From Cytophagales bacterium (lineage in GTDB: Bacteria; Bacteroidota; Bacteroidia; Cytophagales; Thermoflexibacteraceae), in assembly GCA_013299115.1 (NCBI GenBank), contig JAAFKA010000001.1, positions 186,001-250,000 on the forward strand: DNA of 64,000 nucleotides, read 5' to 3'. The notes under the pieces are model-generated. The model did not search any database, had not been told where the DNA came from, and saw only the letters and a list, made by a program, of their open reading frames with translations. Positions 1-64,000 of this stretch are shown here, in pieces (the stretch's first letter is position 1; each line of letters starts with the position of its first letter). The position numbers and the translations under genes were made by a program.

Positions 1-2
1 GC

Positions 3-500
3 ATTACCAAAATCTATGTGTCTATTGATATGCGAATAGTCCCCAACCAAATTTTTGGGATTTTGGAGCCACTTAGCGTAGTGATTGGTGTGTTTTTGGT
101 CTTAGTTTTTGTTTTATTGGCAATTAAAATAAGGCAACAACAAAACAAAATTATTTTAGCAGGTAGCACATGGGGTTGTGGCTATGTGGGCAGTTCAACA
201 AAATTGCAATACACTTCCACATCTTTTTCAGACAATTTTCTCCAATTAGTCAAGCCCATAGCCGAATACGACAAGCAAATGGAAGAAATCAGGGAGGAGG
301 AGATTTATCCTGCCCCTCGCACTTTCAAAGCAAGAGCAGCCGACAAAATTGAAAATATTTATGCTCAACCAATGGAAAGTCTGATGGAAAATATGAAAAA
401 AACTACTATTTTCCAAACAGGAAGTGTACAGCATTATATTATGTATGCTTTGTTGTTTATTGTGGTCGTGGCAGTGTTGAGTTTCTTTAATTTGATATAG
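3..500 (+). CDS. C-terminal end of a hydrogenase-4 component B / NuoL-like membrane subunit (partial)
   Basis: The reading frame is open to the left edge of the window, so the start and most of the gene lie outside it; the GTG at 18 is not a convincing start. Visible are one membrane helix (about residues 10-35), then TWGCGY followed by KLQYTSTSF, a soluble loop, and a final helix ending in FFNLI. The TWGCGY...QYT pattern followed by a charged loop and a last helix is typical of the C-terminal end of hydrogenase-4 subunit B and related antiporter-like subunits of NiFe hydrogenases and complex I. By family these are inner-membrane, proton-translocating proteins. The rest of the gene would be needed to tell HyfB from other members. 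Confidence 0.65.
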   Translation: MTKIYVSIDMRIVPNQIFGILEPLSVVIGVFLVLVFVLLAIKIRQQQNKIILAGSTWGCGYVGSSTKLQYTSTSFSDNFLQLVKPIAEYDKQMEEIREEEIYPAPRTFKARAADKIENIYAQPMESLMENMKKTTIFQTGSVQHYIMYALLFIVVVAVLSFFNLI

Positions 501-515
501 ATTTTTTAGTTTATT

Positions 516-600
516 TGGTTGTCCAACAATTTTTGTGGAAACGTAGGTCTTTGATTTATCAAAGACTGTCGGACAATTTTTGTGGACTGTCCGACAACCA
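516..600. repeat. Family B palindromic element, complete copy
   Basis: An 85-bp unit bounded by the perfect 8-bp inverted ends TGGTTGTC and GACAACCA. Inside are two hairpins: GTCTTTGAT/ATCAAAGAC (547-566) and GTCGGACA/TGTCCGAC (about 567-595). A related but incomplete copy lies at 14655-14710. It lies between the hydrogenase-like gene and the katG terminator and has no coding capacity. Confidence 0.6.
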
Positions 601-663
601 TTTATTTTTATACTTCTTGTGAAAACCTTTTATAGTAACAGGTTGCCAGAAATTTATGGCACA

Positions 664-705
664 AAAAGGGCTGCCGAAAATTTTTTCAAACAGCCTCTTT
701 TTTTT
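664..705 (-). terminator. Probable rho-independent terminator of katG
   Basis: Just downstream of the katG stop, the minus strand can form AGGCTG...CAGCCC with a mostly A/T loop, flanked by runs of A and T. It fits an intrinsic terminator for katG. Confidence 0.6.
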
Positions 706-707
706 AC

Positions 708-2978
<2,271 letters not shown>

Positions 2979-3088
2979 TTAGTTATAGATTTTTATTTAG
3001 GTTATCAATTATTTATTATGATTTCGTAGTTCATAATTTACTTATTTGTACTTTTGTGGCAGCACTTATTTCCGTAGAAAATATAACT

Positions 3089-3877
3089 ATGCTTGATTTA
3101 ATAGACAAACTCCGTTTGCGAGAAAACAGTAAAAGAGCTTTATGGCTGAATATGGGATTAATAGGATTGTTCTCTGTTCTCATTTTACTGTTGTTTTTTT
3201 ATGTGTATTTACCCGTAACTACACATCATGGGGATACCATTACCGTCCCTGACTTAACAGGAATGAAAATAGCCGAGTTGGAAGAGTTTTTAGATGACAA
3301 AGAACTCCGTTATATTGTAGATGACTCTAATTATGTGGAGGGCAAAGTTCCTCTATCAGTTTTGGTGCAAGACCCAGTGGCTGGCTCTAAGGTGAAAGTG
3401 AACAGACGTATTCACCTCACGATTAATTCAATGACGCCGCCCTTAGAAAAAATACCTGAAGTGATAGATGTTTCTATGAAACAAGTTACCAAAATGTTGC
3501 AGGGGGCAGGTTTCAAAATTGGCGAGCAAAAATATGTGGAAGACATGGCTGCCAATGTCGTCATTCGCATAGGACATAAGGGGAAATATTACACCAAAGA
3601 AGATGTAAGACGAGGCATCTTGTTGCCACGTGGCAGTGTGATAGATTTTGAAATAGGCGATGGTTTAGGAAAGGATTCTTTTGAAATGCCAAACGTAGTG
3701 GGCAAAAGTATGGAGGAGGCAGAAGTTATTTTGCGTGGCTCTGGGCTAAGTGTAAATATCAATCAAGAAACCCAAAGTACGCAGCCCGCAGGAACTGTTA
3801 TCAAGCAAAGACCCGAAGCCCAAGGGCAAAGTGTGAAAATTGGGATGGTAGTAGATATTTGGGTGGCAGGCAATTAG
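3089..3877 (+). CDS. Membrane-anchored PASTA-domain protein
   Basis: A 262-residue protein with a short cytoplasmic N terminus, one membrane helix (about residues 20-43, MGLIGLFSVLILLLFFYVYL) and an outer part made of three PASTA-like units (about 50-120, 125-190 and 195-262; VPDLTGM, IPEVIDV and MPNVVGK mark their starts). PASTA domains in other proteins bind peptidoglycan or muropeptides. Here there is no kinase or transpeptidase domain attached, the usual form for small PASTA proteins in Bacteroidota. The frame is open further upstream to 2975, but the ATG at 3089 gives a normal anchor and is preferred. The exact role is not known; a cell-wall function is an inference. Confidence 0.88.
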   Translation: MLDLIDKLRLRENSKRALWLNMGLIGLFSVLILLLFFYVYLPVTTHHGDTITVPDLTGMKIAELEEFLDDKELRYIVDDSNYVEGKVPLSVLVQDPVAGSKVKVNRRIHLTINSMTPPLEKIPEVIDVSMKQVTKMLQGAGFKIGEQKYVEDMAANVVIRIGHKGKYYTKEDVRRGILLPRGSVIDFEIGDGLGKDSFEMPNVVGKSMEEAEVILRGSGLSVNINQETQSTQPAGTVIKQRPEAQGQSVKIGMVVDIWVAGN

Positions 3878-3930
3878 TTTTTAGTTTTTAATGTTTAGTT
3901 CTTACATTGTAAAGATGTAAAAATATAATT

Positions 3931-3984
3931 AGTGCCACAGAATTAATACTCAGCAATAACATTTCTTCAAGAAATGTTATTGCT
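3931..3984. repeat. Family A palindromic element, partial copy
   Basis: The core is AGCAATAACATTTCTT / AAGAAATGTTATTGCT, 16-bp perfect arms at 3952-3967 and 3969-3984 with a one-base loop. The left flank from 3931 (AGTGCCACAG...ACTCAG) matches, in reverse complement, the right flank of the complete copy at 32445-32538. It lies between two convergent genes and may also act as a terminator. Confidence 0.65.
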
Positions 3985-4012
3985 AATTTTGAGTAGTTTT
4001 AAAACAATAAAA

Positions 4013-4699
4013 TTATTTTGCATTAGGATTTTCGCCCGAAGTGCGTACTTCTACGCCATTGGGTAGTGTTCTTTTAGTAGGCACGTTGGTTACATTATAC
4101 CTAAACTCTGTACCCAAATGTGTAACCATCATTTCTATATTTACGCCACCCTCGCCTGTCATCACACCTTTGTATTGGTAAGCATTAATGGAAGTAAGTT
4201 TTACTTTGGGGTTGGCAATTCGGTTTTCTTTGCAGATTTGGTACTTGATAATGGTTGCCAACGTAGTGGTGTCGTTTTCAGGATACCAACCTTTTTCTTT
4301 ATGCACCACAATTTTGAGGTTTTCGCCTGTTTTGAGGGTCGCAACGCCTGTATAGTGCGTACTGTCTTTGGGGCGAAGTATTAAATCTGTGCAAGTCATG
4401 CCTACATTTTTTTCCAAGTCGTGCATGGTGCGTGAGTTCAGGGTTTCAGTAACTCTTGCATTTTCGGCATCACCTTTGTAAATCACTTGCAACTTAGACC
4501 CATCAGCCATGATGCTCGTGATGAGGTATTGGTCGGTTTCCTCTTTCTCTATTTTCACTTGTTGGCATTCTTTGCCTGTTTGGTCTTTGATATTTTTGCG
4601 GAAAGTTCTTTCTATTTTTTGCATTTTGTCTTCTTCACTTTCGCAAGCAAAGCACAAGCCTGCCAATAGACAAATGAGAACTAAATTTTTATAATTCAT
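4013..4699 (-). CDS. Predicted lipoprotein of unknown function
   Basis: No family was recognised for this 228-residue protein. It begins with a short basic stretch and a hydrophobic segment ending in LCFAC (Cys19), which fits a lipoprotein signal peptide. The acidic residues right after the cysteine (ESEEDK) are compatible with surface export in some Bacteroidota, but this is inference. The mature part is charged, rich in Lys/Glu/Thr, and seems to hold repeated beta-rich units; YKGVMTGEGG and HYTGVATLKTGE look like related strands. It runs opposite to the neighbouring thioredoxin-like gene, with a good promoter match at 4732-4762. Confidence 0.75.
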   Translation of the reverse strand: MNYKNLVLICLLAGLCFACESEEDKMQKIERTFRKNIKDQTGKECQQVKIEKEETDQYLITSIMADGSKLQVIYKGDAENARVTETLNSRTMHDLEKNVGMTCTDLILRPKDSTHYTGVATLKTGENLKIVVHKEKGWYPENDTTTLATIIKYQICKENRIANPKVKLTSINAYQYKGVMTGEGGVNIEMMVTHLGTEFRYNVTNVPTKRTLPNGVEVRTSGENPNAK

Positions 4700-4731
4700 A
4701 CGTAGATTTATTTAGGTTTACAAAATTTTTG

Positions 4732-4762
4732 CAAAGGTAAGGTTTTTGCTATACAATAGCAA
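4732..4762 (-). promoter_or_regulatory. Predicted Bacteroidota-type promoter for the lipoprotein gene
   Basis: Minus strand TTG (4762-4760), a 20-base spacer, then TACCTTTG (4739-4732), matching TTG-N19/20-TAnnTTTG. The predicted start of transcription lies about 25 bases before the ATG at 4699. Confidence 0.5.
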
Positions 4763-4793
4763 GAAAAAAATTGCTACCTTGCAAAAAAATATA

Positions 4794-5585
4794 ATGAAAC
4801 AGCACTCGATGAAAAAATATTTGTTTATCCTCTCTTGTTGGTTGCTCACTTTGCCCGCAATGGCACAACTCACAAAATCTTACCAATTTTTTGATGGCAC
4901 GTACAAAGAACTTCGCACCGTAGCCAAGACGACTAACAAACCTTATTTTGTCTATTTTTTTGCTAATTGGTGTATGCCTTGCAAAAAAATGAATGACCAA
5001 ACTTTTCGCAATGCCGAAGTGGTGCAGTATATCAACCAAAAATATGTAGGTTATGCCGTAGATGGCGAATCTCGGATAACCGAAGGGCGAAGTTTGGCAG
5101 AATATTATGATGTCTATTTTTTCCCTATGCTGGTTATTTTTACGCCAGAAGGCAAAATTTCTGAAAAAATAGACGGCTTTATTACTCCCGAAGACATGGT
5201 GGCTGCTCTGAAACGCAACGAAAAAAAACATGGAGAACCCAACGAACTTACGCCTATGTATGACGACCCTCCACAAAGTGGTTTTATCATTCCTTCGGGC
5301 AAAGGCTTGTACCGTTTGTTTTATGAAAAGCAAGAATCAGAAGGCTATGGCGTGCAGTTGGGCATCTTCGAAAGTTATGAAAGTGTATTGGCAAAGGTCG
5401 AGGAATTGCAAAGCAACTACCACCGCAATATTATTTTGCACGTGGACGTGGTAGAAAATAAGACTTTTTACCGAATTATTTTAGGCACTTTCAAAACCCG
5501 AAGGGCTGCCCTCACGTACAGTGAATTGCTGCAAATGAAGGAAGGACACGCAGGGGTAATTGTCAATTTGGCTGAGATGAAGTAA
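4794..5585 (+). CDS. Exported thioredoxin-like protein with C-terminal SPOR-like domain
   Basis: A 263-residue protein with a signal peptide (about residues 7-24, ending PAMA-Q). Next is a thioredoxin fold (about 28-145) with the active site Trp59-Cys60-Met-Pro-Cys63 and the conserved Pro111 after YFF. A linker leads to a C-terminal domain (about 185-258; GVQLGIFESY ... FYRIILGTF) with the alternating pattern of SPOR domains, which in other proteins bind denuded septal peptidoglycan. The protein therefore probably works in the periplasm as a disulphide oxidoreductase. An in-frame start at 4746 exists, but it would precede the signal peptide and lies in the likely promoter region; ATG 4794 (or 4809) is preferred. 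Fusion of the two domains is unusual. Confidence 0.85.
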   Translation: MKQHSMKKYLFILSCWLLTLPAMAQLTKSYQFFDGTYKELRTVAKTTNKPYFVYFFANWCMPCKKMNDQTFRNAEVVQYINQKYVGYAVDGESRITEGRSLAEYYDVYFFPMLVIFTPEGKISEKIDGFITPEDMVAALKRNEKKHGEPNELTPMYDDPPQSGFIIPSGKGLYRLFYEKQESEGYGVQLGIFESYESVLAKVEELQSNYHRNIILHVDVVENKTFYRIILGTFKTRRAALTYSELLQMKEGHAGVIVNLAEMK

Positions 5586-5728
5586 ATTTTGGTAGTGATA
5601 AAAAAAAAGCAAAACCTTATCAGAAAATAAAATTTTATTTTATATTGCAAAGTCAAAAAAAGGTTATTCTCTTAACTATTTGACTTTCAATAGATTATCT
5701 ATTCAGCTACTTTTTTGAATCTACCAAT

Positions 5729-6643
5729 ATGCCAAGTTTAAAAGAAGTCAGAAGTCGAATTACTTCGGTAAGTTCTACGCAGCAAATCACAAAAGCTATG
5801 AAAATGGTAGCTGCTGCCAAACTACGTAAAGCCCAAGACAGAAGTATGCAAATGCGTCCTTATGCTAAAAAATTAAGCGACATCTTAAAAAATATAGTAA
5901 CCAACTCCGAACAAGCTGCCAGCAGTGAATATATGGACGAAAGACCAACTGCCAAAGTGCTTATCATCATAGCTACATCGGATAGAGGACTTTGCGGAGG
6001 TTTCAATAGCAATGCCATCAAAGCAGCAGTTAATGCTGCCAAAGAAAAATACGCCTCACAGTTGGAAGCTGGCAACGTAACTTTTATGTGCATAGGCAAA
6101 AAAGGTAGAGATTTTTTCCTCAAACGCAACTACAAAGTAGATGCAGAATATGCCGAAATTTTAGCAAAATTGTCGTTTGAAGTAGCCCGCAATGCTGCCG
6201 AAAAAGTAATGCTTGCTTTTAAAAACAAGGAGTATGACGTAGTAGAATTGGTTTACAATGAATTTAAAAACGTGGCTACGCAAGTGATACAAGTAGAAAG
6301 ATTTTTGCCAATTTCTCTCAATCTATCTGCTCAACCGCAAAGCACCAGCAAGTTAGACCTCAAAAAAGATGAGCCTACAGACTATGTTTTTGAGCCTGAC
6401 CAAGCAGAAATTGTAACACAATTATTGCCTAAAACTCTCAAAATTCAGTTCTATAAAGCCTTGTTGGAGTCTAATGCTTCGGAAAACGGAGCTAGAATGT
6501 CGGCAATGGACAAAGCCACTGAAAATGCAGGCGAATTGCTAAAAGAATTGAAATTGACTTATAACCGTACTCGCCAAGCTGCCATTACCAAAGAAATTCT
6601 CGAAATTGTGGGTGGTGCAGAAGCCTTAGCAAGTGGAGCATAG
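5729..6643 (+). CDS. atpG: F1Fo ATP synthase gamma subunit
   Basis: A 304-residue central stalk subunit that turns inside the alpha3beta3 head and couples proton flow to ATP synthesis. The N-terminal helix (PSLKEVRSRITSVSSTQQITKAMKMVAAAKLRKAQ) is highly typical of the family and is followed by the Rossmann-like middle part (IIATSDRGLCGGFN). The C-terminal helix carries SENGARMSAMDKATENAGEL and RTRQAAITKEILEIVGGAEAL, the conserved end. The gene is alone: the usual partners atpA and atpH do not flank it, and atpB and atpE are found 20 kb away in this window. A hairpin shared with rodA ends it. Confidence 0.98.
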   Translation: MPSLKEVRSRITSVSSTQQITKAMKMVAAAKLRKAQDRSMQMRPYAKKLSDILKNIVTNSEQAASSEYMDERPTAKVLIIIATSDRGLCGGFNSNAIKAAVNAAKEKYASQLEAGNVTFMCIGKKGRDFFLKRNYKVDAEYAEILAKLSFEVARNAAEKVMLAFKNKEYDVVELVYNEFKNVATQVIQVERFLPISLNLSAQPQSTSKLDLKKDEPTDYVFEPDQAEIVTQLLPKTLKIQFYKALLESNASENGARMSAMDKATENAGELLKELKLTYNRTRQAAITKEILEIVGGAEALASGA

Positions 6644-6675
6644 GAAAAGGAATACAGTTTTAATTAGAATAAAAC

Positions 6676-6708
6676 AAACTCCGCAAAAGTCTAACGACTG
6701 CGGAGTTT
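6676..6708. terminator. Bidirectional terminator between atpG and rodA
   Basis: Perfect 10-bp arms AAACTCCGCA (6676-6685) and TGCGGAGTTT (6699-6708), flanked by A-rich and T-rich runs on either side, between two convergent genes. Confidence 0.8.
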
Positions 6709-6711
6709 ATT

Positions 6712-8010
6712 TTATACCACTAAATTTTGCCTTCGAAACATATCTAATTTTACCATAGAAAACAACAAAACAGTAAAACTCCACAAGGCAGAACCTCCGT
6801 AGCTGAAAAACGGCAAGGGAATACCAATGACAGGGAAAAGTCCAATGGTCATACCGACATTGACCATGAAGTGAAACAGCACAATAGCCACCACACAGTA
6901 GCCATAGACCTTAGAAAACCTCGATTTTTGCCTTTCAGCTAAGGTTATCAACCGCAAAAGCAAGGTGGCAAAGAGAACAATCACTAAACTTGTGCCTACC
7001 CAACCATGTTCTTCGCCTATGGTACAGAAAATAAAATCGGTGCTTTGGTCAGGCACAAAATCAAATTTTGTTTGCGTACCTTCCAAAAAACCTTTGCCCC
7101 ACAAACCTCCAGAGCCAATAGCTATTTTGGATTGGGCTACTTGCCAGCCACCATCTTTGAGGTCGGCATCAGGATTGATAAAAACTTCTATTCTTTTCTT
7201 TTGGTGAGGTTGCAATACTTTGGTAACAAAAAAATTGACACTCAACATAATTACCAAAGCATAACTTAACAAAACTGTGGTATGTAAGGCTATACTAAAT
7301 TTTTGCCGTTTAAAATATTGCCACAAGGTAATCACACCCGCCAAAACAGCCAAGCCCATCAGCCCTCGTGTAACGTAATACACATAATTTGGGGGCAAAA
7401 ATAAAGTGGTAATAAACAAAGCAACCAAAATGACACCCGCCAGCATGATATAATCCGACAAACCTTCTTTGTATAAAACCACCAAAAAAGCAGCAAAAAC
7501 TAAGGCAGACCCTGTTTCGTTTTGCAATTTGATGATAAGAGCTGGCACAAAAATAATGAGCAAAGCAGGCAACAAGTCGGTGAGTTTAGTCAGTTTCTTT
7601 GTGCCTTCAGAGAGGTAACGAGCCAATGCTAAGGCAGTGGCATATTTGGCTAACTCGGCAGGTTGAAACCGCATAAAGCCCAAGTCAAACCACGACTTAG
7701 ACCCCTGAATTTCACGACCAAAGATGATAACAGCTACCAACAAAACCAGCGTAACCCCATACAAAGGATAGGCGAAGGTGTGATAAATTTTAACATCTAA
7801 CACCAATATAAAAAACACAATGGCACACGCCAACACTATCCAAAGCATTTGCTTGCCCGACCTAAGGCTTAAATCCCAAATTTCCTTTTTCATATCGGGG
7901 GCATACACCACCGCAAAAATATTGAGCCAACCTGCCAAAACCAACACGCCCACTAAGGTTACAGTCAGCCAATCTATTTGGGCTACGAGGCTTGCACGTC
8001 TGCTTTCCAT
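6712..8010 (-). CDS. rodA: Rod shape-determining protein RodA (SEDS glycosyltransferase)
   Basis: A 432-residue inner-membrane protein of the SEDS (FtsW/RodA/SpoVE) family, with about ten hydrophobic segments. SEDS proteins polymerise lipid II glycan chains, working with a class B penicillin-binding protein in the elongation complex. Family hallmarks seen here are GSKSWFDLGFMRFQPAELAK in the first half, then FVPDQSTDFIFCTIGEEHGWVG, and the end PFFSYGGSALWS. The long extra segment in the middle (YYVTRGLMGLAVLAGVITLW...) is common in Bacteroidota RodA. The LQNETGSALVF stretch favours RodA over FtsW. Its usual partner gene (PBP2) is not next to it here. Confidence 0.95.
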   Translation of the reverse strand: MESRRASLVAQIDWLTVTLVGVLVLAGWLNIFAVVYAPDMKKEIWDLSLRSGKQMLWIVLACAIVFFILVLDVKIYHTFAYPLYGVTLVLLVAVIIFGREIQGSKSWFDLGFMRFQPAELAKYATALALARYLSEGTKKLTKLTDLLPALLIIFVPALIIKLQNETGSALVFAAFLVVLYKEGLSDYIMLAGVILVALFITTLFLPPNYVYYVTRGLMGLAVLAGVITLWQYFKRQKFSIALHTTVLLSYALVIMLSVNFFVTKVLQPHQKKRIEVFINPDADLKDGGWQVAQSKIAIGSGGLWGKGFLEGTQTKFDFVPDQSTDFIFCTIGEEHGWVGTSLVIVLFATLLLRLITLAERQKSRFSKVYGYCVVAIVLFHFMVNVGMTIGLFPVIGIPLPFFSYGGSALWSFTVLLFSMVKLDMFRRQNLVV

Positions 8011-8022
8011 GACTAATTATTT

Positions 8023-8104
8023 TTTGTCCCTTTTGGACTTTATATTGGTAGAAAAATTTGCAAATAACACCAAGCTTTGTCCTGTATGGACTTTATATTG
8101 GTAG
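8023..8104. repeat. Two 29-bp direct repeats containing a small hairpin
   Basis: Copy 1 is at 8023-8051 and copy 2 at 8076-8104, 53 bases apart. Both read TTTGTCC-N4-TGGACTTTATATTGGTAG and differ only in the four central bases. TGTCC and GGAC can pair as a short stem in each. They lie just upstream of rodA, which is on the minus strand. Confidence 0.7.
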
Positions 8105-8172
8105 CCAATCAGGTTTCTCCTCATTGGGTCTGCTGTGGTTGGGTGCGAATCTTGGTATAGTGCTTTCAGGTT

Positions 8173-8276
8173 AAGTAGTTAGACTTAAATAATCAACAAT
8201 ATTTTGAACTCTATATATCTGATTATCAGACTTATCCGACACCTTTGAGGTGTCGGATAATTAGGTTCAATTACTT
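8173..8276. repeat. Family C palindromic element (copy 1)
   Basis: A 104-bp unit starting AAGTAGTT and ending in AATTACTT. It contains TCTGATTATCAGA and a strong palindrome, TTATCCGACACCT/AGGTGTCGGATAA (about 8232-8261). A second copy, in reverse orientation, occurs at 51775-51878. Confidence 0.75.
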
Positions 8277-8298
8277 ATCTTTGTGCATTGGCTTACAA

Positions 8299-8336
8299 AA
8301 AAAACATTGCTATACAGAACGACAGCAATGTTTTTT
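8299..8336. terminator. Stable hairpin with T-run, possible terminator
   Basis: Perfect 13-bp arms AAAAAACATTGCT (8299-8311) and AGCAATGTTTTTT (8324-8336). No gene ends immediately before it on the plus strand, so it may belong to an unseen small transcript or be a repeat remnant. Confidence 0.45.
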
Positions 8337-8431
8337 CATAAAAATTAAGACCTTGTGTGTCCATAAGTTTAGGCAATGTCCCCACATAGCAAAAAACTTA
8401 GAATACAAAAAATACAGTTTTATTTTATAAA

Positions 8432-8463
8432 AAAGTGCCTTTTCATTGCTAAAAAGGCACTTT
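8432..8463 (-). terminator. Rho-independent terminator of tRNA-Ser
   Basis: Perfect 12-bp arms AAAGTGCCTTTT (8432-8443) and AAAAGGCACTTT (8452-8463), placed directly after the 3' end of the tRNA on the minus strand and followed by a T-rich run. Confidence 0.75.
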
Positions 8464-8464
8464 G

Positions 8465-8549
8465 CAGAGAGAGAGGGATTCGAACCCCCGGAGGTTTAAC
8501 CCTCAACGGTTTTCAAGACCGCCGCAATCGACCACTCTGCCATCTCTCT
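8465..8549 (-). tRNA. tRNA-Ser (anticodon TGA)
   Basis: The 85-base minus-strand sequence folds as a class II tRNA. The acceptor arm AGAGAGA pairs with TCTCTCT, the discriminator is G (usual for serine), the anticodon loop is CTTGAAA with TGA, and there is a long variable arm before the T loop TTCGAAT. The CCA end is not encoded. It would read UCA and related serine codons. A good promoter lies just upstream and a terminator just downstream. Confidence 0.97.
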
Positions 8550-8559
8550 AATTGTGGTA

Positions 8560-8590
8560 CAAAGGTAGTATGCTATTTTCTAAGTTGCAA
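8560..8590 (-). promoter_or_regulatory. Predicted promoter of tRNA-Ser
   Basis: Minus strand TTG (8590-8588), 20-base spacer, TACCTTTG (8567-8560), an exact match to TTG-N20-TAnnTTTG. It ends 10 bases before the mature tRNA 5' end. Confidence 0.6.
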
Positions 8591-8609
8591 GTTTTTGTGT
8601 TATTTTTTT

Positions 8610-9392
8610 CTATTTTTTGCTCAATCTTTCAAAAAAAGCCTTTATACCTGAAGAAAATCTTTTGAGTTGCCCATTAATGCCTTCTGTATTTACGTAAATC
8701 GTATTGTGGTCGCCAGAAATTTCGTGTGCAGGTCTTGTTTTGGTGTAATAATAGGTGGCTATTGATTTTCTGTTTACATCTTTTGGTGTGTTTAGCGGCT
8801 TGGGATGCCCATGATAAGATATTTCGTTGGTTTCGAAAATCACACACCTGTTAAATAGGGGGGCGTAGCTGTCGAGAAAGGTTTTATTACCATTTGCCAA
8901 ATCCCATAACTCCAAAAATCCACCATAGTTTTCTTTCCAATCCTTGTTCATATACACCAATACATTTAAACGACGGTGGTATTTGGTGGTTGGGTGAAAA
9001 TTATAATCCACATGAACATTCAAAAAAGCCCCATTGATAGACTGGTGTAGCCCGCCGCCAAAAAGTTCATCATCTGCCAACAAAGGTTCTTCTGTGGTGG
9101 TTACGGTTTGTAGCCAATCCAAAAAAGTTTGAGAATTTAGTTCTTGGAATACTTTTTCCAAAAGGCTGTTAGGGTCAAATTTTGTTTTTTGAAACTTGTT
9201 TTTTTGGTCTATGTAGGTCGTGCCGTCCCATTTGCCTTCAGTAATAGAAGGATAGGCTTGGTAAATCAATTCAGCTTTTTCGGGAAGAAAAAAGTTTTCA
9301 AACATCACATAGCGGAAAGGCTGTTTAGCCTGATAAGTAGCTTTTATACTTTGTTGCCTATCCATAAGACTCTGAAAATCAATTAATTCCAT
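8610..9392 (-). CDS. 2-oxoglutarate/Fe(II)-dependent oxygenase
   Basis: A 260-residue protein with the double-stranded beta-helix pattern of the 2OG-Fe(II) oxygenase superfamily (2OG-FeII_Oxy_3 / prolyl-4-hydroxylase type). The iron ligands can be placed at His127 and Asp129 (NVHVDYNFHP) and His194 or His196 (ISYHGHP). Arg208 in NRKSIATYYY is the likely 2-oxoglutarate anchor. Such enzymes hydroxylate amino-acid side chains or small molecules; the substrate here cannot be told. There is no signal peptide. It lies downstream of era on the same strand with a 75-base gap. Confidence 0.88.
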   Translation of the reverse strand: MELIDFQSLMDRQQSIKATYQAKQPFRYVMFENFFLPEKAELIYQAYPSITEGKWDGTTYIDQKNKFQKTKFDPNSLLEKVFQELNSQTFLDWLQTVTTTEEPLLADDELFGGGLHQSINGAFLNVHVDYNFHPTTKYHRRLNVLVYMNKDWKENYGGFLELWDLANGNKTFLDSYAPLFNRCVIFETNEISYHGHPKPLNTPKDVNRKSIATYYYTKTRPAHEISGDHNTIYVNTEGINGQLKRFSSGIKAFFERLSKK

Positions 9393-9467
9393 AGTTAATT
9401 TTTAATTTTTAATGTTTTAGAATAAAATTTGTGTATTAGTTTTTCTCCATTAAATTGTAGTTATACC

Positions 9468-10403
9468 TTACCCTGCATAACCAAACTTTTCCAGCAAATT
9501 CCTTTTATTTCGCCAATCTGGTTCTACTTTTACGTGTTGCTCTAAGAAAACTTTTTTGTTAAAAAAGTTTTCCATATTTTTGCGAGCCACTGTACCCACT
9601 TTTTTCAGTTTTTCGCCTTTTTGTCCAATTAAAATGCCTTTCTGTGATGCTCTTTCTACCAAAATTTCGCAACGAATACGAATAATATTTTCGTCTTCCT
9701 TAAAATCTGTAACCACCACTTCACAGCAATAAGGGATTTCTTTCGTATAGTTAGCAAATATTTGCTCACGCACCATTTCGGCAACAAAAAATCTTTCAGG
9801 TTTGTCTGTAAAATCCTCTTTGGAGTAATAAGCTGGGTTTTCGGGCAAATATTCTAAAATAAGGTCAAAAATTCGAGTAATATTAAAGTTTTGTAAGGCA
9901 GAAACAGGTATAATTTCTTTGATTGTTACTTCTTTGCCCAAATTTTCTTGCCAAAACAGCATTTTTTCATTTACTTTTTCTTGCGAAGTAAGGTCTATCT
10001 TGTTGATTAAGAGGAAAATTGGTGCTTGTACTTTTTTTAGTTTCTTAGCTAACTCTGCTGCATTGGGTTCATCAAACAAATCTGTTACCAACAGCACAAT
10101 ATCTGCATCTTCTAACGAAGTATCTACGAAATTCATCATTGCCTTGTGCAACTCGTAAGCAGGTTCCATAATTCCTGGTGTGTCAGAATAAATAATCTGA
10201 AAATTATCACCATTGAGCATACCCATGATACGGTGACGAGTGGTCTGTGCCTTAGAGGAAATAATAGACAGCCTTTCGCCAATCATGGCATTCATCAAGG
10301 TAGATTTGCCTACATTAGGTTTGCCTATGATATTGACAAAACCAGCTTTGTGAGGAGTTGCAGGAGAATTTTGCTCGGTTATTGGGTTGGTAGTAGTTGC
10401 CAT
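9468..10403 (-). CDS. era: GTPase Era
   Basis: A 311-residue GTPase that binds 16S rRNA and takes part in 30S subunit maturation. The G domain shows G1 GKPNVGKST (27-35), the switch threonines in AQTTRHRIMG, G3 DTPG (74-77) and G4 NKID (134-137). The C-terminal KH domain (about 220-300) includes GILIGQKGEKLKKVGTVARKN, the RNA-binding loop. The end VEPDWRN fits the family. The first 20 residues are an extra polar tail; a later start is possible but no other Met is well placed. It stands alone, downstream of the ribosomal protein cluster but separated from it by a terminator. Confidence 0.98.
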   Translation of the reverse strand: MATTTNPITEQNSPATPHKAGFVNIIGKPNVGKSTLMNAMIGERLSIISSKAQTTRHRIMGMLNGDNFQIIYSDTPGIMEPAYELHKAMMNFVDTSLEDADIVLLVTDLFDEPNAAELAKKLKKVQAPIFLLINKIDLTSQEKVNEKMLFWQENLGKEVTIKEIIPVSALQNFNITRIFDLILEYLPENPAYYSKEDFTDKPERFFVAEMVREQIFANYTKEIPYCCEVVVTDFKEDENIIRIRCEILVERASQKGILIGQKGEKLKKVGTVARKNMENFFNKKVFLEQHVKVEPDWRNKRNLLEKFGYAG

Positions 10404-10480
10404 GATTTTGATTGATGAAAAATTTACAACTCATATTTTGCCTACATCTTGCACACGCTAATGTGTATGTTACACCGAAA

Positions 10481-10507
10481 AAGCCTTTCCTGCGTTAGAA
10501 AAGGCTT
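10481..10507 (-). terminator. Terminator of the L28-L33-DUF4295 operon
   Basis: Arms AAGCCTTT (10481-10488) and AAAGGCTT (10500-10507) followed on the minus strand by TTTTTC, about 30 bases after the DUF4295 stop codon. Confidence 0.75.
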
Positions 10508-10536
10508 CTTACCACCAAACAGATTGAGGCACGCCA

Positions 10537-10692
10537 TTATTTACGGCTCAATACGTCTTTTACAGTGTCTTCGGGAACAATCTCCTCTTTGAATGTGTAA
10601 GCACCTGTTTTTGGTGATTTTACAGCTTTAATGACCTTAGCAAACTTCTGTCCGCCTTCTTTTTTTAAGGTCGCAACTACTTTCTTAGCCAT
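10537..10692 (-). CDS. DUF4295 small ribosome-associated-locus protein
   Basis: A 51-residue lysine-rich protein, MAKKVVATLKKEGGQKFAKV..., ending KDVLSRK. It matches the DUF4295 family, a short conserved Bacteroidota protein that regularly follows rpmB and rpmG, as it does here. Its size, basic charge and place suggest a ribosome-linked role, but the function is not established. The gene starts 28 bases after rpmG and is followed by a terminator. In many relatives ftsY comes next; it is missing here and era follows instead. Confidence 0.9.
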   Translation of the reverse strand: MAKKVVATLKKEGGQKFAKVIKAVKSPKTGAYTFKEEIVPEDTVKDVLSRK

Positions 10693-10720
10693 AGTAGATT
10701 ACTTGCTTTAATGGGTTAAA

Positions 10721-10903
10721 TTACTTGATTTCTTTGTGAACAGTATATTTCTTCAAGATAGAATTGTATTTTTTCAATTCCAATCTTTCAGTTGTATTTT
10801 TTCTGTTCTTTGTGGTGATATAACGCGAAGTGCCGGGCATACCAGAATTTTTATGCTCCGTACATTCCATTATCACTTGGATTCTGTTACCTTTCTTTGC
10901 CAT
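10721..10903 (-). CDS. rpmG: 50S ribosomal protein L33
   Basis: A 60-residue ribosomal protein of the large subunit. The pattern [17 protein letters not shown]...[22 protein letters not shown] is typical of L33. The zinc ligands (two CxxC pairs) found in some forms are mostly absent: only one Cys remains, so this is the zinc-independent type. It lies between rpmB (58 bases upstream) and DUF4295, the usual Bacteroidota order, probably one transcript. Confidence 0.98.
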
Positions 10904-10961
10904 GATGACGGATAAGTTTTAAACGGCTACTTGGATTACAAGCCTCCGCAAGTTGGATAAA

Positions 10962-11195
10962 TTAGAATTTTTTACCTTTTGCCATTTTTTTAAACACTTC
11001 GCTGATGCCATATTTGTCGATTGTTTTCAAAGCACTTGTGCTTACTTTGAGTTCAATCCACACACCGTCTTCAGGAATGTAAAATTTTTTCTTTTGCAAG
11101 TTAGGAGAAAAAGTCCTTTTGGTTTTATTGTTAGCGTGAGATACGTTGTTACCCACTCGTACTCTCTTGCCTGTTATATCGCAAACCTTTGCCAT
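10962..11195 (-). CDS. rpmB: 50S ribosomal protein L28
   Basis: A 77-residue large-subunit protein. It begins MAKVCDITGKRVRVGNNVSHANNKTKR, the L28 signature, and continues with FYIPEDGVWIELKVSTSALKTIDKYG. Only one cysteine is present, so zinc binding is unlikely. It is the first gene of the rpmB-rpmG-DUF4295 unit and has a clear promoter match at 11234-11263. Confidence 0.98.
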   Translation of the reverse strand: MAKVCDITGKRVRVGNNVSHANNKTKRTFSPNLQKKKFYIPEDGVWIELKVSTSALKTIDKYGISEVFKKMAKGKKF

Positions 11196-11233
11196 TTTTT
11201 ATAATACGTTTAGGAGGTTTTAAAATAGAGTTG

Positions 11234-11263
11234 CAAAGTTAGTGTATTTTTCTGTAAAACAAA
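11234..11263 (-). promoter_or_regulatory. Predicted promoter of rpmB operon
   Basis: Minus strand TTTG (11263-11260), 18-base spacer, TAACTTTG (11241-11234), an exact TAnnTTTG match about 40 bases before the rpmB start. Confidence 0.55.
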
Positions 11264-11351
11264 TATTTATGAAAAAAAATATTTCTAAATACGTCATTGA
11301 TATTTTATCTAATCAAGGTAAGCAAAGTAGTATGAATGTAATATACAATAA

Positions 11352-13166
11352 TCAGATTTCCTGAAACTCTACGCGCAAGACCTTTGCTGTTATGCCCACT
11401 TGGTCAAAAAAACGCAACCAATAAAGTTGTTGTGCCGACAGATTGTCGGTAGGAGATTTTACTTCTATGAAAGAATAGTGGGTTTCTTTCCAAACAAACA
11501 AATCGGGAAAACCTTTGAAAGTGTCTTTGGGTTGTCGCCACATTTCGAGCAAAACAGCTTTGAGGGCAGGCAAAGGCAAGTAACCCACGACCAACACCAC
11601 CAAAGGCAACAAGACTTCGTGCCACTCGACTAAGTTGTTTTGTAAGCCTTGCTTATTTTCATAAGTTATTGATAACCAATTAATTAGTTGCTCTGTTGTT
11701 TGCAAGTTTTCCAATAATTGCAGAATGGCAGGTTGGCGTGAGGCAAAAAAAGTGGGCAAATAAAAATCAGAAGGTCGGCTTTGCAAGGGGTGGTGAATGT
11801 GCGAATCGAAGACAATATTCCAAAAAGTTAAGGCGAAAATTCCTCGCCACACATAATTTTCTACAAAAACTCCTGCATAACCATCGACTTGTAAGGTTGC
11901 TAATACACCCAATTCTACTTGATTTTTATATTGGCTGTCCACCACCAAAGTTGGGGCTGCTTTCAAATATTGCGTTACAGACCGAATACTTTTATTTGTA
12001 ATTATCTGATTTTCATTAGCTTGTGCTTCATTTCTTCTATTTTCTTTTTTCTCTTTCTTTGCCTGTTGCACTTCATATTGAGCCAACCAATCGGCAGCAA
12101 AAGTTTGTTCGGCTGCATTTTGGGGTTTTTCGGCTATTTGCAAACAAAGTTCGTAGGCTTCGGCTTGCCTTGTGAGTTTTGCCAATAACCTGACCTGTTT
12201 TTCACGTGCAGGAGGCAAGGTTGCAAATTGGTACAAAGCCAAAGCCTCTGCCCACAATTTGGCTTTTTCTACCTGTGCTGCCACTTGCAACACCAAACGG
12301 TTGTAACTATTGCGGGCTATTTCGGTCTGCAAAGGTTGAGCAGCAAAATAAGCAAGAAAGTAAGTTGCAATCTCCTGTATTTCAACATTTTGCTGTTTCA
12401 TGTTGGCAAATAAACGACTTGCCTCTGCCCACTTAAATTTTTCCTCTGCCTCTTGGCGGGTCTGAAATTGGGGCGTAAATTGCGTTTCCTCAAAATTTTG
12501 GAAGTGCCTGATGGCAATATCACGCAACACAAATTCGGTCATGTCTTGGTAAGCATTGCCAAAAAATAGGAAACGAATAAAATTTGCCTCTTGCTCAAAA
12601 TTTTGCTTTACAATAACTTGATTATCAGCCCATTCTAAACAGTCGGCAAAACTTACTTTTTCTTTTATTACTTGCACCAACTCCTCTTTTTTCAGTTTGC
12701 GGAGTGCTGCCAACGGATATTCCTTTGTTACCAAAGCCAATTTGCCCAAAGCCAACAATTCATCTTTTGTGAATACTTGCAACAAGTCGACATACAATTT
12801 TTCATTGTTTGAATAGTTCTCATTAGAACTAACATTTCTCAAAGAAATGTTAGTTCTGGGCATTGTTGCAGCAGTTTCGTTATTTTTTAGTTGGTTGGTA
12901 GTAGTGGCAAAATGGTGAGTAATTAAGGTTTGTAAAGCCTGTTCAGGTTGGTTTATTTCGGCATATTGCAAGTCTGCCCATTTAAAAAATAGTCCTTTGC
13001 GGTTATACATACGCAACCAAAGGCATTGGGCATCTTCGGGCAGCGAAGTAAAAAGTTGCAACCATTTTTTTTCGTCTGCGGTCAGTACATGGTCATATTG
13101 CTTTGCTACAAATTGCAACAAATACAAAAAATAGTCTAAATAATATTTGGTGGGTAAAGTAATCAC
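11352..13166 (-). CDS. FAN1-like VRR-NUC domain nuclease, interrupted in frame by a repeat
   Basis: A 604-residue protein resembling bacterial FAN1, a structure-specific nuclease that trims branched DNA and helps repair cross-links. The N-terminal part has LWLRMYNRKGLFFKWADLQY, typical of FAN1, then a SAP-like helical segment (LLQVFTKDELLALGKL), a long helical region with TPR-like character, and a C-terminal VRR-NUC domain (about 540-604). The nuclease motif is visible as FPDLFVW ... FIEVKSPTDNLSAQQ, with the Asp, Glu and Lys of the PD-(D/E)xK fold intact. Residues about 103-115 (RTNISLRNVSS) are encoded by a family A palindrome, which adds a linker without breaking the frame. The 18-base gap to the upstream TlpA gene suggests co-transcription. 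Confidence 0.88.
   Translation of the reverse strand: MITLPTKYYLDYFLYLLQFVAKQYDHVLTADEKKWLQLFTSLPEDAQCLWLRMYNRKGLFFKWADLQYAEINQPEQALQTLITHHFATTTNQLKNNETAATMPRTNISLRNVSSNENYSNNEKLYVDLLQVFTKDELLALGKLALVTKEYPLAALRKLKKEELVQVIKEKVSFADCLEWADNQVIVKQNFEQEANFIRFLFFGNAYQDMTEFVLRDIAIRHFQNFEETQFTPQFQTRQEAEEKFKWAEASRLFANMKQQNVEIQEIATYFLAYFAAQPLQTEIARNSYNRLVLQVAAQVEKAKLWAEALALYQFATLPPAREKQVRLLAKLTRQAEAYELCLQIAEKPQNAAEQTFAADWLAQYEVQQAKKEKKENRRNEAQANENQIITNKSIRSVTQYLKAAPTLVVDSQYKNQVELGVLATLQVDGYAGVFVENYVWRGIFALTFWNIVFDSHIHHPLQSRPSDFYLPTFFASRQPAILQLLENLQTTEQLINWLSITYENKQGLQNNLVEWHEVLLPLVVLVVGYLPLPALKAVLLEMWRQPKDTFKGFPDLFVWKETHYSFIEVKSPTDNLSAQQLYWLRFFDQVGITAKVLRVEFQEI
12825..12857. repeat. Family A palindrome inside the FAN1-like gene
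   Basis: Perfect 15-bp arms AGAACTAACATTTCT (12825-12839) and AGAAATGTTAGTTCT (12843-12857) with loop CAA. The flank to the right (GGGCATTGTTGCA) resembles the flank of the copy at 40202-40258. It is translated in frame as part of the nuclease. Confidence 0.85.
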
Positions 13167-13184
13167 AAGAAAAGGTTAAGTTAT

Positions 13185-14432
13185 TTACTCTTTCAATAAC
13201 GTATCTATTAGTCTTTCAAAATCTTTTACAAACTTTTCATAATATTTTCCTGTGCCAGGTCCCGAAAATCCTGTATGAATTTTGCGAACTTTGCCCTGTT
13301 TGTCTATATAAATAGTCGTTGGGAAAGCCAAAACAGCACTCAACATAGGCAAAGCCTCTGCTGCTTTTTGCTTGTCCTTTGTGCCTGCTAATAGGATTTC
13401 GTACTGAATATCAAATCTTTTGATTAGTTTTTCTACCCTTGTCTTGGCTTCTTCTGTTACTGCACTCCGTTCAAATGCCAAACCAATGATGGCAATGTCT
13501 TTGTGTTTGTTTTTGCGAAAATAAGTAGCCAAAAAAGCTGTTTCGTCCATGCAATTTGGACACCAACTGCCCAATAATTGCACAATGACGACTTTGTTTT
13601 TATATTTTTCATCTGCCAAACTAACCAATTTACCTTCTAAATTCGGAAATGAAAATGCAATTTTGTCATAGCCTTCTTTCAAAAAAGTTAAGCTATTGAC
13701 ATCGGGCAAAGTTGCCTTGTCATTTTTGGTGGCTGCCCAACGCTGATACCCCGAAAGCCCTGCAAAAAACTCACCTTGTAAACTTCCATCAGCTTGCATA
13801 GATACCTGCACCACGTAGGCATGAGAACCATCGAAGGTTGAAAGGTAGCAAGTATTGTCTTTTACCTCACCTGCCAAAAAACGGTAATCTCCTGTTACAG
13901 ACAAAAAAGTGCCTGTAATTGTATGATTTTTTTGCTCGAAAACACCGACTAATTTTTCCTCCACCTCGCCTTTTTCATTCAAAAAATTTGCCTCCCACTT
14001 ACCAGAAAAATTGGCAGTGGCTGTTGGCTTTTCAAAAAATCTATAACTTTTTTCTTTGGAAACACCCAAAAAAGAAGCCGAAAAAGGCACAAGATACGAC
14101 TTGCCTAAGCCATAACGCACCCAATTCCCTGTCAATTGTTGGTTTTCTAACTTAGCTATGATTTCAGAATCGAAAAGTTCCATTTTGATATGCACAGAGT
14201 CGCCATGCCAAATCACTTGGTCGGCAACTAATTTTTCTGCCCCATTGATAAAGTAAACCTGCATCACTTCTTTACTCTTGCTCACTTCAAACTCAAAGGG
14301 CAAAGTAGTTTTTTCGAGTTGCAACACAGCACGCCAATACCCCGAAGATAAAGATTGAGCCATAGTTAGTTGGTAAGACAAAAAAGAACAGACGAAAACG
14401 AAAAGAAAACTTAGACGAAAAACAGCAAACAT
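13185..14432 (-). CDS. Exported TlpA-like thiol-disulphide oxidoreductase
   Basis: A 415-residue protein with a signal peptide (MFAVFRLSFLFVFVCSFLSYQLTMAQ). The first 230 residues or so are beta-rich with no family recognised; a similar N-terminal part is common in Bacteroidota TlpA-type proteins. The C-terminal half is a thioredoxin fold of the TlpA/AhpC-TSA type with active site WCPNC in LLGSWCPNCMDE and a conserved proline in AFPTTIYID. It should act outside the cytoplasm on disulphide bonds. A longer reading frame begins at a TTG at 14468, but ATG 14432 directly precedes the signal peptide and is chosen. It lies just upstream of the FAN1-like gene; no functional link is known. Confidence 0.87.
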   Translation of the reverse strand: MFAVFRLSFLFVFVCSFLSYQLTMAQSLSSGYWRAVLQLEKTTLPFEFEVSKSKEVMQVYFINGAEKLVADQVIWHGDSVHIKMELFDSEIIAKLENQQLTGNWVRYGLGKSYLVPFSASFLGVSKEKSYRFFEKPTATANFSGKWEANFLNEKGEVEEKLVGVFEQKNHTITGTFLSVTGDYRFLAGEVKDNTCYLSTFDGSHAYVVQVSMQADGSLQGEFFAGLSGYQRWAATKNDKATLPDVNSLTFLKEGYDKIAFSFPNLEGKLVSLADEKYKNKVVIVQLLGSWCPNCMDETAFLATYFRKNKHKDIAIIGLAFERSAVTEEAKTRVEKLIKRFDIQYEILLAGTKDKQKAAEALPMLSAVLAFPTTIYIDKQGKVRKIHTGFSGPGTGKYYEKFVKDFERLIDTLLKE

Positions 14433-14541
14433 AGAAGTAGTTTTATTTGGGTAGTTTTTATTTGCCAAACACGACTTATAAATGACAAGTTCAAATAAAA
14501 AATAAAATAAATAACAAACTTTAAAATAAAATAAAAATAAA

Positions 14542-14634
14542 TAGAGTTTATGAATAATTTTTTGTTAAAAAACTTGGCAAAAGATGTCATTTTTCAAAAA
14601 AATGACATCTTTGGGTAATTATTCATAAACTCTA
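14542..14634. repeat. Nested double inverted repeat
   Basis: Outer perfect 18-bp arms TAGAGTTTATGAATAATT (14542-14559) and AATTATTCATAAACTCTA (14617-14634). Inside them are perfect 15-bp arms AAAGATGTCATTTTT (14580-14594) and AAAAATGACATCTTT (14598-14612). The inner stem is the same sequence as the hairpin after tRNA-Leu at 27913-27949. It lies between the DnaJ-like gene end and the TlpA-like gene start. Confidence 0.85.
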
Positions 14635-14654
14635 ATGGTTGTATTAGTAAAAAT

Positions 14655-14710
14655 TGGTTGCCTGACAATTTTTGTAGAATGGAAACAATGTAGGTATTTG
14701 ATTTATCAAA
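14655..14710. repeat. Family B element, truncated copy
   Basis: TGGTTGCCTGACAATTTTTGT, then TAGGTATTTGATTTATCAAA, parallels the copy at 516-600. The right end is missing or changed where it meets the stop of the next gene. Confidence 0.5.
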
Positions 14711-14717
14711 TCCTTTG

Positions 14718-15842
14718 CTATTTTTGGGTACTGAGCAAATAAGGACAATATTTATTCTTAAAATCTACAGCTTCCTTATGCCCTATTTCGGTTGCTTGTG
14801 CAAAATGCCCACAAGCAAGAGCTGTATCTTTTTTGTGTTGCAAATAACTACGCCCTAAAAAATAGTGTAAAGTAGCATTTTTTTCTTCTGTAACAGCCAA
14901 TCTTTCCAATTCGCCTAAGCAAAATTGGTGGTTGCCTAAGTAAAAATGAACCACTGCCCTGCCCAACAAAGCTGTGGTAGAAGTCGGGTTGGTCTGCAAA
15001 ACTTTTTGGTAAGCCTCGTTTGCCAAGTTGAGTCGGTTGTACTTAAACAAATAAATATTGCCAAGCATAGACAGGGCTGCCAAGTCGTCTGGTCTGTACT
15101 TGACAACTTGCTTGCAATCTGTAATGGTTTGGTTATAATTGCCTATTTTATAAAAGCAGTTGGCACGTTGCCAATAAAAATCGGGCAATTCTCCCAAAGT
15201 CAATTTATTTTTGTCATCGGGAGCAGCATCTCTGCCATAAATAATACAACGGTCGAAACAATACAAGGCTTTTTTAGGCTCGTTGAAATAATTGGCGAGC
15301 AAAATACCCCGCAAATAATAGGCTTGCACGTTATTGTCGTTTTGCAAAATGGCTTCGTGGGCTTTGTCAAAGGCTGCTTGGTAGTTTTTTTGTTGGTAAA
15401 AAGCAAAAGCAAGGGAATAGTTTTTATCAGATTGGTAGTTGCCAATCAAGTGATAAATGAGCCAAGCAATGACCAAACACACCACAAAACCTCCCAACGT
15501 AAGAAAATGTAACTGAGGATTGTAGGGATTGTAACCTTTATAAGTCCGCCTTCTGTATGAAGTGTAATTCCGTTTGGAAGTTCCCGAATTAGAATACGAA
15601 GTTGTCGAGTTGGCAATTTTAGTTTCGTCTTTGTAAAACAGCCGTTGGTCATAGACACTTTTTTTGTAGGCGTTGTTCAGGGTTTGGTAGGCTTCGTTTA
15701 CTAACTTAAACTGTTCTTCGGCTACTTTGTCATCAGGATTTTTGTCGGGGTGATACAAAACAGCCTTCTTTTTGAAAGCAGATTTTATTTCGGCAGGCGT
15801 GGCGTAGGGCGAAACACCTAATATTTCGTAATAATTGAGCAT
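14718..15842 (-). CDS. Membrane-anchored J-domain protein with TPR repeats
   Basis: A 374-residue protein. Residues 1-68 form a J domain with the HPD motif ([10 protein letters not shown]), the part that stimulates DnaK ATPase. A Ser/Thr/Tyr-rich linker follows, then one membrane helix (about 113-138, [22 protein letters not shown]), then several TPR-like units to the end ([43 protein letters not shown] and so on). The J domain should face the cytoplasm and the TPR part the other side, an inference from the single helix. There are no zinc-finger or client domains, so it is not classical DnaJ but a specialised co-chaperone. It is divergent from the tubulin-like gene, with 106 bases between their starts. 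Confidence 0.88.
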
Positions 15843-15948
15843 ATACTATCAATTAATTGTATGTTCTATTTATTTTTGTTTGTTTTACAAAAGTATTATT
15901 TCTTTGTGTCTTAGCAATAATAAATTTGTACTATAATCTTTCAAAACA

Positions 15949-17571
15949 ATGAAATTATTTTTAATTGGCGTAGGCGGAACAGGTATGCGGTGCTTAGAAG
16001 CCTTTATTCATCTCTGTGCCGTAGGTATGCTCGATGGCAAAGAAATCAACATTTTGTCGTTAGATACAGATACCAACAATGGCAACAAAAGTCAATCTGA
16101 AACTTTGATTGATACCTATATTCATATCAAAAAAGATGCAGCAGGCAAGCAAACGCCGCTGCAAGATTCATTTTTTTCTGCTGTTGTGCATTTGTTTCGT
16201 TTTTCGCCTGAATATGCAGGGGCAAACAAAAATTTTACTTTGGTCAGCAAAATAGGGCAGAGTGCAGACAAGAAAATAAATAAGCAAAATCAAGACCTTG
16301 CCAATTTGTTTTTTGATAAAAACGTGCAAGAGTTTGATTTGGCACATGGCTATCGAGGGCAGACTCATGCAGGTTCTTACCTGATGTATCACGCCATTTT
16401 GGAGGAAGTGCGAGCCGTAAAGCAAGGCGAAAAGCCCGAAAAGGCAAATGATTTGAGTGCATTTATCAAAAAATTGACTGATGCCTCGCAAGGTGGGCAA
16501 TCTGCTAAGGTTTTTATCTTTGGCTCTATCTTTGGTGGTACGGGGGCTTCGTCTATTCCTGTCATTCCGCGTGCTTTGCAAGATGCCATGAAACTAAGAG
16601 ATGCCAATGTGCATACGGCAAATAATTTGATTTTTGGCTCAACTTTGCTTTCCAATTATTTTACGTTCAACAAGGCAAACAACCAACAGTTGGCAACCGA
16701 AAAAGTGATAGCCGATGCCGACAAGTTTTCGCTGAACTCCCAAGCTGCCTTGATGTTTTATGAGCAAGACCCAACCATTAAACAGTTGTACCAAAAAATG
16801 TATCACATTGGTTGGCAAGGCACCATAAACTATGACGAAAATAGGGCAGGGGCAAAAGTGCTTACAGGCGGACAAGAGCAACGCAACAAAGCCCACGTGG
16901 TAGAATTGCTATGTGCTACGGCGGCTTACAGTTTCTTTAAAGACCAAGACACAGAAACAGGCAACGGCAAAATCTATTACCGCAGCGTAAAAGCTGAAAA
17001 CGGCAAATTAGATTTTAACTTTGCAGATTTTGTGGGGCAAGACGAGCAATACAGGTTAATGAATAAATTGGCTGCTTTTTATGGTTTGTGTTTCTTGTTG
17101 CAAAACTCCCAAGATGGCAATATCAAACTGCTGGCAGAAAGATTGGCGAGCAAAGACAACATAGCCGACTACAAAATGCTATCGGAAGAAGAAAGTCGTT
17201 ACCTGAACCAATACGCAAAAGCCTTTGGGTTTAGCTATGAAAATGCCGAACTCCGCAACGGTTGGTGGAGGCAAATTCAGGCAAGCAGCACAGACGAAAC
17301 TTTTTTGTTTAAGGTAGAAACTTACCAGCAAGATGCCGAAAAGCTGAAAAAAGCTAATTGGGGACAACTCCTGCCCAATAAAGAATACCAATTTGAAGGC
17401 GATGGTAGTTGGCTTTCCAGCCCTAAACCTTACGATACTTTTATGAAAAAATTTGTAAAAGACGTGGCAGTTTTAAAACCCGATGGAGAGTTTGAGTCGA
17501 GCAAAACCATAGAAAGGTTGCTTAACCATATCTACAAAACCTTTAAGGCTTTGCATAAGATTAATTCTTAA
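15949..17571 (+). CDS. Tubulin/FtsZ-like GTPase candidate (Tubulin_2-like)
   Basis: A 540-residue protein without a signal peptide or membrane helix. Three features resemble the tubulin/FtsZ nucleotide fold. The first is a Gly-rich loop at the very start, LIGVGGTGMRCLE (Gly7-Gly12). The second is a strand ending in LSLDTDTNN (Asp39-Asp41), like the FtsZ NTD loop. The third is FGSIFGGTGASS (Gly196-Ser202), matching the tubulin signature GGGTG[ST]G with one glycine replaced. The 150-residue gap between the last two is longer than in FtsZ, as in the divergent Tubulin_2 group of predicted FtsZ-like proteins. The C-terminal half is not recognised. It is a single gene, divergent from the membrane J-domain protein. 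Function is unknown; filament formation or membrane remodelling is a guess from the family. Confidence 0.6.
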   Translation: MKLFLIGVGGTGMRCLEAFIHLCAVGMLDGKEINILSLDTDTNNGNKSQSETLIDTYIHIKKDAAGKQTPLQDSFFSAVVHLFRFSPEYAGANKNFTLVSKIGQSADKKINKQNQDLANLFFDKNVQEFDLAHGYRGQTHAGSYLMYHAILEEVRAVKQGEKPEKANDLSAFIKKLTDASQGGQSAKVFIFGSIFGGTGASSIPVIPRALQDAMKLRDANVHTANNLIFGSTLLSNYFTFNKANNQQLATEKVIADADKFSLNSQAALMFYEQDPTIKQLYQKMYHIGWQGTINYDENRAGAKVLTGGQEQRNKAHVVELLCATAAYSFFKDQDTETGNGKIYYRSVKAENGKLDFNFADFVGQDEQYRLMNKLAAFYGLCFLLQNSQDGNIKLLAERLASKDNIADYKMLSEEESRYLNQYAKAFGFSYENAELRNGWWRQIQASSTDETFLFKVETYQQDAEKLKKANWGQLLPNKEYQFEGDGSWLSSPKPYDTFMKKFVKDVAVLKPDGEFESSKTIERLLNHIYKTFKALHKINS

Positions 17572-17598
17572 GTTGTGTGTAGATTTAATACCATATTA

Positions 17599-17618
17599 TT
17601 ACAGCATACATGCTGTAA
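17599..17618. terminator. Small hairpin between convergent genes
   Basis: TTACAGCA (17599-17606) and TGCTGTAA (17611-17618) with loop TACA, between the ends of the tubulin-like gene and the YceI gene. No long T-run follows. Confidence 0.4.
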
Positions 17619-17625
17619 AACTACC

Positions 17626-18171
17626 TCATTTTTTCGGTGCATACTCAAAATGTGCCTTCACTTGTATTATTTGGGCTATTTTCACAAAAACCAATTTGGG
17701 TACGTCTATGTTGTGGTCTTTGAGGGCAACATCAAAAGCACAATCCAAAACAAGTTGATTTTCAGCTACTTGCAATGTGCCTGTGAGGGTTCTTTCTTTC
17801 TCTACCCCATGAAGTTTTAGTTTGCCTGTTGCTGTTACAGGGTAGCTACCAACTTTCGAAAAGTCTATTTTCTCGTTGATTTTTCCGCTAAAAGTTGCTT
17901 GCGGATACTTTTCTGTTTCCATATAGTTTTCGTTAAAATGCTCTTGCATCAGGGCATTTGGAAACGTGAAATCTTTGACAGTTAGCTGCACTGCTATTTG
18001 TTGGCTGGTGGTGTTAATGACAGATTGGGCAGTGCTTTGTTTTGCCGAAATATCCTCTACGGGGGTTTTGGAGAAGAAGGAAACAGTGCCGTTGTTGGTA
18101 GCAAAGTAGGTGTTATTTGTTATTGGTACTACATACCAAAACAAAAAAAGTAGAGCAAAGATAGTTTTCAT
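17626..18171 (-). CDS. YceI family protein
   Basis: A 181-residue exported protein of the YceI lipocalin-like family, which binds long polyisoprenoid or lipid-like ligands in the periplasm. The N-terminal hydrophobic stretch is a signal peptide. Family marks are TVSFFSKTPVEDISAKQS near the start, FTFPNALMQEHFNENYMETEKYPQATFSGKI in the middle, and TGKLKLHGVEKERTLTG further on. The end, VKAHFEYAPKK, closes the barrel. It is transcribed alone or as the last gene after the DUF5777 and M43 genes; a palindrome-bounded element separates them. Confidence 0.92.
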   Translation of the reverse strand: MKTIFALLFLFWYVVPITNNTYFATNNGTVSFFSKTPVEDISAKQSTAQSVINTTSQQIAVQLTVKDFTFPNALMQEHFNENYMETEKYPQATFSGKINEKIDFSKVGSYPVTATGKLKLHGVEKERTLTGTLQVAENQLVLDCAFDVALKDHNIDVPKLVFVKIAQIIQVKAHFEYAPKK

Positions 18172-18196
18172 AAGTTGTGATTAATGTAAGTTGTGT

Positions 18197-18333
18197 AGTA
18201 GTGTGGGCTTCAGCCCACACATTTTACTCTGTCAAATCATATTTTGTAATCTTTTTACAGAAATAAAATTGGATTTCAAAGTTGAATCTGTGACCTTTAA
18301 TTATGTCATGTGTGGGCTAAAGCCCACACTACT
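18197..18333. repeat. 137-bp element bounded by palindromic 13-bp inverted ends
   Basis: The ends AGTAGTGTGGGCT (from 18197) and AGCCCACACTACT (18321-18333) are perfect inverse copies. Each is itself the start of a palindrome (GTGTGGGCTTCAGCCCACAC and GTGTGGGCTAAAGCCCACAC). A relative, GTGTGGACTAAAGTCCACAC, is at 60627-60647. It fills the gap between the YceI and DUF5777 genes. Confidence 0.75.
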
Positions 18334-18352
18334 GGACTCTGCAACTTTCCTC

Positions 18353-19255
18353 TTATTTTTTCCCAGCCAAGCTAAAAGTTCTTGAAATATTAAATCCATA
18401 GTGAATGTCGCCTTGTCCCCAGCTACCTGTGGTTTCGGTGATAAACATTTTTTCGTTCATACCCAACGAATTGGTAAAGTGCAGTTGAAATACGTGTCCG
18501 CCTGTTTCTATGTCAAACCCTACGGCTAAGGAATTGTTGCGAGTTTTCAGCACTTGGTCTGAAAAAACATAAAAGTAATCCACATTAAACGAAATTCGTT
18601 TAGAAAGTTTTATTCTGCCTCCCACGCCCAAAGAAAACACATTAAAAGGGTCGTCTGGCGTGGCTACCACATTCCTGCGTATGAAGGTAGGCGACAACTG
18701 CAAAGACAATCTTTCGCCAAATTTGCGGGCTACCAATACTTGTGCTATGTAAAACAGCCTATTCGAAAAGGGATAATCTCCAACAGGTGCAGGAAAAAAC
18801 TGGTCTTGGGGTTTGGTCGTTAGCACCGCACCACCCACTAAGGAAACACTCAACGGCATTTTCTTAGCCCCTGTCGATTGTCTTAGCAACTTGAACTTTG
18901 CAAACGCATCAATTTCTTTGTCTTGCGAACTCCGCCCTAAACCCACCATCAGCCTGTTGCTGATTCCATACTCTAAGCCAAGTCGAATATGGGCTTCATC
19001 TAATCCCCAGAGGTTGTCTGCCCCAGAATTTAACCTACCAAAACGGTGTGAAATTCGAAAATCGAGGTGTTTGGCAGCCATATTTTCTACCGAATGTCCG
19101 TTGATAATTCTTGTAGATTTGAAAGTAGCTGTTGTGTAATCCACAGTTGGCTTTTGGTTGTTGTCCATGAGTTTGAAAAGGTCTTCGTCTTGTGCCTTTG
19201 CACCCAAAGAACCTAACCACAAACAAAAAAGCTGAAAATAAAAAAAGTGTTTCAT
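18353..19255 (-). CDS. DUF5777 family beta-barrel protein
   Basis: A 300-residue protein with a signal peptide (to about residue 21, SLGAKA). The rest is built of alternating short strands ending in aromatic residues (LRISHRFGRL, HIRLGLEYGISNRLMVGLGRS, LQLSPTFIRRN, VGFDIETGGHVFQLHFTNS), as expected for an outer-membrane beta-barrel. GDIHYGFNISRTF ends it. This fits the DUF5777 group found in Bacteroidota, often beside cytochrome or YceI genes; here YceI lies downstream. The substrate, if any, is unknown. Confidence 0.8.
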   Translation of the reverse strand: MKHFFYFQLFCLWLGSLGAKAQDEDLFKLMDNNQKPTVDYTTATFKSTRIINGHSVENMAAKHLDFRISHRFGRLNSGADNLWGLDEAHIRLGLEYGISNRLMVGLGRSSQDKEIDAFAKFKLLRQSTGAKKMPLSVSLVGGAVLTTKPQDQFFPAPVGDYPFSNRLFYIAQVLVARKFGERLSLQLSPTFIRRNVVATPDDPFNVFSLGVGGRIKLSKRISFNVDYFYVFSDQVLKTRNNSLAVGFDIETGGHVFQLHFTNSLGMNEKMFITETTGSWGQGDIHYGFNISRTFSLAGKK

Positions 19256-19259
19256 AAAA

Positions 19260-20579
19260 TTAATTGACTGTTATTTTTTTCCAACTTACGCCCTTGTCCG
19301 TTTGCAAGCAAACCATATATAACCCTTTGGCAAGGGAAGTCGTTTTTATTTCGGCAGTTGTGCCACTCAGCACTTGTTGGTAAACAGTTTGCCCTAAGAT
19401 AGAAAAAATTTTGATGTGTTGTAGTTGCAAATTATCAGAAGTTTGCAGCAAAAATTGTTCCGTTGCAGGATTTGGGTAGAGGTTTATCAAGGTTGCAAGT
19501 TCTTGATTATCTGCACTGGTAACAGTCGAGGTTAGCAACTCTTTGCGTCTTGCACATTTTTCCAAAACCACCTGCATACGAGCCACTTGGTCTTTTGTAA
19601 AGGTATTCATACAAAAATCGTCTGTATAATCCATAAAATTTTCGGTCATTGCCAATATACCACAGGTAATTTTTTCTGTTGGGCAACCAAAAGTTTTGTT
19701 TTGTATCAAAGGTGTATCACCACAAAAATCTGCATCTTCGTTGCAAGTCCCTTGCCCATCTTCGTGAAAAGTGTGCAGCACACCAAAAAAATGCCCTATT
19801 TCATGCGACAAAGTTCTGCCGTATGCAAAACGTGGGCTTAAGAGTGGCGTAAGTGTCTGGTCTTTGGCTATGGAGCCAAATGCCCTTGCAGCCACCACCA
19901 CGCCATCAGTTAAGGGAGTGCCATCGGTTGGTTGCAAACCCGCCAAGCCCGACAAGTCGGGGAATTGGGCGTAACCCAAAGCACTTGACCCTTTGTAACG
20001 TACCCTGTCCACTACCCAAATATTGAGGTATTTGTAAGGATTCCAAATGGTTTTGGTTTTTACTTGGTCGTTAAATTCGTCATCTGTCCATTCGTCTTTG
20101 TAGATAGGGTATCTCATCACACCTTTTTCCGCCATTCTCCTGCCCAAAGTATCCATCACTGCCAACTGAAATTCTATGTTGGCGGAGGTAGCCGAATTTA
20201 AAAACTGCGGTCTTGTGCGACTTGCATCTGCATTTTTGCGGTTATAGTCCTCGTTTAGCACGTCTAATTGCGACTGAATTTGTGCCGTTGTAATTCGGTT
20301 GGTTAGGTTGCTACCTCCTTGTTGGAAACAAATATGAAAAACAACAGGAATAATGTATTTGGTTTGCTCTGTACGGGCAGTTCCTGTTTGTTGTTGGGTT
20401 TGTTGTTGGGTTTGCTGATGCTCGGCTATGAGGCGTTGCATTGTTTTTTCGTCAAAATAGGCAGGACGTTGGTGGTTGCCACAACGCTGTTCTTCGGTTT
20501 GGGCAAAAGAAGTAAAAATTGGCAACAAGCACAAAGCCCAGCCGAATAGAATTGCCAAATGGAATGATAATGGTTTCAT
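19260..20579 (-). CDS. Secreted M43 (pappalysin-like) metalloprotease with T9SS sorting domain
   Basis: A 439-residue exported zinc protease. A signal peptide (about 1-26) is followed by a propeptide-like part rich in Gln, the catalytic domain, and a C-terminal domain. The zinc site is HEIGHFFGVLH, the extended HExxHxxGxxH of the metzincins, with GDTP and a Met-turn candidate (NFMDYTDDFCMNTFT) following, as in family M43. Several cysteines suggest disulphide bonds. The final 75 residues (LINLYPNPATEQF ... LAKGLYMVCLQT) are a Por-type C-terminal sorting domain, marking it as cargo of the type IX system. ATG 20579 is preferred over an upstream frame start because the signal peptide follows directly. 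The DUF5777 gene lies 4 bases downstream. Confidence 0.94.
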   Translation of the reverse strand: MKPLSFHLAILFGWALCLLPIFTSFAQTEEQRCGNHQRPAYFDEKTMQRLIAEHQQTQQQTQQQTGTARTEQTKYIIPVVFHICFQQGGSNLTNRITTAQIQSQLDVLNEDYNRKNADASRTRPQFLNSATSANIEFQLAVMDTLGRRMAEKGVMRYPIYKDEWTDDEFNDQVKTKTIWNPYKYLNIWVVDRVRYKGSSALGYAQFPDLSGLAGLQPTDGTPLTDGVVVAARAFGSIAKDQTLTPLLSPRFAYGRTLSHEIGHFFGVLHTFHEDGQGTCNEDADFCGDTPLIQNKTFGCPTEKITCGILAMTENFMDYTDDFCMNTFTKDQVARMQVVLEKCARRKELLTSTVTSADNQELATLINLYPNPATEQFLLQTSDNLQLQHIKIFSILGQTVYQQVLSGTTAEIKTTSLAKGLYMVCLQTDKGVSWKKITVN

Positions 20580-20629
20580 AAGAATATGTCTTTTGCAAAA
20601 CAAAATAACACACAATTATAACAAATTAA

Positions 20630-20658
20630 TTGCAAAACAAATTGCTTTTTTAACTTTG
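20630..20658 (+). promoter_or_regulatory. Predicted promoter of the propeller-SpoIIE gene
   Basis: TTG (20630-20632), 18-base spacer, TAACTTTG (20651-20658), an exact TAnnTTTG box 45 bases before the ATG. Confidence 0.45.
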
Positions 20659-20703
20659 TTTTGCTAACATTACCAAATTTAAGGGTTTTTCGAGCAAATA
20701 GAA

Positions 20704-23700
20704 ATGACAACGCACAAAATTTTCACTACTTTACTTCTCTTTATTTTTACTTTTTTTGTTGGAGTAGCCCAATCAAACGTCAAGTTTGAAAGATACTCTA
20801 TCGAAACAGGGCTGTCCAGCAACGAGATTTATCAGGTTTACCAAGACAGCAAAGGGTTTATCTGGATTGCCACCAAAGACGGACTCAACCGTTATGATGG
20901 CTACCATTTCATTACCTACAAGGCAAACCAACAAGATGCTAATGCGTTGCAAACCAACGTCATACAATATGTGTATGAGGACAGGCAAAACAATTTTTGG
21001 ATTGGCACAGAAGATGGTTTGGTGCTGTTTGACTTAGCCCAAAATAAATTTACGTCAATTCCTATTGCCATTAATCACCCACTCAAACAGACCAACAAAA
21101 TCAATGTAGGTTTTATGTATGAGGACAAGGCGGGCAATTTTTGGGTTGCCTCCAATGGCGAGGGGCTGAATCTGTTTGACCGCAAAACTCAAACTTTCAA
21201 AACTTTTTTGTTTGATGCCAATAATCCTACCTCCATTCGCAGCAACTACGTAAAAAGCATAGCTGAAGAGCAAAATGGTGCCTTGTGGATTGCCACCGAT
21301 GGTGGCGTGTGCGTGTTGCAACCCGCAGACATTGCACAAGGAAAATTTACCTATTACGAAGCCAATCCCAATAATCCAAACAGTATTCCGAGCAAGTACG
21401 TGAAGGGGGTATGTATAGATGATGAACAAACAGTTTGGATAGGCTCTGACGGCGGCGTATCCAAAATGACTTTGCCCAACCGAGCCAAAGGGACTTTTCA
21501 GGTGTTTTCGCACCAACCGAACAATGCGAATTCGTTGAGCAACAACTATGTAAAAGATATTTTCTTAGACTCCAAAGGCAACCTTTGGGTCTGTGCAGAC
21601 GCAGGCGTATCACGTTTGAGCAAAGCAAACCGAAATACAGGCAATTTTGACAATTTTAGGCATCTTTCCAACGACCCTACCACAGTCATTGCCAACTACA
21701 CCAAAAGAGTTTTTGAGGACAAAAACGGACAAATTTGGGTTTCTTGCTACGGAGGTGTAAGCAAATTTGACCCTCAACGTGAAAGATTTGAACTCTACCA
21801 ATATCACCCCAACGTGCCTAACTCCCTGCCTAACAACAACTTGCGAGTTTTGTTTACTGCACCCGATGGCACAATTTGGTTGGGTACAGAAAACGGATTG
21901 GTGCAGTGGAAAAACGGACAATTTGCAATTTTTGCCCACAACCCCAATGACTCAAAAAGTTTGGTAAACAACTATGTCAATCATTTAATCACAACCAAAA
22001 ATGGCGAATTGTGGGTAGCTACTGATGGTGGCGTATCTGTTCGCCAGCCCGATGGCAGTTTCAAACACTTCAAACACGACCCCACCAATCCGCAAAGTAT
22101 TTGCCTGAACACAGTAAACGCCATAGCCGAAGACAAAAACGGCACGTTGTGGTTTGCTACATGGGAGGGCATTGCCCGATTAGACAAGGCAGACCGAATA
22201 AGCGGAGTTTTTAAAAATTATCCGACCAAAGCCTACAGCAGCACAGGCAACGGACAAGTGCAACATATTGTAGAGGATTTACAGGGCAATTTATGGTTTG
22301 CCACCAAAGCTGGTTTGGCGAAATACTTGCCCAAAAAAGATGGTTTCGAAATTTTTGGAAATAAAAAGACAGAAAATCAACTTTCCAACATAGAATTAGG
22401 TGTATTGTATGAAACGAATGACAAAGGTTTGTGGATTGGTACTTTGGGCGGCGGACTAAACTATTTTGACAAGCAAACCCAAAGTTTTACGGCTTTTACA
22501 GAAGACAATGGATTGCCGAGCAATTTCATTGAAAGCATTTTGGCAGATGCAACAGGCAATTTGTGGTTAGGCACTACCAAAGGACTTTGCCGTTTTACGC
22601 CCCCCAAAAACTTGTTTGACTCTGCGGACAGAGGAATTTATAAAAATTTTACAGAGCAAGACGGCTTGCAAGGCAATGACTTTCACCACCACGCCGCCTG
22701 TAAAGACCAACAAGGCAAGTTTTATTTTGGTGGCACACACGGCTTCAATGCTTTTGACCCCGCAAAAATCAAAGACGACAACCATATTATACCTGTTTAC
22801 ATTACAGACTTCAAACTGTTTAACAAATCTGTTAAAATTGGCATTGGCTCTAATGCTTTACTCTCAAAAAGCATCACAGACACCAAAGAATTGCAACTTT
22901 CTTACTTAGATAACTTTTTTTCCTTTGATTTTACGGCTCTCAACTTCCGCAACACAGGAAAAAATATGTTTGCCTACAAAATGGAAGGTTTCGACAAAGA
23001 TTGGATTTATGTAGAAGCAGACAAAAGATTTGCTACCTATACCAACCTTTCTTCTGGCGACTATACTTTTAGGGTAAAAGCAGCCAACAGTTTAGGAATT
23101 TGGAATGAAAACGGCGTAGCTTTAAAAATAAGCATAGCACCTCCGTTTTGGGAAAAATGGTGGTTTAGATTATTGGGGGCTTTTTTGGTCATAGGTAGTG
23201 TGGTGGCACTTTACAAATATAGAGTGAGCCAAATAGAGGCAAGACGCAAAGAATTGGAGAAGTTGGTAACAGAAAGAACTGCCGAAGTGGTGAAACAAAG
23301 AGATGAAATTTTGTTGCAAAAAGACGAAATTAGCAAGCAAAATTATTTGTTGGAGGAGCAAAAGCAAGAAATCACTGTTCAAAACGAGGAGTTGTTTCAG
23401 CAACAGGAAGAAATTTTGGCTCAACGTGACCATATTGGCGAGAAAAATAGAATTTTGGAACACCAAAAAGAGGAAATAGAAAAGTCGTACCAAAATATTA
23501 CAGTTCTTAGCGAAATTGGTCAGAAAATAACAGCAGCCTTAGACATAGATGTATTGATTAGCAAAGTTTACGAAAACGTCAATAAATTGATGTATGCTTC
23601 GGCTTTTGGCATTGGTATTTACAACAAAGACAAGCAATTAGTCAGCTATTCGGGTTTTATAGAAAGAGGAGAAACTTTACCCTATCACGAATACGCCATG

Positions 23701-24789
23701 ACAGACCAAGAAAATCTGAGTGTGTATTGTGTGGAAAATAGAGGAGAAATTTTAATCAATGACCTCCGCAAAGAAATTTACAACTATTTACCCCATTTTA
23801 GCAAAGATTTGACAGCCACTTATGGCGAAATTCCAGAGTCTTTGATTTACCTTCCTTTGCTCTTAGACAACGAAGTAGTGGGCGTAATCACAGTGCAAAG
23901 TTTTCAACAAAATGCCTACAACCAAACTCACGTGGCTATGTTGAAAACCTTAGCCTCCTATATTGCCGTAGCCTTAGACAACTCACGAGCCTACACCGAA
24001 GTAGCCAAAGCCAAAGAAGCCCTTGCCTTCCAAAATACCCGAATGACGGACAGCATCAGATACGGAGAAACTATCCAACAAGCTATGTTGCCTAACGAAA
24101 GAGCATTTAGCAATGCTTTTACTGAATATTTTATCTTGTTCCGCCCAAAAGACATTGTTTCAGGAGATTTTTACTGGTTGAGCAAACTCAAAGAACAAAC
24201 TTTTGTAGCCGTAGCCGACTGCACAGGACATGGCGTACCAGGTGCTTTTATGAGTATGATAGGTATGTCTATGCTGCACGAGGCTATCAATCAAAAAGAT
24301 ATGTTTGAGCCAAGAGAAGTTTTGGATTATATCAACCACGAAATACGGCTTGCCCTGAAACAAGACGAAACCACCAATCGTGATGGCATGGACGTAGGTT
24401 TGTGCCGTATTCGCAAGTTAGGCGAAGATTTCGAAGTGGTGTTTGCAGGAGCAAAACGACCTTTATTTTTTGTAAAAGACCAACAACTGCAAGAACTCAA
24501 AGGCAGCAGGAAAAACATAGGAGGTCGCCAAAAAGAAGACTCTAACTTCGAGCAAGAAAGCATTTTCTTGACTACCAAAGACGAGATTTATCTCTCCACA
24601 GACGGCTACACAGACCAAGCCAATAACAAGAGAGATAAATTAGGTTTGTTACATTTGCGTGAACTCATTGGGCAAAACTACCACAAAACAATGCTGGCAC
24701 AAAAAGAAGTTTTTGCACAAGCCTTAGACCTCCACCAACAGGAAACCGAACAACGCGACGATATTACGCTGATGGGGATAAGGTTGTAA
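20704..24789 (+). CDS. Beta-propeller sensor with Y_Y_Y, GAF and SpoIIE phosphatase domains
   Basis: A 1361-residue membrane signalling protein. A signal peptide (about 1-22) leads to two propellers built from some fourteen repeats of the two-component-regulator type (GLSSNEIYQVYQDSKGFIWIAT, YVYEDRQNNFWIGT and many like them, 30-710). Next come a Y_Y_Y domain (about 735-805), one membrane helix (about 819-840), a long coiled coil rich in Gln/Glu (845-930), a GAF domain (about 935-1095) and a PP2C/SpoIIE phosphatase domain (about 1135-1361). The metal-binding motifs of the last are SGDFYW, ADCTGHGVPGA, GMDVGL and STDGYTDQ. Unlike the usual form it ends in a phosphatase, not a histidine kinase. 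It probably senses an outside ligand and dephosphorylates a cytoplasmic partner, perhaps an anti-sigma antagonist, but no partner is next to it. Confidence 0.93.
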   Translation: MTTHKIFTTLLLFIFTFFVGVAQSNVKFERYSIETGLSSNEIYQVYQDSKGFIWIATKDGLNRYDGYHFITYKANQQDANALQTNVIQYVYEDRQNNFWIGTEDGLVLFDLAQNKFTSIPIAINHPLKQTNKINVGFMYEDKAGNFWVASNGEGLNLFDRKTQTFKTFLFDANNPTSIRSNYVKSIAEEQNGALWIATDGGVCVLQPADIAQGKFTYYEANPNNPNSIPSKYVKGVCIDDEQTVWIGSDGGVSKMTLPNRAKGTFQVFSHQPNNANSLSNNYVKDIFLDSKGNLWVCADAGVSRLSKANRNTGNFDNFRHLSNDPTTVIANYTKRVFEDKNGQIWVSCYGGVSKFDPQRERFELYQYHPNVPNSLPNNNLRVLFTAPDGTIWLGTENGLVQWKNGQFAIFAHNPNDSKSLVNNYVNHLITTKNGELWVATDGGVSVRQPDGSFKHFKHDPTNPQSICLNTVNAIAEDKNGTLWFATWEGIARLDKADRISGVFKNYPTKAYSSTGNGQVQHIVEDLQGNLWFATKAGLAKYLPKKDGFEIFGNKKTENQLSNIELGVLYETNDKGLWIGTLGGGLNYFDKQTQSFTAFTEDNGLPSNFIESILADATGNLWLGTTKGLCRFTPPKNLFDSADRGIYKNFTEQDGLQGNDFHHHAACKDQQGKFYFGGTHGFNAFDPAKIKDDNHIIPVYITDFKLFNKSVKIGIGSNALLSKSITDTKELQLSYLDNFFSFDFTALNFRNTGKNMFAYKMEGFDKDWIYVEADKRFATYTNLSSGDYTFRVKAANSLGIWNENGVALKISIAPPFWEKWWFRLLGAFLVIGSVVALYKYRVSQIEARRKELEKLVTERTAEVVKQRDEILLQKDEISKQNYLLEEQKQEITVQNEELFQQQEEILAQRDHIGEKNRILEHQKEEIEKSYQNITVLSEIGQKITAALDIDVLISKVYENVNKLMYASAFGIGIYNKDKQLVSYSGFIERGETLPYHEYAMTDQENLSVYCVENRGEILINDLRKEIYNYLPHFSKDLTATYGEIPESLIYLPLLLDNEVVGVITVQSFQQNAYNQTHVAMLKTLASYIAVALDNSRAYTEVAKAKEALAFQNTRMTDSIRYGETIQQAMLPNERAFSNAFTEYFILFRPKDIVSGDFYWLSKLKEQTFVAVADCTGHGVPGAFMSMIGMSMLHEAINQKDMFEPREVLDYINHEIRLALKQDETTNRDGMDVGLCRIRKLGEDFEVVFAGAKRPLFFVKDQQLQELKGSRKNIGGRQKEDSNFEQESIFLTTKDEIYLSTDGYTDQANNKRDKLGLLHLRELIGQNYHKTMLAQKEVFAQALDLHQQETEQRDDITLMGIRL

Positions 24790-24829
24790 TTGCAAAATTG
24801 TAGGTTGTTGTATAAATTACTGTTATTGT

Positions 24830-24898
24830 ACCACAAAGTACGCAAAGCACACGCAGCGTATGCAAAAATATAGCTTTGCCTACCCTGCGTACTTTGTT
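24830..24898. repeat. Imperfect palindrome of the CGCAAAGTACGC type
   Basis: ACCACAAAGTACGCAAAG at the left and CTGCGTACTTTGTTA at the right, imperfectly inverse. A related, better kept copy is at 63344-63431. It lies between the convergent propeller and UspA genes. Confidence 0.5.
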
Positions 24899-24924
24899 AT
24901 AGAACGAAGTTTGATAGATAAAGC

Positions 24925-25806
24925 CTATTTTTTGGTTGTTTTTAATATCAAAACAGGCACTTTGCTATGAAAAGTAAGTTTTTTGCTGATACTTTTCTTA
25001 AACAACTTTTCTATAAAAGTCCTTTCTCTCCGCAAAACCGCCAACATATCAGGTTGGTTGGTTTCTATGTATTTGTCTAAACCTTTGTCCACGCTGTCGT
25101 CTTCTATGAGAGAAAAACGCAAATTGGTTACAGATTCATATTGTTTAGACAAGTTTTCCAACTTTTTCGTTTTTTCTGCCTTTTGTGACGGGTTGGTGTT
25201 TACGTGCAAACAATCTATGGTAGCTTGCTCAAAATAACCTGCCCATTCTATCAATTCGTCTATGACTTCGGTATCCGACTCCTCAAAGTTTGTGCCGTAG
25301 GCTATACGGTCTAAGGCTGTCAAAATGGCTTTGGCTGGCACCACCAACAAAGGACATTTCACTACTTCGGCTACTGCATTGGCTACCGACCCAAATACTA
25401 CTTCGTCCACACCACTTGCTCCTTTTGTACCCATCACCACCAAATCATAGTCATCTCCTGCGGTCATTTTGGCAATTTCTTTGTTTATTGCCCCCACTTG
25501 TACCAAAGTTTTTACTTCCACTATGCCGTTGCCCAGATGATAAGGCACTTGTGTATAGGGCTGCACAAACTGTTGGAGTTGTTGTTCCAATTCTTTTTGC
25601 GATTTTTCCATCACACCACGCAAGGCAGGACTGTATTCATCTGCTGCCAATCCTGCTGCAATTTCGTAACTATGATAAACCGTGATGCAAGCACGCATCT
25701 GTTGGGCTATTGCCAAAGCATATTCTAAGGCTATGGCAGAGGCAGGCGACATATCTGTGGGTACTAAAATACTTTCGATACCATGATTGGCTGTTCCTTG
25801 TAACAT
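24925..25806 (-). CDS. Universal stress protein, two tandem UspA domains
   Basis: A 293-residue cytoplasmic protein with two UspA folds, about 8-145 and 150-292. The first has the start SILVPTDMSPASAIALEYAL and the nucleotide-site pattern VVMGTKGASGVDEVVFGSVANAVAEV...VVPA, the ATP-binding form G-2x-G-9x-G(S/N). The second is weaker: it begins IAYGTNFEESD and ends VPVLILKT, and lacks the glycine motif, so it may not bind nucleotide. Tandem Usp proteins of this size are common in Bacteroidota and are linked to stress survival. It is alone between convergent and divergent neighbours. Confidence 0.93.
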   Translation of the reverse strand: MLQGTANHGIESILVPTDMSPASAIALEYALAIAQQMRACITVYHSYEIAAGLAADEYSPALRGVMEKSQKELEQQLQQFVQPYTQVPYHLGNGIVEVKTLVQVGAINKEIAKMTAGDDYDLVVMGTKGASGVDEVVFGSVANAVAEVVKCPLLVVPAKAILTALDRIAYGTNFEESDTEVIDELIEWAGYFEQATIDCLHVNTNPSQKAEKTKKLENLSKQYESVTNLRFSLIEDDSVDKGLDKYIETNQPDMLAVLRRERTFIEKLFKKSISKKLTFHSKVPVLILKTTKK

Positions 25807-25917
25807 AAAAAAATAGTTTTTATCTAAGCAAATTGCAAAATCTTTGCCTAATTATAACAAAAGATAGAAGTATTTTTTTATTCGTCTTAAAAACAACAAT
25901 TTTTAATTCGTTAAGAT

Positions 25918-25947
25918 TTGCAAATCACATTTTATTAGCTATTTTGC
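25918..25947 (+). promoter_or_regulatory. Possible promoter of atpB
   Basis: TTG (25918-25920), 19-base spacer, then TATTTTGC (25940-25947), close to but not an exact TAnnTTTG box, about 30 bases before the atpB ATG. Confidence 0.35.
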
Positions 25948-25977
25948 ACCTGATTTTATACGAAAAATAACAAACCA

Positions 25978-27036
25978 ATGAGCAAAGGATACATCAAATA
26001 CTTGTTATTCAGTGTTTTAGCTGTATTTTTTTTACGTTTTGAGGCACAAGCAGATACCCCACAAGGTGATGACAAACCTTTTGACCCAGGTCCAACTATC
26101 ATGCACCACATTTCAGATGCCCACGAATGGCATCTCTGGACAACGACTAATCCTGATGGCACAGACCACCACGTAAGTATTCCGTTGCCCGTTATTTTGT
26201 ACGACAATACAAAAGGTTTGCAGATTTTTTCTTCGGCAAATTTTCACAATCCACAAGCCTTATACAACGGCTACAAATTGGAACATGAGCATATCTACTC
26301 TGCAGATGGGGCAGGCAATGTAATAGAAGAAGGTGGCAAAAAAATGGCACCCCTCGATTTGTCTATTACCAAAAACGTAGCAAGTATGTTAATCTCTGCT
26401 TTGTTGTTGGTAACAATTTTTAGTATGGTGGCAAGTGGCTACAAGAAAAATGCAGGCAAAGCACCAAAAGGCATACAAGCCGTATTCGAACCTGTTATTT
26501 TGTTTGTTCGTGATGATATTGCTATTCCAAACATTGGAGAGAAAAAAGCCGAAAAATATTTGCCTTATCTTTTGACTGTATTTTTCTTTATTTGGCTCAA
26601 CAATTTGTTAGGTTTAATTCCAACAGGAGCAAATGCTTCAGGAAATATAGCCTTTACCTTAACTTTGGCAGCTATCACTGCTCTTATCACAAATTTTTCG
26701 GGCAATGCAGGCTATTGGGGACACATTTTCTGGACTCCCGGTGTGCCTTTGTGGTTGCGTCCTATCATGTTGCCAGTGGAGGTTTTGGGTATCTTAACCA
26801 AACCAATGGCATTGATGATACGTCTTTTTGCTAACATTACCGCAGGACACATGATTATTTTGAGTTTGATTAGTATTATTTTCATCTTCAAAAATGTAGC
26901 CATTGGTATTCCTGTTACAATTTCAGTCGTTGTGATGATGTTCTTAGAGTTATTTGTAGCTGCTTTGCAGGCTTTTATCTTTACTTTATTGTCTGCTCTG
27001 TTTATTGGCACTGCCGTAGAAGAACACCACCATTAA
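25978..27036 (+). CDS. atpB: F1Fo ATP synthase subunit a
   Basis: A 352-residue inner-membrane subunit that forms the proton half-channels against the c-ring. The N-terminal 120 residues, with a signal-like stretch and a His-rich soluble part (HHISDAHEWHLW), form the long extension usual for Bacteroidota. The membrane part holds at least five helices. The essential arginine lies in KPMALMIRLFANITAGH, and the neighbouring LNNLLGLIPTGANASGNIAFT also fits. It is followed after 197 bases by atpE. The genes atpF, atpH and atpA do not follow, so the usual operon is split. Confidence 0.98.
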   Translation: MSKGYIKYLLFSVLAVFFLRFEAQADTPQGDDKPFDPGPTIMHHISDAHEWHLWTTTNPDGTDHHVSIPLPVILYDNTKGLQIFSSANFHNPQALYNGYKLEHEHIYSADGAGNVIEEGGKKMAPLDLSITKNVASMLISALLLVTIFSMVASGYKKNAGKAPKGIQAVFEPVILFVRDDIAIPNIGEKKAEKYLPYLLTVFFFIWLNNLLGLIPTGANASGNIAFTLTLAAITALITNFSGNAGYWGHIFWTPGVPLWLRPIMLPVEVLGILTKPMALMIRLFANITAGHMIILSLISIIFIFKNVAIGIPVTISVVVMMFLELFVAALQAFIFTLLSALFIGTAVEEHHH

Positions 27037-27138
27037 TTCTAATGTTGAATGTTTAGTTTTTAATGTTGAATACAATAATTTAAAATTCAACCCTCCTCGC
27101 TAAATATTCAACATTAAAACTTCAAAATTAAAAATATT

Positions 27139-27174
27139 AAGAAGTAACATTTCTCAAAAAAATGTTACTTCTTA
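27139..27174. repeat. Family A core palindrome between atpB and atpE
   Basis: Arms AAGAAGTAACATTT (27139-27152) and AAATGTTACTTCTT (27160-27173), in the 197-base gap. The surrounding sequence is rich in degenerate AATGTTGAAT-type repeats. In the transcript it could act as a terminator or attenuator between the two genes, but no measurement is possible here. Confidence 0.7.
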
Positions 27175-27232
27175 TAAAAATTAAACACTTAAAATTAAAA
27201 ATTAAATTTTACACTTTAAATTAATTACAAAA

Positions 27233-27487
27233 ATGACATTAACTAATGTTTTGTTAGAATTGTCGGGAACTATGAACACCATAGGTCCTGGTGTAGGTGC
27301 GGGTTTAGCCGTATTAGGTGCTGGTCTTGGTATCGGCAAAATTGGTGGCAGTGCTATGGAAGGCATGGCTCGCCAACCAGAAATGGCAGGCAAAATCCAA
27401 ACAGGTATGTTGATTGCATCAGCCTTGATTGAAGGTGCTGCACTATTCGCTATAGTTGTTTGCTTGTTGTTGGGTAACAGAGCCTAA
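27233..27487 (+). CDS. atpE: F1Fo ATP synthase subunit c
   Basis: An 84-residue protein of two membrane helices that forms the rotor ring. Helix 1 carries the Gly motif GAGLAVLGAGLGIGKIGG and the polar loop ARQPEMAGK. Helix 2 carries the proton-binding glutamate in ASALIEGAALFAI. The sodium-ligand pattern (Gln in helix 1, Ser/Thr right after the Glu) is absent, so it should be proton-coupled. A strong terminator follows, so atpF/H/A are not co-transcribed. Confidence 0.98.
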   Translation: MTLTNVLLELSGTMNTIGPGVGAGLAVLGAGLGIGKIGGSAMEGMARQPEMAGKIQTGMLIASALIEGAALFAIVVCLLLGNRA

Positions 27488-27506
27488 GCATCAAAACACT
27501 GCGTAC

Positions 27507-27543
27507 AAAACCTTACAAGGATTTAGAATCCTTGTAAAGTTTT
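27507..27543 (+). terminator. Terminator after atpE
   Basis: 17-bp arms with one mismatch, AAAACCTTACAAGGATT (27507-27523) and AATCCTTGTAAAGTTTT (27527-27543), loop TAG, 20 bases after the stop. Confidence 0.8.
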
Positions 27544-27609
27544 GAAAAAAAGTAAGAATTAAAAAAGTTCTCACATGGATTGCATGGAGAACTTTTTAAT
27601 ATTGTTACA

Positions 27610-27686
27610 GATAATGCTCACTATTAACATTTTTTAGAGAACTATTAATCCTAACGAATTTACAGCATTAATTGTGTGCCATTATC
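27610..27686. repeat. Family A element, diverged copy
   Basis: Bounded by GATAATG and CATTATC. The inside (ATAATGCTCA...AGAGAACTATTAA...TTACAGCATTA..TGTG) closely follows the copy at 42193-42287. The central palindrome has decayed. Confidence 0.6.
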
Positions 27687-27776
27687 AACTTTTTAGTATA
27701 TGCTACTCACATTTAGTTAGAATAATTGTGTTTTAAAATGTTTTAAAGCACAAAATTAAAAAAAGTATCAAATTAT

Positions 27777-27807
27777 TTGCAAGTTAGGTTTATTTGCCTT
27801 AGCTTTG
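27777..27807 (+). promoter_or_regulatory. Predicted promoter of tRNA-Leu
   Basis: TTG (27777-27779), 20-base spacer, TAGCTTTG (27800-27807), an exact match, ending 14 bases before the tRNA. Confidence 0.6.
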
Positions 27808-27821
27808 CAAAAATTTTTTCT

Positions 27822-27903
27822 GCGGATGTGGCGAAATTGGTAGACGCATCAGACTTAGGATCTGACGCTGCGAGGCATGGGGGTTCGAGTCCCTCCATCC
27901 GCA
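27822..27903 (+). tRNA. tRNA-Leu (anticodon TAG)
   Basis: An 82-base class II tRNA. GCGGATG pairs with CATCCGC, the discriminator is A, the D arm is GCGAAATTGGTAGACGC, the anticodon loop has TAG in CTTAGGA, and the T loop is TTCGAGT. The sequence is close to the well-known bacterial leucine tRNA with this anticodon. CCA is not encoded. The trigger factor gene starts 88 bases later. Confidence 0.97.
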
Positions 27904-27912
27904 CTGAAATCC

Positions 27913-27949
27913 AAAAATGACATCTTTGCTTGTTAAAGATGTCATTTTT
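27913..27949 (+). terminator. Terminator of tRNA-Leu
   Basis: Perfect 15-bp arms AAAAATGACATCTTT (27913-27927) and AAAGATGTCATTTTT (27935-27949), directly after the tRNA. The stem is identical to the inner stem of the nested repeat at 14580-14612. Confidence 0.8.
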
Positions 27950-27990
27950 TGTGTTAAATTATATTGTTCAACTCTAACTATTCTACTACA

Positions 27991-29340
27991 TTGGAAATTG
28001 TTTTTGATAAAAAAGATAGTGTTAATGCACAAGTAAGATTAAAAATTGAGAAAGCAGATTACCAACCACAGTTGGAAAAATCTGTTAAAGAATTTGCAAA
28101 AACTGCAGCAATCAAAGGGTTTCGTCCGGGCAAAGTACCTGTTCCTATGGTACAAAAAATGTTTGGCAAAGACATCAAGGTCAGGGAAGTGAACGAAATT
28201 GCAAAAAATTCTTTGTTTGATTACCTCAAATCAAATGAAATCAATATTTTGGGTTCTCCTATGGTTAGCTTAGACACCATCAAAACCCTTAACTGGTCGT
28301 CAGAGGCTTTTGAGTTTATCTATGACCTCGGTTTACGTCCTGAATTTACAATAGATTTGGCTTCTTTGGAAGTTCCTTTTTATACGCTTACCGTAGGCGA
28401 CAGCGAAGTGGCTGAACTCAAAGAAAGACTACGCCAAGTACACGCCAGCTATACACAATACGAAGAAGTAGCTGATGGGCATACTGTTTTTGGCTTGCTC
28501 AACTACGGAGATACTTCGCGTTTTGTGCATTTGAAAACAGATGAGGTTACGCCAGAAAGCAAAGCCTTGTTGATAGGCAAGAAAAAAGAGGAAAATGTGG
28601 AGTTGAGTTTCAAAAATCTTTATCCTACCGAAGACACCTTAGCCAAAGCCTTGCGTCTGACAGTGGAGGAAGTGCAAGCAATCACAGCAACAGAAGCAAC
28701 TTTGACAATAAGAGAAACTTTTACTTCTACACCAGCCGAACTCAATGAACAGTTTTACAACACTGTTTTTGGCGAAGGAAAAGTAAGCAACGAAGACGAA
28801 TTTAATGCTAAATTGGTAGAAATTCTCAACAAAAAGTTCGGTATAGAGGCAAAGGGCGTGGCAGTAACTTATTTCCGCAACCACTTGTTGAAAAATGTAA
28901 CAGTAACTTTGCCTGATGAGTTTTTGAAAAAATGGATGCAAAGCCAGTCGCAAACTGCTATTCAAAATCTTGATGCAGAATATGCCCAAATGAACGAGGC
29001 AGTGCGTTATGACTTGATATTGTCTAAACTAAGCAAAGAACACAACTTGCCACAACTCGACGAAATGAATTTGGTGGACAAAGTAAGAGATACTTATTTC
29101 TTAGAATTTTTCTATTCACGTCCTATGTTTGTCGATGGGTTGACTGATTTTTTTGCTTACCAATTTTTGCAAACCAAAGAAAATCAAAGTGTAATAGAAA
29201 GCCTAAAAGGTGCAGTAGTTGCCGAAAAATTGTTGGCAATTATCAAGCCTTTGATTAAAGCAAACGACATCACTATTTCGGGCATTGAGTTTGAAAAAAC
29301 AGAATTGCAGAAAAAAGAGTTTCTAATTCCTAACGAATAG
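27991..29340 (+). CDS. tig: Trigger factor
   Basis: A 449-residue ribosome-bound chaperone with peptidyl-prolyl isomerase character. The N-terminal domain has IKGFRPGKVPVPMVQKMFG, the signature loop that docks on ribosomal protein L23. The middle PPIase-like part is poorly conserved, as in other Bacteroidota, and the C-terminal helical arms are present. No ATG is available: the frame is closed by a stop at 27955-27957, and the protein most likely starts at TTG 27991 (EIVFDKKDSVNA... agrees with the family's first residues). A TTG at 27964 is possible. It stands between tRNA-Leu and a strong terminator. Confidence 0.93.
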   Translation: MEIVFDKKDSVNAQVRLKIEKADYQPQLEKSVKEFAKTAAIKGFRPGKVPVPMVQKMFGKDIKVREVNEIAKNSLFDYLKSNEINILGSPMVSLDTIKTLNWSSEAFEFIYDLGLRPEFTIDLASLEVPFYTLTVGDSEVAELKERLRQVHASYTQYEEVADGHTVFGLLNYGDTSRFVHLKTDEVTPESKALLIGKKKEENVELSFKNLYPTEDTLAKALRLTVEEVQAITATEATLTIRETFTSTPAELNEQFYNTVFGEGKVSNEDEFNAKLVEILNKKFGIEAKGVAVTYFRNHLLKNVTVTLPDEFLKKWMQSQSQTAIQNLDAEYAQMNEAVRYDLILSKLSKEHNLPQLDEMNLVDKVRDTYFLEFFYSRPMFVDGLTDFFAYQFLQTKENQSVIESLKGAVVAEKLLAIIKPLIKANDITISGIEFEKTELQKKEFLIPNE

Positions 29341-29383
29341 CCTGTCGTACTATTTGATTTTTGGACAGATTATAAACGATTCC

Positions 29384-29417
29384 GCACCAACAGCTACTAA
29401 AACTGTTGGTGCTTTTT
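29384..29417 (+). terminator. Terminator of tig
   Basis: Perfect 10-bp arms GCACCAACAG (29384-29393) and CTGTTGGTGC (29403-29412) followed by TTTTT. Confidence 0.9.
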
Positions 29418-29442
29418 GTTTATTCCTATTTTTCTTATCTTT

Positions 29443-29649
29443 ATGTTAATTAAAACCTCAAATTATTTTATTAAAACAGATTTGCCACCAATGGTTGAAA
29501 GTGCAACCAAAATCTATACACACCAAGAATTTGTGCGTTTTATTAATCTCTTAACAGACGCAAATTTGAGTTTGCGGAGGGCAAAATTTACCCTGCACAG
29601 AATTGAAACCCTGCAAGAGCTTTATTATGGAGTAGATTTTGAAGAATAA
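29443..29649 (+). CDS. Small hypothetical protein (68 residues)
   Basis: No family was recognised. From ATG 29443 the product reads MLIKTSNYFIKTDLPPMVES..., ending YYGVDFEE. The part from YTHQEFVRFINLLTDANLSLRRAKF to the end looks like two helices and is free of low-complexity sequence, which supports a real gene. It starts just after the tig terminator, on the same strand, and has no clear promoter. There is no signal peptide or membrane helix. Confidence 0.5.
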   Translation: MLIKTSNYFIKTDLPPMVESATKIYTHQEFVRFINLLTDANLSLRRAKFTLHRIETLQELYYGVDFEE

Positions 29650-29654
29650 GTTTT

Positions 29655-29912
29655 TTAACAATCTTTCATTGGGCAAGGAATAGGTTTTCCCTTTTTAATA
29701 GTTCGGGCTTTTTTATTACCACCCTTGCTGCTACCACAAGCATAAAAAGTTTGAGTGCCACCAACCAAAAAAATTATTACCAGCCCTCGTAAAGCAAACG
29801 AAAAAAGTTTTTCTTTTAAGAAAACAGATTTACCAACAGTTGCAACGGAAGGTAACACAAAGACAATAGATTTAGTTGCAAAGGCAACCAATTTAGAAAC
29901 AGCGTAGTGCAT
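29655..29912 (-). CDS. Small predicted lipoprotein, start uncertain
   Basis: The C-terminal 40 residues look real: a hydrophobic stretch, GLVIIFLVGGTQTFYAC, fits a lipoprotein signal ending at Cys59, followed by a short basic tail GSSKGGNKKARTIKKGK and the end PIPCPMKDC. The first 45 residues before this are less convincing, and a later non-ATG start (near 29775) would give a standard signal peptide. No family is named with confidence. The next gene on the same strand, eight bases away, is a second tiny lipoprotein. Confidence 0.5.
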   Translation of the reverse strand: MHYAVSKLVAFATKSIVFVLPSVATVGKSVFLKEKLFSFALRGLVIIFLVGGTQTFYACGSSKGGNKKARTIKKGKPIPCPMKDC

Positions 29913-29919
29913 AAAGAGT

Positions 29920-30048
29920 TTATTTTACACTAGATTTGTACGGTTTCTTCTTGTAAGCAGGTGGAGTCCACGCTGTTTTTGGGGCATGATAACACGCAGT
30001 AGTACCAAAAAGGAAAAAGGTAATTAAGACAGATACAAAATATTTCAT
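29920..30048 (-). CDS. Very small predicted lipoprotein (42 residues)
   Basis: From ATG 30048 the product is a signal peptide with lipobox-like end LFGTTAC (Cys19), followed by a short Pro/Lys/Tyr-rich tail ending YKSSVK. The frame is open further upstream to 30141, but that part adds an odd basic leader before a second hydrophobic stretch, so the shorter form is chosen. Function is unknown. It is paired with the small lipoprotein gene downstream. Confidence 0.5.
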   Translation of the reverse strand: MKYFVSVLITFFLFGTTACYHAPKTAWTPPAYKKKPYKSSVK

Positions 30049-30154
30049 AAATAGTTGCAAGTTTTTTGATTCTAAATATCGTTTACCTCTATTTACAGTC
30101 AAAGATAGTAAATCTAAGCCAAATTGCAAAAAGAAAAGCAATAAAAAAAATTAG

Positions 30155-30195
30155 AAAAACAGAAAACTAACCATCTCGGATAGTTTCTGTTTTTT
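30155..30195 (-). terminator. Terminator of the accA-LOG operon
   Basis: Arms AAAAACAGAAAACTA and TAGTTTCTGTTTTT with a one-base bulge, 10 bases after the LOG-family stop codon on the minus strand. Confidence 0.7.
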
Positions 30196-30205
30196 TACTG
30201 AAACT

Positions 30206-30940
30206 CTAAAAATTAGGCATCAGCATGTGCTTGTATTTTTCGTAGAAATCGTCTATCACTGCAACGGCAGCTTCTGGCGTATCTACCAAACTGATGAGGT
30301 CTAAATCTTGTGGACTTACATTTTTTTCCTTGTCCCTCACTGTTTCTTTTATCCAATCTAATAAGCCTTTCCAATAGTCAGTACCGACCAAAACGATAGG
30401 AAAACGTGCAATTTTGTCGGTTTGAATCAGTGTATAGGCTTCAAACAACTCATCGAGAGTACCTAGGCCACCGGGCATGACAATAAAACCTTGCGAATAT
30501 TTGATAAACATTACTTTGCGGACAAAGAAATAATCGAAGTTGATATTTTTGTCATAATCCACATATTGGTTGCTGGACTGTTCAAAAGGCAAATGAATAT
30601 TTAGCCCAACTGACTTGCCTCCTGCCTCTTTTGCCCCTTTATTGCCTGCCTCCATGATACCAGGTCCGCCACCAGTGATTACGCCGTAGCCATGTTGCAC
30701 CAATCGGGCAGCTATATCCACTGTCATTTGGTAATAGGGGTTGTCAGGCTTTGTGCGGGCAGAGCCAAAAATACTCACGCAAGGTCCTATCCTTGCCATT
30801 TTTTCCATGCCCTCTACAAATTCGGACATGACTTTGAATATCATCCAAGAGTTCATACTCTTAACCTCACTCCAGTCTTTTTGCGACAAGGCTCGGCGTA
30901 TTCTTTCCGCGTCTTTTTCAGGAGAATGTTCTATTGCCAT
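30206..30940 (-). CDS. LOG-family protein (TIGR00730, Rossmann fold)
   Basis: A 244-residue cytoplasmic protein of the LOG/lysine-decarboxylase-like family. In plants and some bacteria LOG enzymes cleave cytokinin riboside 5'-monophosphate; other bacterial members are nucleotide-5'-monophosphate nucleosidases, and the substrate cannot be told here. The motifs are ITGGGPGIMEAGNKGA (about 89-103) and PGGLGTLDELFE (156-167), the latter the conserved PGGxGTxxE catalytic and binding site. It is the last gene of a minus-strand set with accA and a small membrane protein, 39 bases after the latter, and is followed by a terminator. Confidence 0.94.
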   Translation of the reverse strand: MAIEHSPEKDAERIRRALSQKDWSEVKSMNSWMIFKVMSEFVEGMEKMARIGPCVSIFGSARTKPDNPYYQMTVDIAARLVQHGYGVITGGGPGIMEAGNKGAKEAGGKSVGLNIHLPFEQSSNQYVDYDKNINFDYFFVRKVMFIKYSQGFIVMPGGLGTLDELFEAYTLIQTDKIARFPIVLVGTDYWKGLLDWIKETVRDKEKNVSPQDLDLISLVDTPEAAVAVIDDFYEKYKHMLMPNF

Positions 30941-30979
30941 ATTGTTTTGTGTTGTTTTTAAATTGAAAATTGGTACTAA

Positions 30980-31351
30980 TTACTTTTTCACTTTTTTCAG
31001 CAAGGCATTGATTTCAAAGATAGTAAATGCAAAGTATAGACAAAAAAAAGTGATAGCAAAATGAATTTGGTTGTCTTTGAAAAAATAAAAATAGGTAAAC
31101 AGCACAGTACCCGACAAGAGCAACCGAATAGCCGTAGAACCCATGCTGGCGTTATAAAAATCAAAAGCATCTTGTGTTTTTATTCCTTTGTTTATTAGGT
31201 AGTAGCTCAGGGCAGTCAAGGCAACCAAATAGCCGAATAGCCCCCAAGAGTAAGGGGCTACCCATTCAGGTTTAAAGAGTTGCAAACTCAACAAAACCCA
31301 AAAGATGATGCCACAAAAGATAGCAAAAGATTTATAAAAAGAATTTGCCAT
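30980..31351 (-). CDS. Small membrane protein of unknown function (four helices)
   Basis: A 123-residue protein with four hydrophobic segments (about 7-24, 36-52, 75-91, 96-113) and a Lys-rich end. No family was named with confidence. The third segment, NASMGSTAIRLLLSGTVLF, and the overall layout resemble the small AtpI-like proteins found before atpB in some genomes, but here the gene lies between accA (4 bases upstream) and the LOG gene, 4 kb from atpB. It is probably co-transcribed with both. Confidence 0.75.
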   Translation of the reverse strand: MANSFYKSFAIFCGIIFWVLLSLQLFKPEWVAPYSWGLFGYLVALTALSYYLINKGIKTQDAFDFYNASMGSTAIRLLLSGTVLFTYFYFFKDNQIHFAITFFCLYFAFTIFEINALLKKVKK

Positions 31352-31355
31352 TATT

Positions 31356-32303
31356 TTATCGATTAACCACGCCCATTTTGCAAAATTTATCTATCCTTTG
31401 CTCTATACGTTGTGCGGGAGTAAGTTGTTCTAAGGTAGCACAAGTTTCTAAAATTACTCTTTTCACTTCGGCTGCTATGGTAGGTATAGCCGTATGCGCA
31501 CCGCCCAACGGTTCTTTGATAATGCCGTCTATCAAATTGAACTTCATCATGTCGGGTGCGGTGAGTTTCAATGCCTCCGCAGCTTGTTCTTTGTAGTCCC
31601 AGCTACGCCACAAGATAGACGAGCAAGACTCTGGCGAAATAACTGAATACCATGTATTTTCGAGCATAAAAACCCTGTCGCCAATGGCAATACCCAAAGC
31701 CCCGCCTGATGCTCCTTCGCCTATGATGATGCAAATGACAGGTACTTTGAGCATAAACATCTCTTTTAGGTTGCGAGCTATGGCTTCGCCTTGTCCTCTT
31801 TCCTCTGCCTCTATGCCAGGGAAAGCACCTGGCGTATCTATAAATGTAACAATAGGCTTGTTAAATTTTTCGGCAACTTTCATCAGTCGCAAGGCTTTGC
31901 GGTAGCCTTCGGGGTTGGGCATACCAAAATTGCGATACTGCCTTTGTTTGGTGTTTCGACCTTTTTGCTGCCCAATGAGCATAAAAGTTTTGCCTTCGAT
32001 AGCAGCCAAACCACCAATCATTGCCTTGTCGTCTGCCACATTTCTGTCGCCATGCAACTCTATAAAATCATCTGTAATTTGTTCTATATAGTCTAAGGTA
32101 TAAGGTCTATCAGCATGACGAGAAAGCTGTACTCTCTGCCAACGAGTCAGGTTTTGGTAGGTTTCTGTTTTTAGGGCAATAATACGCTGTTCGAGGAGCA
32201 TAGTAGCCTCTTCTACATTCATTCCATTTTGCGATGCCAATTTTTTCATTTCGGCTAACTTCGCCTCCAATTCCACAATAGGTTTTTCAAAGTCCAATAG
32301 CAT
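31356..32303 (-). CDS. accA: Acetyl-CoA carboxylase carboxyltransferase subunit alpha
   Basis: A 315-residue subunit that, with AccD, transfers the carboxyl group from biotin to acetyl-CoA, giving malonyl-CoA for fatty-acid synthesis. The start [19 protein letters not shown] is the usual helical lead. The crotonase-like core shows [58 protein letters not shown] and [32 protein letters not shown], all family signatures. It heads the operon accA-membrane protein-LOG. Confidence 0.98.
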
Positions 32304-32424
32304 GGTCGTTTAGGTGCAATATTTTGATATAACATAGCAAAAAAACATAAACTTTTGGTAATAACAAAAATATTTGGAAAAACTTACAACTTGTTGCTAT
32401 TTTTTATAATATTTGCCCTCCATT

Positions 32425-32556
32425 AGCAGTAACATTTCTCAAAGAGGTAGTGCCATACAAGTTATGCTGTAACTACCTTAGAACTAACATTTCTTTAAGA
32501 AATGTTAGTTCTGAGTATTACATCTGTGGCACTACCCTCAAAGAAATGTTACTGCT
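32425..32556. mobile_element. Family A: complete MITE-like element inserted into the core of another
   Basis: The outer palindrome AGCAGTAACATTTCT-CAA-AGAAATGTTACTGCT is split. Its left half ends at 32444 (...CTCAAAG) and its right half starts at 32539 (CAAAGAAATG...). CAAAG is present on both sides of the insert, a 5-bp target duplication. The insert (32445-32538, 94 bp) begins AGGTAGTGCCA and ends TGGCACTACCCT, near-perfect inverted ends, and holds the core AGAACTAACATTTCT/AGAAATGTTAGTTCT. It has no coding capacity. Confidence 0.85.
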
Positions 32557-32583
32557 GAACATTACCCAAATTTTCAATCAAAT

Positions 32584-32808
32584 ATGGCAACAACAAAAAT
32601 TACAATTAAAAGCAACAGTGCTATCCGCATCGAAGGAGATTTCGAGATAGTAGATTCAGAGGGCAAGGTTTATGGTTTGGGCGGTAGAGAAGTGATTTCT
32701 CTCTGCCGTTGTGGACTGACAAAAAATGCCCCTTTTTGCGATGGTTCTCACAAAGAAAATTTCACTCACGAAGCAACAGCTTTCGATTTACCTGAGAAAA
32801 AAGTGTAA
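32584..32808 (+). CDS. CDGSH iron-sulphur domain protein
   Basis: A 74-residue protein with one CDGSH domain, binding a 2Fe-2S cluster through three Cys and one His. The motif is complete: Cys41 and Cys43 (LCRCGLTKNAP), Cys52 and His56 (FCDGSHKE). Before it is a short beta part, NSAIRIEGDFEIVDSEG, as in other stand-alone bacterial members. Roles in redox or iron handling are proposed for the family; none can be fixed here. The gene is alone, starting after the nested repeat and ending at a terminator shared with the next gene. Confidence 0.95.
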   Translation: MATTKITIKSNSAIRIEGDFEIVDSEGKVYGLGGREVISLCRCGLTKNAPFCDGSHKENFTHEATAFDLPEKKV

Positions 32809-32811
32809 AAC

Positions 32812-32864
32812 AGTAATCAGTTATCAGTGAACAGTTTTTTACTGTTCATTGATAACTGATTACT
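32812..32864. terminator. Bidirectional terminator
   Basis: 24-bp arms with a single mismatch (32812-32835 and 32841-32864), five-base T loop, between the CDGSH gene and the convergent binding-protein gene, whose stop codon lies inside the right arm. Confidence 0.85.
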
Positions 32865-34566
32865 CTAAGACTGTCATCTCCAATTTCCCTTCCTTAAATT
32901 TACCTATGCTCATTTTTTGGTTATCGTGTCCTTTGGTGTAGTCAAAACCTTGCAGTAGCAAACCTTCTACTTTTTCGTTGCCCAATGATTTGCTCAAATC
33001 ACGACCATATTTTTTGAGCATTTTAGCAAAATAATACAAGGCGTCATGCCCCAAATAAGAAAAACGCGAAGGTATCATATTCGACTTGTCTATGTACTCT
33101 GTATCAAAATTGCGGACTGCGGGCTGTGCGTAATCTACGTGGTAACTAAACAAAAAATGAACATTGGTTTGTTCTAATTGTTCGTAGGTAACTTGCTGAA
33201 AGTCAAGCCAATCTTGTGTGGTAATGATGTTCAGGTTGAGATTTTGCGACTCTATGCCACTCAATAAATTCACTGCTAAAGTTTGGTCTGTGGCAGCCAC
33301 AAAAATACATCTTTTGGTGGTCTTGCCCACCAAAGTTGCCAATTCGGTAGAAACCACCTTAAATGCACTGTATTTGGAGGCTATGTTTCGCAAAATGGTA
33401 ACTTTGCCATTCAATTCTTTAAATTTGGCTGCAAAATTATGAGCCAATACAGAGTCTTGGCGTTGGCTACCAAAATAAACAATGGTCGTATCAGAAAAGT
33501 TTTTTATTACATAGTCGGCTGCTTTTGCACCCAAACTTTCAGAGCTAATTTCGGTCAAAAAAGTGTTGTCATATTTTTTCAGCACTTCGGCATTGCCTGT
33601 GAGTGGATTGACCAAGCAAATTTGGTTTTTTATTGCAAAATCCACCAAAGGCGGTGTATCTTTTGGAAACATGGGACCCAGCAAGAGGTCTGCATTTTGC
33701 AAAGTTGGGTTTTGCAAGTGTGCTTTGATACGATTTTCGTCTTTTTGGGTGTCGTACAAAGACAATTCTATTGCTATGCCTTCTTTTCTTAGTTGGTCTT
33801 GTGCCACCAACAGCCCATAATAATAGTCTATCACAAATTGGTTTTTGCGTTGGGCTTTCACTGCTTCGGTTTCATTGATAAGCATAGGCAAAAAAGCAGC
33901 TACTTTTATTGGATTTCCTAATGTTTTAGTAGTTGCAACAGGTTGATTGACAACAGGTTGTGTTTCTTTTGGTACGATTGTTTCCTCCACATATTTTTTG
34001 CTTAGTTCGTCTAACAAAACTTTGTCCGTAGTGGTGGCTCTTTGCTCATACAGCACCTGCCAAAGCCTATAACTAATTTGCTCATTTTCAGGATAGACTT
34101 TATAGAGTTGTTTTAAAGCAGGCAAATTGGTAGTTTTTTTCAGATAATTGGCTTGCAAGGCTTGGGCTTTTGCTCGCAAAGTTGGGCTATAAATTTTGTT
34201 TAGGTAAGTAGTAGCCTCTACCAAATTTTCTTGACAAAATAAACTTTCAGCTAATAAGTAGTTGATTTCGTCATTTTTTTTCAAATTGCCTGCCCCATTC
34301 ACTAAGGTTTTCAAAGTTTGGGAAGTGGTGGCATACTCTTTTTGCTGGAACGCAGTGTAGGCATAATAAAAGTGAGCATACTCATAAAAAGCATTGTTGG
34401 TGTGCCTTTCCAACAAAGGTTTGAGTGCATCTTTTGCTAAATCAAATCTTTTTTCGTTCAGCAAATTCTTTGCGTAGTTGTACTTGTTCTTAAAATCTTG
34501 TTCTGAAGTTTGGGCAAACAGCGAAGAACTGACAAATAAAGCAAAAAAAAGGTATAAATGTTTCAT
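32860..34566 (-). CDS. Periplasmic-binding-type (LivK/LpoA-like) protein with N-terminal TPR
   Basis: A 568-residue exported protein (signal peptide MKHLYLFFALFVSSSLFAQ). Residues about 22-190 are TPR-like helices (NYAKNLLNEKRFDLAKDALKPLLE, FYYAYTAFQQKEYATTSQTLK). From about 220 it shows the type 1 periplasmic-binding fold: IKVAAFLPMLINE, IELSLYDTQKDENR, ADLLLGPMFP and CIFVAATDQTLAVNLLSGI. No transporter genes are nearby. TPR plus a binding-protein fold is the plan of LpoA, the activator of PBP1a, so a cell-wall role is possible, but amino-acid binding is equally open. Confidence 0.82.
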   Translation of the reverse strand: MKHLYLFFALFVSSSLFAQTSEQDFKNKYNYAKNLLNEKRFDLAKDALKPLLERHTNNAFYEYAHFYYAYTAFQQKEYATTSQTLKTLVNGAGNLKKNDEINYLLAESLFCQENLVEATTYLNKIYSPTLRAKAQALQANYLKKTTNLPALKQLYKVYPENEQISYRLWQVLYEQRATTTDKVLLDELSKKYVEETIVPKETQPVVNQPVATTKTLGNPIKVAAFLPMLINETEAVKAQRKNQFVIDYYYGLLVAQDQLRKEGIAIELSLYDTQKDENRIKAHLQNPTLQNADLLLGPMFPKDTPPLVDFAIKNQICLVNPLTGNAEVLKKYDNTFLTEISSESLGAKAADYVIKNFSDTTIVYFGSQRQDSVLAHNFAAKFKELNGKVTILRNIASKYSAFKVVSTELATLVGKTTKRCIFVAATDQTLAVNLLSGIESQNLNLNIITTQDWLDFQQVTYEQLEQTNVHFLFSYHVDYAQPAVRNFDTEYIDKSNMIPSRFSYLGHDALYYFAKMLKKYGRDLSKSLGNEKVEGLLLQGFDYTKGHDNQKMSIGKFKEGKLEMTVLE

Positions 34567-34788
34567 TGTAGTTAATGATTAAGTATTTTGTAAGCCGACC
34601 AACAGCTTTGCAGCCAAAGGTAATAACATTTATTGGAGAATGAAAACAACTTAAACAATTCCTACTTATCTACTTATTTCGTTCACAATCTTACATGACC
34701 TAAACTATTAATTTTTTTCAAGTTGGTATTTGCCTTACCTTGTTTACTTTTGCACGTATTTTGTAATAAATCCTCAAAAAACAATCTT

Positions 34789-36276
34789 ATGCTTACCAAA
34801 TCATTGCTTATTTTTGGGATTTTCCTTAGTTGCCTTTGGCAAAGCACTTGCCTTGTCGCCCAACCTCGCAAGGTGGTGCAATATTTTGACACCATTCACG
34901 ATGCTATAAAAGAAGAGTATTATGTGCTGAACGACAAGGGCAAAGAGGTAATGGAAGGGGACTATACAAGTTTTTATAACGATGGCAAGGTAAAAGTAAA
35001 AGCAACTTATCGGCAGGGCAATATGGACGGCAAAGTTACCCGATACTATGCAAACGGCGCCGTAGAACTCATCGGGCAGTTGGCAGCAGGCGTAAGGCAG
35101 GGCAACTACACAGAGTTTTATGAAGGGGGAAGCAAAAAATTGACTTACACCTACACAGACGATAAACGGCAGGGCGAAGTCTTGGGCTATAATCTGGAAG
35201 GCAAAATCATTCAAAAAGGTTGGTATGAAAACGATGCCCTGAAAGATTCGTTTTACACTTATTTTGCCGATGGCAAAGCTAAATCCATTGCCGTATTCAA
35301 AGAGGGCAAACTCAATGGCGAAACCTTAGAGTTTTACACCAACGGCAACCGAAAAACGGCTATCAACTACCTCAATAACCTACAAAATGGCAAACACACC
35401 GCCTACTATGAAAACGGAAACCCCGAAGTAGAGTCTTACTATGAGGCTGGTATGCTCCTCCACGACTCATTGCGGACTTATTACGACAACGGACAACTCG
35501 AACTGCACGTAAACAAAGACAGCTACCGATATGCTCGATTCGAAAAATTTAATCGGAATGGCAAAAAAATGGTCGAGGGCAGAATAATGACGAAGGCAAA
35601 CAGCCGAGTTGGTGGTTTTTTGCGTGGCGGCACAACCCAAAACACCAATTCTTTGCTGGCTGCGGTGCTTGACGGCGATGTGATTGGCTACTACGAAAAC
35701 GGCAACAAAAAATATGAGTTGCATTATTCGAGTGGCAAAAAAACAGGCACTAACCTTTATTACTATGAAACAGGCGTAATGAAAGAGAAAATTGTGTATT
35801 CAAACGAGGAAAAAGATAGAAAAATAAAAGCCTATACCGAAAAAGGTGAATTGGAAAGTGAAAAAACTTATACCAATGAGGTGCCTTCGGGCAAATGGGA
35901 GTATTTTTATCCAAATGGGCAGGTAAGAGCCGAAGAAAGTTACCAACAAGGCAAGATAGAGGGCATACGCAAAAGATTTTATCCCAACGGCAAATTGGAG
36001 GCTGATGAACTCTACAAAAAAGGGTTGAAACAAGGGGTTACAACAGTTTATTACGAGTCGGGCAAGACGAAGGCAACTATTCACTACAAAAACGACAAAA
36101 TTGCAGGACAGGTCAAAAATTTGTATGAAAATGGCAAAACAGCAAGTCAAGGCAAGCAATATGGCGACAGAAAAGAGGGCAAGTGGAATTATTACAACGA
36201 AAAAGGCAAAGTGCAAAAAGTGGAAGTTTGGAAACAAGGCATTATTATTTCTACAAAAGAGTTTAAGGTACAATAG
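34789..36276 (+). CDS. MORN/YwqK-repeat exported protein
   Basis: A 495-residue protein with a signal peptide (about 1-23, LVAQ) and almost entirely built of MORN-type units of the YwqK sort, about twenty of them, each near 22-24 residues with the pattern YYxNGxxKxxxxYxxGxxxG (for instance FYNDGKVKVKATYRQGNMDG, YYESGKTKATIHYKNDKIAG). Bacteroidota carry many such exported proteins of unknown function. The label YwqK antitoxin used for the family is not informative here: no toxin gene adjoins it. The ATG at 34789 is chosen because the signal peptide starts there; the frame extends further upstream. The gene is divergent from the binding-type protein. Confidence 0.9.
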   Translation: MLTKSLLIFGIFLSCLWQSTCLVAQPRKVVQYFDTIHDAIKEEYYVLNDKGKEVMEGDYTSFYNDGKVKVKATYRQGNMDGKVTRYYANGAVELIGQLAAGVRQGNYTEFYEGGSKKLTYTYTDDKRQGEVLGYNLEGKIIQKGWYENDALKDSFYTYFADGKAKSIAVFKEGKLNGETLEFYTNGNRKTAINYLNNLQNGKHTAYYENGNPEVESYYEAGMLLHDSLRTYYDNGQLELHVNKDSYRYARFEKFNRNGKKMVEGRIMTKANSRVGGFLRGGTTQNTNSLLAAVLDGDVIGYYENGNKKYELHYSSGKKTGTNLYYYETGVMKEKIVYSNEEKDRKIKAYTEKGELESEKTYTNEVPSGKWEYFYPNGQVRAEESYQQGKIEGIRKRFYPNGKLEADELYKKGLKQGVTTVYYESGKTKATIHYKNDKIAGQVKNLYENGKTASQGKQYGDRKEGKWNYYNEKGKVQKVEVWKQGIIISTKEFKVQ

Positions 36277-36301
36277 TTTGTTTACCTTTCGATTCTCAGA
36301 T

Positions 36302-37120
36302 TCAACGTGGCTTTATTAATTGTCGCAACATTTTATGTAAAGTAGGCATTTCTTTTTTGACTTTTCTACTCAAAGCATTTTGCCACAGTTTATAATCACC
36401 TACCCAATCACCTATATAAACGTACTGGTGTTGTTTAGAATGATGGAAAATAGCACCTTGTCCGTAGCCATAAAAAGCTGTACAGGGCTTGCCCAAAGCC
36501 GAAGCCAATGTAGCACCGCCAGAAGTAAGGCAGTAAAAAGCCTTGCAAGAAATTATTACGCTGCAATAGTCTTCGAGGGTTGGGGTTTCTAATACTTGCA
36601 AAGCAGTAGAGATGGGGAAATTGGTTTCTCCTCTTACTTTCATTTGATAAGCTACCTTTATTTGATGGGCTGCAAAATATTTTTCTATTCTTTGTGCATC
36701 GTTTTTGCCCACATTAGATACATAGTTGGGGTCATAGATAATAGCATCTGCTAAGTCGGGGCGAATTTTAGGTTTCCAATACAATTCAGGTTCGTGATAA
36801 GGCTTATTGTCATAAAGGTTATATGCCCATAGTTTAGCATCTAAAATATTCAGTTCAGGGTGTGCTTCCATAATCGGAATCACATCTACATATTTGAATA
36901 AGCCTTTTTCGTCTGTGTAACCGTCTATGTAGGGGTTGCAGTCCCAAATCAATCTTTTATAATCGGGGTGGCGAAACTCTGACTGATTGGAAATATATAC
37001 TTCATCATATTTGCCTGATTCTTTGGCAAGACGAGGAATAGGTGTAAAAAACAAGTGGTCGCCTAACCCTCCAAACATGATTTGAATAACCAATTTTCGT
37101 GAAGTTTCTTTTAGCATCAT
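36302..37120 (-). CDS. Glycosyltransferase family 9-like protein
   Basis: A 272-residue protein resembling ADP-heptose:LPS heptosyltransferases (GT9). The start VIQIMFGGLGDHLFFTPIPRLAKE is the GT-B N-terminal loop of the family, and CLTSGGATLASALGKPCTAFYG is like its C-terminal sugar-nucleotide site. It is shorter than most members (about 330), the middle being compact. It may act in surface sugar synthesis, and the cytoplasm is the expected place. It lies 13 bases after rnd on the same strand and is likely co-transcribed. Confidence 0.75.
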   Translation of the reverse strand: MMLKETSRKLVIQIMFGGLGDHLFFTPIPRLAKESGKYDEVYISNQSEFRHPDYKRLIWDCNPYIDGYTDEKGLFKYVDVIPIMEAHPELNILDAKLWAYNLYDNKPYHEPELYWKPKIRPDLADAIIYDPNYVSNVGKNDAQRIEKYFAAHQIKVAYQMKVRGETNFPISTALQVLETPTLEDYCSVIISCKAFYCLTSGGATLASALGKPCTAFYGYGQGAIFHHSKQHQYVYIGDWVGDYKLWQNALSRKVKKEMPTLHKMLRQLIKPR

Positions 37121-37133
37121 TTCTTAGGTTTAT

Positions 37134-38294
37134 CTATTGGTATTCTTTCAAATCAATTCCCAACTTTTCAGCAGCCGTAAGCAAAGCCTGTTGTTGGTAA
37201 TTTTTAAGTTGGGAGATAGTTTTCTCTTTAAGCAAAAGTTGTTCTATCACTTTTTCACTCAGAAACAGCGTAACGGCGTGTTCGCCATAGGCTTGTGCCA
37301 AAGTTTCTTTAATAGGCAGAAAAATTTTGGCACGCAAAGTTTCCAAAGCCAGCCGTTGTTGTGGTGTAGTGCGGGGCGTATAACGAATGGGCGTAGTTGG
37401 TAAATTTTGCTCTTGAGCTGTTGCCGTTGCCTTTTCTATAATGTTTTGCATTTGGGTAGCAAACTCCTCCGTTTTTACTCTGTGATAAATACCACTTTGT
37501 GCAGTCCAATTTTGAATTATAGGTGTCGGATTTATTACCAATTCTCTAAGCAAATCATTTGTAAAGAGTTGATAAACAGGCTTATTGAGCTGTTTGCCCG
37601 TATATTCTCTAAATTCAAATAGGGCTTTGGCAACAAAAACCTCAAATTCTGAAAATCCTTTTTTGGGGAAACTATCAAAGAGGTTTTTGTTTACATTCAA
37701 TTCTTTTTGTTCTAAGACTTTACACTCTTCTTCAAAAATTGGTAGTAAGACTTTGTTCTTCAAGGCTTTATGCAAAATATTTTTCAATTTGTGCAAATAC
37801 ACCACATCATTGGAGGAGTACAATAATTGCTGAATAGTCAAAGGTCTCTTGCCCCAGTTGCTGGTTTGCATAGACTTGTCTAAGGTCAGATTCAATTCGT
37901 TTTGTAACATATTTTGCAACGAAACTTTTGGAGTATTCAACAGTCTGGCTGCAATTTCGGTATCAAAAATTGGCGTGAGATAGCAGCCCAATAGTTTCAA
38001 CAATTCCATGTCTTCATCGCCTGCGTGCATGATTTTGAGCATAGTTTTTTGTTGCAAAACTTCCCAAAGAGGTTTCAAATTTTTGACATATAATGGGTCT
38101 ATGATAAAACATTCAGTTTCAGTAGCAAGTTGCACAAGACATAAGTTAAAACCGTATTGATATCTGTTGCGGTCAAACTCCAAATCAATAGCTATTTGTT
38201 TTTGTTTTTCTATTTGACGCAAACAGGCGGACAGCAAGGCTTGCTGGTCTATGTAACTGACTTGATGTGAACCGTTTTTGAAATTAATTTGCAT
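37134..38294 (-). CDS. rnd: Ribonuclease D
   Basis: A 386-residue 3'-5' exonuclease for stable-RNA trimming. The DEDDy exonuclease domain (about 1-180) shows IAIDLEFDRNRYQYG (Asp and Glu), HAGDEDMELLKLL (Asp) and QQLLYSSNDVVYLHKL (Tyr/Asp). An HRDC domain follows (about 208-285; FEVFVAKALFEFREYTGKQLNKPVYQLFTNDLL), then a helical C-terminal part. Length and layout are standard. It is followed at 13 bases by the GT9-like gene. Confidence 0.93.
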   Translation of the reverse strand: MQINFKNGSHQVSYIDQQALLSACLRQIEKQKQIAIDLEFDRNRYQYGFNLCLVQLATETECFIIDPLYVKNLKPLWEVLQQKTMLKIMHAGDEDMELLKLLGCYLTPIFDTEIAARLLNTPKVSLQNMLQNELNLTLDKSMQTSNWGKRPLTIQQLLYSSNDVVYLHKLKNILHKALKNKVLLPIFEEECKVLEQKELNVNKNLFDSFPKKGFSEFEVFVAKALFEFREYTGKQLNKPVYQLFTNDLLRELVINPTPIIQNWTAQSGIYHRVKTEEFATQMQNIIEKATATAQEQNLPTTPIRYTPRTTPQQRLALETLRAKIFLPIKETLAQAYGEHAVTLFLSEKVIEQLLLKEKTISQLKNYQQQALLTAAEKLGIDLKEYQ

Positions 38295-38339
38295 AGCAAC
38301 CCATAAAAATACGAAACTACAAAAAGGAAATAAAAAAAG

Positions 38340-40058
38340 CTATTTTTTTCCCGTCAATATTTTATCGTATTTTGGTTTGTCATTTAAGACCTTGATTGCC
38401 TCCAAAATTTCGGGGTCGTCATCGAAAGTAGCTTCAATTTTGCCTTTGTCTAAGTAATAGTGAGCAACAATTTCTTGCTCCAACAATTCTTTGATTTCAG
38501 CCTTCGATTTTTGCAAATCCGATTCTTTGTTGTGCGACAACTTGGCTTTTAGACTTTCTATCTGCGTTTTGATGTCGTCATAATATTTTTCGTCTTTTGC
38601 TATTTTTTCGAGGTCTGCAATGGTTTTTTCCACCTTTGTAACATAGTCATAATCTTTATTGGCAAGCCATTTTACAAAATCTTGATACTCTTCATCGGTG
38701 AGTTGGAAGGTTTTTGCATCGGCTATTTGCTTGCGTTTAGCCCTGTATTCGTTGGCGTAGTCGAAAATAAGCCCTTTCATTTCCAAATTGGCTGTGATAG
38801 GCGAATATTTATCTCTTGAAATTTCTATGTCGGGTTTTACACCACCGCCGTCATAAACCACTCTGCCGTTTTTAGTTTTGAAGGCAACACGCAAAGAGTC
38901 TGAAATTTTGCCCACGCTGCCATCGGCGTTGCGGTGGGTGTAATCTATGGCTTGAATACACCTGCCACTGGGTATGTAATATTTGGCTACGGTAACTTTG
39001 AGTTTGGAGTTATAAGACAAAGACCTTGTGGCTTGCACCAATCCTTTGCCGTAAGTATTTTGTCCTATCAATACGCCTCTGTCGTAGTCTTGCATCACGC
39101 CTGATACAATTTCGGCTGCCGAAGCACTGGTGCTGCTGGTCAAAACTGCCATTTGTATATCAGAATCAAGAGGTTGGTTGAGGGCTGTGTATTTTTTGTT
39201 CCACTCTTTTACCTTGCCTTTGGTGCTTACAATTTCCAATCCCTTCGGAACAAAAATGTTGGAAATATTAATGGCTTCACTCAACAGCCCGCCAGGATTG
39301 CCTCGAAGGTCTAAAATTATTTTCTTTGCCCCTTTTTCTTTCAGCGAAGTTAAGGCATCTTTCACTTCTTTGGCTGCATTGTTTGTAAAATCGGTGAGGC
39401 GTATCAAACCCACGTCTGCTGTAACCATGCCCGAATAAGTTACGTTGTTGATTTGGATTTTTTCTCTTTTCATTTTCAGTACAATAGGCTCGGCAGTACC
39501 AAACCTTTTGACAGTCAGCGTAACCTCTGTATCGGCTTGCCCCTTCATTACTTGGCTCAACTCTGCTTGGTTTTTGCCTTGTACGTTTACCTCGTCTATT
39601 TTTATAATTTCATCGCCAATCAGCAAACCTGCTTTGTGGGCAGCATAGCCCTCAAAAGGCATTGTAACAATAGATTTGCCGTTTCGGGTCAAGACCTGTG
39701 CGCCGATGCCGCCGTATTGTCCTGTGGTCATGGTGCGGTAATCCTCTATTTTGTCTTCGGGATAATAGACCGTATAAGGGTCTAAATTGTTCAGCATAGA
39801 GTAAATTCCCTGTTCCATCACATCATTGGGACTTACCTCGTCCACGTAATAGGTATTGACTTCTTTGAACAGCGTAGCAAAAATATCGAGGTTTTTGGCT
39901 ATCTCGAAGTATTTTTCGTTGGTATTTTTTGGGTCTGTTTTAGGAATTTCCAACGGATTGTATTTTGCCCCAATTGGGTCGTTGGCTTTGTCTTGGGCAA
40001 AGAGGGACTGCGAACAGAACAAAGCAGCCCATAACGGAATATATCTTAGTTTTTTCAT
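38340..40058 (-). CDS. S41 family C-terminal processing peptidase (CtpA-like)
   Basis: A 572-residue exported serine protease (signal peptide to about residue 21, LFA-Q). After a helical lead comes a PDZ domain (about 110-190, GGIGAQVLTRNG ... GLLIGDEIIKIDEVNV), then the S41 catalytic domain with LDLRGNPGGLLSEAI (250-263). The catalytic pair is Ser313 in SASAAEIVSG and Lys338 in NTYGKGL. The C-terminal 160 residues are helical. Such proteases trim or degrade exported proteins in the periplasm. ATG 40058 is preferred over a TTG at 40073 because the signal peptide starts there. It is alone. Confidence 0.95.
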   Translation of the reverse strand: MKKLRYIPLWAALFCSQSLFAQDKANDPIGAKYNPLEIPKTDPKNTNEKYFEIAKNLDIFATLFKEVNTYYVDEVSPNDVMEQGIYSMLNNLDPYTVYYPEDKIEDYRTMTTGQYGGIGAQVLTRNGKSIVTMPFEGYAAHKAGLLIGDEIIKIDEVNVQGKNQAELSQVMKGQADTEVTLTVKRFGTAEPIVLKMKREKIQINNVTYSGMVTADVGLIRLTDFTNNAAKEVKDALTSLKEKGAKKIILDLRGNPGGLLSEAINISNIFVPKGLEIVSTKGKVKEWNKKYTALNQPLDSDIQMAVLTSSTSASAAEIVSGVMQDYDRGVLIGQNTYGKGLVQATRSLSYNSKLKVTVAKYYIPSGRCIQAIDYTHRNADGSVGKISDSLRVAFKTKNGRVVYDGGGVKPDIEISRDKYSPITANLEMKGLIFDYANEYRAKRKQIADAKTFQLTDEEYQDFVKWLANKDYDYVTKVEKTIADLEKIAKDEKYYDDIKTQIESLKAKLSHNKESDLQKSKAEIKELLEQEIVAHYYLDKGKIEATFDDDPEILEAIKVLNDKPKYDKILTGKK

Positions 40059-40171
40059 GGGTAGTGTAGTCAATTTTGGTGGTTGCCTTTTTGTAAGGTA
40101 GCTAACGTAAAAGTAAGAGTTTTTGCTGTATTTTGCTAAAAATTTTTCTTAAAATAGGTTAAAATTTAAGT

Positions 40172-40258
40172 AGTACTACCTAAGTAACACTAAAAAAACG
40201 TCAGAACCAACATTTTTCAAAGAAATGTTGGTTCTGAGCATTGCATTTGCGACACTCC
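40172..40258. repeat. Family A element, degenerate copy
   Basis: Core CAGAACCAACATTT / AAATGTTGGTTCTG (40202-40236), followed by GAGCATTGCATTTGCGACACTCC, which resembles the flank of the copy inside the FAN1-like gene. The left end (GTAGTACTACC) is decayed. Confidence 0.6.
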
Positions 40259-40268
40259 AAAAATGCAA

Positions 40269-40952
40269 CTACTTGATTTTAAACGAAATAAAAATAGTTC
40301 CTTTCGATTTTACGGCTTTTCCTTGATGCACAGCAGGTTGCCATTTTGGAGATTGTTTTAAGATACGGACAGCCTCCTCATCACAGCCAGCCCCTATGCC
40401 TTGCGTTACTTTCACATTGGAAATGCTGCCGTCTTTGCCCACAATAAACTGCAAAGCTACCCTACCTTCTACACCTTCTTTCAAAGCCTGTTCAGGATAT
40501 TTCAAATTGTCTTTCACATGACCTTTGTAAAACGCAGGATAACCACCCGCAGGAGCAGCCAATTCATCAGGTACGGTTACAATGTCTTTGTCGTCTGCTG
40601 GTTGTTCTTTTGGAGGTTTAACTTTTTTAATCTCCTTTGGCTTATCTGGATTTGTGTTTTTGGTTGTATTATCTTGCCCTTTTACAGTATTAGTGGGTTC
40701 TGTTACAGGAGGTTTTACCACAGCCGTAGTTTCAGGCTTTACAGGCATAGTATCTACTTTAATTTCGCCACCAGTGCCGTTGCCTATTACTTTTGGGGTG
40801 TCCATTGCCACTTTCAACGTATCAGTTGGTGGTTCTTCGGTTTTTTTTTCATCACAAGCAGTGAGCAAGCTACTACCAGCCAATAAAGTGGCGAAGGTGG
40901 CTACCAAAAAGGCTTTTTTATATTCGGGCATTGTAAATGTAAGATTTTTCAT
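40269..40952 (-). CDS. TonB C-terminal-domain lipoprotein
   Basis: A 227-residue protein. The N terminus has a signal of the lipoprotein sort ending SLLTAC (Cys33), not the usual single anchor helix of TonB. A Pro/Lys/Thr-rich linker follows (about 40-135, including PKEIKKVKPPKEQP). The C-terminal 80 residues are a TonB-type domain: YPEQALKEGVEGRVALQFIVGKDGSISNVKV, then CDEEAVRILKQSPKWQPAVHQGK and the end GTIFISFKIK. In TonB the domain contacts outer-membrane receptors. A lipid-anchored form would be unusual, since energy transfer needs an inner-membrane anchor to ExbBD. An ATG at 40931 is an alternative start. Confidence 0.85.
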   Translation of the reverse strand: MKNLTFTMPEYKKAFLVATFATLLAGSSLLTACDEKKTEEPPTDTLKVAMDTPKVIGNGTGGEIKVDTMPVKPETTAVVKPPVTEPTNTVKGQDNTTKNTNPDKPKEIKKVKPPKEQPADDKDIVTVPDELAAPAGGYPAFYKGHVKDNLKYPEQALKEGVEGRVALQFIVGKDGSISNVKVTQGIGAGCDEEAVRILKQSPKWQPAVHQGKAVKSKGTIFISFKIK

Positions 40953-41080
40953 AAAATTAAAAAATTGATTGATATATTGTTTTCAAAATGCAAGCCAAAG
41001 ATAAAAAAATAGCAAAAAGTTTTCTAAATTTTAGTTTTGCAAGGTTTTTGCCTTTTACTATGCAAAAAATACATAAAATT

Positions 41081-41596
41081 ATGAAACTCTTGCTTATTAA
41101 TTGTTTGGTGCTGTTGTTTTGTTCTTTGGTGGCTGTGGGGCAACACCGACTTTTAGACGAAAAAGCCTTAGACCAGCAGCCTGTTTTTATTTCGTTAGAT
41201 GATGCCATTCGCAATCCGACCAAAGTTTATAAGCTCAATTTGAGCCGTATGAAACTGAAAGCCATACCCAAAGAAGTTTATACTTTTGTCAATTTGCAAC
41301 AGTTGGATTTGAGTTACAACGAGATAACAGAAGTTCCCAAAGAAATTGGTATGCTTAAAAATTTGCAAAAATTGGATTTTACGCACAACAAAATAAAAGA
41401 ATTGCCTGCTACCATTAGCCTTTTCAAAAATTTAGAGGAGTTTTTAATTGGTAGCAATCAACTCAAAACCATTCCGTTGGGCATGATACAACTCAAAAAA
41501 TTGCTGCTCTTGGAAGTAGAGGAAAACAAAATTCCCGAAAAAGAGGTAGCAAAATTGCAACTCCAAATGCCTAATTGCGATATTATTTATGAGTAA
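41081..41596 (+). CDS. Leucine-rich repeat protein, exported
   Basis: A 171-residue protein with a signal peptide (MKLLLINCLVLLFCSLVAVG) and about five leucine-rich repeats (VYKLNLSRMKLKAIPKEVYT, LQQLDLSYNEITEVPKEIGM, LQKLDFTHNKIKELPATISL, LEEFLIGSNQLKTIPLGMIQ, LLLLEVEENKIPEKEV). The pattern LxxLxxxxNxIxxLPxxI is the classical SDS22/ribonuclease-inhibitor-like type. It is a single gene. The frame is open further back to 40988, but the signal peptide favours 41081 (or 41060). It probably makes a surface or periplasmic protein contact; no partner is evident. Confidence 0.85.
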   Translation: MKLLLINCLVLLFCSLVAVGQHRLLDEKALDQQPVFISLDDAIRNPTKVYKLNLSRMKLKAIPKEVYTFVNLQQLDLSYNEITEVPKEIGMLKNLQKLDFTHNKIKELPATISLFKNLEEFLIGSNQLKTIPLGMIQLKKLLLLEVEENKIPEKEVAKLQLQMPNCDIIYE

Positions 41597-41622
41597 AAAG
41601 AAGTTGTTTGCTCAAATGTAAT

Positions 41623-41672
41623 ATACGCTTTAGTGTGTGAATAAATACGGAAAATCACACGCTAAAGCGTAT
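41623..41672. terminator. Inverted repeat between convergent genes
   Basis: 18-bp arms with one mismatch, ATACGCTTTAGTGTGTGA (41623-41640) and TCACACGCTAAAGCGTAT (41655-41672), 14-base loop. It may serve as a terminator; flanking T-runs are poor, so it may be another dispersed repeat. Confidence 0.5.
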
Positions 41673-41686
41673 GCTACAACAAAAGG

Positions 41687-42172
41687 TTACCAACTTCGCA
41701 ATACACCAAAGTCCCATGCAGCTTTTTTGTCTTCTAAGGGCAGTGCTGTTTGTTTCACAAAATTGAGATTGGTTTTGAAATAGAGATAATAAAACTTCAA
41801 TCCACGCTGAATCTCAGCTCTGTATAGCGTATCTTGCGTTACTATTTGCAACGCTGCCTCACTTAATATATAGTTGGGATATTTTGTCTTAATTTGCTCT
41901 TGGATAGCAACAGGTAGTTTTTGGCAGTTTATTTCCTCTATTTTTTGAACCAATTTGCCTTGCTGGTCATAGACAAACACATAATCATAAGTAGCACGTC
42001 TGAATTGGGCAATATAATAGTTGTCTTGGTTTGACCATCGCAATTTTTTTACACCTATATATTCTTTGTGCAGTTGCTGTCGAATAGACAATGGTACTTG
42101 TGAGGCTGTAAGTTGGTCTGTTCCTACACAACTTACGCAAATCAAGAGGAAAAGTAAAAGAATGTTTTTCAT
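41687..42172 (-). CDS. PepSY-like exported protein
   Basis: A 161-residue protein with a lipoprotein-type signal ending LICVSC (Cys15). The mature part has two units of the PepSY-like / DUF2874 fold: VPLSIRQQLHKEYIGVKKLRWSNQDNYYIAQF and LPVAIQEQIKTKYPNYILSEAALQ, each with the usual 'x-W/Y-x' strand after a short helix. Related proteins are called beta-lactamase-inhibitor-like by fold; no binding partner is known. A family A repeat lies just upstream and the LRR gene is convergent. ATG 42172 is preferred over the longer frame to 42220. Confidence 0.72.
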   Translation of the reverse strand: MKNILLLFLLICVSCVGTDQLTASQVPLSIRQQLHKEYIGVKKLRWSNQDNYYIAQFRRATYDYVFVYDQQGKLVQKIEEINCQKLPVAIQEQIKTKYPNYILSEAALQIVTQDTLYRAEIQRGLKFYYLYFKTNLNFVKQTALPLEDKKAAWDFGVLRSW

Positions 42173-42192
42173 GGTAAGTTTGCTAGCTAAAA

Positions 42193-42287
42193 TTGGTAGT
42201 GCCTCAGACATAATGCTCAAAACTAACAGTTATTATAGAACTATTAGTTCTAATGAAGTTACAGCATTACCTGTGTGGCACTACCCT
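42193..42287. repeat. Family A element, nearly complete copy
   Basis: About 95 bp, inverted ends GGTAGTGCC (from 42195) and GGCACTACCCT (to 42287), inside ATAATGCTCA...ACTAACAGTT...AGAACTATTAGTTCTAATGAAGTTACAGCATTACCTGTG. The central palindrome is partly decayed. No clear target duplication was seen. Confidence 0.75.
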
Positions 42288-42346
42288 GAAACTAAGTAAT
42301 TATTTTTCAAGGAGTGAAAAAACTTTCAAGTTTTTTATATTCATTC

Positions 42347-43078
42347 TCAAGCATTTGCTGCCCTTGTTTCGGTAGAAATCAATGTACCTACATCATCTCC
42401 TTGTACTATTTTTTGGAGATTGCCCACCACATTCATATCAAAAACAATGATAGGCAAATTATTTTCTTGGCATAAAGTAAAAGCTGTCATGTCCATAATA
42501 TTCAAACCTTTGTTATAGGCTTCTTTAAATGAAATATTGGCATAGCGTTGGGCGTTGGGGTCTTTTTCGGGGTCTGCTGTATAAACTCCGTCGACTCTTG
42601 TGCCTTTTAGCACCACTTCTGCCTCTATCTCTATTGCCCGCAAACTTGCTGTGGAGTCGGTGGTAAAGTAAGGATTGCCAATACCTGCTCCAAAAATGAC
42701 TACTCTACCTTTCTCTAAATGCCTGATGGCTCGACGGCGAATAAAAGGTTCGCAAACTTGGTTGATACTGATACCAGACATGAGTCGGGTGTAAACTCCA
42801 ATGTTTTCTAAGGCACTTTGCAACGCCATGCCGTTGATAAGTGTAGCCAGCATACCCATGTAGTCGCCTTGTACCCTTTCTACACCCATAGCTTCGGCTT
42901 CGGCTCCTCTGAATATGTTACCTCCACCAATTACAATAGCTATTTGTACACCTTTTTCAGCCACCTTTTTGATTTCCTGCACATATTGGTTGAGTCGCAT
43001 AGGGTCTATGCTGTTGTTTTTCTTGTCGCCCATTAGTGATTCGCCACTAAGTTTGAGCAGTATGCGTTTGTATTTCAA
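42347..43078 (-). CDS. pyrH: UMP kinase
   Basis: A 243-residue enzyme that phosphorylates UMP to UDP in pyrimidine synthesis. It has the amino-acid-kinase fold with [15 protein letters not shown] at the start, [13 protein letters not shown], and [37 protein letters not shown], all typical of bacterial PyrH. The start codon appears to be TTG (43076-43078): the first in-frame stop upstream is reached without an ATG, and the protein starts exactly where the family does. It lies after the polysaccharide operon terminator and is alone. Confidence 0.97.
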
Positions 43079-43106
43079 TGGATTAAAAGTTTATTGGTTT
43101 ATAAAA

Positions 43107-43142
43107 AAAGCCTGCAAAACCACTAAGGGCTTTACAGGCTTT
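43107..43142 (-). terminator. Terminator of the polysaccharide export operon
   Basis: Arms AAAGCCTG (43107-43114) and CAGGCTTT (43135-43142); on the minus strand the stem is followed by TTTTTTT. It lies between the CpsB-type gene end and pyrH. Confidence 0.8.
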
Positions 43143-43144
43143 GC

Positions 43145-43903
43145 TTACAAAATAGAATTGTTTAACAAGTTCAATTTCAATGCTTTATGAAAATAATTTG
43201 TTCTAAAAGTATCTTTTACGGCTGCAAACTGCTTTTCGTTGTGGCAGTCTGACCCTAAGAATGAAACAAGATTTTGGTCTATTAATTTTTCGGCAATAAT
43301 TTTAGAAGGTCGTGAATAGTAGCCACTCAACGCACTGATGTTGGTTTGGAACAAGCAACCTTTTTCGCGGATTTCGAATAGTTTTTCGTGATTTTCAAAC
43401 AAGTAAATATATCTTTCGGGGTGTGCCAAAACAGGTTTATAGCCTTGTGATTGCATCATAAAAATAGCTTGATTCAGAAAAGGCGAGGCATTCATATAAG
43501 AAGTTTCGAACAGCACATATTTTTTGCTACCACCAAAAGACAATAAAGTTTCTTTTTTGCTGAGCCTTGCCATAAAACTTTCGTCTAAATAATATTCGGC
43601 TGCTGCTGCAATTTCGATAGGAAGTTGGAGTTGTTTTACAATGTCGTTTAGCTTGTCCAACCTGTCCATGATAATTTCGGGAGTATTTTGATAAAAATCT
43701 CCCATGATGTGAGGCGTAGTGATTAGTTTTTTGTAACCAGCCTCTACAAATTGTTTAATGATACCGATAGACTCGTCATAACTTTGCACGCCATCGTCTA
43801 TGGCGGGCAAGAGGTGAGAGTGCATATCCACCGCAAGGGTGGCTGTGGGCTTTGCTGTGAGCTGTTCGTTGCGTCTGAACAGCGAAAAAACCTTAGACAT
43901 CAT
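43145..43903 (-). CDS. CpsB/YwqE-type tyrosine-protein phosphatase (PHP fold)
   Basis: A 252-residue metal-dependent phosphatase of the PHP superfamily, which removes phosphate from tyrosine residues of the cognate BY-kinase and so controls chain-length and export of capsule or exopolysaccharide. Motifs are VDMHSHLLPAIDDGVQ near residue 25, GYKKLITTPHIMGDFY, and VLAHPERYIYL and FLGSDCHNE toward the end, holding the metal-binding His/Asp residues. The start codon overlaps the last four bases of the upstream kinase gene, which argues for translational coupling. A terminator follows. Confidence 0.92.
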   Translation of the reverse strand: MMSKVFSLFRRNEQLTAKPTATLAVDMHSHLLPAIDDGVQSYDESIGIIKQFVEAGYKKLITTPHIMGDFYQNTPEIIMDRLDKLNDIVKQLQLPIEIAAAAEYYLDESFMARLSKKETLLSFGGSKKYVLFETSYMNASPFLNQAIFMMQSQGYKPVLAHPERYIYLFENHEKLFEIREKGCLFQTNISALSGYYSRPSKIIAEKLIDQNLVSFLGSDCHNEKQFAAVKDTFRTNYFHKALKLNLLNNSIL

Positions 43904-46344
43904 TTTTTCTTCCCTCCCAATTTTTGAAACATTGATACAAAAAACTGTTTAATTTTACCAAAGAAACCAAATCTTCGGTTGTCATCATAATAGTAACCAC
44001 TGCGGTAGCCGTATCCATAGCCGTAACCATAGCCGTAGCCATAACCATAGCCATAAGTTGACTCTCCGCCAACTGAGTTCAAAATTACAGAAATTTTTGT
44101 AAAGTTGTTTGTCGTAATCAATCTATTTATGTTAAAAGCAAAAACTTTTTTCGAATACTCTGCCCGCATCACATAAATTGGCAAATCCACCTGTTTCATT
44201 ACCACCATTGCATCTGTTACCAAGCCAATGGGCGGCGTGTCGAGCATCACAAAATCATAGCGTTGCCTTAATTCGAGCAACAATTTGGTAAACTCTGCTG
44301 ACATCAACAACTCTGCGGGGTTTGGAGGTTGAGGTCCTGCCGTAATGTATTGCATAGAAGGAATTGGCGACTGATGCGTACATTCTTCTAAGGTACTTTT
44401 ACCTATAAGCAAGGTACTCATGCCGATAAGGTTTTCGTTGTCAAAGGCTAAATGCACTTTGGGTTTACGCAAATCTAAGTCCAAAATAATTACTTTTGCT
44501 CCTGATAAGGCAATAATGCCTGCCAAATTGAGGGCTACAAAAGTTTTGCCCTCTCCGCTAATGGTCGAGGTTACGGACATCACTTGCCGTTGCTCTACGC
44601 TGCCAATAAAGTCCATATTTGAACGAATAGACCGCAAAGATTCACTAATAGACGACTTGGGGCTTTGGTCGACCACCAATTTCGATACATTCATCGCTAT
44701 TTTGGTGTATTTGGGTACAACGCCCAAAATAGGGGCAATGGTAACTCTTTCGAGTTCTTTGATATTGGTAATTTTATTGCGTAAGAAATACCTCACAAGC
44801 AATAGAATAACCGAAATCAAAAAACCAGCACCCACACCATAAGCATAAATCCGCCATTTGATAGGGGCTATGGAAGTTTCAGGAACAGTAGCCTCAGACA
44901 ATACCTGAAAATTGGCAACTGTACCTGCTTCGGCTATACCAATATCTATAATTTTATTGAGCAACGTATTGTAATTACTTTCATAGGTTGCATAGTAACG
45001 ACCTAATTTGCGTAATTCATAATCTATCCCCGATTCAGAACTTATTTGACTCTCCAATTTGCGGATTTCTCTCGTCAGGGTATATAATTTTTCGTAAATG
45101 TCTGTTCTGTTGAAAGTTATCAAACGAAAAAGGTCTTTTTCTGCTTTCTCCACCAACTCTTTGCGTTGAATATAGGCAAAAGTTTTTTCGGTTTGTCCTT
45201 TCAAGAGTCGGGCTTTGTCTTTTTCCAACTCATCAAGTTGGCTTAAACGAACTTCTATTTGTTTGTCTAATAGGTTGCGTGAGGCAAGCGTAGCTATCAA
45301 AAAGTAACTCGAATCTACTGCCATCAGGTCAGTAATTTCTTTATAAACTTTCAGTTCATTGTCTAATTTAAACTTTTGTTGTTGCAGGTCTTTGATAGCA
45401 GATAAAACATAGTCCAAGTTTTTTTGTTGCATTTCTTTGTCTAACACACCATTTGCAAGTTTGTAATCCTCTATTTCTTTTTCATATTTGTTCATTAATT
45501 TGTAAGTAGTATCCAACTGTTGGGTCAAATATTCCAAAGTTTGTTTATTCACTTGGTTGCGGTAGGCTACATTTTTTTTGAGGTAAACACTCATAATTTC
45601 GTTTACAATGGCAGTAGCTTTGTATTTGTTGGCATCTTTGAAGTTGATAGACATGGTACGTGCCTTGATATTTGGGACATAGATACCCAATCTTTCGGCT
45701 ATGTATTGTTGCAAATAAGGAACATTATACATCACAAAATAATAGTTGCCTTCTTTCAAATCATTGGTTAGTTCTATTTTTACTCTAAAATAAGGGGTGT
45801 TGATAGTCTGCCCAAAACGATAAAGCTCTTGAAATTTATCTCCTTCTACTTCATAACTTAGTTCAAAATTGGTTTTATTTAAAATACGAATATAGACCCT
45901 CTTGTTCATAATAGCATTATTACGAACTTCATAGGTGGCTTTGAATGGTGAACTACCAAATTTTTCCTCATCACTTACTCTGCCCTCTGCAAAATAGGCT
46001 GTTTCTAATCCTAAATTTGTTATCACATCATTGAAAACAGTGTTAGAACCCATAAATTCCTTTTCCTCGTCTAAATAAGAGGACATACTGCTTTCGTCTT
46101 TAAACATACCCAACTGCAACACAGCAAAAGAACCCTTATAATCTAATTTGATAAGGGCTGCCGATTCGTAGGTAGGTTTGGTATATCGCAAGTACAGGAA
46201 ACTGCCACCACCACAAAGTGCAAAAATGAGAATAATCCAAGGAATACTTTTGCGGAAAACCAAAAACAGTTTGGAAACATCAAAATCCGACAGGAAATCA
46301 TTTTCTTCTTCTTCTACAATGGCTGCTCTTGTGCTATCTTTCAT
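43900..46344 (-). CDS. Wzc-type BY tyrosine autokinase / chain-length regulator
   Basis: An 814-residue inner-membrane protein. The N-terminal part holds the Wzz domain (membrane helix about 32-52), a periplasmic coiled-coil region, and a second helix (about 515-535, IYAYGVGAGFLISVILLLVRYF). The cytoplasmic C-terminal BY-kinase domain has Walker A SGEGKTFVALNL (about 592-603), Walker A' IILDLDLRKP and Walker B VMLDTPPIGL. It ends with a tyrosine cluster of the sequence Y(GY)8, followed by RSGYYYDD. Autophosphorylation of such clusters tunes polysaccharide assembly. It sits between a Wza-like export gene (6 bases upstream) and the CpsB phosphatase (4-base overlap). Confidence 0.96.
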   Translation of the reverse strand: MKDSTRAAIVEEEENDFLSDFDVSKLFLVFRKSIPWIILIFALCGGGSFLYLRYTKPTYESAALIKLDYKGSFAVLQLGMFKDESSMSSYLDEEKEFMGSNTVFNDVITNLGLETAYFAEGRVSDEEKFGSSPFKATYEVRNNAIMNKRVYIRILNKTNFELSYEVEGDKFQELYRFGQTINTPYFRVKIELTNDLKEGNYYFVMYNVPYLQQYIAERLGIYVPNIKARTMSINFKDANKYKATAIVNEIMSVYLKKNVAYRNQVNKQTLEYLTQQLDTTYKLMNKYEKEIEDYKLANGVLDKEMQQKNLDYVLSAIKDLQQQKFKLDNELKVYKEITDLMAVDSSYFLIATLASRNLLDKQIEVRLSQLDELEKDKARLLKGQTEKTFAYIQRKELVEKAEKDLFRLITFNRTDIYEKLYTLTREIRKLESQISSESGIDYELRKLGRYYATYESNYNTLLNKIIDIGIAEAGTVANFQVLSEATVPETSIAPIKWRIYAYGVGAGFLISVILLLVRYFLRNKITNIKELERVTIAPILGVVPKYTKIAMNVSKLVVDQSPKSSISESLRSIRSNMDFIGSVEQRQVMSVTSTISGEGKTFVALNLAGIIALSGAKVIILDLDLRKPKVHLAFDNENLIGMSTLLIGKSTLEECTHQSPIPSMQYITAGPQPPNPAELLMSAEFTKLLLELRQRYDFVMLDTPPIGLVTDAMVVMKQVDLPIYVMRAEYSKKVFAFNINRLITTNNFTKISVILNSVGGESTYGYGYGYGYGYGYGYGYRSGYYYDDNRRFGFFGKIKQFFVSMFQKLGGKKK
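44005..44055 (-). repeat. Tyr-Gly hexanucleotide repeat in the kinase gene
   Basis: 17 codons (residues about 764-780) encode Tyr and Gly alternately, Y(GY)8, by units of TAT/C GGN. A 6-base unit keeps frame on slippage, so tract length could change without stopping translation. Confidence 0.85.
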
Positions 46345-46350
46345 AGAGGT

Positions 46351-47250
46351 TTAGAGTTTTTGAATAACTATAATGGCAGTGAGCGTAGAAGCCACCACAG
46401 ACAAAATACTTGCAAAGCTACCCACAGCACTGCTAATATCTCGTAAAAGTTCTTGCCTATAAATTCGTCTGCGAGGTTCTATATAGATAATATCGCCGGG
46501 TTCTACACGCAAATTGGCTGCTTTCATGCCCTCCCAAGTCGTGAGATTGACAATCTGAATTTCTGGTTTAGTCATCACGTTGCGTATGAGTCTGATGTTA
46601 TCTGCTCTTGCTGTAATACCCAAATCTCCTGCAATACCAATGACCTCCACCAAATTCATATTTTCATTTTCCAAAGACAACACCCTATTGCCCAAAGCAC
46701 CTAACACAACTACTCTGCGGTTTAATAATCTCGATATAGCAAACACATCTTTATAGTGAGCTGCAAAGACTTTGCTAATTAAACTATCTGCTTGATACAA
46801 AGTAAGTCCTTCTATTTTGACCTCCCCAATAACAGGCATAGAAATTTTGCCTGTTTCATTGACCAAATAACGCGGAAAGGCAAACTGCACCGAAGCACCA
46901 CTTGCACCGCCACCACCCATGACTCCGCCACCCATTATCATACCGCCGCCCATTGCCATACTCATATTCTGTTGCTGGCGACCTTGTTGCTCAGGGGTCA
47001 TTTTGAGTTCTCCGTTGGGGTCTAATAGCACTTCGCCTTTGTTAGTAAAGATGTTGATACCTAAAAAATCAAATTTTTTGATAACATAATTTTTCTCTGC
47101 ATTAACCATAGCAGCTGCAAATTTTGCATTGTCTATGTTGCCATCTGTCTTAAACAAAATACTGCTCTTGTATGCACCACAACCTGACAAAAAAGTGCTT
47201 AAAAAAACGTAAAACGGAAAGAGAAAAAAGAAAGACTTGGTTAGTTTCAT
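46351..47250 (-). CDS. Polysaccharide export (Wza-like) outer-membrane lipoprotein
   Basis: A 299-residue lipoprotein (signal peptide ending STFLSGC, Cys24). A Poly_export domain (about 125-200; RYLVNETGKISMPVIGEVKIEGLTLYQADSLI) precedes SLBB-like material (VVVLGALGNRVLSLENENMNLVEVIGIAGDLG) and a final hydrophobic segment (about 270-292). It should form the outer-membrane channel for the polymer made with the downstream kinase. An unusual Met/Gly-rich insertion (MSMAMGGGMIMGGGVMGGGG) sits before the Poly_export part. The frame is open to 47379, but the signal peptide begins at ATG 47250. Confidence 0.92.
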   Translation of the reverse strand: MKLTKSFFFLFPFYVFLSTFLSGCGAYKSSILFKTDGNIDNAKFAAAMVNAEKNYVIKKFDFLGINIFTNKGEVLLDPNGELKMTPEQQGRQQQNMSMAMGGGMIMGGGVMGGGGASGASVQFAFPRYLVNETGKISMPVIGEVKIEGLTLYQADSLISKVFAAHYKDVFAISRLLNRRVVVLGALGNRVLSLENENMNLVEVIGIAGDLGITARADNIRLIRNVMTKPEIQIVNLTTWEGMKAANLRVEPGDIIYIEPRRRIYRQELLRDISSAVGSFASILSVVASTLTAIIVIQKL

Positions 47251-47452
47251 TTGGTAGTGTCTTGTTACAATTTTTATATAGAAAATTTCATTGTATTGCA
47301 AAAATACAAAAAGGTCAATAGAAAAAACAAAAATTATTTTTTTTATTTTTGGTTCACAATTACAAAAGTTATTCTTCATACAACTATAAGTTAAATGACG
47401 AATAATTTTTGTAAAAATTTATAATTAAGAACTAACAATTGACAACTTAAAA

Positions 47453-48166
47453 CTACTTTGCACTTCTTTTTTCTACTATTTCCCAATTTACTATATTCCA
47501 AAAAGCAGCCACATAATCTGCCCTTTTGTTTTGGTATTTGAGGTAGTAGGCGTGTTCCCACACATCGAGGCAGAGCAAAGGCTTAGTTCCTGCAAAGTTT
47601 TTGTAGATAGTTGTCATTAATGGATTGTCTTGGTTAGGCGTAGAAACAATGGCTAATTGTTGGTCAGGGTTTTGTACGAGCCACACCCAACCAGAGCCAA
47701 AACGGGCAGCAGCTTCTTTGCCAAACAATTCTTTGAAAGTTTCGAAACTACCAAACTGTTTTTCTATTGCTTTTGCTAAGTTGCCTTCTGGCTTTTGTTT
47801 GCTTTGGGGAGTGAGCAAAGTCCAAAAAAGGCTGTGATTGTAGTGTCCACCTCCATTGTTTCGCAGGGCAGTATCTTGTTCGGTAATGGTAGCCAATAAT
47901 TTTTCTATGGTAAAAGCAGCCCATTCAGGTTTTGCTACTAAGGCTTCGTTAAGTTTATTGATATAGGTTTGGTGGTGCTTGCTGTGGTGAATTTCCATTG
48001 TTTGCTTATCTATGTAAGGCTCCAAAGCATCGACAGCGTAGGGCAAAGCAGGCAACTCAAAGCCTTTGGCAACTAATGACGTTGCTTGCAACACCGCAGC
48101 AAAGGGATTAAGCAAAGCACTTGCGGTACTTAGTAGCGAAGTTTTTAAAAATGTTCTTTTGTCCAT
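47453..48166 (-). CDS. Exported Mn-type superoxide dismutase
   Basis: A 237-residue enzyme that dismutates superoxide to oxygen and peroxide. The metal ligands are His60 (MEIHHSKHH), His111 ([11 protein letters not shown]), Asp201 and His205 ([11 protein letters not shown]). The Gln179 in STPNQDNP, and the absence of a glutamine in the N-terminal GGGHYNH segment, place it nearer the Mn form than the Fe form. The first 33 residues are an N-terminal leader, [19 protein letters not shown], a hydrophobic run with KRTFLK reminiscent of a Tat signal. This suggests export to the periplasm, unusual for an SodA-type enzyme. It is alone upstream of the export operon. Confidence 0.95.
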
Positions 48167-48211
48167 TTGTTTGATAGTTTACATCTTTTTTATACTAATG
48201 ATATTTCTAAT

Positions 48212-48286
48212 TTTGTTTTTGTCATTCTGAGCATAGCGAAGAATCTGAGTCAGATTCTTCGCTATGCTCAGAATGACAAAAACAAA
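48212..48286. repeat. Perfect 36-bp inverted repeat (GTCATTCTGAGCATAGCGAAG type)
   Basis: Arms 48212-48247 and 48251-48286 with a three-base loop (AGT). The core CATTCTGAGC-AGCGAAGAATC is a sequence that recurs in many bacterial genomes. It fills the gap between sod and the next gene. Confidence 0.9.
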
Positions 48287-48303
48287 TTCAACATTAAAAA
48301 TTA

Positions 48304-48951
48304 TCAATCGTCTTTTCGTTTCAAATCTCCACGTTTAATAGATTTAATAAACTCTGCCCACGCAAAAGGGTTGAGCAAAGGAATACTTTGCATACTATTG
48401 ACATTATTGAGTGCCTGAATTTGTTGCTGCATATAAAACTTGTAGTTCATATTGCCGTCCATTGGCATACTACGTGCCATGATAGCCATACTTTGTTTAT
48501 TCAAATTTTTTGCCATACTTTCATATCTTTTTTCGGGCAGACGCAAAGCCAAAAACACCTCTTTAAAAACTTCCTCATTGCCGTAAGGGTGAATTTCTAC
48601 CACAGGCAACATTCGAGCCTTTATTTTAAGGTCTATCACGACGGAGTAAGCCGACTCACTGCGTTGTGGAATGATGAGCATCTTCTTTTCGTAGCCCAAT
48701 CGAGTAATCACTACGGTATCTCCCGCCATAGCAGGCATAGTGAAAAAGCCTTGTTCGTTGGTAACTGTTCCTCGCCCAGCACGGCTGATGTAGAGGTTGG
48801 CGTGTTTGATTCCGCGTGAACTATCGCCGTCAATCACAACGCCTGAAAAGACAATAGTTTGTTGTATGCCTTGTGCAAAACTTTCATAAGTTGGCAACAA
48901 GAGGAAAGCCAAACAAACAAAATAGGTTATGGTTTTAAATGTGGTTTTCAT
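48304..48951 (-). CDS. Exported protein with CarboxypepD_reg-like domain
   Basis: A 215-residue protein with a signal peptide (about 1-26, SFAQG). The next 90 residues are a carboxypeptidase regulatory-like beta-sandwich: IVFSGVVIDGDSSRGIKHANLYISRAGRGTVTNEQGFFTMPAMAGDTVVITRLGYEKKML. This domain often starts TonB-dependent receptors in Bacteroidota, but here no receptor follows; the rest is a helical tail (KRYESMAKNLNKQ, MNYKFYMQQQIQALNN). The protein ends with basic residues. Stand-alone members of this plan are widespread in the phylum and their function is not known. Confidence 0.82.
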   Translation of the reverse strand: MKTTFKTITYFVCLAFLLLPTYESFAQGIQQTIVFSGVVIDGDSSRGIKHANLYISRAGRGTVTNEQGFFTMPAMAGDTVVITRLGYEKKMLIIPQRSESAYSVVIDLKIKARMLPVVEIHPYGNEEVFKEVFLALRLPEKRYESMAKNLNKQSMAIMARSMPMDGNMNYKFYMQQQIQALNNVNSMQSIPLLNPFAWAEFIKSIKRGDLKRKDD

Positions 48952-49189
48952 AAGTAACTTCTCTTTGGTGGCAAATATAAGGTTATTATTTTATACAGTA
49001 ACGAATTGTTTGGCATTTTGTCTAAGATTTTGCATTAAAAAAGTTTAACCTTGCCAGAGTTTTAAATCTTAAGAGGTTGTAATCTAAAAATGTTACCCGT
49101 ATTTTTGTAGAGTAAAATATTTTTTTAGCTATTGTTTTGATTTTCAATAATTTTGCTTTTAATATTGTCTTTATTTTTATTGGCAACTT

Positions 49190-49495
49190 ATGCAAGACGA
49201 ACTACAACATAAAATCAGTCATTTAGAAAAGCAACTCGAAAAACTGTTGGAGGCGTATAGCAATGCCAAGAAAATGCAGAAAAAACTGCAAGAGGAAAAC
49301 AGTTTACTAAAAAATTTGACAGAAAAGCAAAATCAAGAGCTAAATAATTTTCAAAATCAAGATAAAATTAATAATATTGTAAAATCTTTGGACTTAGGTG
49401 CAGAAAACCCCGAAGAATTGAAACTGCAAATAGAAACATATATTCATAAATTAGATAGTTGCATTGCCTATTTGAGCAAACAACTCTCGCAATAA
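49190..49495 (+). CDS. Coiled-coil protein upstream of zapA
   Basis: A 101-residue protein, almost wholly coiled coil for the first 70 residues (HKISHLEKQLEKLLEAYSNAKKMQKKLQEENSLLKNL) with a short helical end. No family was named. Its place, directly before zapA and rny on the same strand, is a recurring Bacteroidota arrangement, and its shape recalls ZapB, a ZapA partner in other bacteria. A link to cell division is a reasonable but unproved inference. Confidence 0.7.
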   Translation: MQDELQHKISHLEKQLEKLLEAYSNAKKMQKKLQEENSLLKNLTEKQNQELNNFQNQDKINNIVKSLDLGAENPEELKLQIETYIHKLDSCIAYLSKQLSQ

Positions 49496-49647
49496 GTGGC
49501 TTTTTACTCTGTGTGAAGTGGGCTAAAGAAAAATTTGAATACATACTTAGCGTAGCAGAATATATAAGTTAGTTTACATTGTATTGTCAAAATTGAGTTA
49601 TCCAATCTTATAATTTGGTATTTGGCAAACAATTATACCATACTTGC

Positions 49648-49944
49648 ATGAAAGATTTAGTGCCAATCAAAATCAAAATAGCCGACCGTGAATATACCGT
49701 ACGGATTGTGGCAGAAGACGAAGGTTTGTTTAGGCAAGCCAGCGACAAACTGAATGCTGCAATCAAGGCTAAGAAAGAGCAGATGCGTATTCACGACAAA
49801 GCCGACTTGATGGCAATGGTGGCTTTCGATTGCATTTTTGACCAACTCCAAACCGAGCAAAATCAAAGTGCAGCAGGGCATAAATTAGACAGTTTGCAAC
49901 GGCGAATAGCAGACACGTTGCTCGATAATGACGTACAAAAGTAA
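49648..49944 (+). CDS. zapA: Cell division protein ZapA
   Basis: A 98-residue FtsZ-ring stabiliser. It has the ZapA pattern: [41 protein letters not shown], then [16 protein letters not shown], then a short coiled coil. ATG 49648 is used since the family begins directly there; the frame runs back to 49615 only with non-family residues. It lies between the coiled-coil gene and rny, likely one transcript with rny. Confidence 0.93.
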
Positions 49945-50111
49945 TTTTGGCAATCATTTTCAATGGCTGTTTGGTACTGTTTACAATCTTTTGTGTTGTT
50001 TTTGTAGTAGTTAGCTTTTTTTCCATTTTTTTGTTCCTGCCCCAGAGGTTACAGCCTGATGTTACAGCATGGCTGCTTTTTTGGTTTACCTTTAACTCAC
50101 ATTTTTACACC

Positions 50112-51713
50112 ATGTCTATAGAACTTATTATAGCTGCTGTGGTTGCCTTAGTCGTAGGCATTGTCATTGGCAGGTTTTTATTGGGCTTGGTTTTGCAGCA
50201 ACAACACAAAGACGCAAAACTCAAAGCCGAATCCGTATTAAAAGAAGCTGAATTGCAAGCCGAAAACATAAAAAAAGACAAGTTGGCAGAGGGCAAAGAC
50301 CAATTGGCAAAATTCAAGGCGGAGTATGAGGCTGATGCCAACAAGAAAAAAGGAATTTTGCAAAGCAACGAGGCTAAACTCAAACAAAACGAGGTAAGAC
50401 TCAAACAGATAGAGGAAAAACTCAAACAAAAAGAAGTTGCTCTCAAAAAAATGCAAGACGACCTGACAACGAAGGTCATAGAAATAGACAAGGCAAAAGA
50501 AACTGTTACCATTCAAAAAGAATTGGTAACGCAAAAATTAGCCGAAGTAGAGGGCTTGCAAAAAGAGCAAATTACCATTTTAGAAAGAGTTTCGAGCCTA
50601 AAAGCCGAAGAAGCCAAAGAACAGTTGATTGCTACCATACAAGAGGAGGCACAAGCCAGAGCCTCTGCCCAAGTAAAGCAAATAGTGGAGGAGGCAAAGC
50701 TAACAGCTACCAAAGAGGCGAAAAAAATAGTTATCAACACCATTCAACGGACAGCCACCGAACACGCCATAGAAAACTGCGTTTCTGTGTTTAACCTCGA
50801 AAGTGATGAACTCAAAGGCAAAATCATAGGCAGAGAAGGTCGCAACATCAGGGCATTGGAGGCAGCTACGGGAGTAGAAATTATAGTAGATGACACGCCA
50901 GAAGCCATTATCATTTCAGGCTTTGACCCTGTGCGGAGAGAAATTGCAAGATTGTCTTTGCATCGGTTGGTGGCAGATGGCAGGATTCACCCCGCCAGAA
51001 TAGAGGAAATTGTGGCAAAAGTTACCAAGTCCTTAGAGGAGGAAATCGTAGAAATTGGCGAAAGAACAGTCATCGAATTAGGTATTCATAGTTTGCACCC
51101 CGAACTCATCCGCATGGTGGGGCGTATGCGTTTCCGTTCTTCTTATGGACAGAATTTGCTACATCACTCCAAAGAAGTGGCTCGACTTTGTGCTACAATG
51201 GCAGCAGAATTGGGCTTAAACGCAAAATTGGCAAAAAGAGCAGGGCTTTTGCACGACATAGGCAAAGTTTGGCACGAAGAACACGAACTACCTCATGCTT
51301 TGCTCGGCATGGAGTTGGCTCAAAAATACAAGGAAAACCCCGAAGTTTGCAACGCCATAGGTGCTCACCACGACGAAATAGAAATGACTTCTTTGATTTC
51401 TCCTATTATCCAAGCCTGCGATGCCATTTCAGGGTCAAGACCAGGGGCAAGGAGAGAAATGTTGGAGTCTTATATCCAACGCCTAAAAGATTTGGAAACC
51501 TTAGCCACTTCGTTTAAAGGCGTAAGCAAGTGCTACGCTATTCAGGCAGGTAGAGAATTGCGGGTCATTGTAGATGCCGAAAATGTAAACGACAAACGAG
51601 CAGGGCAGTTGTCTTTCGATATTTCGCAAAAAATAGAAAAAGAAATGCAATACCCAGGACAAATCAAGGTTACTGTGATTAGAGAAATGAGGTCGGTGGC
51701 GTATGCAAAATAA
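50112..51713 (+). CDS. rny: Ribonuclease Y
   Basis: A 533-residue membrane-tethered endonuclease that starts mRNA decay. An N-terminal helix (about 3-25, [24 protein letters not shown]) is followed by a long coiled coil rich in Lys/Glu (30-210), a KH domain (about 215-285, [31 protein letters not shown]) and an HD domain with [17 protein letters not shown] and [12 protein letters not shown], the His-Asp metal site. The C-terminal part ends with the usual [18 protein letters not shown] 50112 gives the standard length; the frame to 49947 is not expected to be used. A terminator follows. Confidence 0.97.
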
Positions 51714-51732
51714 GATTTTTTAGACCAACTGC

Positions 51733-51769
51733 CTAACCTCACAAGGACTTTAAGTCCTTGTGAGGTTAG
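51733..51769 (+). terminator. Terminator after rny
   Basis: Perfect 18-bp arms CTAACCTCACAAGGACTT (51733-51750) and AAGTCCTTGTGAGGTTAG (51752-51769) with a one-base loop, 20 bases after the stop. Confidence 0.8.
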
Positions 51770-51774
51770 TAACT

Positions 51775-51878
51775 AAGTGGTTAAACCCAATTATCCGACA
51801 CCTTTGAGGTGTCGAATAATTCTGATAATCAGATACATAGACACTAAAACACTGTCGATTATTTAAGTCTAACTACTT
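51775..51878. repeat. Family C palindromic element (copy 2, reversed)
   Basis: 104 bp, the reverse complement of the unit at 8173-8276. Ends AAGTGGTT and AACTACTT, and the palindrome TTATCCGACACCT/AGGTGTCGAATAA. The central hairpin is kept, and several other positions differ. Confidence 0.75.
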
Positions 51879-51947
51879 AAATTCATTAAAGGTTTCGTAA
51901 TTCTTTTATTTGTAATTTATTATAATTAGTTCAAATCAACTTTTACC

Positions 51948-52301
51948 ATGAGCATTGATATTGGCAAAACCATAGCAACTGTTAGGAAGTCTAAAGGGTT
52001 TACTCAGGCAGAAATGGCAAAAGCACTGAAAATTACCCAAGCAGCCTATTCTAAAATAGAATGCAGCAGCACCAATGTTACCATGAGCAGATTAGAAGAA
52101 TTGGCTGCTATTTTTCAGATGGAAGTAGACCAAGTGTTTAACTTTGCTATCGAAAACTTTTCTGATAAAAGTGCTGGTAGGCTCTCAGAATCTGAAAGAG
52201 AACTCTATGAAAGATTATTGGCTGCCGAAAAAAAAATAAGTGAATTACAAGCCCGCAGAATAGCTGATTTAGAAAAAATGTTGCGTTTTAAGAACTTTTA
52301 A
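51948..52301 (+). CDS. XRE-family transcriptional regulator
   Basis: A 117-residue DNA-binding protein. Residues about 6-65 are a helix-turn-helix of the Cro/CI type: TIATVRKSKGFTQAEMAKALKITQAAYSKIECSSTNVTMSRLEELAAIFQM. The C-terminal third is a charged coiled coil (SESERELYERLLAAEKKISELQARRIADLEKML), likely for dimer formation. There is no sensor domain. It is alone, with family C upstream and a family A palindrome downstream that separates it from HU. Targets are unknown. Confidence 0.9.
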   Translation: MSIDIGKTIATVRKSKGFTQAEMAKALKITQAAYSKIECSSTNVTMSRLEELAAIFQMEVDQVFNFAIENFSDKSAGRLSESERELYERLLAAEKKISELQARRIADLEKMLRFKNF

Positions 52302-52307
52302 CAAAGA

Positions 52308-52337
52308 GAACTAACATTTTTTGAAAAATGTTAGTTC
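52308..52337. repeat. Family A palindrome between XRE and HU genes
   Basis: Perfect 14-bp arms GAACTAACATTTTT (52308-52321) and AAAAATGTTAGTTC (52324-52337), two-base loop. It sits between two convergent genes, so it may act as a terminator. Confidence 0.75.
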
Positions 52338-52384
52338 CATAACAAGGCTATAGCATAACCCATACAACAATATATTTTGCAACC

Positions 52385-52693
52385 TTATTCGTCTTTATTT
52401 TTTAGCTTAACCAAATCACTACCTTTTATTTTATCTACAAAAGTTTTTGCAGGTTTAAAACTTGGTACATAGTGTTCTTTAATCGTGATAGGCGTATTTT
52501 TGGCTATGTTACGACCTACTTTTTCGGCTCTGCGTTTATTGATGAAACTACCAAAGCCTCTTACATAGACGTTATGCCCTTCTGCCATGTTGTTCTTGAC
52601 GGAGGTAAAAAATGCCTCAATGGTTTTTGCAACGTCATCTTTTTCTATGCCTGTTTTTTCGGCAATCTCCGCAATAATGTCTGCTTTTGTCAC
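52385..52693 (-). CDS. HU-family DNA-binding protein
   Basis: A 102-residue nucleoid protein. The pattern TKADIIAEIAEKTGIEKDDVAKTIEAFFTSVKNNMAEGHNVYVRGFGSFINKRRAEKVGRNIAKNTPITIKEHYVPSFKPAKTF is a complete HU/IHF fold, with the two arms around RNIAKN. The acidic/basic tail after that is slightly longer than usual. The start codon appears to be GTG (52691-52693), as the frame closes upstream with no ATG. A strong promoter match is at 52744-52773. Confidence 0.96.
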   Translation of the reverse strand: MTKADIIAEIAEKTGIEKDDVAKTIEAFFTSVKNNMAEGHNVYVRGFGSFINKRRAEKVGRNIAKNTPITIKEHYVPSFKPAKTFVDKIKGSDLVKLKNKDE

Positions 52694-52743
52694 GTGATTA
52701 AATTTTTAAGGTTAAGATGCTAATAATCAACTGTTTTAGTCTG

Positions 52744-52773
52744 CAAAGATAAATTCTATTTTTTGATTTGCAA
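52744..52773 (-). promoter_or_regulatory. Predicted promoter of the HU gene
   Basis: Minus strand TTG (52773-52771), 19-base spacer, TATCTTTG (52751-52744), an exact match to the Bacteroidota consensus, 50 bases before the GTG start. Confidence 0.6.
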
Positions 52774-52791
52774 ATGTTATACCAAATAACT

Positions 52792-54006
52792 TTATAGATT
52801 TCTTTTTAAAAATCCATTTTCTACTGTTGCAACTACTTGATTTTGTGCATCTTTGATAAATAGCGTTGGATTTTGCCCTACTGCCAATGTGCCTGTGTAG
52901 TTGATTTGGTAGTTCGTACAATCTAAGGTTTCATAGCCAAAATAGATAGACAAATCTCCTATGTCGTCTATGCTACCTTCCTCCGCAAAGGCGGGCAAAC
53001 CCTGTGCTGCGGGGGCAAGTGGCGTGGCACTGCGGTTAAAAGCAAGGTCTATTCGAGTGTTTGGGTACGTTGGGTGCTGCACATTTCGCAAAATTACGTC
53101 TTTCAACAGTTTTTCATTGGTAGGAATTTGGTGATAGGCTTGCAAATTTGTTGTGCTATATTCATTTCGGGCTATGAGTTCGGTAGCCCGCATGAGCAGT
53201 ATAAAATTGAGTTTGCGAATAGTTTGCTTTTCCGCATCTCCTGCCAAAGCCCCCGACTCGACCAAAATAGTGCTTGTTCCCCAGCGTTGCATATTGTCGC
53301 CAAAGGCACGAGGCTCGAAGTCATCTGTAAATTTGGCTATGCCCTGCGGAATAAACTCTTGCAACTCTCCCGCCAACCTGCCAATAACCTGCATGGCTTG
53401 TTGGCGTGTGAGGTTTATGGTTTTTGCGTAGTCTATGGGCGGAGCTAAAAAAGCAATGGTCGAAGGCGTGGGCTGATTGCCTGCGGTGTAGTAGTTGTTT
53501 TGGTCGTGCAGATTAAAGCCAAAATCGGGCAAGATACGCTGTTGCAAGTCTTTCAAAATCCTCGATTCGGGGGCTTGCAAGGCGAGGGCATCACGATTGA
53601 GGTCTATCTGTTGGCTGTTTCGGCGTGTCCAGTGCAAAGCCCCGTCGGGATTGAGCATAGGCACAAAATACAAGGTGCTATGTTTAAGAATTTCATCTTT
53701 GAGAAAATTCAATTCTGAAATTGAGGAATACATAGACCCAAAAAAGTTGAACATATCGAACAAGGCAGCCGTTGCGGTGGATTCATCTCCGTGCATTTGC
53801 GACCAGAACAGGATTTTTTTGCTTCCTTTGCCTATTTTTACCAAAGAAATTGCCCTTCCTTCGGCTGATTTGCCTATTTCTTCGACCTTGAAAGCCGAAG
53901 GTAGTTTTGCCAACAACTGCTGCACCAATTCGGGTGAAAATCTGCGTTGAGTGATTGCTTGTTCTCTATAATTTTCGTAAGTTTCGTTTAAGCTGCGCGT
54001 GGTCAT
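52792..54006 (-). CDS. M14 family zinc carboxypeptidase
   Basis: A 404-residue metallopeptidase. Zinc ligands are His72 and Glu75 (SQMHGDEST) and His167 (NLHDQNN). Arg138 in NRDA fits a substrate-binding residue and Glu250 in STILVESGAL the general base. No clear signal peptide is present, so it may be cytoplasmic, or exported by an unclear route. The C-terminal 100 residues form an extra beta-rich part. It is alone, divergent from gcvP. The substrate is not known; related enzymes cut C-terminal residues from peptides or cell-wall peptides. Confidence 0.9.
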   Translation of the reverse strand: MTTRSLNETYENYREQAITQRRFSPELVQQLLAKLPSAFKVEEIGKSAEGRAISLVKIGKGSKKILFWSQMHGDESTATAALFDMFNFFGSMYSSISELNFLKDEILKHSTLYFVPMLNPDGALHWTRRNSQQIDLNRDALALQAPESRILKDLQQRILPDFGFNLHDQNNYYTAGNQPTPSTIAFLAPPIDYAKTINLTRQQAMQVIGRLAGELQEFIPQGIAKFTDDFEPRAFGDNMQRWGTSTILVESGALAGDAEKQTIRKLNFILLMRATELIARNEYSTTNLQAYHQIPTNEKLLKDVILRNVQHPTYPNTRIDLAFNRSATPLAPAAQGLPAFAEEGSIDDIGDLSIYFGYETLDCTNYQINYTGTLAVGQNPTLFIKDAQNQVVATVENGFLKRNL

Positions 54007-54205
54007 GGGGTTTTGGTTTGGTTGCCTGAAAACTCATGACAAAAGTAAGTAAAAGTGTAAATCTATGCTTGGCTTGGTAGTATTTTTATCCACAAAAATT
54101 ATTAAAATTTTTTCTATTTTCCTCTCAAGAAATTTTGCAAACAAAACACTTACTTATTTGGTATTTCCTTTATATTTTTGCACTAAAATTTTACAACCAC
54201 CATAT

Positions 54206-57091
54206 ATGAACCTCAACGTACACTATGCCGAAAAATTTGAAAGTCGGCATAACGCACCAGATTCTAAACAAATCAGCGAAATGTTGGCTTTTATAGGAGC
54301 AGACAGTCTCGACCAGCTCATAGAGCAGACCATACCTGCCCCTATTCGTTTGCAAAAACCTCTCGACATTCCTGCACCCAAAACGGAGCATGAATTTTTG
54401 GCGGACTTCAAGCAATTAGCACAAAAAAACAAAGTTTTCAAGTCGTATATTGGTTTAGGTTATCACCCCTGCATGACCCCTACGGTTATCTTGCGAAATA
54501 TCCTCGAAAATCCAGGTTGGTACACCGCCTATACGCCTTACCAAGCCGAAATAGCACAAGGAAGATTGGAGGCTTTGATTAACTACCAAACCCTAATCAT
54601 AGACCTGACCAAAATGGAAATTGCCAATGCTTCGCTGTTAGACGAATCAACGGCAGCAGCCGAAGCCATGACTTTGCTCTTTTCTGTAAAGAAGGCAGCC
54701 AAGAAAAATGCCCACAAATTTGTGGTTTCTCACGAATGTTTGCCCCAAACCATAGACTTATTGAAAACAAGGGCAATTCCGTTGGGAATAGAATTAGTCA
54801 TTACAGATTACGCAAAAATAGATATTACCGACTCGGCTATTTTCGGGGTCTTGTTGCAATACCCAATGGCAAACGGCGAGGTGGTGGATTATACCAATTT
54901 CATTACGGCTTGCCATGAGCAGGAGGTTTTTGTAGCCGTAGCTGCCGACCTCATGAGTTTAACCTTGCTCAAAGCCCCAGGCGAAATGGGTGCTGATGTA
55001 GTCGTGGGTAGTTCGCAACGATTTGGTGTGCCTATGGGTTTTGGTGGACCTCATGCAGCCTTTTTTGCTACCAAAGACGAATACAAACGCCAAATGCCTG
55101 GGCGTATTATAGGTGTATCGAAAGATGCCAAAGGAAATTTGGCTTATCGTATGGCGTTGCAAACCAGAGAGCAACACATCAAGAGAGAAAAAGCAACCTC
55201 CAATATTTGCACCGCACAAGTTTTGTTGTCGGTCATGGCGGGTATGTATGCAGTGTATCATGGGGCAGAGGGCATCAAATCCATTGCCGAAAGAATACAT
55301 GGCTTGACTTGTTTGTTGGTAAAAGGTTTGTCGAATATGGGTTACAAAACAGCCAATCAAAATTGGTTTGACACCGTTACCATCGTTGCCAATCCGACAA
55401 TAACAGCCAATTTAAGACAAGCAGCCGAAAAACAAGGCGTAAACTTCCGCTATCTTGCTGATAATGTGCATATTGGTATTTCTATCAACGAGGTAACAAC
55501 CTTAGCAGATATAGACGAAATTTTAGACCTTTTTGCAAAAGCAGGCAACTATACTTTGCGTTTCGATATGCAGAAAGAGGCTCAACACATTATTTCTTTG
55601 TTGCCAACCAACTTAGAAAGAAAATCTGCGTATTTGACCCACCCCGTTTTCAATACGTGCAGGTCGGAGCATGAAATGTTGCGTTATATGAAACACTTAG
55701 AAAACAAAGATTTGTCTATGGTACATTCTATGATTTCTTTGGGTAGCTGCACCATGAAACTCAACGCCACAACGGAGATGATACCCGTAACATGGGCAGA
55801 ATTTGGCAATTTGCACCCTTTTGCTCCTGAAAATCAGACGTTGGGCTATGCCGAATTGTTTAGAAACTTAGAGTATTGGCTCTGCCAAGTTACAGGTTTT
55901 GCTGCCGTTTCGTTGCAACCTAATTCGGGTGCGCAAGGCGAATATGCAGGACTAATGACCATCAGGGCTTACCACGAACATAGAAACGAAACTCACCGCA
56001 ATATTGCTCTCATTCCTTCTTCGGCTCATGGCACGAATCCTGCAAGTGCAGTCATGGCGGGTATGAAAGTTGTCGTAACCAAATGTGATGAAAACGGCAA
56101 TGTGGATTTGGCAGACTTGAAAGAAAAAGCCTTGCAATACAAAGAAAATTTGGCTTGCTTAATGGTTACGTACCCTTCTACGCATGGCGTTTTTGAGGAG
56201 GCTATCAAAGAAATTTGCCAACTAATCCATGACAATGGCGGTTTGGTTTATATGGACGGTGCCAATATGAATGCCCAAGTAGGCTTAACCTCGCCAGGAA
56301 GTATTGGGGCTGATGTTTGCCATTTGAACCTACACAAAACTTTTTGTATTCCACATGGTGGCGGTGGACCTGGCATGGGACCTATTGGCGTAAACGAAAA
56401 ATTAGCTCCGTTTTTGCCTTCGCACCCCTTGCGTAAAACAGGAGGTACACACCCCATTACGCCTATTTCGGCTGCACCTTACGGCTCGGCAAGTATTTTG
56501 ACTATCTCGTATGCGTATATAGCCATGATGGGAGGCGAAGGGCTAAAACGTGCCACGCAAATAGCTATTCTCAACGCCAACTACATTAAAGAAAGGTTAA
56601 AAGACCATTATCCTATCCTTTATACAGGCAAAAACGGCAGAGCAGCCCACGAAATGATTTTGGATTGTCGCCAATTCAAAACCTTCGGAATAGAGGTGGA
56701 AGATATAGCCAAAAGATTAATGGACTATGGTTTTCATGCCCCTACGGTTTCTTTCCCTGTGGCAGGTACGTTGATGGTAGAGCCTACGGAAAGTGAGCCA
56801 AAGGCAGAATTAGACAGATTTTGCGAGGCGATGATTGCCATTCGCAAAGAAATAGCAGAAGTAGAGCAAGGCGTGTTTCCAAAAGACAACAACGTGCTAA
56901 CCAATGCACCGCATACGGCACAAGTCTTGTTGGCAAACGAATGGCAATATCCGTACAGCAGAGAAAAAGCTGCTTATCCTTTGCCTTTTGTGCGGACACA
57001 CAAGTTTTTCCCTTCGGTTGGTCGTGTAGATAGTGCTTATGGCGACAGGAATCTGGTGTGTGCTTGCGTGCCTGTGGAGGCGTATGCGTAG
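54206..57091 (+). CDS. gcvP: Glycine dehydrogenase (aminomethyl-transferring)
   Basis: A 961-residue PLP enzyme, the P-protein of the glycine cleavage system, which decarboxylates glycine and passes the aminomethyl group to H-protein. It is the fused (alpha-beta in one chain) form. The first half includes [16 protein letters not shown] and [12 protein letters not shown]-like [31 protein letters not shown]. The second half holds the PLP lysine, Lys711, in [20 protein letters not shown]. GcvT and GcvH are not adjacent. ATG 54206 starts the family sequence; the longer frame from 54065 is not used. A TATTTTTG box at 54173-54180 may be the promoter. Confidence 0.97.
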
Positions 57092-57198
57092 GTGGGTTTT
57101 GAAAGTTTTGTAAATTTCTTATAAAAGTTGTTTAGTTTTTTCTTCGTTATATGGCTGCAAAGTCGTATGACGAAGATTTTTTTACTCCTCAACAAATT

Positions 57199-58107
57199 TC
57201 AAAACCTATATCCTCTCAAAAACTCCTCTATTCCTATTCTTTTTTTACCTTCCAACTGTAAATTAGTGATAGCCAACCAGCCATCTGCTGTAGCTATGTG
57301 TAGATACATTTTGCCGTCTGTACGGAGTGTGCCTATTTTTTCTGTATGAGGCGCAGCAATAGGTTGCGTTTCAAAAACTTTGCAATTTTTTCCATTCAAT
57401 AAAAACCAAGCAGCAGGGTAAGGGGACAATCCTCTCACAAAATTGTGCAAGGCTATGCTATTTTTGCTAAAATCCAGTTCGCAAGTTTCCTTAAACAACT
57501 TTGGTGCGTGCTTTACTTCACCCATTTGGTCTTGTTTTCCGAGTGAATAGTTGCCTGTTTTGATGAGTTCTATGGTTTCAATTAGCAATTTTGCCCCTTT
57601 GTACATCAATCTTTCATATAACGTACCGACTGTATCCGTAGGGAAAATTGGCTCTTTTTCTTGCAAAATAACATCTCCTGTGTCTATTTCGTGTTGCAAG
57701 AAGAAGGTAGTCAATCCTGTTTCTGTTTCTCCATTAATAACAGCCCAGTTGATAGGGGCAGCCCCTCTGTATTGGGGTAGCAACGAGGCGTGGAGATTAA
57801 ACGTACCTAAGCGGGGCATTGCCCATACTACTTCAGGTAACATACGAAAAGCCACCACCACTTGTAAGTCTGCTTGATAGCTTCGCAATTCGGCATGAAA
57901 ATCAGGAGATTTTAAGTTAGTGGGTTGCAAAATAGGAATATGATGGGCTAAAGCAAGGTCTTTGACAGGCAATTTTTGTGCGTGTCCACCTCTTCCTGCG
58001 GGCTTGTCGGGTGCAGTAATAATTGCCACTACCTCATAGTTTGCTGCTAAAAGTGCTTTTAAGTTAGTAGCTGCAAATTCGGGTGTTCCCATAAAGATTA
58101 TTTTCAT
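57199..58107 (-). CDS. fmt: Methionyl-tRNA formyltransferase
   Basis: A 302-residue enzyme that formylates initiator Met-tRNA. It starts IIFMGTPEFAATNLKALL, has the folate-binding SLLPQYRGAAPINWAVINGETETGLT, and EIDTGDVILQEKEPI, all family signatures. A C-terminal OB-like part is present. ATG 58107 is the family start; the frame to 58188 is not needed. A family A element lies just upstream, between it and the glycosyltransferase gene. Confidence 0.97.
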   Translation of the reverse strand: MKIIFMGTPEFAATNLKALLAANYEVVAIITAPDKPAGRGGHAQKLPVKDLALAHHIPILQPTNLKSPDFHAELRSYQADLQVVVAFRMLPEVVWAMPRLGTFNLHASLLPQYRGAAPINWAVINGETETGLTTFFLQHEIDTGDVILQEKEPIFPTDTVGTLYERLMYKGAKLLIETIELIKTGNYSLGKQDQMGEVKHAPKLFKETCELDFSKNSIALHNFVRGLSPYPAAWFLLNGKNCKVFETQPIAAPHTEKIGTLRTDGKMYLHIATADGWLAITNLQLEGKKRIGIEEFLRGYRF

Positions 58108-58143
58108 AACTTTTGTTGTGAAGTTTTGTATAAGAAACACTAT

Positions 58144-58234
58144 TGGTGTGCCACACAAGTCATGATGTGGCTCTCTTAGAAGTAACATTTCTCAAAGAAA
58201 TGTTACTTTTGAGAATTGAATCTGTGGCATCACC
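58144..58234. repeat. Family A element overlapping the end of a glycosyltransferase gene
   Basis: Ends GGTGTGCCA and TGGCATCACC, core AGAAGTAACATTTCT-CAA-AGAAATGTTACTTTT near 58179-58211. The right end (CACCCTA) runs into the stop codon of the glycosyltransferase (CTA at 58235-58237 on the plus strand). Confidence 0.75.
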
Positions 58235-59173
58235 CTACATCTCACTTATATTTTTTTCTATAAACAACTTATTTTTTATCCTCCCCAAACGGTTGATTAT
58301 TCGCACCAACAAAGATTTAGTGGCAAAATGTTTGCTCAAACGCTGGGCTACTTGTTTTACTATTTTGGAATCTAAAACAGGAGGTTGGCGGTTTACCTGC
58401 ACAAAATCTGTTTTGCTATGCGTAGCATAAAAAGGGTCTTCATCGCAGTTTGTGCCTGTGCTGTCAAAACCAATGTTGCTCACTAAGGACTGGCGCGGAA
58501 ACAAATACAAACCTTGTTCCATAAACATACTTGCATACCAACAGACTGCCCACGAGTCTATTTTGCCTTGTATTTTGCCCTGCAAAATTTCATAATTGCC
58601 ATGATGCCCAAAATTAAATTTTTTTTGTAATTGGTTGTTTTTCAAATAATTATCAAAATAAATAGCATCATTTTTGAAATAATCCCAAGCCCTTTTCCAC
58701 GTAGCCCAGCCCCAAGACGACACAATGGGCAAGAAAAATGTATCGGGCAAGTGTTGAGGTACGGGGAAAGCATAACCCGCAATGCCAAAAACTTGGGGGT
58801 CATTTGCATACATATCGAGGGCTGTGTTCATGTATTGCAAAAATCCTTTGTGCGTAATGATGTCGTCCTCCAAAATAATTGCCCTGCCGTATTGGTTGAT
58901 AATTTGCGTGAGTCCCGCCACTATGGAGGCTGCTAATCCCCTATTGGTGGTCGATTCTATGATATGAATTTCCTTACACCATTGTTTACTTCTTATGAGT
59001 TGGCGTACTTCGGTTATGCGTTGCAGCGTGGTTTCGTTGGCATTGGGTTTTGCTCCATCACAAAAAATAAACAATTCGGTCTGGTCAGCCCCTTCGTTTT
59101 GAGCCAAAGCTGTTAAGGTCTGCAAAGTGTGGGCAGGACGGCTGTAAGCAAACAGAATGACAGGAGCTAACAA
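58235..59173 (-). CDS. GT2-like glycosyltransferase
   Basis: A 312-residue enzyme. The start PVILFAYSRPAHTLQTLTALAQNEGADQTELFIFCDGAK and the metal/nucleotide motif LEDDIITHKGFLQYM (DxD-type) indicate a GT-A fold, close to the sugar transferases related to GnT-I. WGWATWKRAWDYF fits its C-terminal part. The start seems to be a TTG (59171-59173), since the frame closes upstream without an ATG and the first strand begins right there. The stop codon lies at the edge of a family A element. It would add a sugar to a surface glycan, but the target is not known. Confidence 0.85.
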   Translation of the reverse strand: MLAPVILFAYSRPAHTLQTLTALAQNEGADQTELFIFCDGAKPNANETTLQRITEVRQLIRSKQWCKEIHIIESTTNRGLAASIVAGLTQIINQYGRAIILEDDIITHKGFLQYMNTALDMYANDPQVFGIAGYAFPVPQHLPDTFFLPIVSSWGWATWKRAWDYFKNDAIYFDNYLKNNQLQKKFNFGHHGNYEILQGKIQGKIDSWAVCWYASMFMEQGLYLFPRQSLVSNIGFDSTGTNCDEDPFYATHSKTDFVQVNRQPPVLDSKIVKQVAQRLSKHFATKSLLVRIINRLGRIKNKLFIEKNISEM

Positions 59174-59222
59174 TTTTAATGTTGAATGTTGAGTGTTGTG
59201 CTTATTTAGTTGCTAACTTTTA

Positions 59223-59316
59223 TACGTTGGCAATGGTGCTTTTCGCACCTTGACAATCGTATAAAAGTAGTTTTAGGTACGATTGTCAAGGTGCGAAAAG
59301 CACCATTGCCAACGTA
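59223..59316. repeat. Perfect 39-bp inverted repeat
   Basis: Arms 59223-59261 and 59278-59316 are perfect inverse copies, starting TACGTTGGCAATGGTGC, with a 16-base loop. It lies between the acyl-CoA dehydrogenase stop and the glycosyltransferase start, both on the minus strand. Confidence 0.92.
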
Positions 59317-59332
59317 CCTAAATAGTTACATT

Positions 59333-60481
59333 TTATTTCAAAATAGCTCTCGAAATTACCAATTTTTGGATTTCAGAAGTGCCTTCGCCTATGGTGCAAA
59401 GTTTGCAATCACGGTAGTATTTTTCGACAGGGAAATCTCTACAATAACCATAACCGCCAAAGATTTGCACAGCCTCATTTGCCACTCGACAAGCTACTTC
59501 TGATGCGTAATATTTTGCCATAGCCGACTCTTTGTTTACATTTTTGCCGTTGTTTTTCATTTCGGCAGATTGGTCTATGAGCAATTTAGCAGCTTCTATT
59601 TCGGTTGCCATATCTGCCAATTTGAAGGCAATAGCCTGAAAATTAGAGATAGGTTGATTAAATTGTTGTCTTTCTTTGGAGTAAGCCAAGGCGTGTTCGT
59701 AAGCACCTTGTGCTATGCCCAAACTCAAAGCAGCAATAGAAATACGCCCGCCGTCTAAAACTTTCAAGGATTGAATAAAACCTTCGCCTTCGTTGCCGAG
59801 CATATTTTCGGAAGGGATTCGGCAATCCTGAAAAATCATTTCGGCAGTTTCAGACAAACGCATACCGAGTTTGTCCTCTTTTTTGCCACCTGAAAAACCA
59901 GCAGTACCTCTTTCTACTACAAAGGCAGACATTCCGCGTGAGTCGCCAATAGCACCTGTACGTGCAATGACTACGGCAATGTTGCCCGATTTGCCATGTG
60001 TGATGAAGTTTTTAGCCCCGTTGAGTACCCAGTGGTTGCCGTCTTTTACAGCCGTTGTTCGCATATTGCCTGCATCAGAGCCTGTGTTAGGTTCGGTCAA
60101 GCCCCAAGCCCCAATCCACTCGGCAGTTGCCAATTTGGGCAACCATTTTTTCTTTTGGGCTTCGTTTCCAAATTGTAGAATGTGTCCTGTGCATAGCGAA
60201 TTGTGTGCAGCCATAGACAAGCCAATGGAAGGGTCGGCTTTCGACAATTCTACAATGGCTGTTACGTATTCGTGGTAGCCCATGCCTGAACCACCATAGC
60301 TTTCTGGGACTAATACGCCCATTAAGCCCAATTTGCCCAATTCTTTGAAAACCTCGATAGGAAAATACTGTTCATCGTCCCATTTGTTGCGGTAGGGCGT
60401 AATGTGAATGGCAGAAAAATCTCTTACCATTTCTGCAATCATGGCTGTTTGGTTAGTAGCCTCTGTTGTTGCTGTTGCCAT
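59333..60481 (-). CDS. Acyl-CoA dehydrogenase
   Basis: A 382-residue FAD enzyme of fatty-acid or branched-chain acyl-CoA breakdown. It shows AEWIGAWGLTEPNTGSDAGNMRTTA and the catalytic-region end QIFGGYGYCRDFPVEKYYRDCKLCTIGEGTSEIQKLVISR, both family signatures. A catalytic glutamate is likely within the last of these (IGEGTSE). Substrate chain length cannot be told. The four-hairpin array lies between it and rbfA upstream. Confidence 0.96.
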   Translation of the reverse strand: MATATTEATNQTAMIAEMVRDFSAIHITPYRNKWDDEQYFPIEVFKELGKLGLMGVLVPESYGGSGMGYHEYVTAIVELSKADPSIGLSMAAHNSLCTGHILQFGNEAQKKKWLPKLATAEWIGAWGLTEPNTGSDAGNMRTTAVKDGNHWVLNGAKNFITHGKSGNIAVVIARTGAIGDSRGMSAFVVERGTAGFSGGKKEDKLGMRLSETAEMIFQDCRIPSENMLGNEGEGFIQSLKVLDGGRISIAALSLGIAQGAYEHALAYSKERQQFNQPISNFQAIAFKLADMATEIEAAKLLIDQSAEMKNNGKNVNKESAMAKYYASEVACRVANEAVQIFGGYGYCRDFPVEKYYRDCKLCTIGEGTSEIQKLVISRAILK

Positions 60482-60538
60482 TGTTTTGTGTGTAGTGGTT
60501 TGTGGTTAAAAATAAAATGTTTATTGGTTTTGTTTATG

Positions 60539-60647
60539 CTTTTGGGTTCTCAAACCCAAAAGTGTGCTTGTGCTTGCGGGTTCTCAAACCCGCAACTCTT
60601 TCGGTTGTAGCAACCGAAAGCACTTTGTGTGGACTAAAGTCCACACT
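60539..60647. repeat. Array of four tandem hairpins
   Basis: Four perfect palindromes in a row: CTTTTGGGTT/AACCCAAAAG (60539-60562), TTGCGGGTT/AACCCGCAA (60574-60595), CTTTCGGTTG/CAACCGAAAG (60598-60620) and GTGTGGACT/AGTCCACAC (60627-60647). The first two share the GGGTTCTCAAACCC centre. The last overlaps the rbfA stop codon and is related to the palindromes at 18197-18333. Confidence 0.9.
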
Positions 60648-61020
60648 ACAGTTTTTCTTCCTCCTCCGCAGGCGGAATATGCAAAGAATCTATCAAGGCA
60701 TCAATTTTGCCAGCTTCTCTTTCTGTATCGTCTATATAAAATTGCAACTGCGGAATGATACGTGCCTGATGCCTGATTCGTTTGCCCAAGCCGTTGCGAA
60801 TTTGTGGCGTTTGCTCACGCAAGGTTTCGATAAGCAAGTTTGCATTTTTTTCGGGCAAAAAACTCAAATAGAGTTTGGCTATGCTCAAATCGGGTGTAAC
60901 CCTGACCACCGTAATTGTGGTTAAGGTATGTGGCAACAAGTCTTTCAGTTCTCTGAGAAACATACTACTGACTTCTTGTTGTATCAATTTGGCAAATTTT
61001 CTTTGTCTGGTACTTTCCAT
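60646..61020 (-). CDS. rbfA: Ribosome-binding factor A
   Basis: A 124-residue KH-fold factor for 30S maturation. It has ESTRQRKFAKLIQQEVSSMFLREL, TTITVVRVTPDLSIAKLYLSFLP and RIRHQARIIPQLQFYIDDTEREAGKID, the whole RbfA pattern. ATG 61020 begins the family sequence; the frame to 61047 adds ten residues of no match. The stop codon is inside the last hairpin of the array. Confidence 0.96.
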   Translation of the reverse strand: MESTRQRKFAKLIQQEVSSMFLRELKDLLPHTLTTITVVRVTPDLSIAKLYLSFLPEKNANLLIETLREQTPQIRNGLGKRIRHQARIIPQLQFYIDDTEREAGKIDALIDSLHIPPAEEEEKL

Positions 61021-61244
61021 TTTGTCTGTTTTGGTGGGAATATGCAAAAAGCAACCCCAAAAATTTGCACAAAGGTACTATTTATTTTGCAAAAAGATAA
61101 GAAGGCAAAGTTTTTTTTAGAGATACTTGCAAACCTATCACAAAAAAGAATAACTTTGCAAGAGGTGTAAGATTATTACAAAAAAATTACAATTTTTTAT
61201 TTTACTTAGTTCCTTAATTTTCAACATTTTAACACGCAAACCAA

Positions 61245-61751
61245 ATGAAAAAAATGAAATTAGCAGCCCTTGCTTTTTTTGCCTTAGTGGCTGGTAGCCT
61301 TGTTTTAGGTTCTTGTTCAAGTTCTTCTTCTTCTAATCCTACGCCTGCGGGTGCTTGTGGCTCTGCCCCTATGTTGGGTAGCTGGAAAATGACAGGTGGC
61401 TTTGTAAATGCTGGTGGTACCACTACGACCTTCACACCTACTGTTGTTGCCTTATTATCAACCCCAACAGGTACAGTTACATTTAATGCAGATTGCAGTG
61501 GTACTTCGGTTAGCGCAACAGGTACAGACAAGTTTACTTACTCTGTCAATGGCAATCAATTAAGCCAAGTAGAGGCTGGTAAAACTATCACACTTACATT
61601 CACAGTATCAGGCAATACCTATACAACCAATCTCACTGCTGCTGATTTAGCAGCAGGGGTAGGACAAACCTTAGATACACTGGCTTTTGCTTTTGCTATG
61701 CCTAATTTGAAAGGTACTGATATTGTTTCCTTAGTCTTTACCAAACAGTAA
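61245..61751 (+). CDS. Predicted lipoprotein with lipocalin-like C-terminal part
   Basis: A 168-residue lipoprotein (signal ending SLVLGSC, Cys24), followed by a Ser/Pro-rich linker. From ACGSAPMLGSWKMTGGFV the mature part follows the beta-rich plan of Bacteroidota lipocalin-like proteins, 'LxGxWxxxxx', and NGNQLSQVEAGKTITLTFTVSGNTYT resembles their later strands. The function is not known. It stands alone, after an AT-rich region with no evident promoter. Confidence 0.75.
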   Translation: MKKMKLAALAFFALVAGSLVLGSCSSSSSSNPTPAGACGSAPMLGSWKMTGGFVNAGGTTTTFTPTVVALLSTPTGTVTFNADCSGTSVSATGTDKFTYSVNGNQLSQVEAGKTITLTFTVSGNTYTTNLTAADLAAGVGQTLDTLAFAFAMPNLKGTDIVSLVFTKQ

Positions 61752-61815
61752 ATTTTTTTATAAGGTGTTGCTACCAAGCAATACCTTTTTAGTAGCCCAA
61801 TAAAGGTAATACTCC

Positions 61816-61870
61816 GAACTAACATTTTTCAAAGAAATGTTAGTTCTAATGAAGTCTAAGCATTACTTAT
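61816..61870. repeat. Family A element, partial copy
   Basis: Perfect arms GAACTAACATTT and AAATGTTAGTTC (61816-61846), followed by TAATGAAGTCTAAGCATTAC, as in the copy at 42193-42287. The other flank is lost. Confidence 0.65.
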
Positions 61871-62051
61871 AATTTTCGTTTGTTTTATCAAGACAAAAAA
61901 TAAATTTAGATTTTTTTTCGTATTCTAAGAGAAAAGAATAATATTTGCAAGGGTAACTAATAGTATTTTTTACAATATTTCTTACATAATCATTACATAG
62001 ACAAGAAACCGCAAAAGTTTCTTGATTTTCATTCAATATTCAACTTGTTAT

Positions 62052-63335
62052 ATGAAAAAAATTTTATCTCTATTAGCCTTTGTGCTATTTTCTTTTCAAT
62101 TAATTGCCCAACACGAAGGACTTACTTTTTATGTAGATGGCGAAAATCTCCGTAGGGTAGGTAAATTTGATGCTGCTATCAAGGAGTTTAACAAGGCACT
62201 CCAAAAAGAGCCGACTAATCACAAGTATTTGTATGCAAGGGCTCAATGTGAGTTTAAACTACGCCAAGATGAGGCAGCTGTACAAACTCTTAACTCTGCT
62301 ATCAAAGCCAATATCGAATTTGTAGAGGCGTATGTACTCATGGCAGAAATAGCCAAAACAGGCAACAAAATGACAGAGGCTTGTCGATATTACGACTTGG
62401 CTTTTACTCAGGAAAAAAATGTGGACAAAAAAGTGGACTACAAATTTTTCGTGATGAATAAATTGATTAAAGAAAAAAATATTGCAAGTGCTTTTGACAA
62501 AGTAAAAGAGGCAAAAGAAGTTGCTCCTTTGAATGAAAGTGTGTTGTATTATTATGCAAAGTTGGGTAATTTACAGAAAAAATATACAGAGGCGAAAGAA
62601 GCTATTTTGACTATTTCCACGCGTATTCCTACAATGAAAGCCGATGATGCTAGCAAGTTTTACTACGAATTGGGCTATGCTTACTTTCATTTAGAGGAAT
62701 ACTCCAATGCTGATGCTACTTTCAAAAAAATAACAGCACCGTCTTACGTTACAAGAGCAGAAAGATTTACGCCAAAATATTTTTGCTCCTTAGCCTTAGC
62801 CTATTTTAAGTACCACGAAAATGCTTTGAGTAAACAATATGTGGACAAAGCCGTAAAAATTCAACATGGCTACCCCTTGGCTCACGTTTTATTGGCTCAA
62901 CTTTCTAAACGAAACAATGACCACAAATCTACTATTTCGCACTTAGAGTCTGCCGTAACTCACGAAAAAAACGTAATGCGTAAGATAGATTTGTACGACA
63001 AAATAGCCGATATGCAATTAGAATTAGGGCAATTCGACCTTTGCATTGCCACACTCCACAAATCTTTGGAATTGAAAGCCGATGATATGGAGGCTATTTT
63101 TACCCGCAATTTGGTATTTTACAAGAAAAATGAATTTCAGGCTTGTATCAATGGCGTGAGTGATGCCTTACGTAGCCCGATGGAAGATGCCAAAAAAGCA
63201 GAGTTTAATTTTTTGTTGGGTTTGTCTTACAAAAAACTGAATGACAAAACCAAAGCAAGGTCAGCTTTTTATTCGGCAGCAGCAAGTTCTCTAAAAGATG
63301 CAGCTGAATTGGAAATTGAAAATTTAACTGAATAG
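62052..63335 (+). CDS. Exported TPR-repeat protein
   Basis: A 427-residue protein with a signal peptide (MKKILSLLAFVLFSFQLIAQ) and about nine TPR-like units (LRRVGKFDAAIKEFNKALQKEPTNHKYLYARAQCEFKL and so on), covering almost all of the mature part. No enzymatic domain is seen. ATG 62052 is chosen because the signal peptide begins there; the frame extends upstream to 62022. Such proteins in Bacteroidota are often scaffolds for cell-envelope machines, but no partner is adjacent. Confidence 0.87.
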   Translation: MKKILSLLAFVLFSFQLIAQHEGLTFYVDGENLRRVGKFDAAIKEFNKALQKEPTNHKYLYARAQCEFKLRQDEAAVQTLNSAIKANIEFVEAYVLMAEIAKTGNKMTEACRYYDLAFTQEKNVDKKVDYKFFVMNKLIKEKNIASAFDKVKEAKEVAPLNESVLYYYAKLGNLQKKYTEAKEAILTISTRIPTMKADDASKFYYELGYAYFHLEEYSNADATFKKITAPSYVTRAERFTPKYFCSLALAYFKYHENALSKQYVDKAVKIQHGYPLAHVLLAQLSKRNNDHKSTISHLESAVTHEKNVMRKIDLYDKIADMQLELGQFDLCIATLHKSLELKADDMEAIFTRNLVFYKKNEFQACINGVSDALRSPMEDAKKAEFNFLLGLSYKKLNDKTKARSAFYSAAASSLKDAAELEIENLTE

Positions 63336-63343
63336 AAAAATTA

Positions 63344-63431
63344 ACCGCAAAGTACGCAAAGTGGTGCGCAGGGTACGCAAAGAAAAACAACTTTTGCGCA
63401 CTCTGCGTATTTTCTTTGTGTACTTTGCGGT
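63344..63431. repeat. Imperfect palindrome ACCGCAAAGTACGCAAAG
   Basis: The ends ACCGCAAAGTACGCAAAG (63344-63361) and CTTTGTGTACTTTGCGGT (63414-63431) are inverse with one mismatch, and the inside is imperfectly palindromic. A relative is at 24830-24898. This type of repeat is known from many bacterial genomes. Confidence 0.7.
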
Positions 63432-63453
63432 AAAAAACAGTCAACATTCAAAA

Positions 63454-64000
63454 TTATTTCCTTCCAAAATCAGCAGGATTTTCTCCCCATGCTTTGGTTT
63501 CCCATTTGAGTAATTTGTTTTGGTAGCTGTTGGTGTGCAGCCACTTTACAGCCCTGTCCATGAGTTCAAATAGTTTGGTATTGTATTCGGTTTTCTCTAA
63601 GTTAGTCCGCATTTCTTTGTTTTTGACCCAACCCAAGGCATTGCGACTATCAGAATAAATCGGAAGTAACAAATTATTGACTTTGCAATAAGCTAAGGCA
63701 TGAACTATTGCCAAAAATTCGGCTACATTGTTTGTCCCTTCCTCATAAGGTCCTTGCCTAAACAACAATTCTTTGGTTCGGGTATAAACTCCCTGATATT
63801 CTATGACTCCTGTGGCTGTGTTCCACGCCCCGTCGACTGAAATGCTTTCTAAAATAGGGCTACCAACCAATTTTTTTTCTTGCGTAGTTAATCCTGATGA
63901 TAGACTTGCCTTGCTACCAATAAAATTGCTACTGTTACTTCTAAAAGCCAATTCTGCCTGTTCTTTGGTCAAGAAAGACTTGTAAGCAGCCTGTGGAAAA
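63454..64000 (-). CDS. Ribonuclease H1, viroplasmin-type (partial)
   Basis: The frame is open to the right edge, so the start lies outside. The first visible part, ending FPQAAYKSFLTKEQAELAF, is the end of an N-terminal viroplasmin/RNase H1 hybrid-binding domain. The RNase H domain follows, with the acidic residues in ISVDGAWNTAT (Asp), GTNNVAEFLAIVHALAY (Glu), IYSDSRNALGWV (Asp) and ENPADFGRK (Asp), the four carboxylates of the active site. It removes RNA from RNA-DNA hybrids. The gene is convergent with the TPR gene, with a palindrome between them. Confidence 0.9.
   Translation of the reverse strand, partial: FPQAAYKSFLTKEQAELAFRSNSSNFIGSKASLSSGLTTQEKKLVGSPILESISVDGAWNTATGVIEYQGVYTRTKELLFRQGPYEEGTNNVAEFLAIVHALAYCKVNNLLLPIYSDSRNALGWVKNKEMRTNLEKTEYNTKLFELMDRAVKWLHTNSYQNKLLKWETKAWGENPADFGRK

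What the first reader, a model, noticed from the sequence alone, without database searches (positions are those of the whole stretch)
32425..32556. A complete 94-bp palindromic element inserted inside another copy, with a 5-bp target duplication
The outer core AGCAGTAACATTTCT...AGAAATGTTACTGCT is split by a unit with inverted ends AGG(G)TAGTGCCA. CAAAG occurs at 32440-32444 and again at 32539-32543. Removing 32445-32538 and one CAAAG restores the outer palindrome perfectly. This is direct evidence of transposition of a very short non-coding element, so the dispersed palindromes of this window are MITE-like and not mere terminators. No transposase is present; the mobilising enzyme should carry the same ends.
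Basis: seen in the sequence. Interest (0 to 1): 0.85.

Follow-up and report, generated by a model that had tools for sequence, protein, structure and literature searches.

The report
Nested IS1-type mini-transposon with hairpin core
A 91-base gene-less jumping element, apparently moved by an IS1-type enzyme, landed inside an older copy's hairpin; the hairpin itself also occurs alone in related bacteria, often just after genes.

Summary
The nested insertion is real, with other boundaries. Of 32 held two-ended copies, 14 have exact 8-bp duplications, against 0.2% of mismatched flank pairs. A second nested copy exists (L013). IS1-family elements in the same genome and genus have related ends (L040, L110: 17-18 of 24 positions); another, L037, has an exact 8-bp duplication. 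So this is an IS1-type MITE, a new member of a known kind; no parent with GGTAGTGCC ends was found. Less expected: the central 33-bp hairpin also occurs without MITE ends in three genera (125, 44, 27, 27 places), two of whose genomes show no MITE end at the pattern threshold. Outer stem pairs co-vary. End-less copies favour gene 3' ends: convergent:divergent gaps 15:2 (15:4 with nothing dropped), against 5:11 for two-ended copies. In G002 an unrelated terminal sequence also flanks such hairpins. Whether these hairpins end transcription or are the surviving part of old MITEs is open.

The parts
32446..32536 (.). 91-bp MITE, GGTAGTGCC...GGCACTACC, no ORF of 80 aa or more
   Evidence: 99% and 98% identical to copies at G000:C5 and G000:C58
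32438..32445 (.). left 8-bp target-site duplicate CTCAAAGA
32537..32544 (.). right 8-bp target-site duplicate CTCAAAGA
32446..32469 (+). left inverted end, IS1-like (18 of 24 positions as in IS L110/L040)
32513..32536 (-). right inverted end (16 of 24 positions as in IS L110/L040)
32480..32512 (.). inner 33-bp hairpin AGAACTAACATTTCT-TTA-AGAAATGTTAGTTCT
32425..32445 (.). left part of the interrupted outer hairpin (older element); overlaps the left duplicate
32537..32556 (.). right part of the interrupted outer hairpin; followed by GAACATTAC, a probable remnant of an older MITE arm
   Evidence: read by eye
42195..42285 (.). second two-ended copy in the window, older (flanks match 6 of 8)
58178..58210 (.). 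hairpin of a decayed copy with both ends recognisable by eye
3952..3984 (.). hairpin of a decayed copy with remnants of one end
27140..27172 (.). hairpin without ends, 103 bp after the stop of the ORF 25978-27036
12825..12857 (.). hairpin with arm remnants but no ends; falls inside an ORF call (11352-13166, -)
61815..61847 (.). hairpin with arm remnants but no ends
31356..32303 (-). accA (acetyl-CoA carboxylase alpha), divergent neighbour
   Evidence: PF03255
32584..32808 (+). CDGSH iron-sulphur protein gene; the MITE ends 47 bp before its ATG
   Evidence: PF09360

Best explanation
The 91-bp unit is a non-autonomous MITE mobilised in trans by an IS1-family transposase, which makes 8-bp target duplications. 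It inserted into the hairpin of an older, decayed copy of the same family between accA and a CDGSH gene. Shown: ends, 8-bp duplications, copy number, a second nested case, and IS1-family elements with related ends in the same genome and genus. Inferred: that such a transposase moved it, and that the outer hairpin is a decayed MITE rather than a lone hairpin.
For: 14 of 32 held own-genome copies and 2 of 5 sister-genome copies have exact 8-bp duplications. PF03400: 5 hits in G000, 6 in G001, 7 of 13 family genomes with a hit. L037 (815 bp, own genome) has exact duplicate AAATTATG, and L112 (841 bp, G011) has CTCTAATG. L110 (799 bp, G001) and L040 (871 bp, own genome) have end GGTAGTGTTACAGAATGTATGCTG, 17 and 18 of 24 positions as in the two MITE end forms; 0 of 20000 shuffles of one MITE end reach 17. 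L037, L114 and L116 share 13-15 (55, 2 and 37 of 20000 shuffles reach the value for that MITE end). The L110 protein hits PF03400 at 1.6e-36. In print: a composite transposon of Moraxella osloensis bounded by two IS most like the IS1-family ISAba3, with 24-bp ends GGTGGTGTTTCAAAAAGTATGCTG and 8-bp TSDs around the whole (PMC6382973, passages).
Against: No IS with GGTAGTGCC ends was seen in the 23 PF03400 loci held; 10 of these gave no end pair at all. The own-genome IS1 hits are partial or interrupted. L110 and L040, the ones with the closest ends, show no clear duplication. 18 of 32 MITE copies lack an exact duplication, 6 of them matching only 1-2 of 8. No empty site in a relative could be shown.
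Confidence: 0.87

Rival explanations
1. On the hairpin: the core is an independent, older genomic module, a conserved bidirectional terminator-like 3'-end hairpin, that the IS1-type MITE picked up and spreads.
For: Hairpin places 125/44/27/27 in G000-G003, but MITE-end matches 98/20/0/0. End-less copies: convergent 15, divergent 2, closer to the upstream stop in 28 of 38 tandem cases. Outer pairs co-vary: pair 5 formed in 71 of 78 against 32.4 in shuffles, with CG 33, AT 28, GC 8, TA 2. In G002 other ends (AGGACTTACGCA) flank two such hairpins.
Against: No directional U-tract: in tandem gaps T is raised 7-9 nt outward on both sides, and runs of 4 or more T within 14 nt are found in 12 of 39 downstream and 15 of 39 upstream flanks; 6 or more T in the first 8 nt in only 8 of 50 gene-side views, 7 of 50 on the other side, 1 of 50 further out. 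With nothing dropped the counts weaken to 15:4 and 28 of 41. In G000 alone the tandem bias is not significant (7 of 11). Some end-less G000 copies are plainly decayed MITEs (L165, window 40203-40235). Gene calls were ORF-based.
Confidence: 0.4
2. On the hairpin: end-less copies are only the longest-lived part of decayed MITEs. They survive at gene 3' ends because insertions in promoters are purged, and their perfect pairing is kept by quasipalindrome repair (template switching; recalled mechanism), not by function.
For: Convergent:divergent counts run 5:11 (two ends), 7:5 (one end), 15:2 (none). Symmetrised copies exist: L043 pairs over nearly its whole length, L278 has a long palindrome of non-MITE sequence around the hairpin. 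One G002 and two G003 loci show one end-like 9-mer.
Against: Zero ends at the pattern threshold in G002 and G003, each with 27 hairpin places; many hairpins there end AGAAA/TTTCT rather than AGAAC/GTTCT. The inner hairpin sequence stays near constant, although the search pattern selected for that.
Confidence: 0.45
3. The direct repeat at this site is a chance match in AT-rich sequence.
For: Flanks are AT-rich: 5 of 8 or more match in about 17% of control pairs.
Against: 14 of 32 exact 8/8 against 0.2% of control pairs, and one duplicate plus the flanks gives a perfect hairpin.
Confidence: 0.01

Closest known systems
IS1-family insertion sequences (e.g. ISAba3-like copies; recalled: IS1 of E. 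coli)
   Same: GG-starting ends of about 24 bp with GGTAGTG...ATGCT; 8-bp duplications at own L037, at L112, and around the ISAba3-like composite of PMC6382973 (passages)
   Different: no transposase; 91 bp instead of about 800; end positions 8-9 are CC, not TT or GT
MITEAba12 (PMC6382973, abstract and passages)
   Same: about 0.1-kb bacterial MITE with ends like co-resident ISs; TSDs in 36 of 90 copies
   Different: related to ISAba12 (9-bp TSD, GGCTTTGTTGCA ends)
SPRITE, BOX and RUP of Streptococcus pneumoniae (review PMC10969869, passages)
   Same: small repeats, one terminator-like, that insert into one another
   Different: other host phylum (recalled); not compared by sequence here
BrickBuilt MITE of Porphyromonas gingivalis (PMC4596501, passages)
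   Same: MITE of a Bacteroidota host (phylum recalled)
   Different: contains a minisatellite; TSDs of varying length in 3 of 4 intact copies

Membership tests
MITE | short, non-coding, terminal inverted repeats | tested here: met
   91 bp, perfect 9-bp outer ends, no ORF of 80 aa or more
MITE | target-site duplication of constant length | tested here: met
   exact 8 bp in 14 of 32 held copies
MITE | multiple dispersed copies | tested here: met
   14 exact-ended places in G000; 30 matches from 15 scored of 166 candidates in G000
IS1-family derivative | ends like those of an IS1-family element in the host | tested here: met
   16-18 of 24 positions against L110/L040, over four MITE end sequences; 12-15 against L037, L114 and L116
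IS1-family derivative | 8-9 bp duplications (range recalled) | tested here: met
   8 bp for the MITE and for IS L037 and L112
IS1-family derivative | a parent IS with the same ends in the genome | tested here: not met
   none with GGTAGTGCC ends in the 23 PF03400 loci held from 7 of 13 family genomes; 10 loci gave no end pair, so a parent in an assembly gap is possible
IS1-family derivative | mobilisation by IS1-type transposase | not testable with these tools
   needs a transposition assay
Intrinsic terminator (end-less hairpin) | stable hairpin downstream of genes | tested here: met
Intrinsic terminator (end-less hairpin) | U-tract directly after the stem | tested here: not met
   6 or more T in the first 8 nt in 8 of 50; T raised at +7 to +9, on both sides
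DNA uptake sequence pair | half-site over-represented also as single copies | tested here: not met
   in the window 12 of 14 half-site matches belong to inverted pairs; window only
Known RNA family (Rfam) | match above gathering score | tested here: not met
   0 matches in 31900-33100

The most novel reading that the evidence does not exclude
A 33-bp covarying hairpin is a genomic module in its own right, shared by three genera of one Cytophagales family, placed mainly at gene 3' ends, and carried by at least two MITE-like elements with unrelated ends. The MITE would be a vehicle that scatters ready-made 3'-end hairpins.
Probability: 0.3. Interest if true: 0.6.

Novelty: new member of a known kind. 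Interest (0 to 1): 0.4.

Why it matters
The nested copy gives clean direct evidence of transposition, and it fixes the true ends and duplication length, so a mobilising enzyme family can be named. The link between a mobile carrier and dispersed gene-end hairpins makes a general question testable: do bacterial MITEs supply transcription terminators that hosts keep after the transposon ends have decayed?

Tried and rejected
Empty sites in relatives: accA loci of G001-G003 and three further genomes carry no element by pattern scan, but where I read the sequence beyond accA the neighbours differ, so this is not a clean empty site. For L016 the only longer flank matches, both to the right of the element, lie on two different contigs of G002; nothing comparable was listed for G001 or G003. 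Hairpins at orthologous genes: of 12 cross-genome rows, one shows hairpins close to the same end of the same gene (G002 L227 and window 27140-27172, in L050), about what I would expect by chance from the copy numbers (estimate made in the head). Uptake-sequence reading: not supported. Transposase scan of genome contigs: 9 loci; none with GGTAGTGCC ends among the five that I scanned, two of which are the contigs of L110 and L116 again. Paper searches listed no paper that I recognised as describing this element; this covers only that library and those terms, mostly from listings.

Rows dropped and limits of counts: six hairpins of the G002 AGGACTTACGCA composite (L230 twice, L236 twice, L245, L246) were dropped; with them the end-less class is 79, convergent 15, divergent 4, tandem 28 of 41 nearer the stop (p 0.028), Fisher p 0.007. 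They were not dropped. 'End-less' or 'bare' means no 9-bp end within 2 mismatches in 60 bp on the expected side, so it includes some plainly decayed MITEs. The '<=40 bp from a gene' counts cannot be compared between end-less and two-ended copies, because MITE arms keep the hairpin about 30 bp away. One search also printed counts of 'exact TSD of exactly n'; that test was badly written and is not used.

Full report
Observation. One search shows the site. Read with the flanks, the repeat on both sides is CTCAAAGA (32438-32445, 32537-32544), 8 bp, and the unit between is 32446-32536, 91 bp, GGTAGTGCC...GGCACTACC. One duplicate plus the outer flanks gives AGCAGTAACATTTCTCAAAGAAATGTTACTGCT, a perfect 15-bp stem with loop CAA (read by eye), the same form as the cores of other copies.

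Host. The window's genome (G000, 5.5 Mb, 74 contigs) is unnamed. Its same-genus relative G001 holds an element (L110) that one search found, 100% identical and on a contig of the same length, in a MAG titled 'Cytophagales bacterium isolate RE-15aug16-245'; so I take the host to be of that order (inference).

Copies and duplications. G000 has 14 places with both 9-bp ends exact and 0 in the reversed control, and many diverged copies. Among the loci I held, 35 places had both ends within 2 mismatches each and 32 of these contained the hairpin. Of the 32, 14 match 8/8, 2 match 7/8, 6 match 6/8, 4 match 5/8, 3 match 2/8 and 3 match 1/8. Left flank of one copy against right flank of another gives 8/8 in 0.2% of 992 pairs. 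In G001 2 of 5 match 8/8. The held loci come from best-scoring and first-listed matches, not from the whole genome. A second nested copy is L013 (G000:C13:86420-86510): a unit with duplicate ACAATGTT inside the hairpin of an older copy whose left end is still GGTATTGCCACAACTGTAATGC.

Enzyme. PF03400 (IS1 transposase) has 5 hits in G000 and 6 in G001; 7 of 13 family genomes have at least one. Ends around them: L037 (own genome), 815 bp, GGTAGTGGTAACAAAAGTATGATA with exact 8-bp duplicate AAATTATG; L112 (G011), 841 bp, GGTAGTT-type ends with exact duplicate CTCTAATG; L040 (own genome), 871 bp, and L110 (G001), 799 bp with an uninterrupted 231-aa frame, both GGTAGTGTTACAGAATGTATGCTG and without a clear duplicate. 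The MITE end forms GGTAGTGCCACAGATGTAATGCTC and GGTAGTGCCACACAAGTAATGCTG share 17 and 18 of 24 positions with the latter; 0 of 20000 shuffles of the first reach 17. Against L037 they share 13 and 14. Pfam places the proteins of L110, L116 and L112 in PF03400. A printed example, a composite transposon bounded by two ISAba3-like IS of the IS1 family, has similar 24-bp ends and 8-bp duplications (PMC6382973, passages). So IS1 type is well supported. Against it: no IS with GGTAGTGCC ends was seen in 23 PF03400 loci, 10 of which gave no end pair, and the own-genome transposase matches are partial or interrupted. The mobiliser may be lost, in an assembly gap, or a cross-acting relative.

Hairpin. 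The core TAACATTTYTNNNARAAATGTTA (up to 1 mismatch) has 125, 44, 27 and 27 places in G000-G003, 2 in G012 and 1 each in four further genomes; 9 of 98 genomes in all. The reversed control is 0 in G000-G003 and 1 in four of the other genomes. With up to 2 mismatches G000 has 159. The MITE end pattern (22 positions, up to 2 mismatches) has 98 matches in G000, 20 in G001, 0 in G002, 0 in G003 and at most 3 in any other genome, 12 of 98 genomes in all; the control is 0 in G000-G003. At a looser threshold one G002 and two G003 loci show one end-like 9-mer. Twenty stretches each from G001, G002 and G003 show mostly hairpins without ends; at least three of the G001 ones have an end in view. These stretches were chosen from pattern matches and from DNA matches to the MITE.

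Pairing. Pairs 1-5 of the stem lie outside the search pattern, though some loci came from DNA matches to the MITE that covered them. In 78 distinct end-less copies pair 5 is formed in 71 (CG 33, AT 28, GC 8, TA 2) against a shuffle mean of 32.4, pair 2 in 70 against 58.1, pair 3 in 70 against 62.5; pair 1 (69 against 69.3) and pair 4 (76 against 75.0) hardly vary, and positions just outside the stem show no excess. Six of these hairpins belong to the G002 composite described below. This shows co-variation, not its cause: selection for the hairpin or palindrome-templated repair would both give it. Copies such as L043 (pairing over nearly the whole element), L202 and L278 show that symmetrisation beyond the hairpin happens.

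Place. With simple ORF calls, end-less hairpins (73 after dropping six of the G002 composite) lie in 15 convergent, 2 divergent and 39 tandem gaps; the other 17 are inside ORF calls or at locus edges. In 28 of 38 tandem cases they are nearer the upstream stop than the next start (p 0.005). With nothing dropped: 15, 4, 42 and 28 of 41 (p 0.028). Two-ended copies (36): 5 convergent, 11 divergent, 17 tandem (7 of 17 nearer the stop). One-ended copies (27): 7, 5, 13 (5 of 13). Fisher test of 15:2 against 5:11 gives p 0.0013, of 15:4 against 5:11 p 0.007. In G000 alone the tandem result is 7 of 11, not significant. Window gaps of 50 bp or more sum to 1195 bp convergent and 2091 bp divergent. No U-tract directly follows the stem in most copies: 6 or more T in the first 8 nt in 8 of 50, 7 of 50 on the other side, 1 of 50 further out. 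In tandem gaps T is raised at +7 to +9 on both sides, and runs of 4 or more T are found in 12 of 39 downstream and 15 of 39 upstream flanks. So 3'-end placement is supported and termination is not shown.

Second carrier. In G002, loci L230, L236, L245 and L246 show ends like AGGACTTACGCA around hairpins of the same class, two per element where the whole element is in view (L230, L236). I did not test its duplications or its enzyme family.

Conclusion. The finding is an ordinary kind of thing, well documented here: a nested IS1-type MITE. The unexpected part is the hairpin that outlives or predates it. Two readings, independent or exapted gene-end hairpin against surviving relic, remain open.

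Noticed in passing
window 14542-14634; also L014 and L047: A second MITE-like family: ends TAGAGTTTATGAATAATT, central hairpin of the type GATGTCATTTTTTTGAAAAATGACATC.
   Followed up: no
L230, L236, L245, L246 (genome G002): Composite element with ends like AGGACTTACGCA carrying hairpins of the AACATTTCT class.
   Followed up: partly
L043 1470-1555, L202, L278, L251: Copies or hairpin flanks turned into long perfect palindromes, as if one arm had been copied from the other.
   Followed up: partly
window 48212-48286: Perfect 37-bp-arm palindrome with TCATTCTGAGCATAGCGAAGAATC, of another family; a near-identical stretch stands in L194.
   Followed up: no
window 59223-59316 and 32812-32864: Further long perfect or near-perfect inverted repeats not of this family.
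   Followed up: no
L039 near 2217-2363 (G000:C8): Three IS1-like ends stacked within about 150 bp near a partial IS1 transposase match.
   Followed up: no
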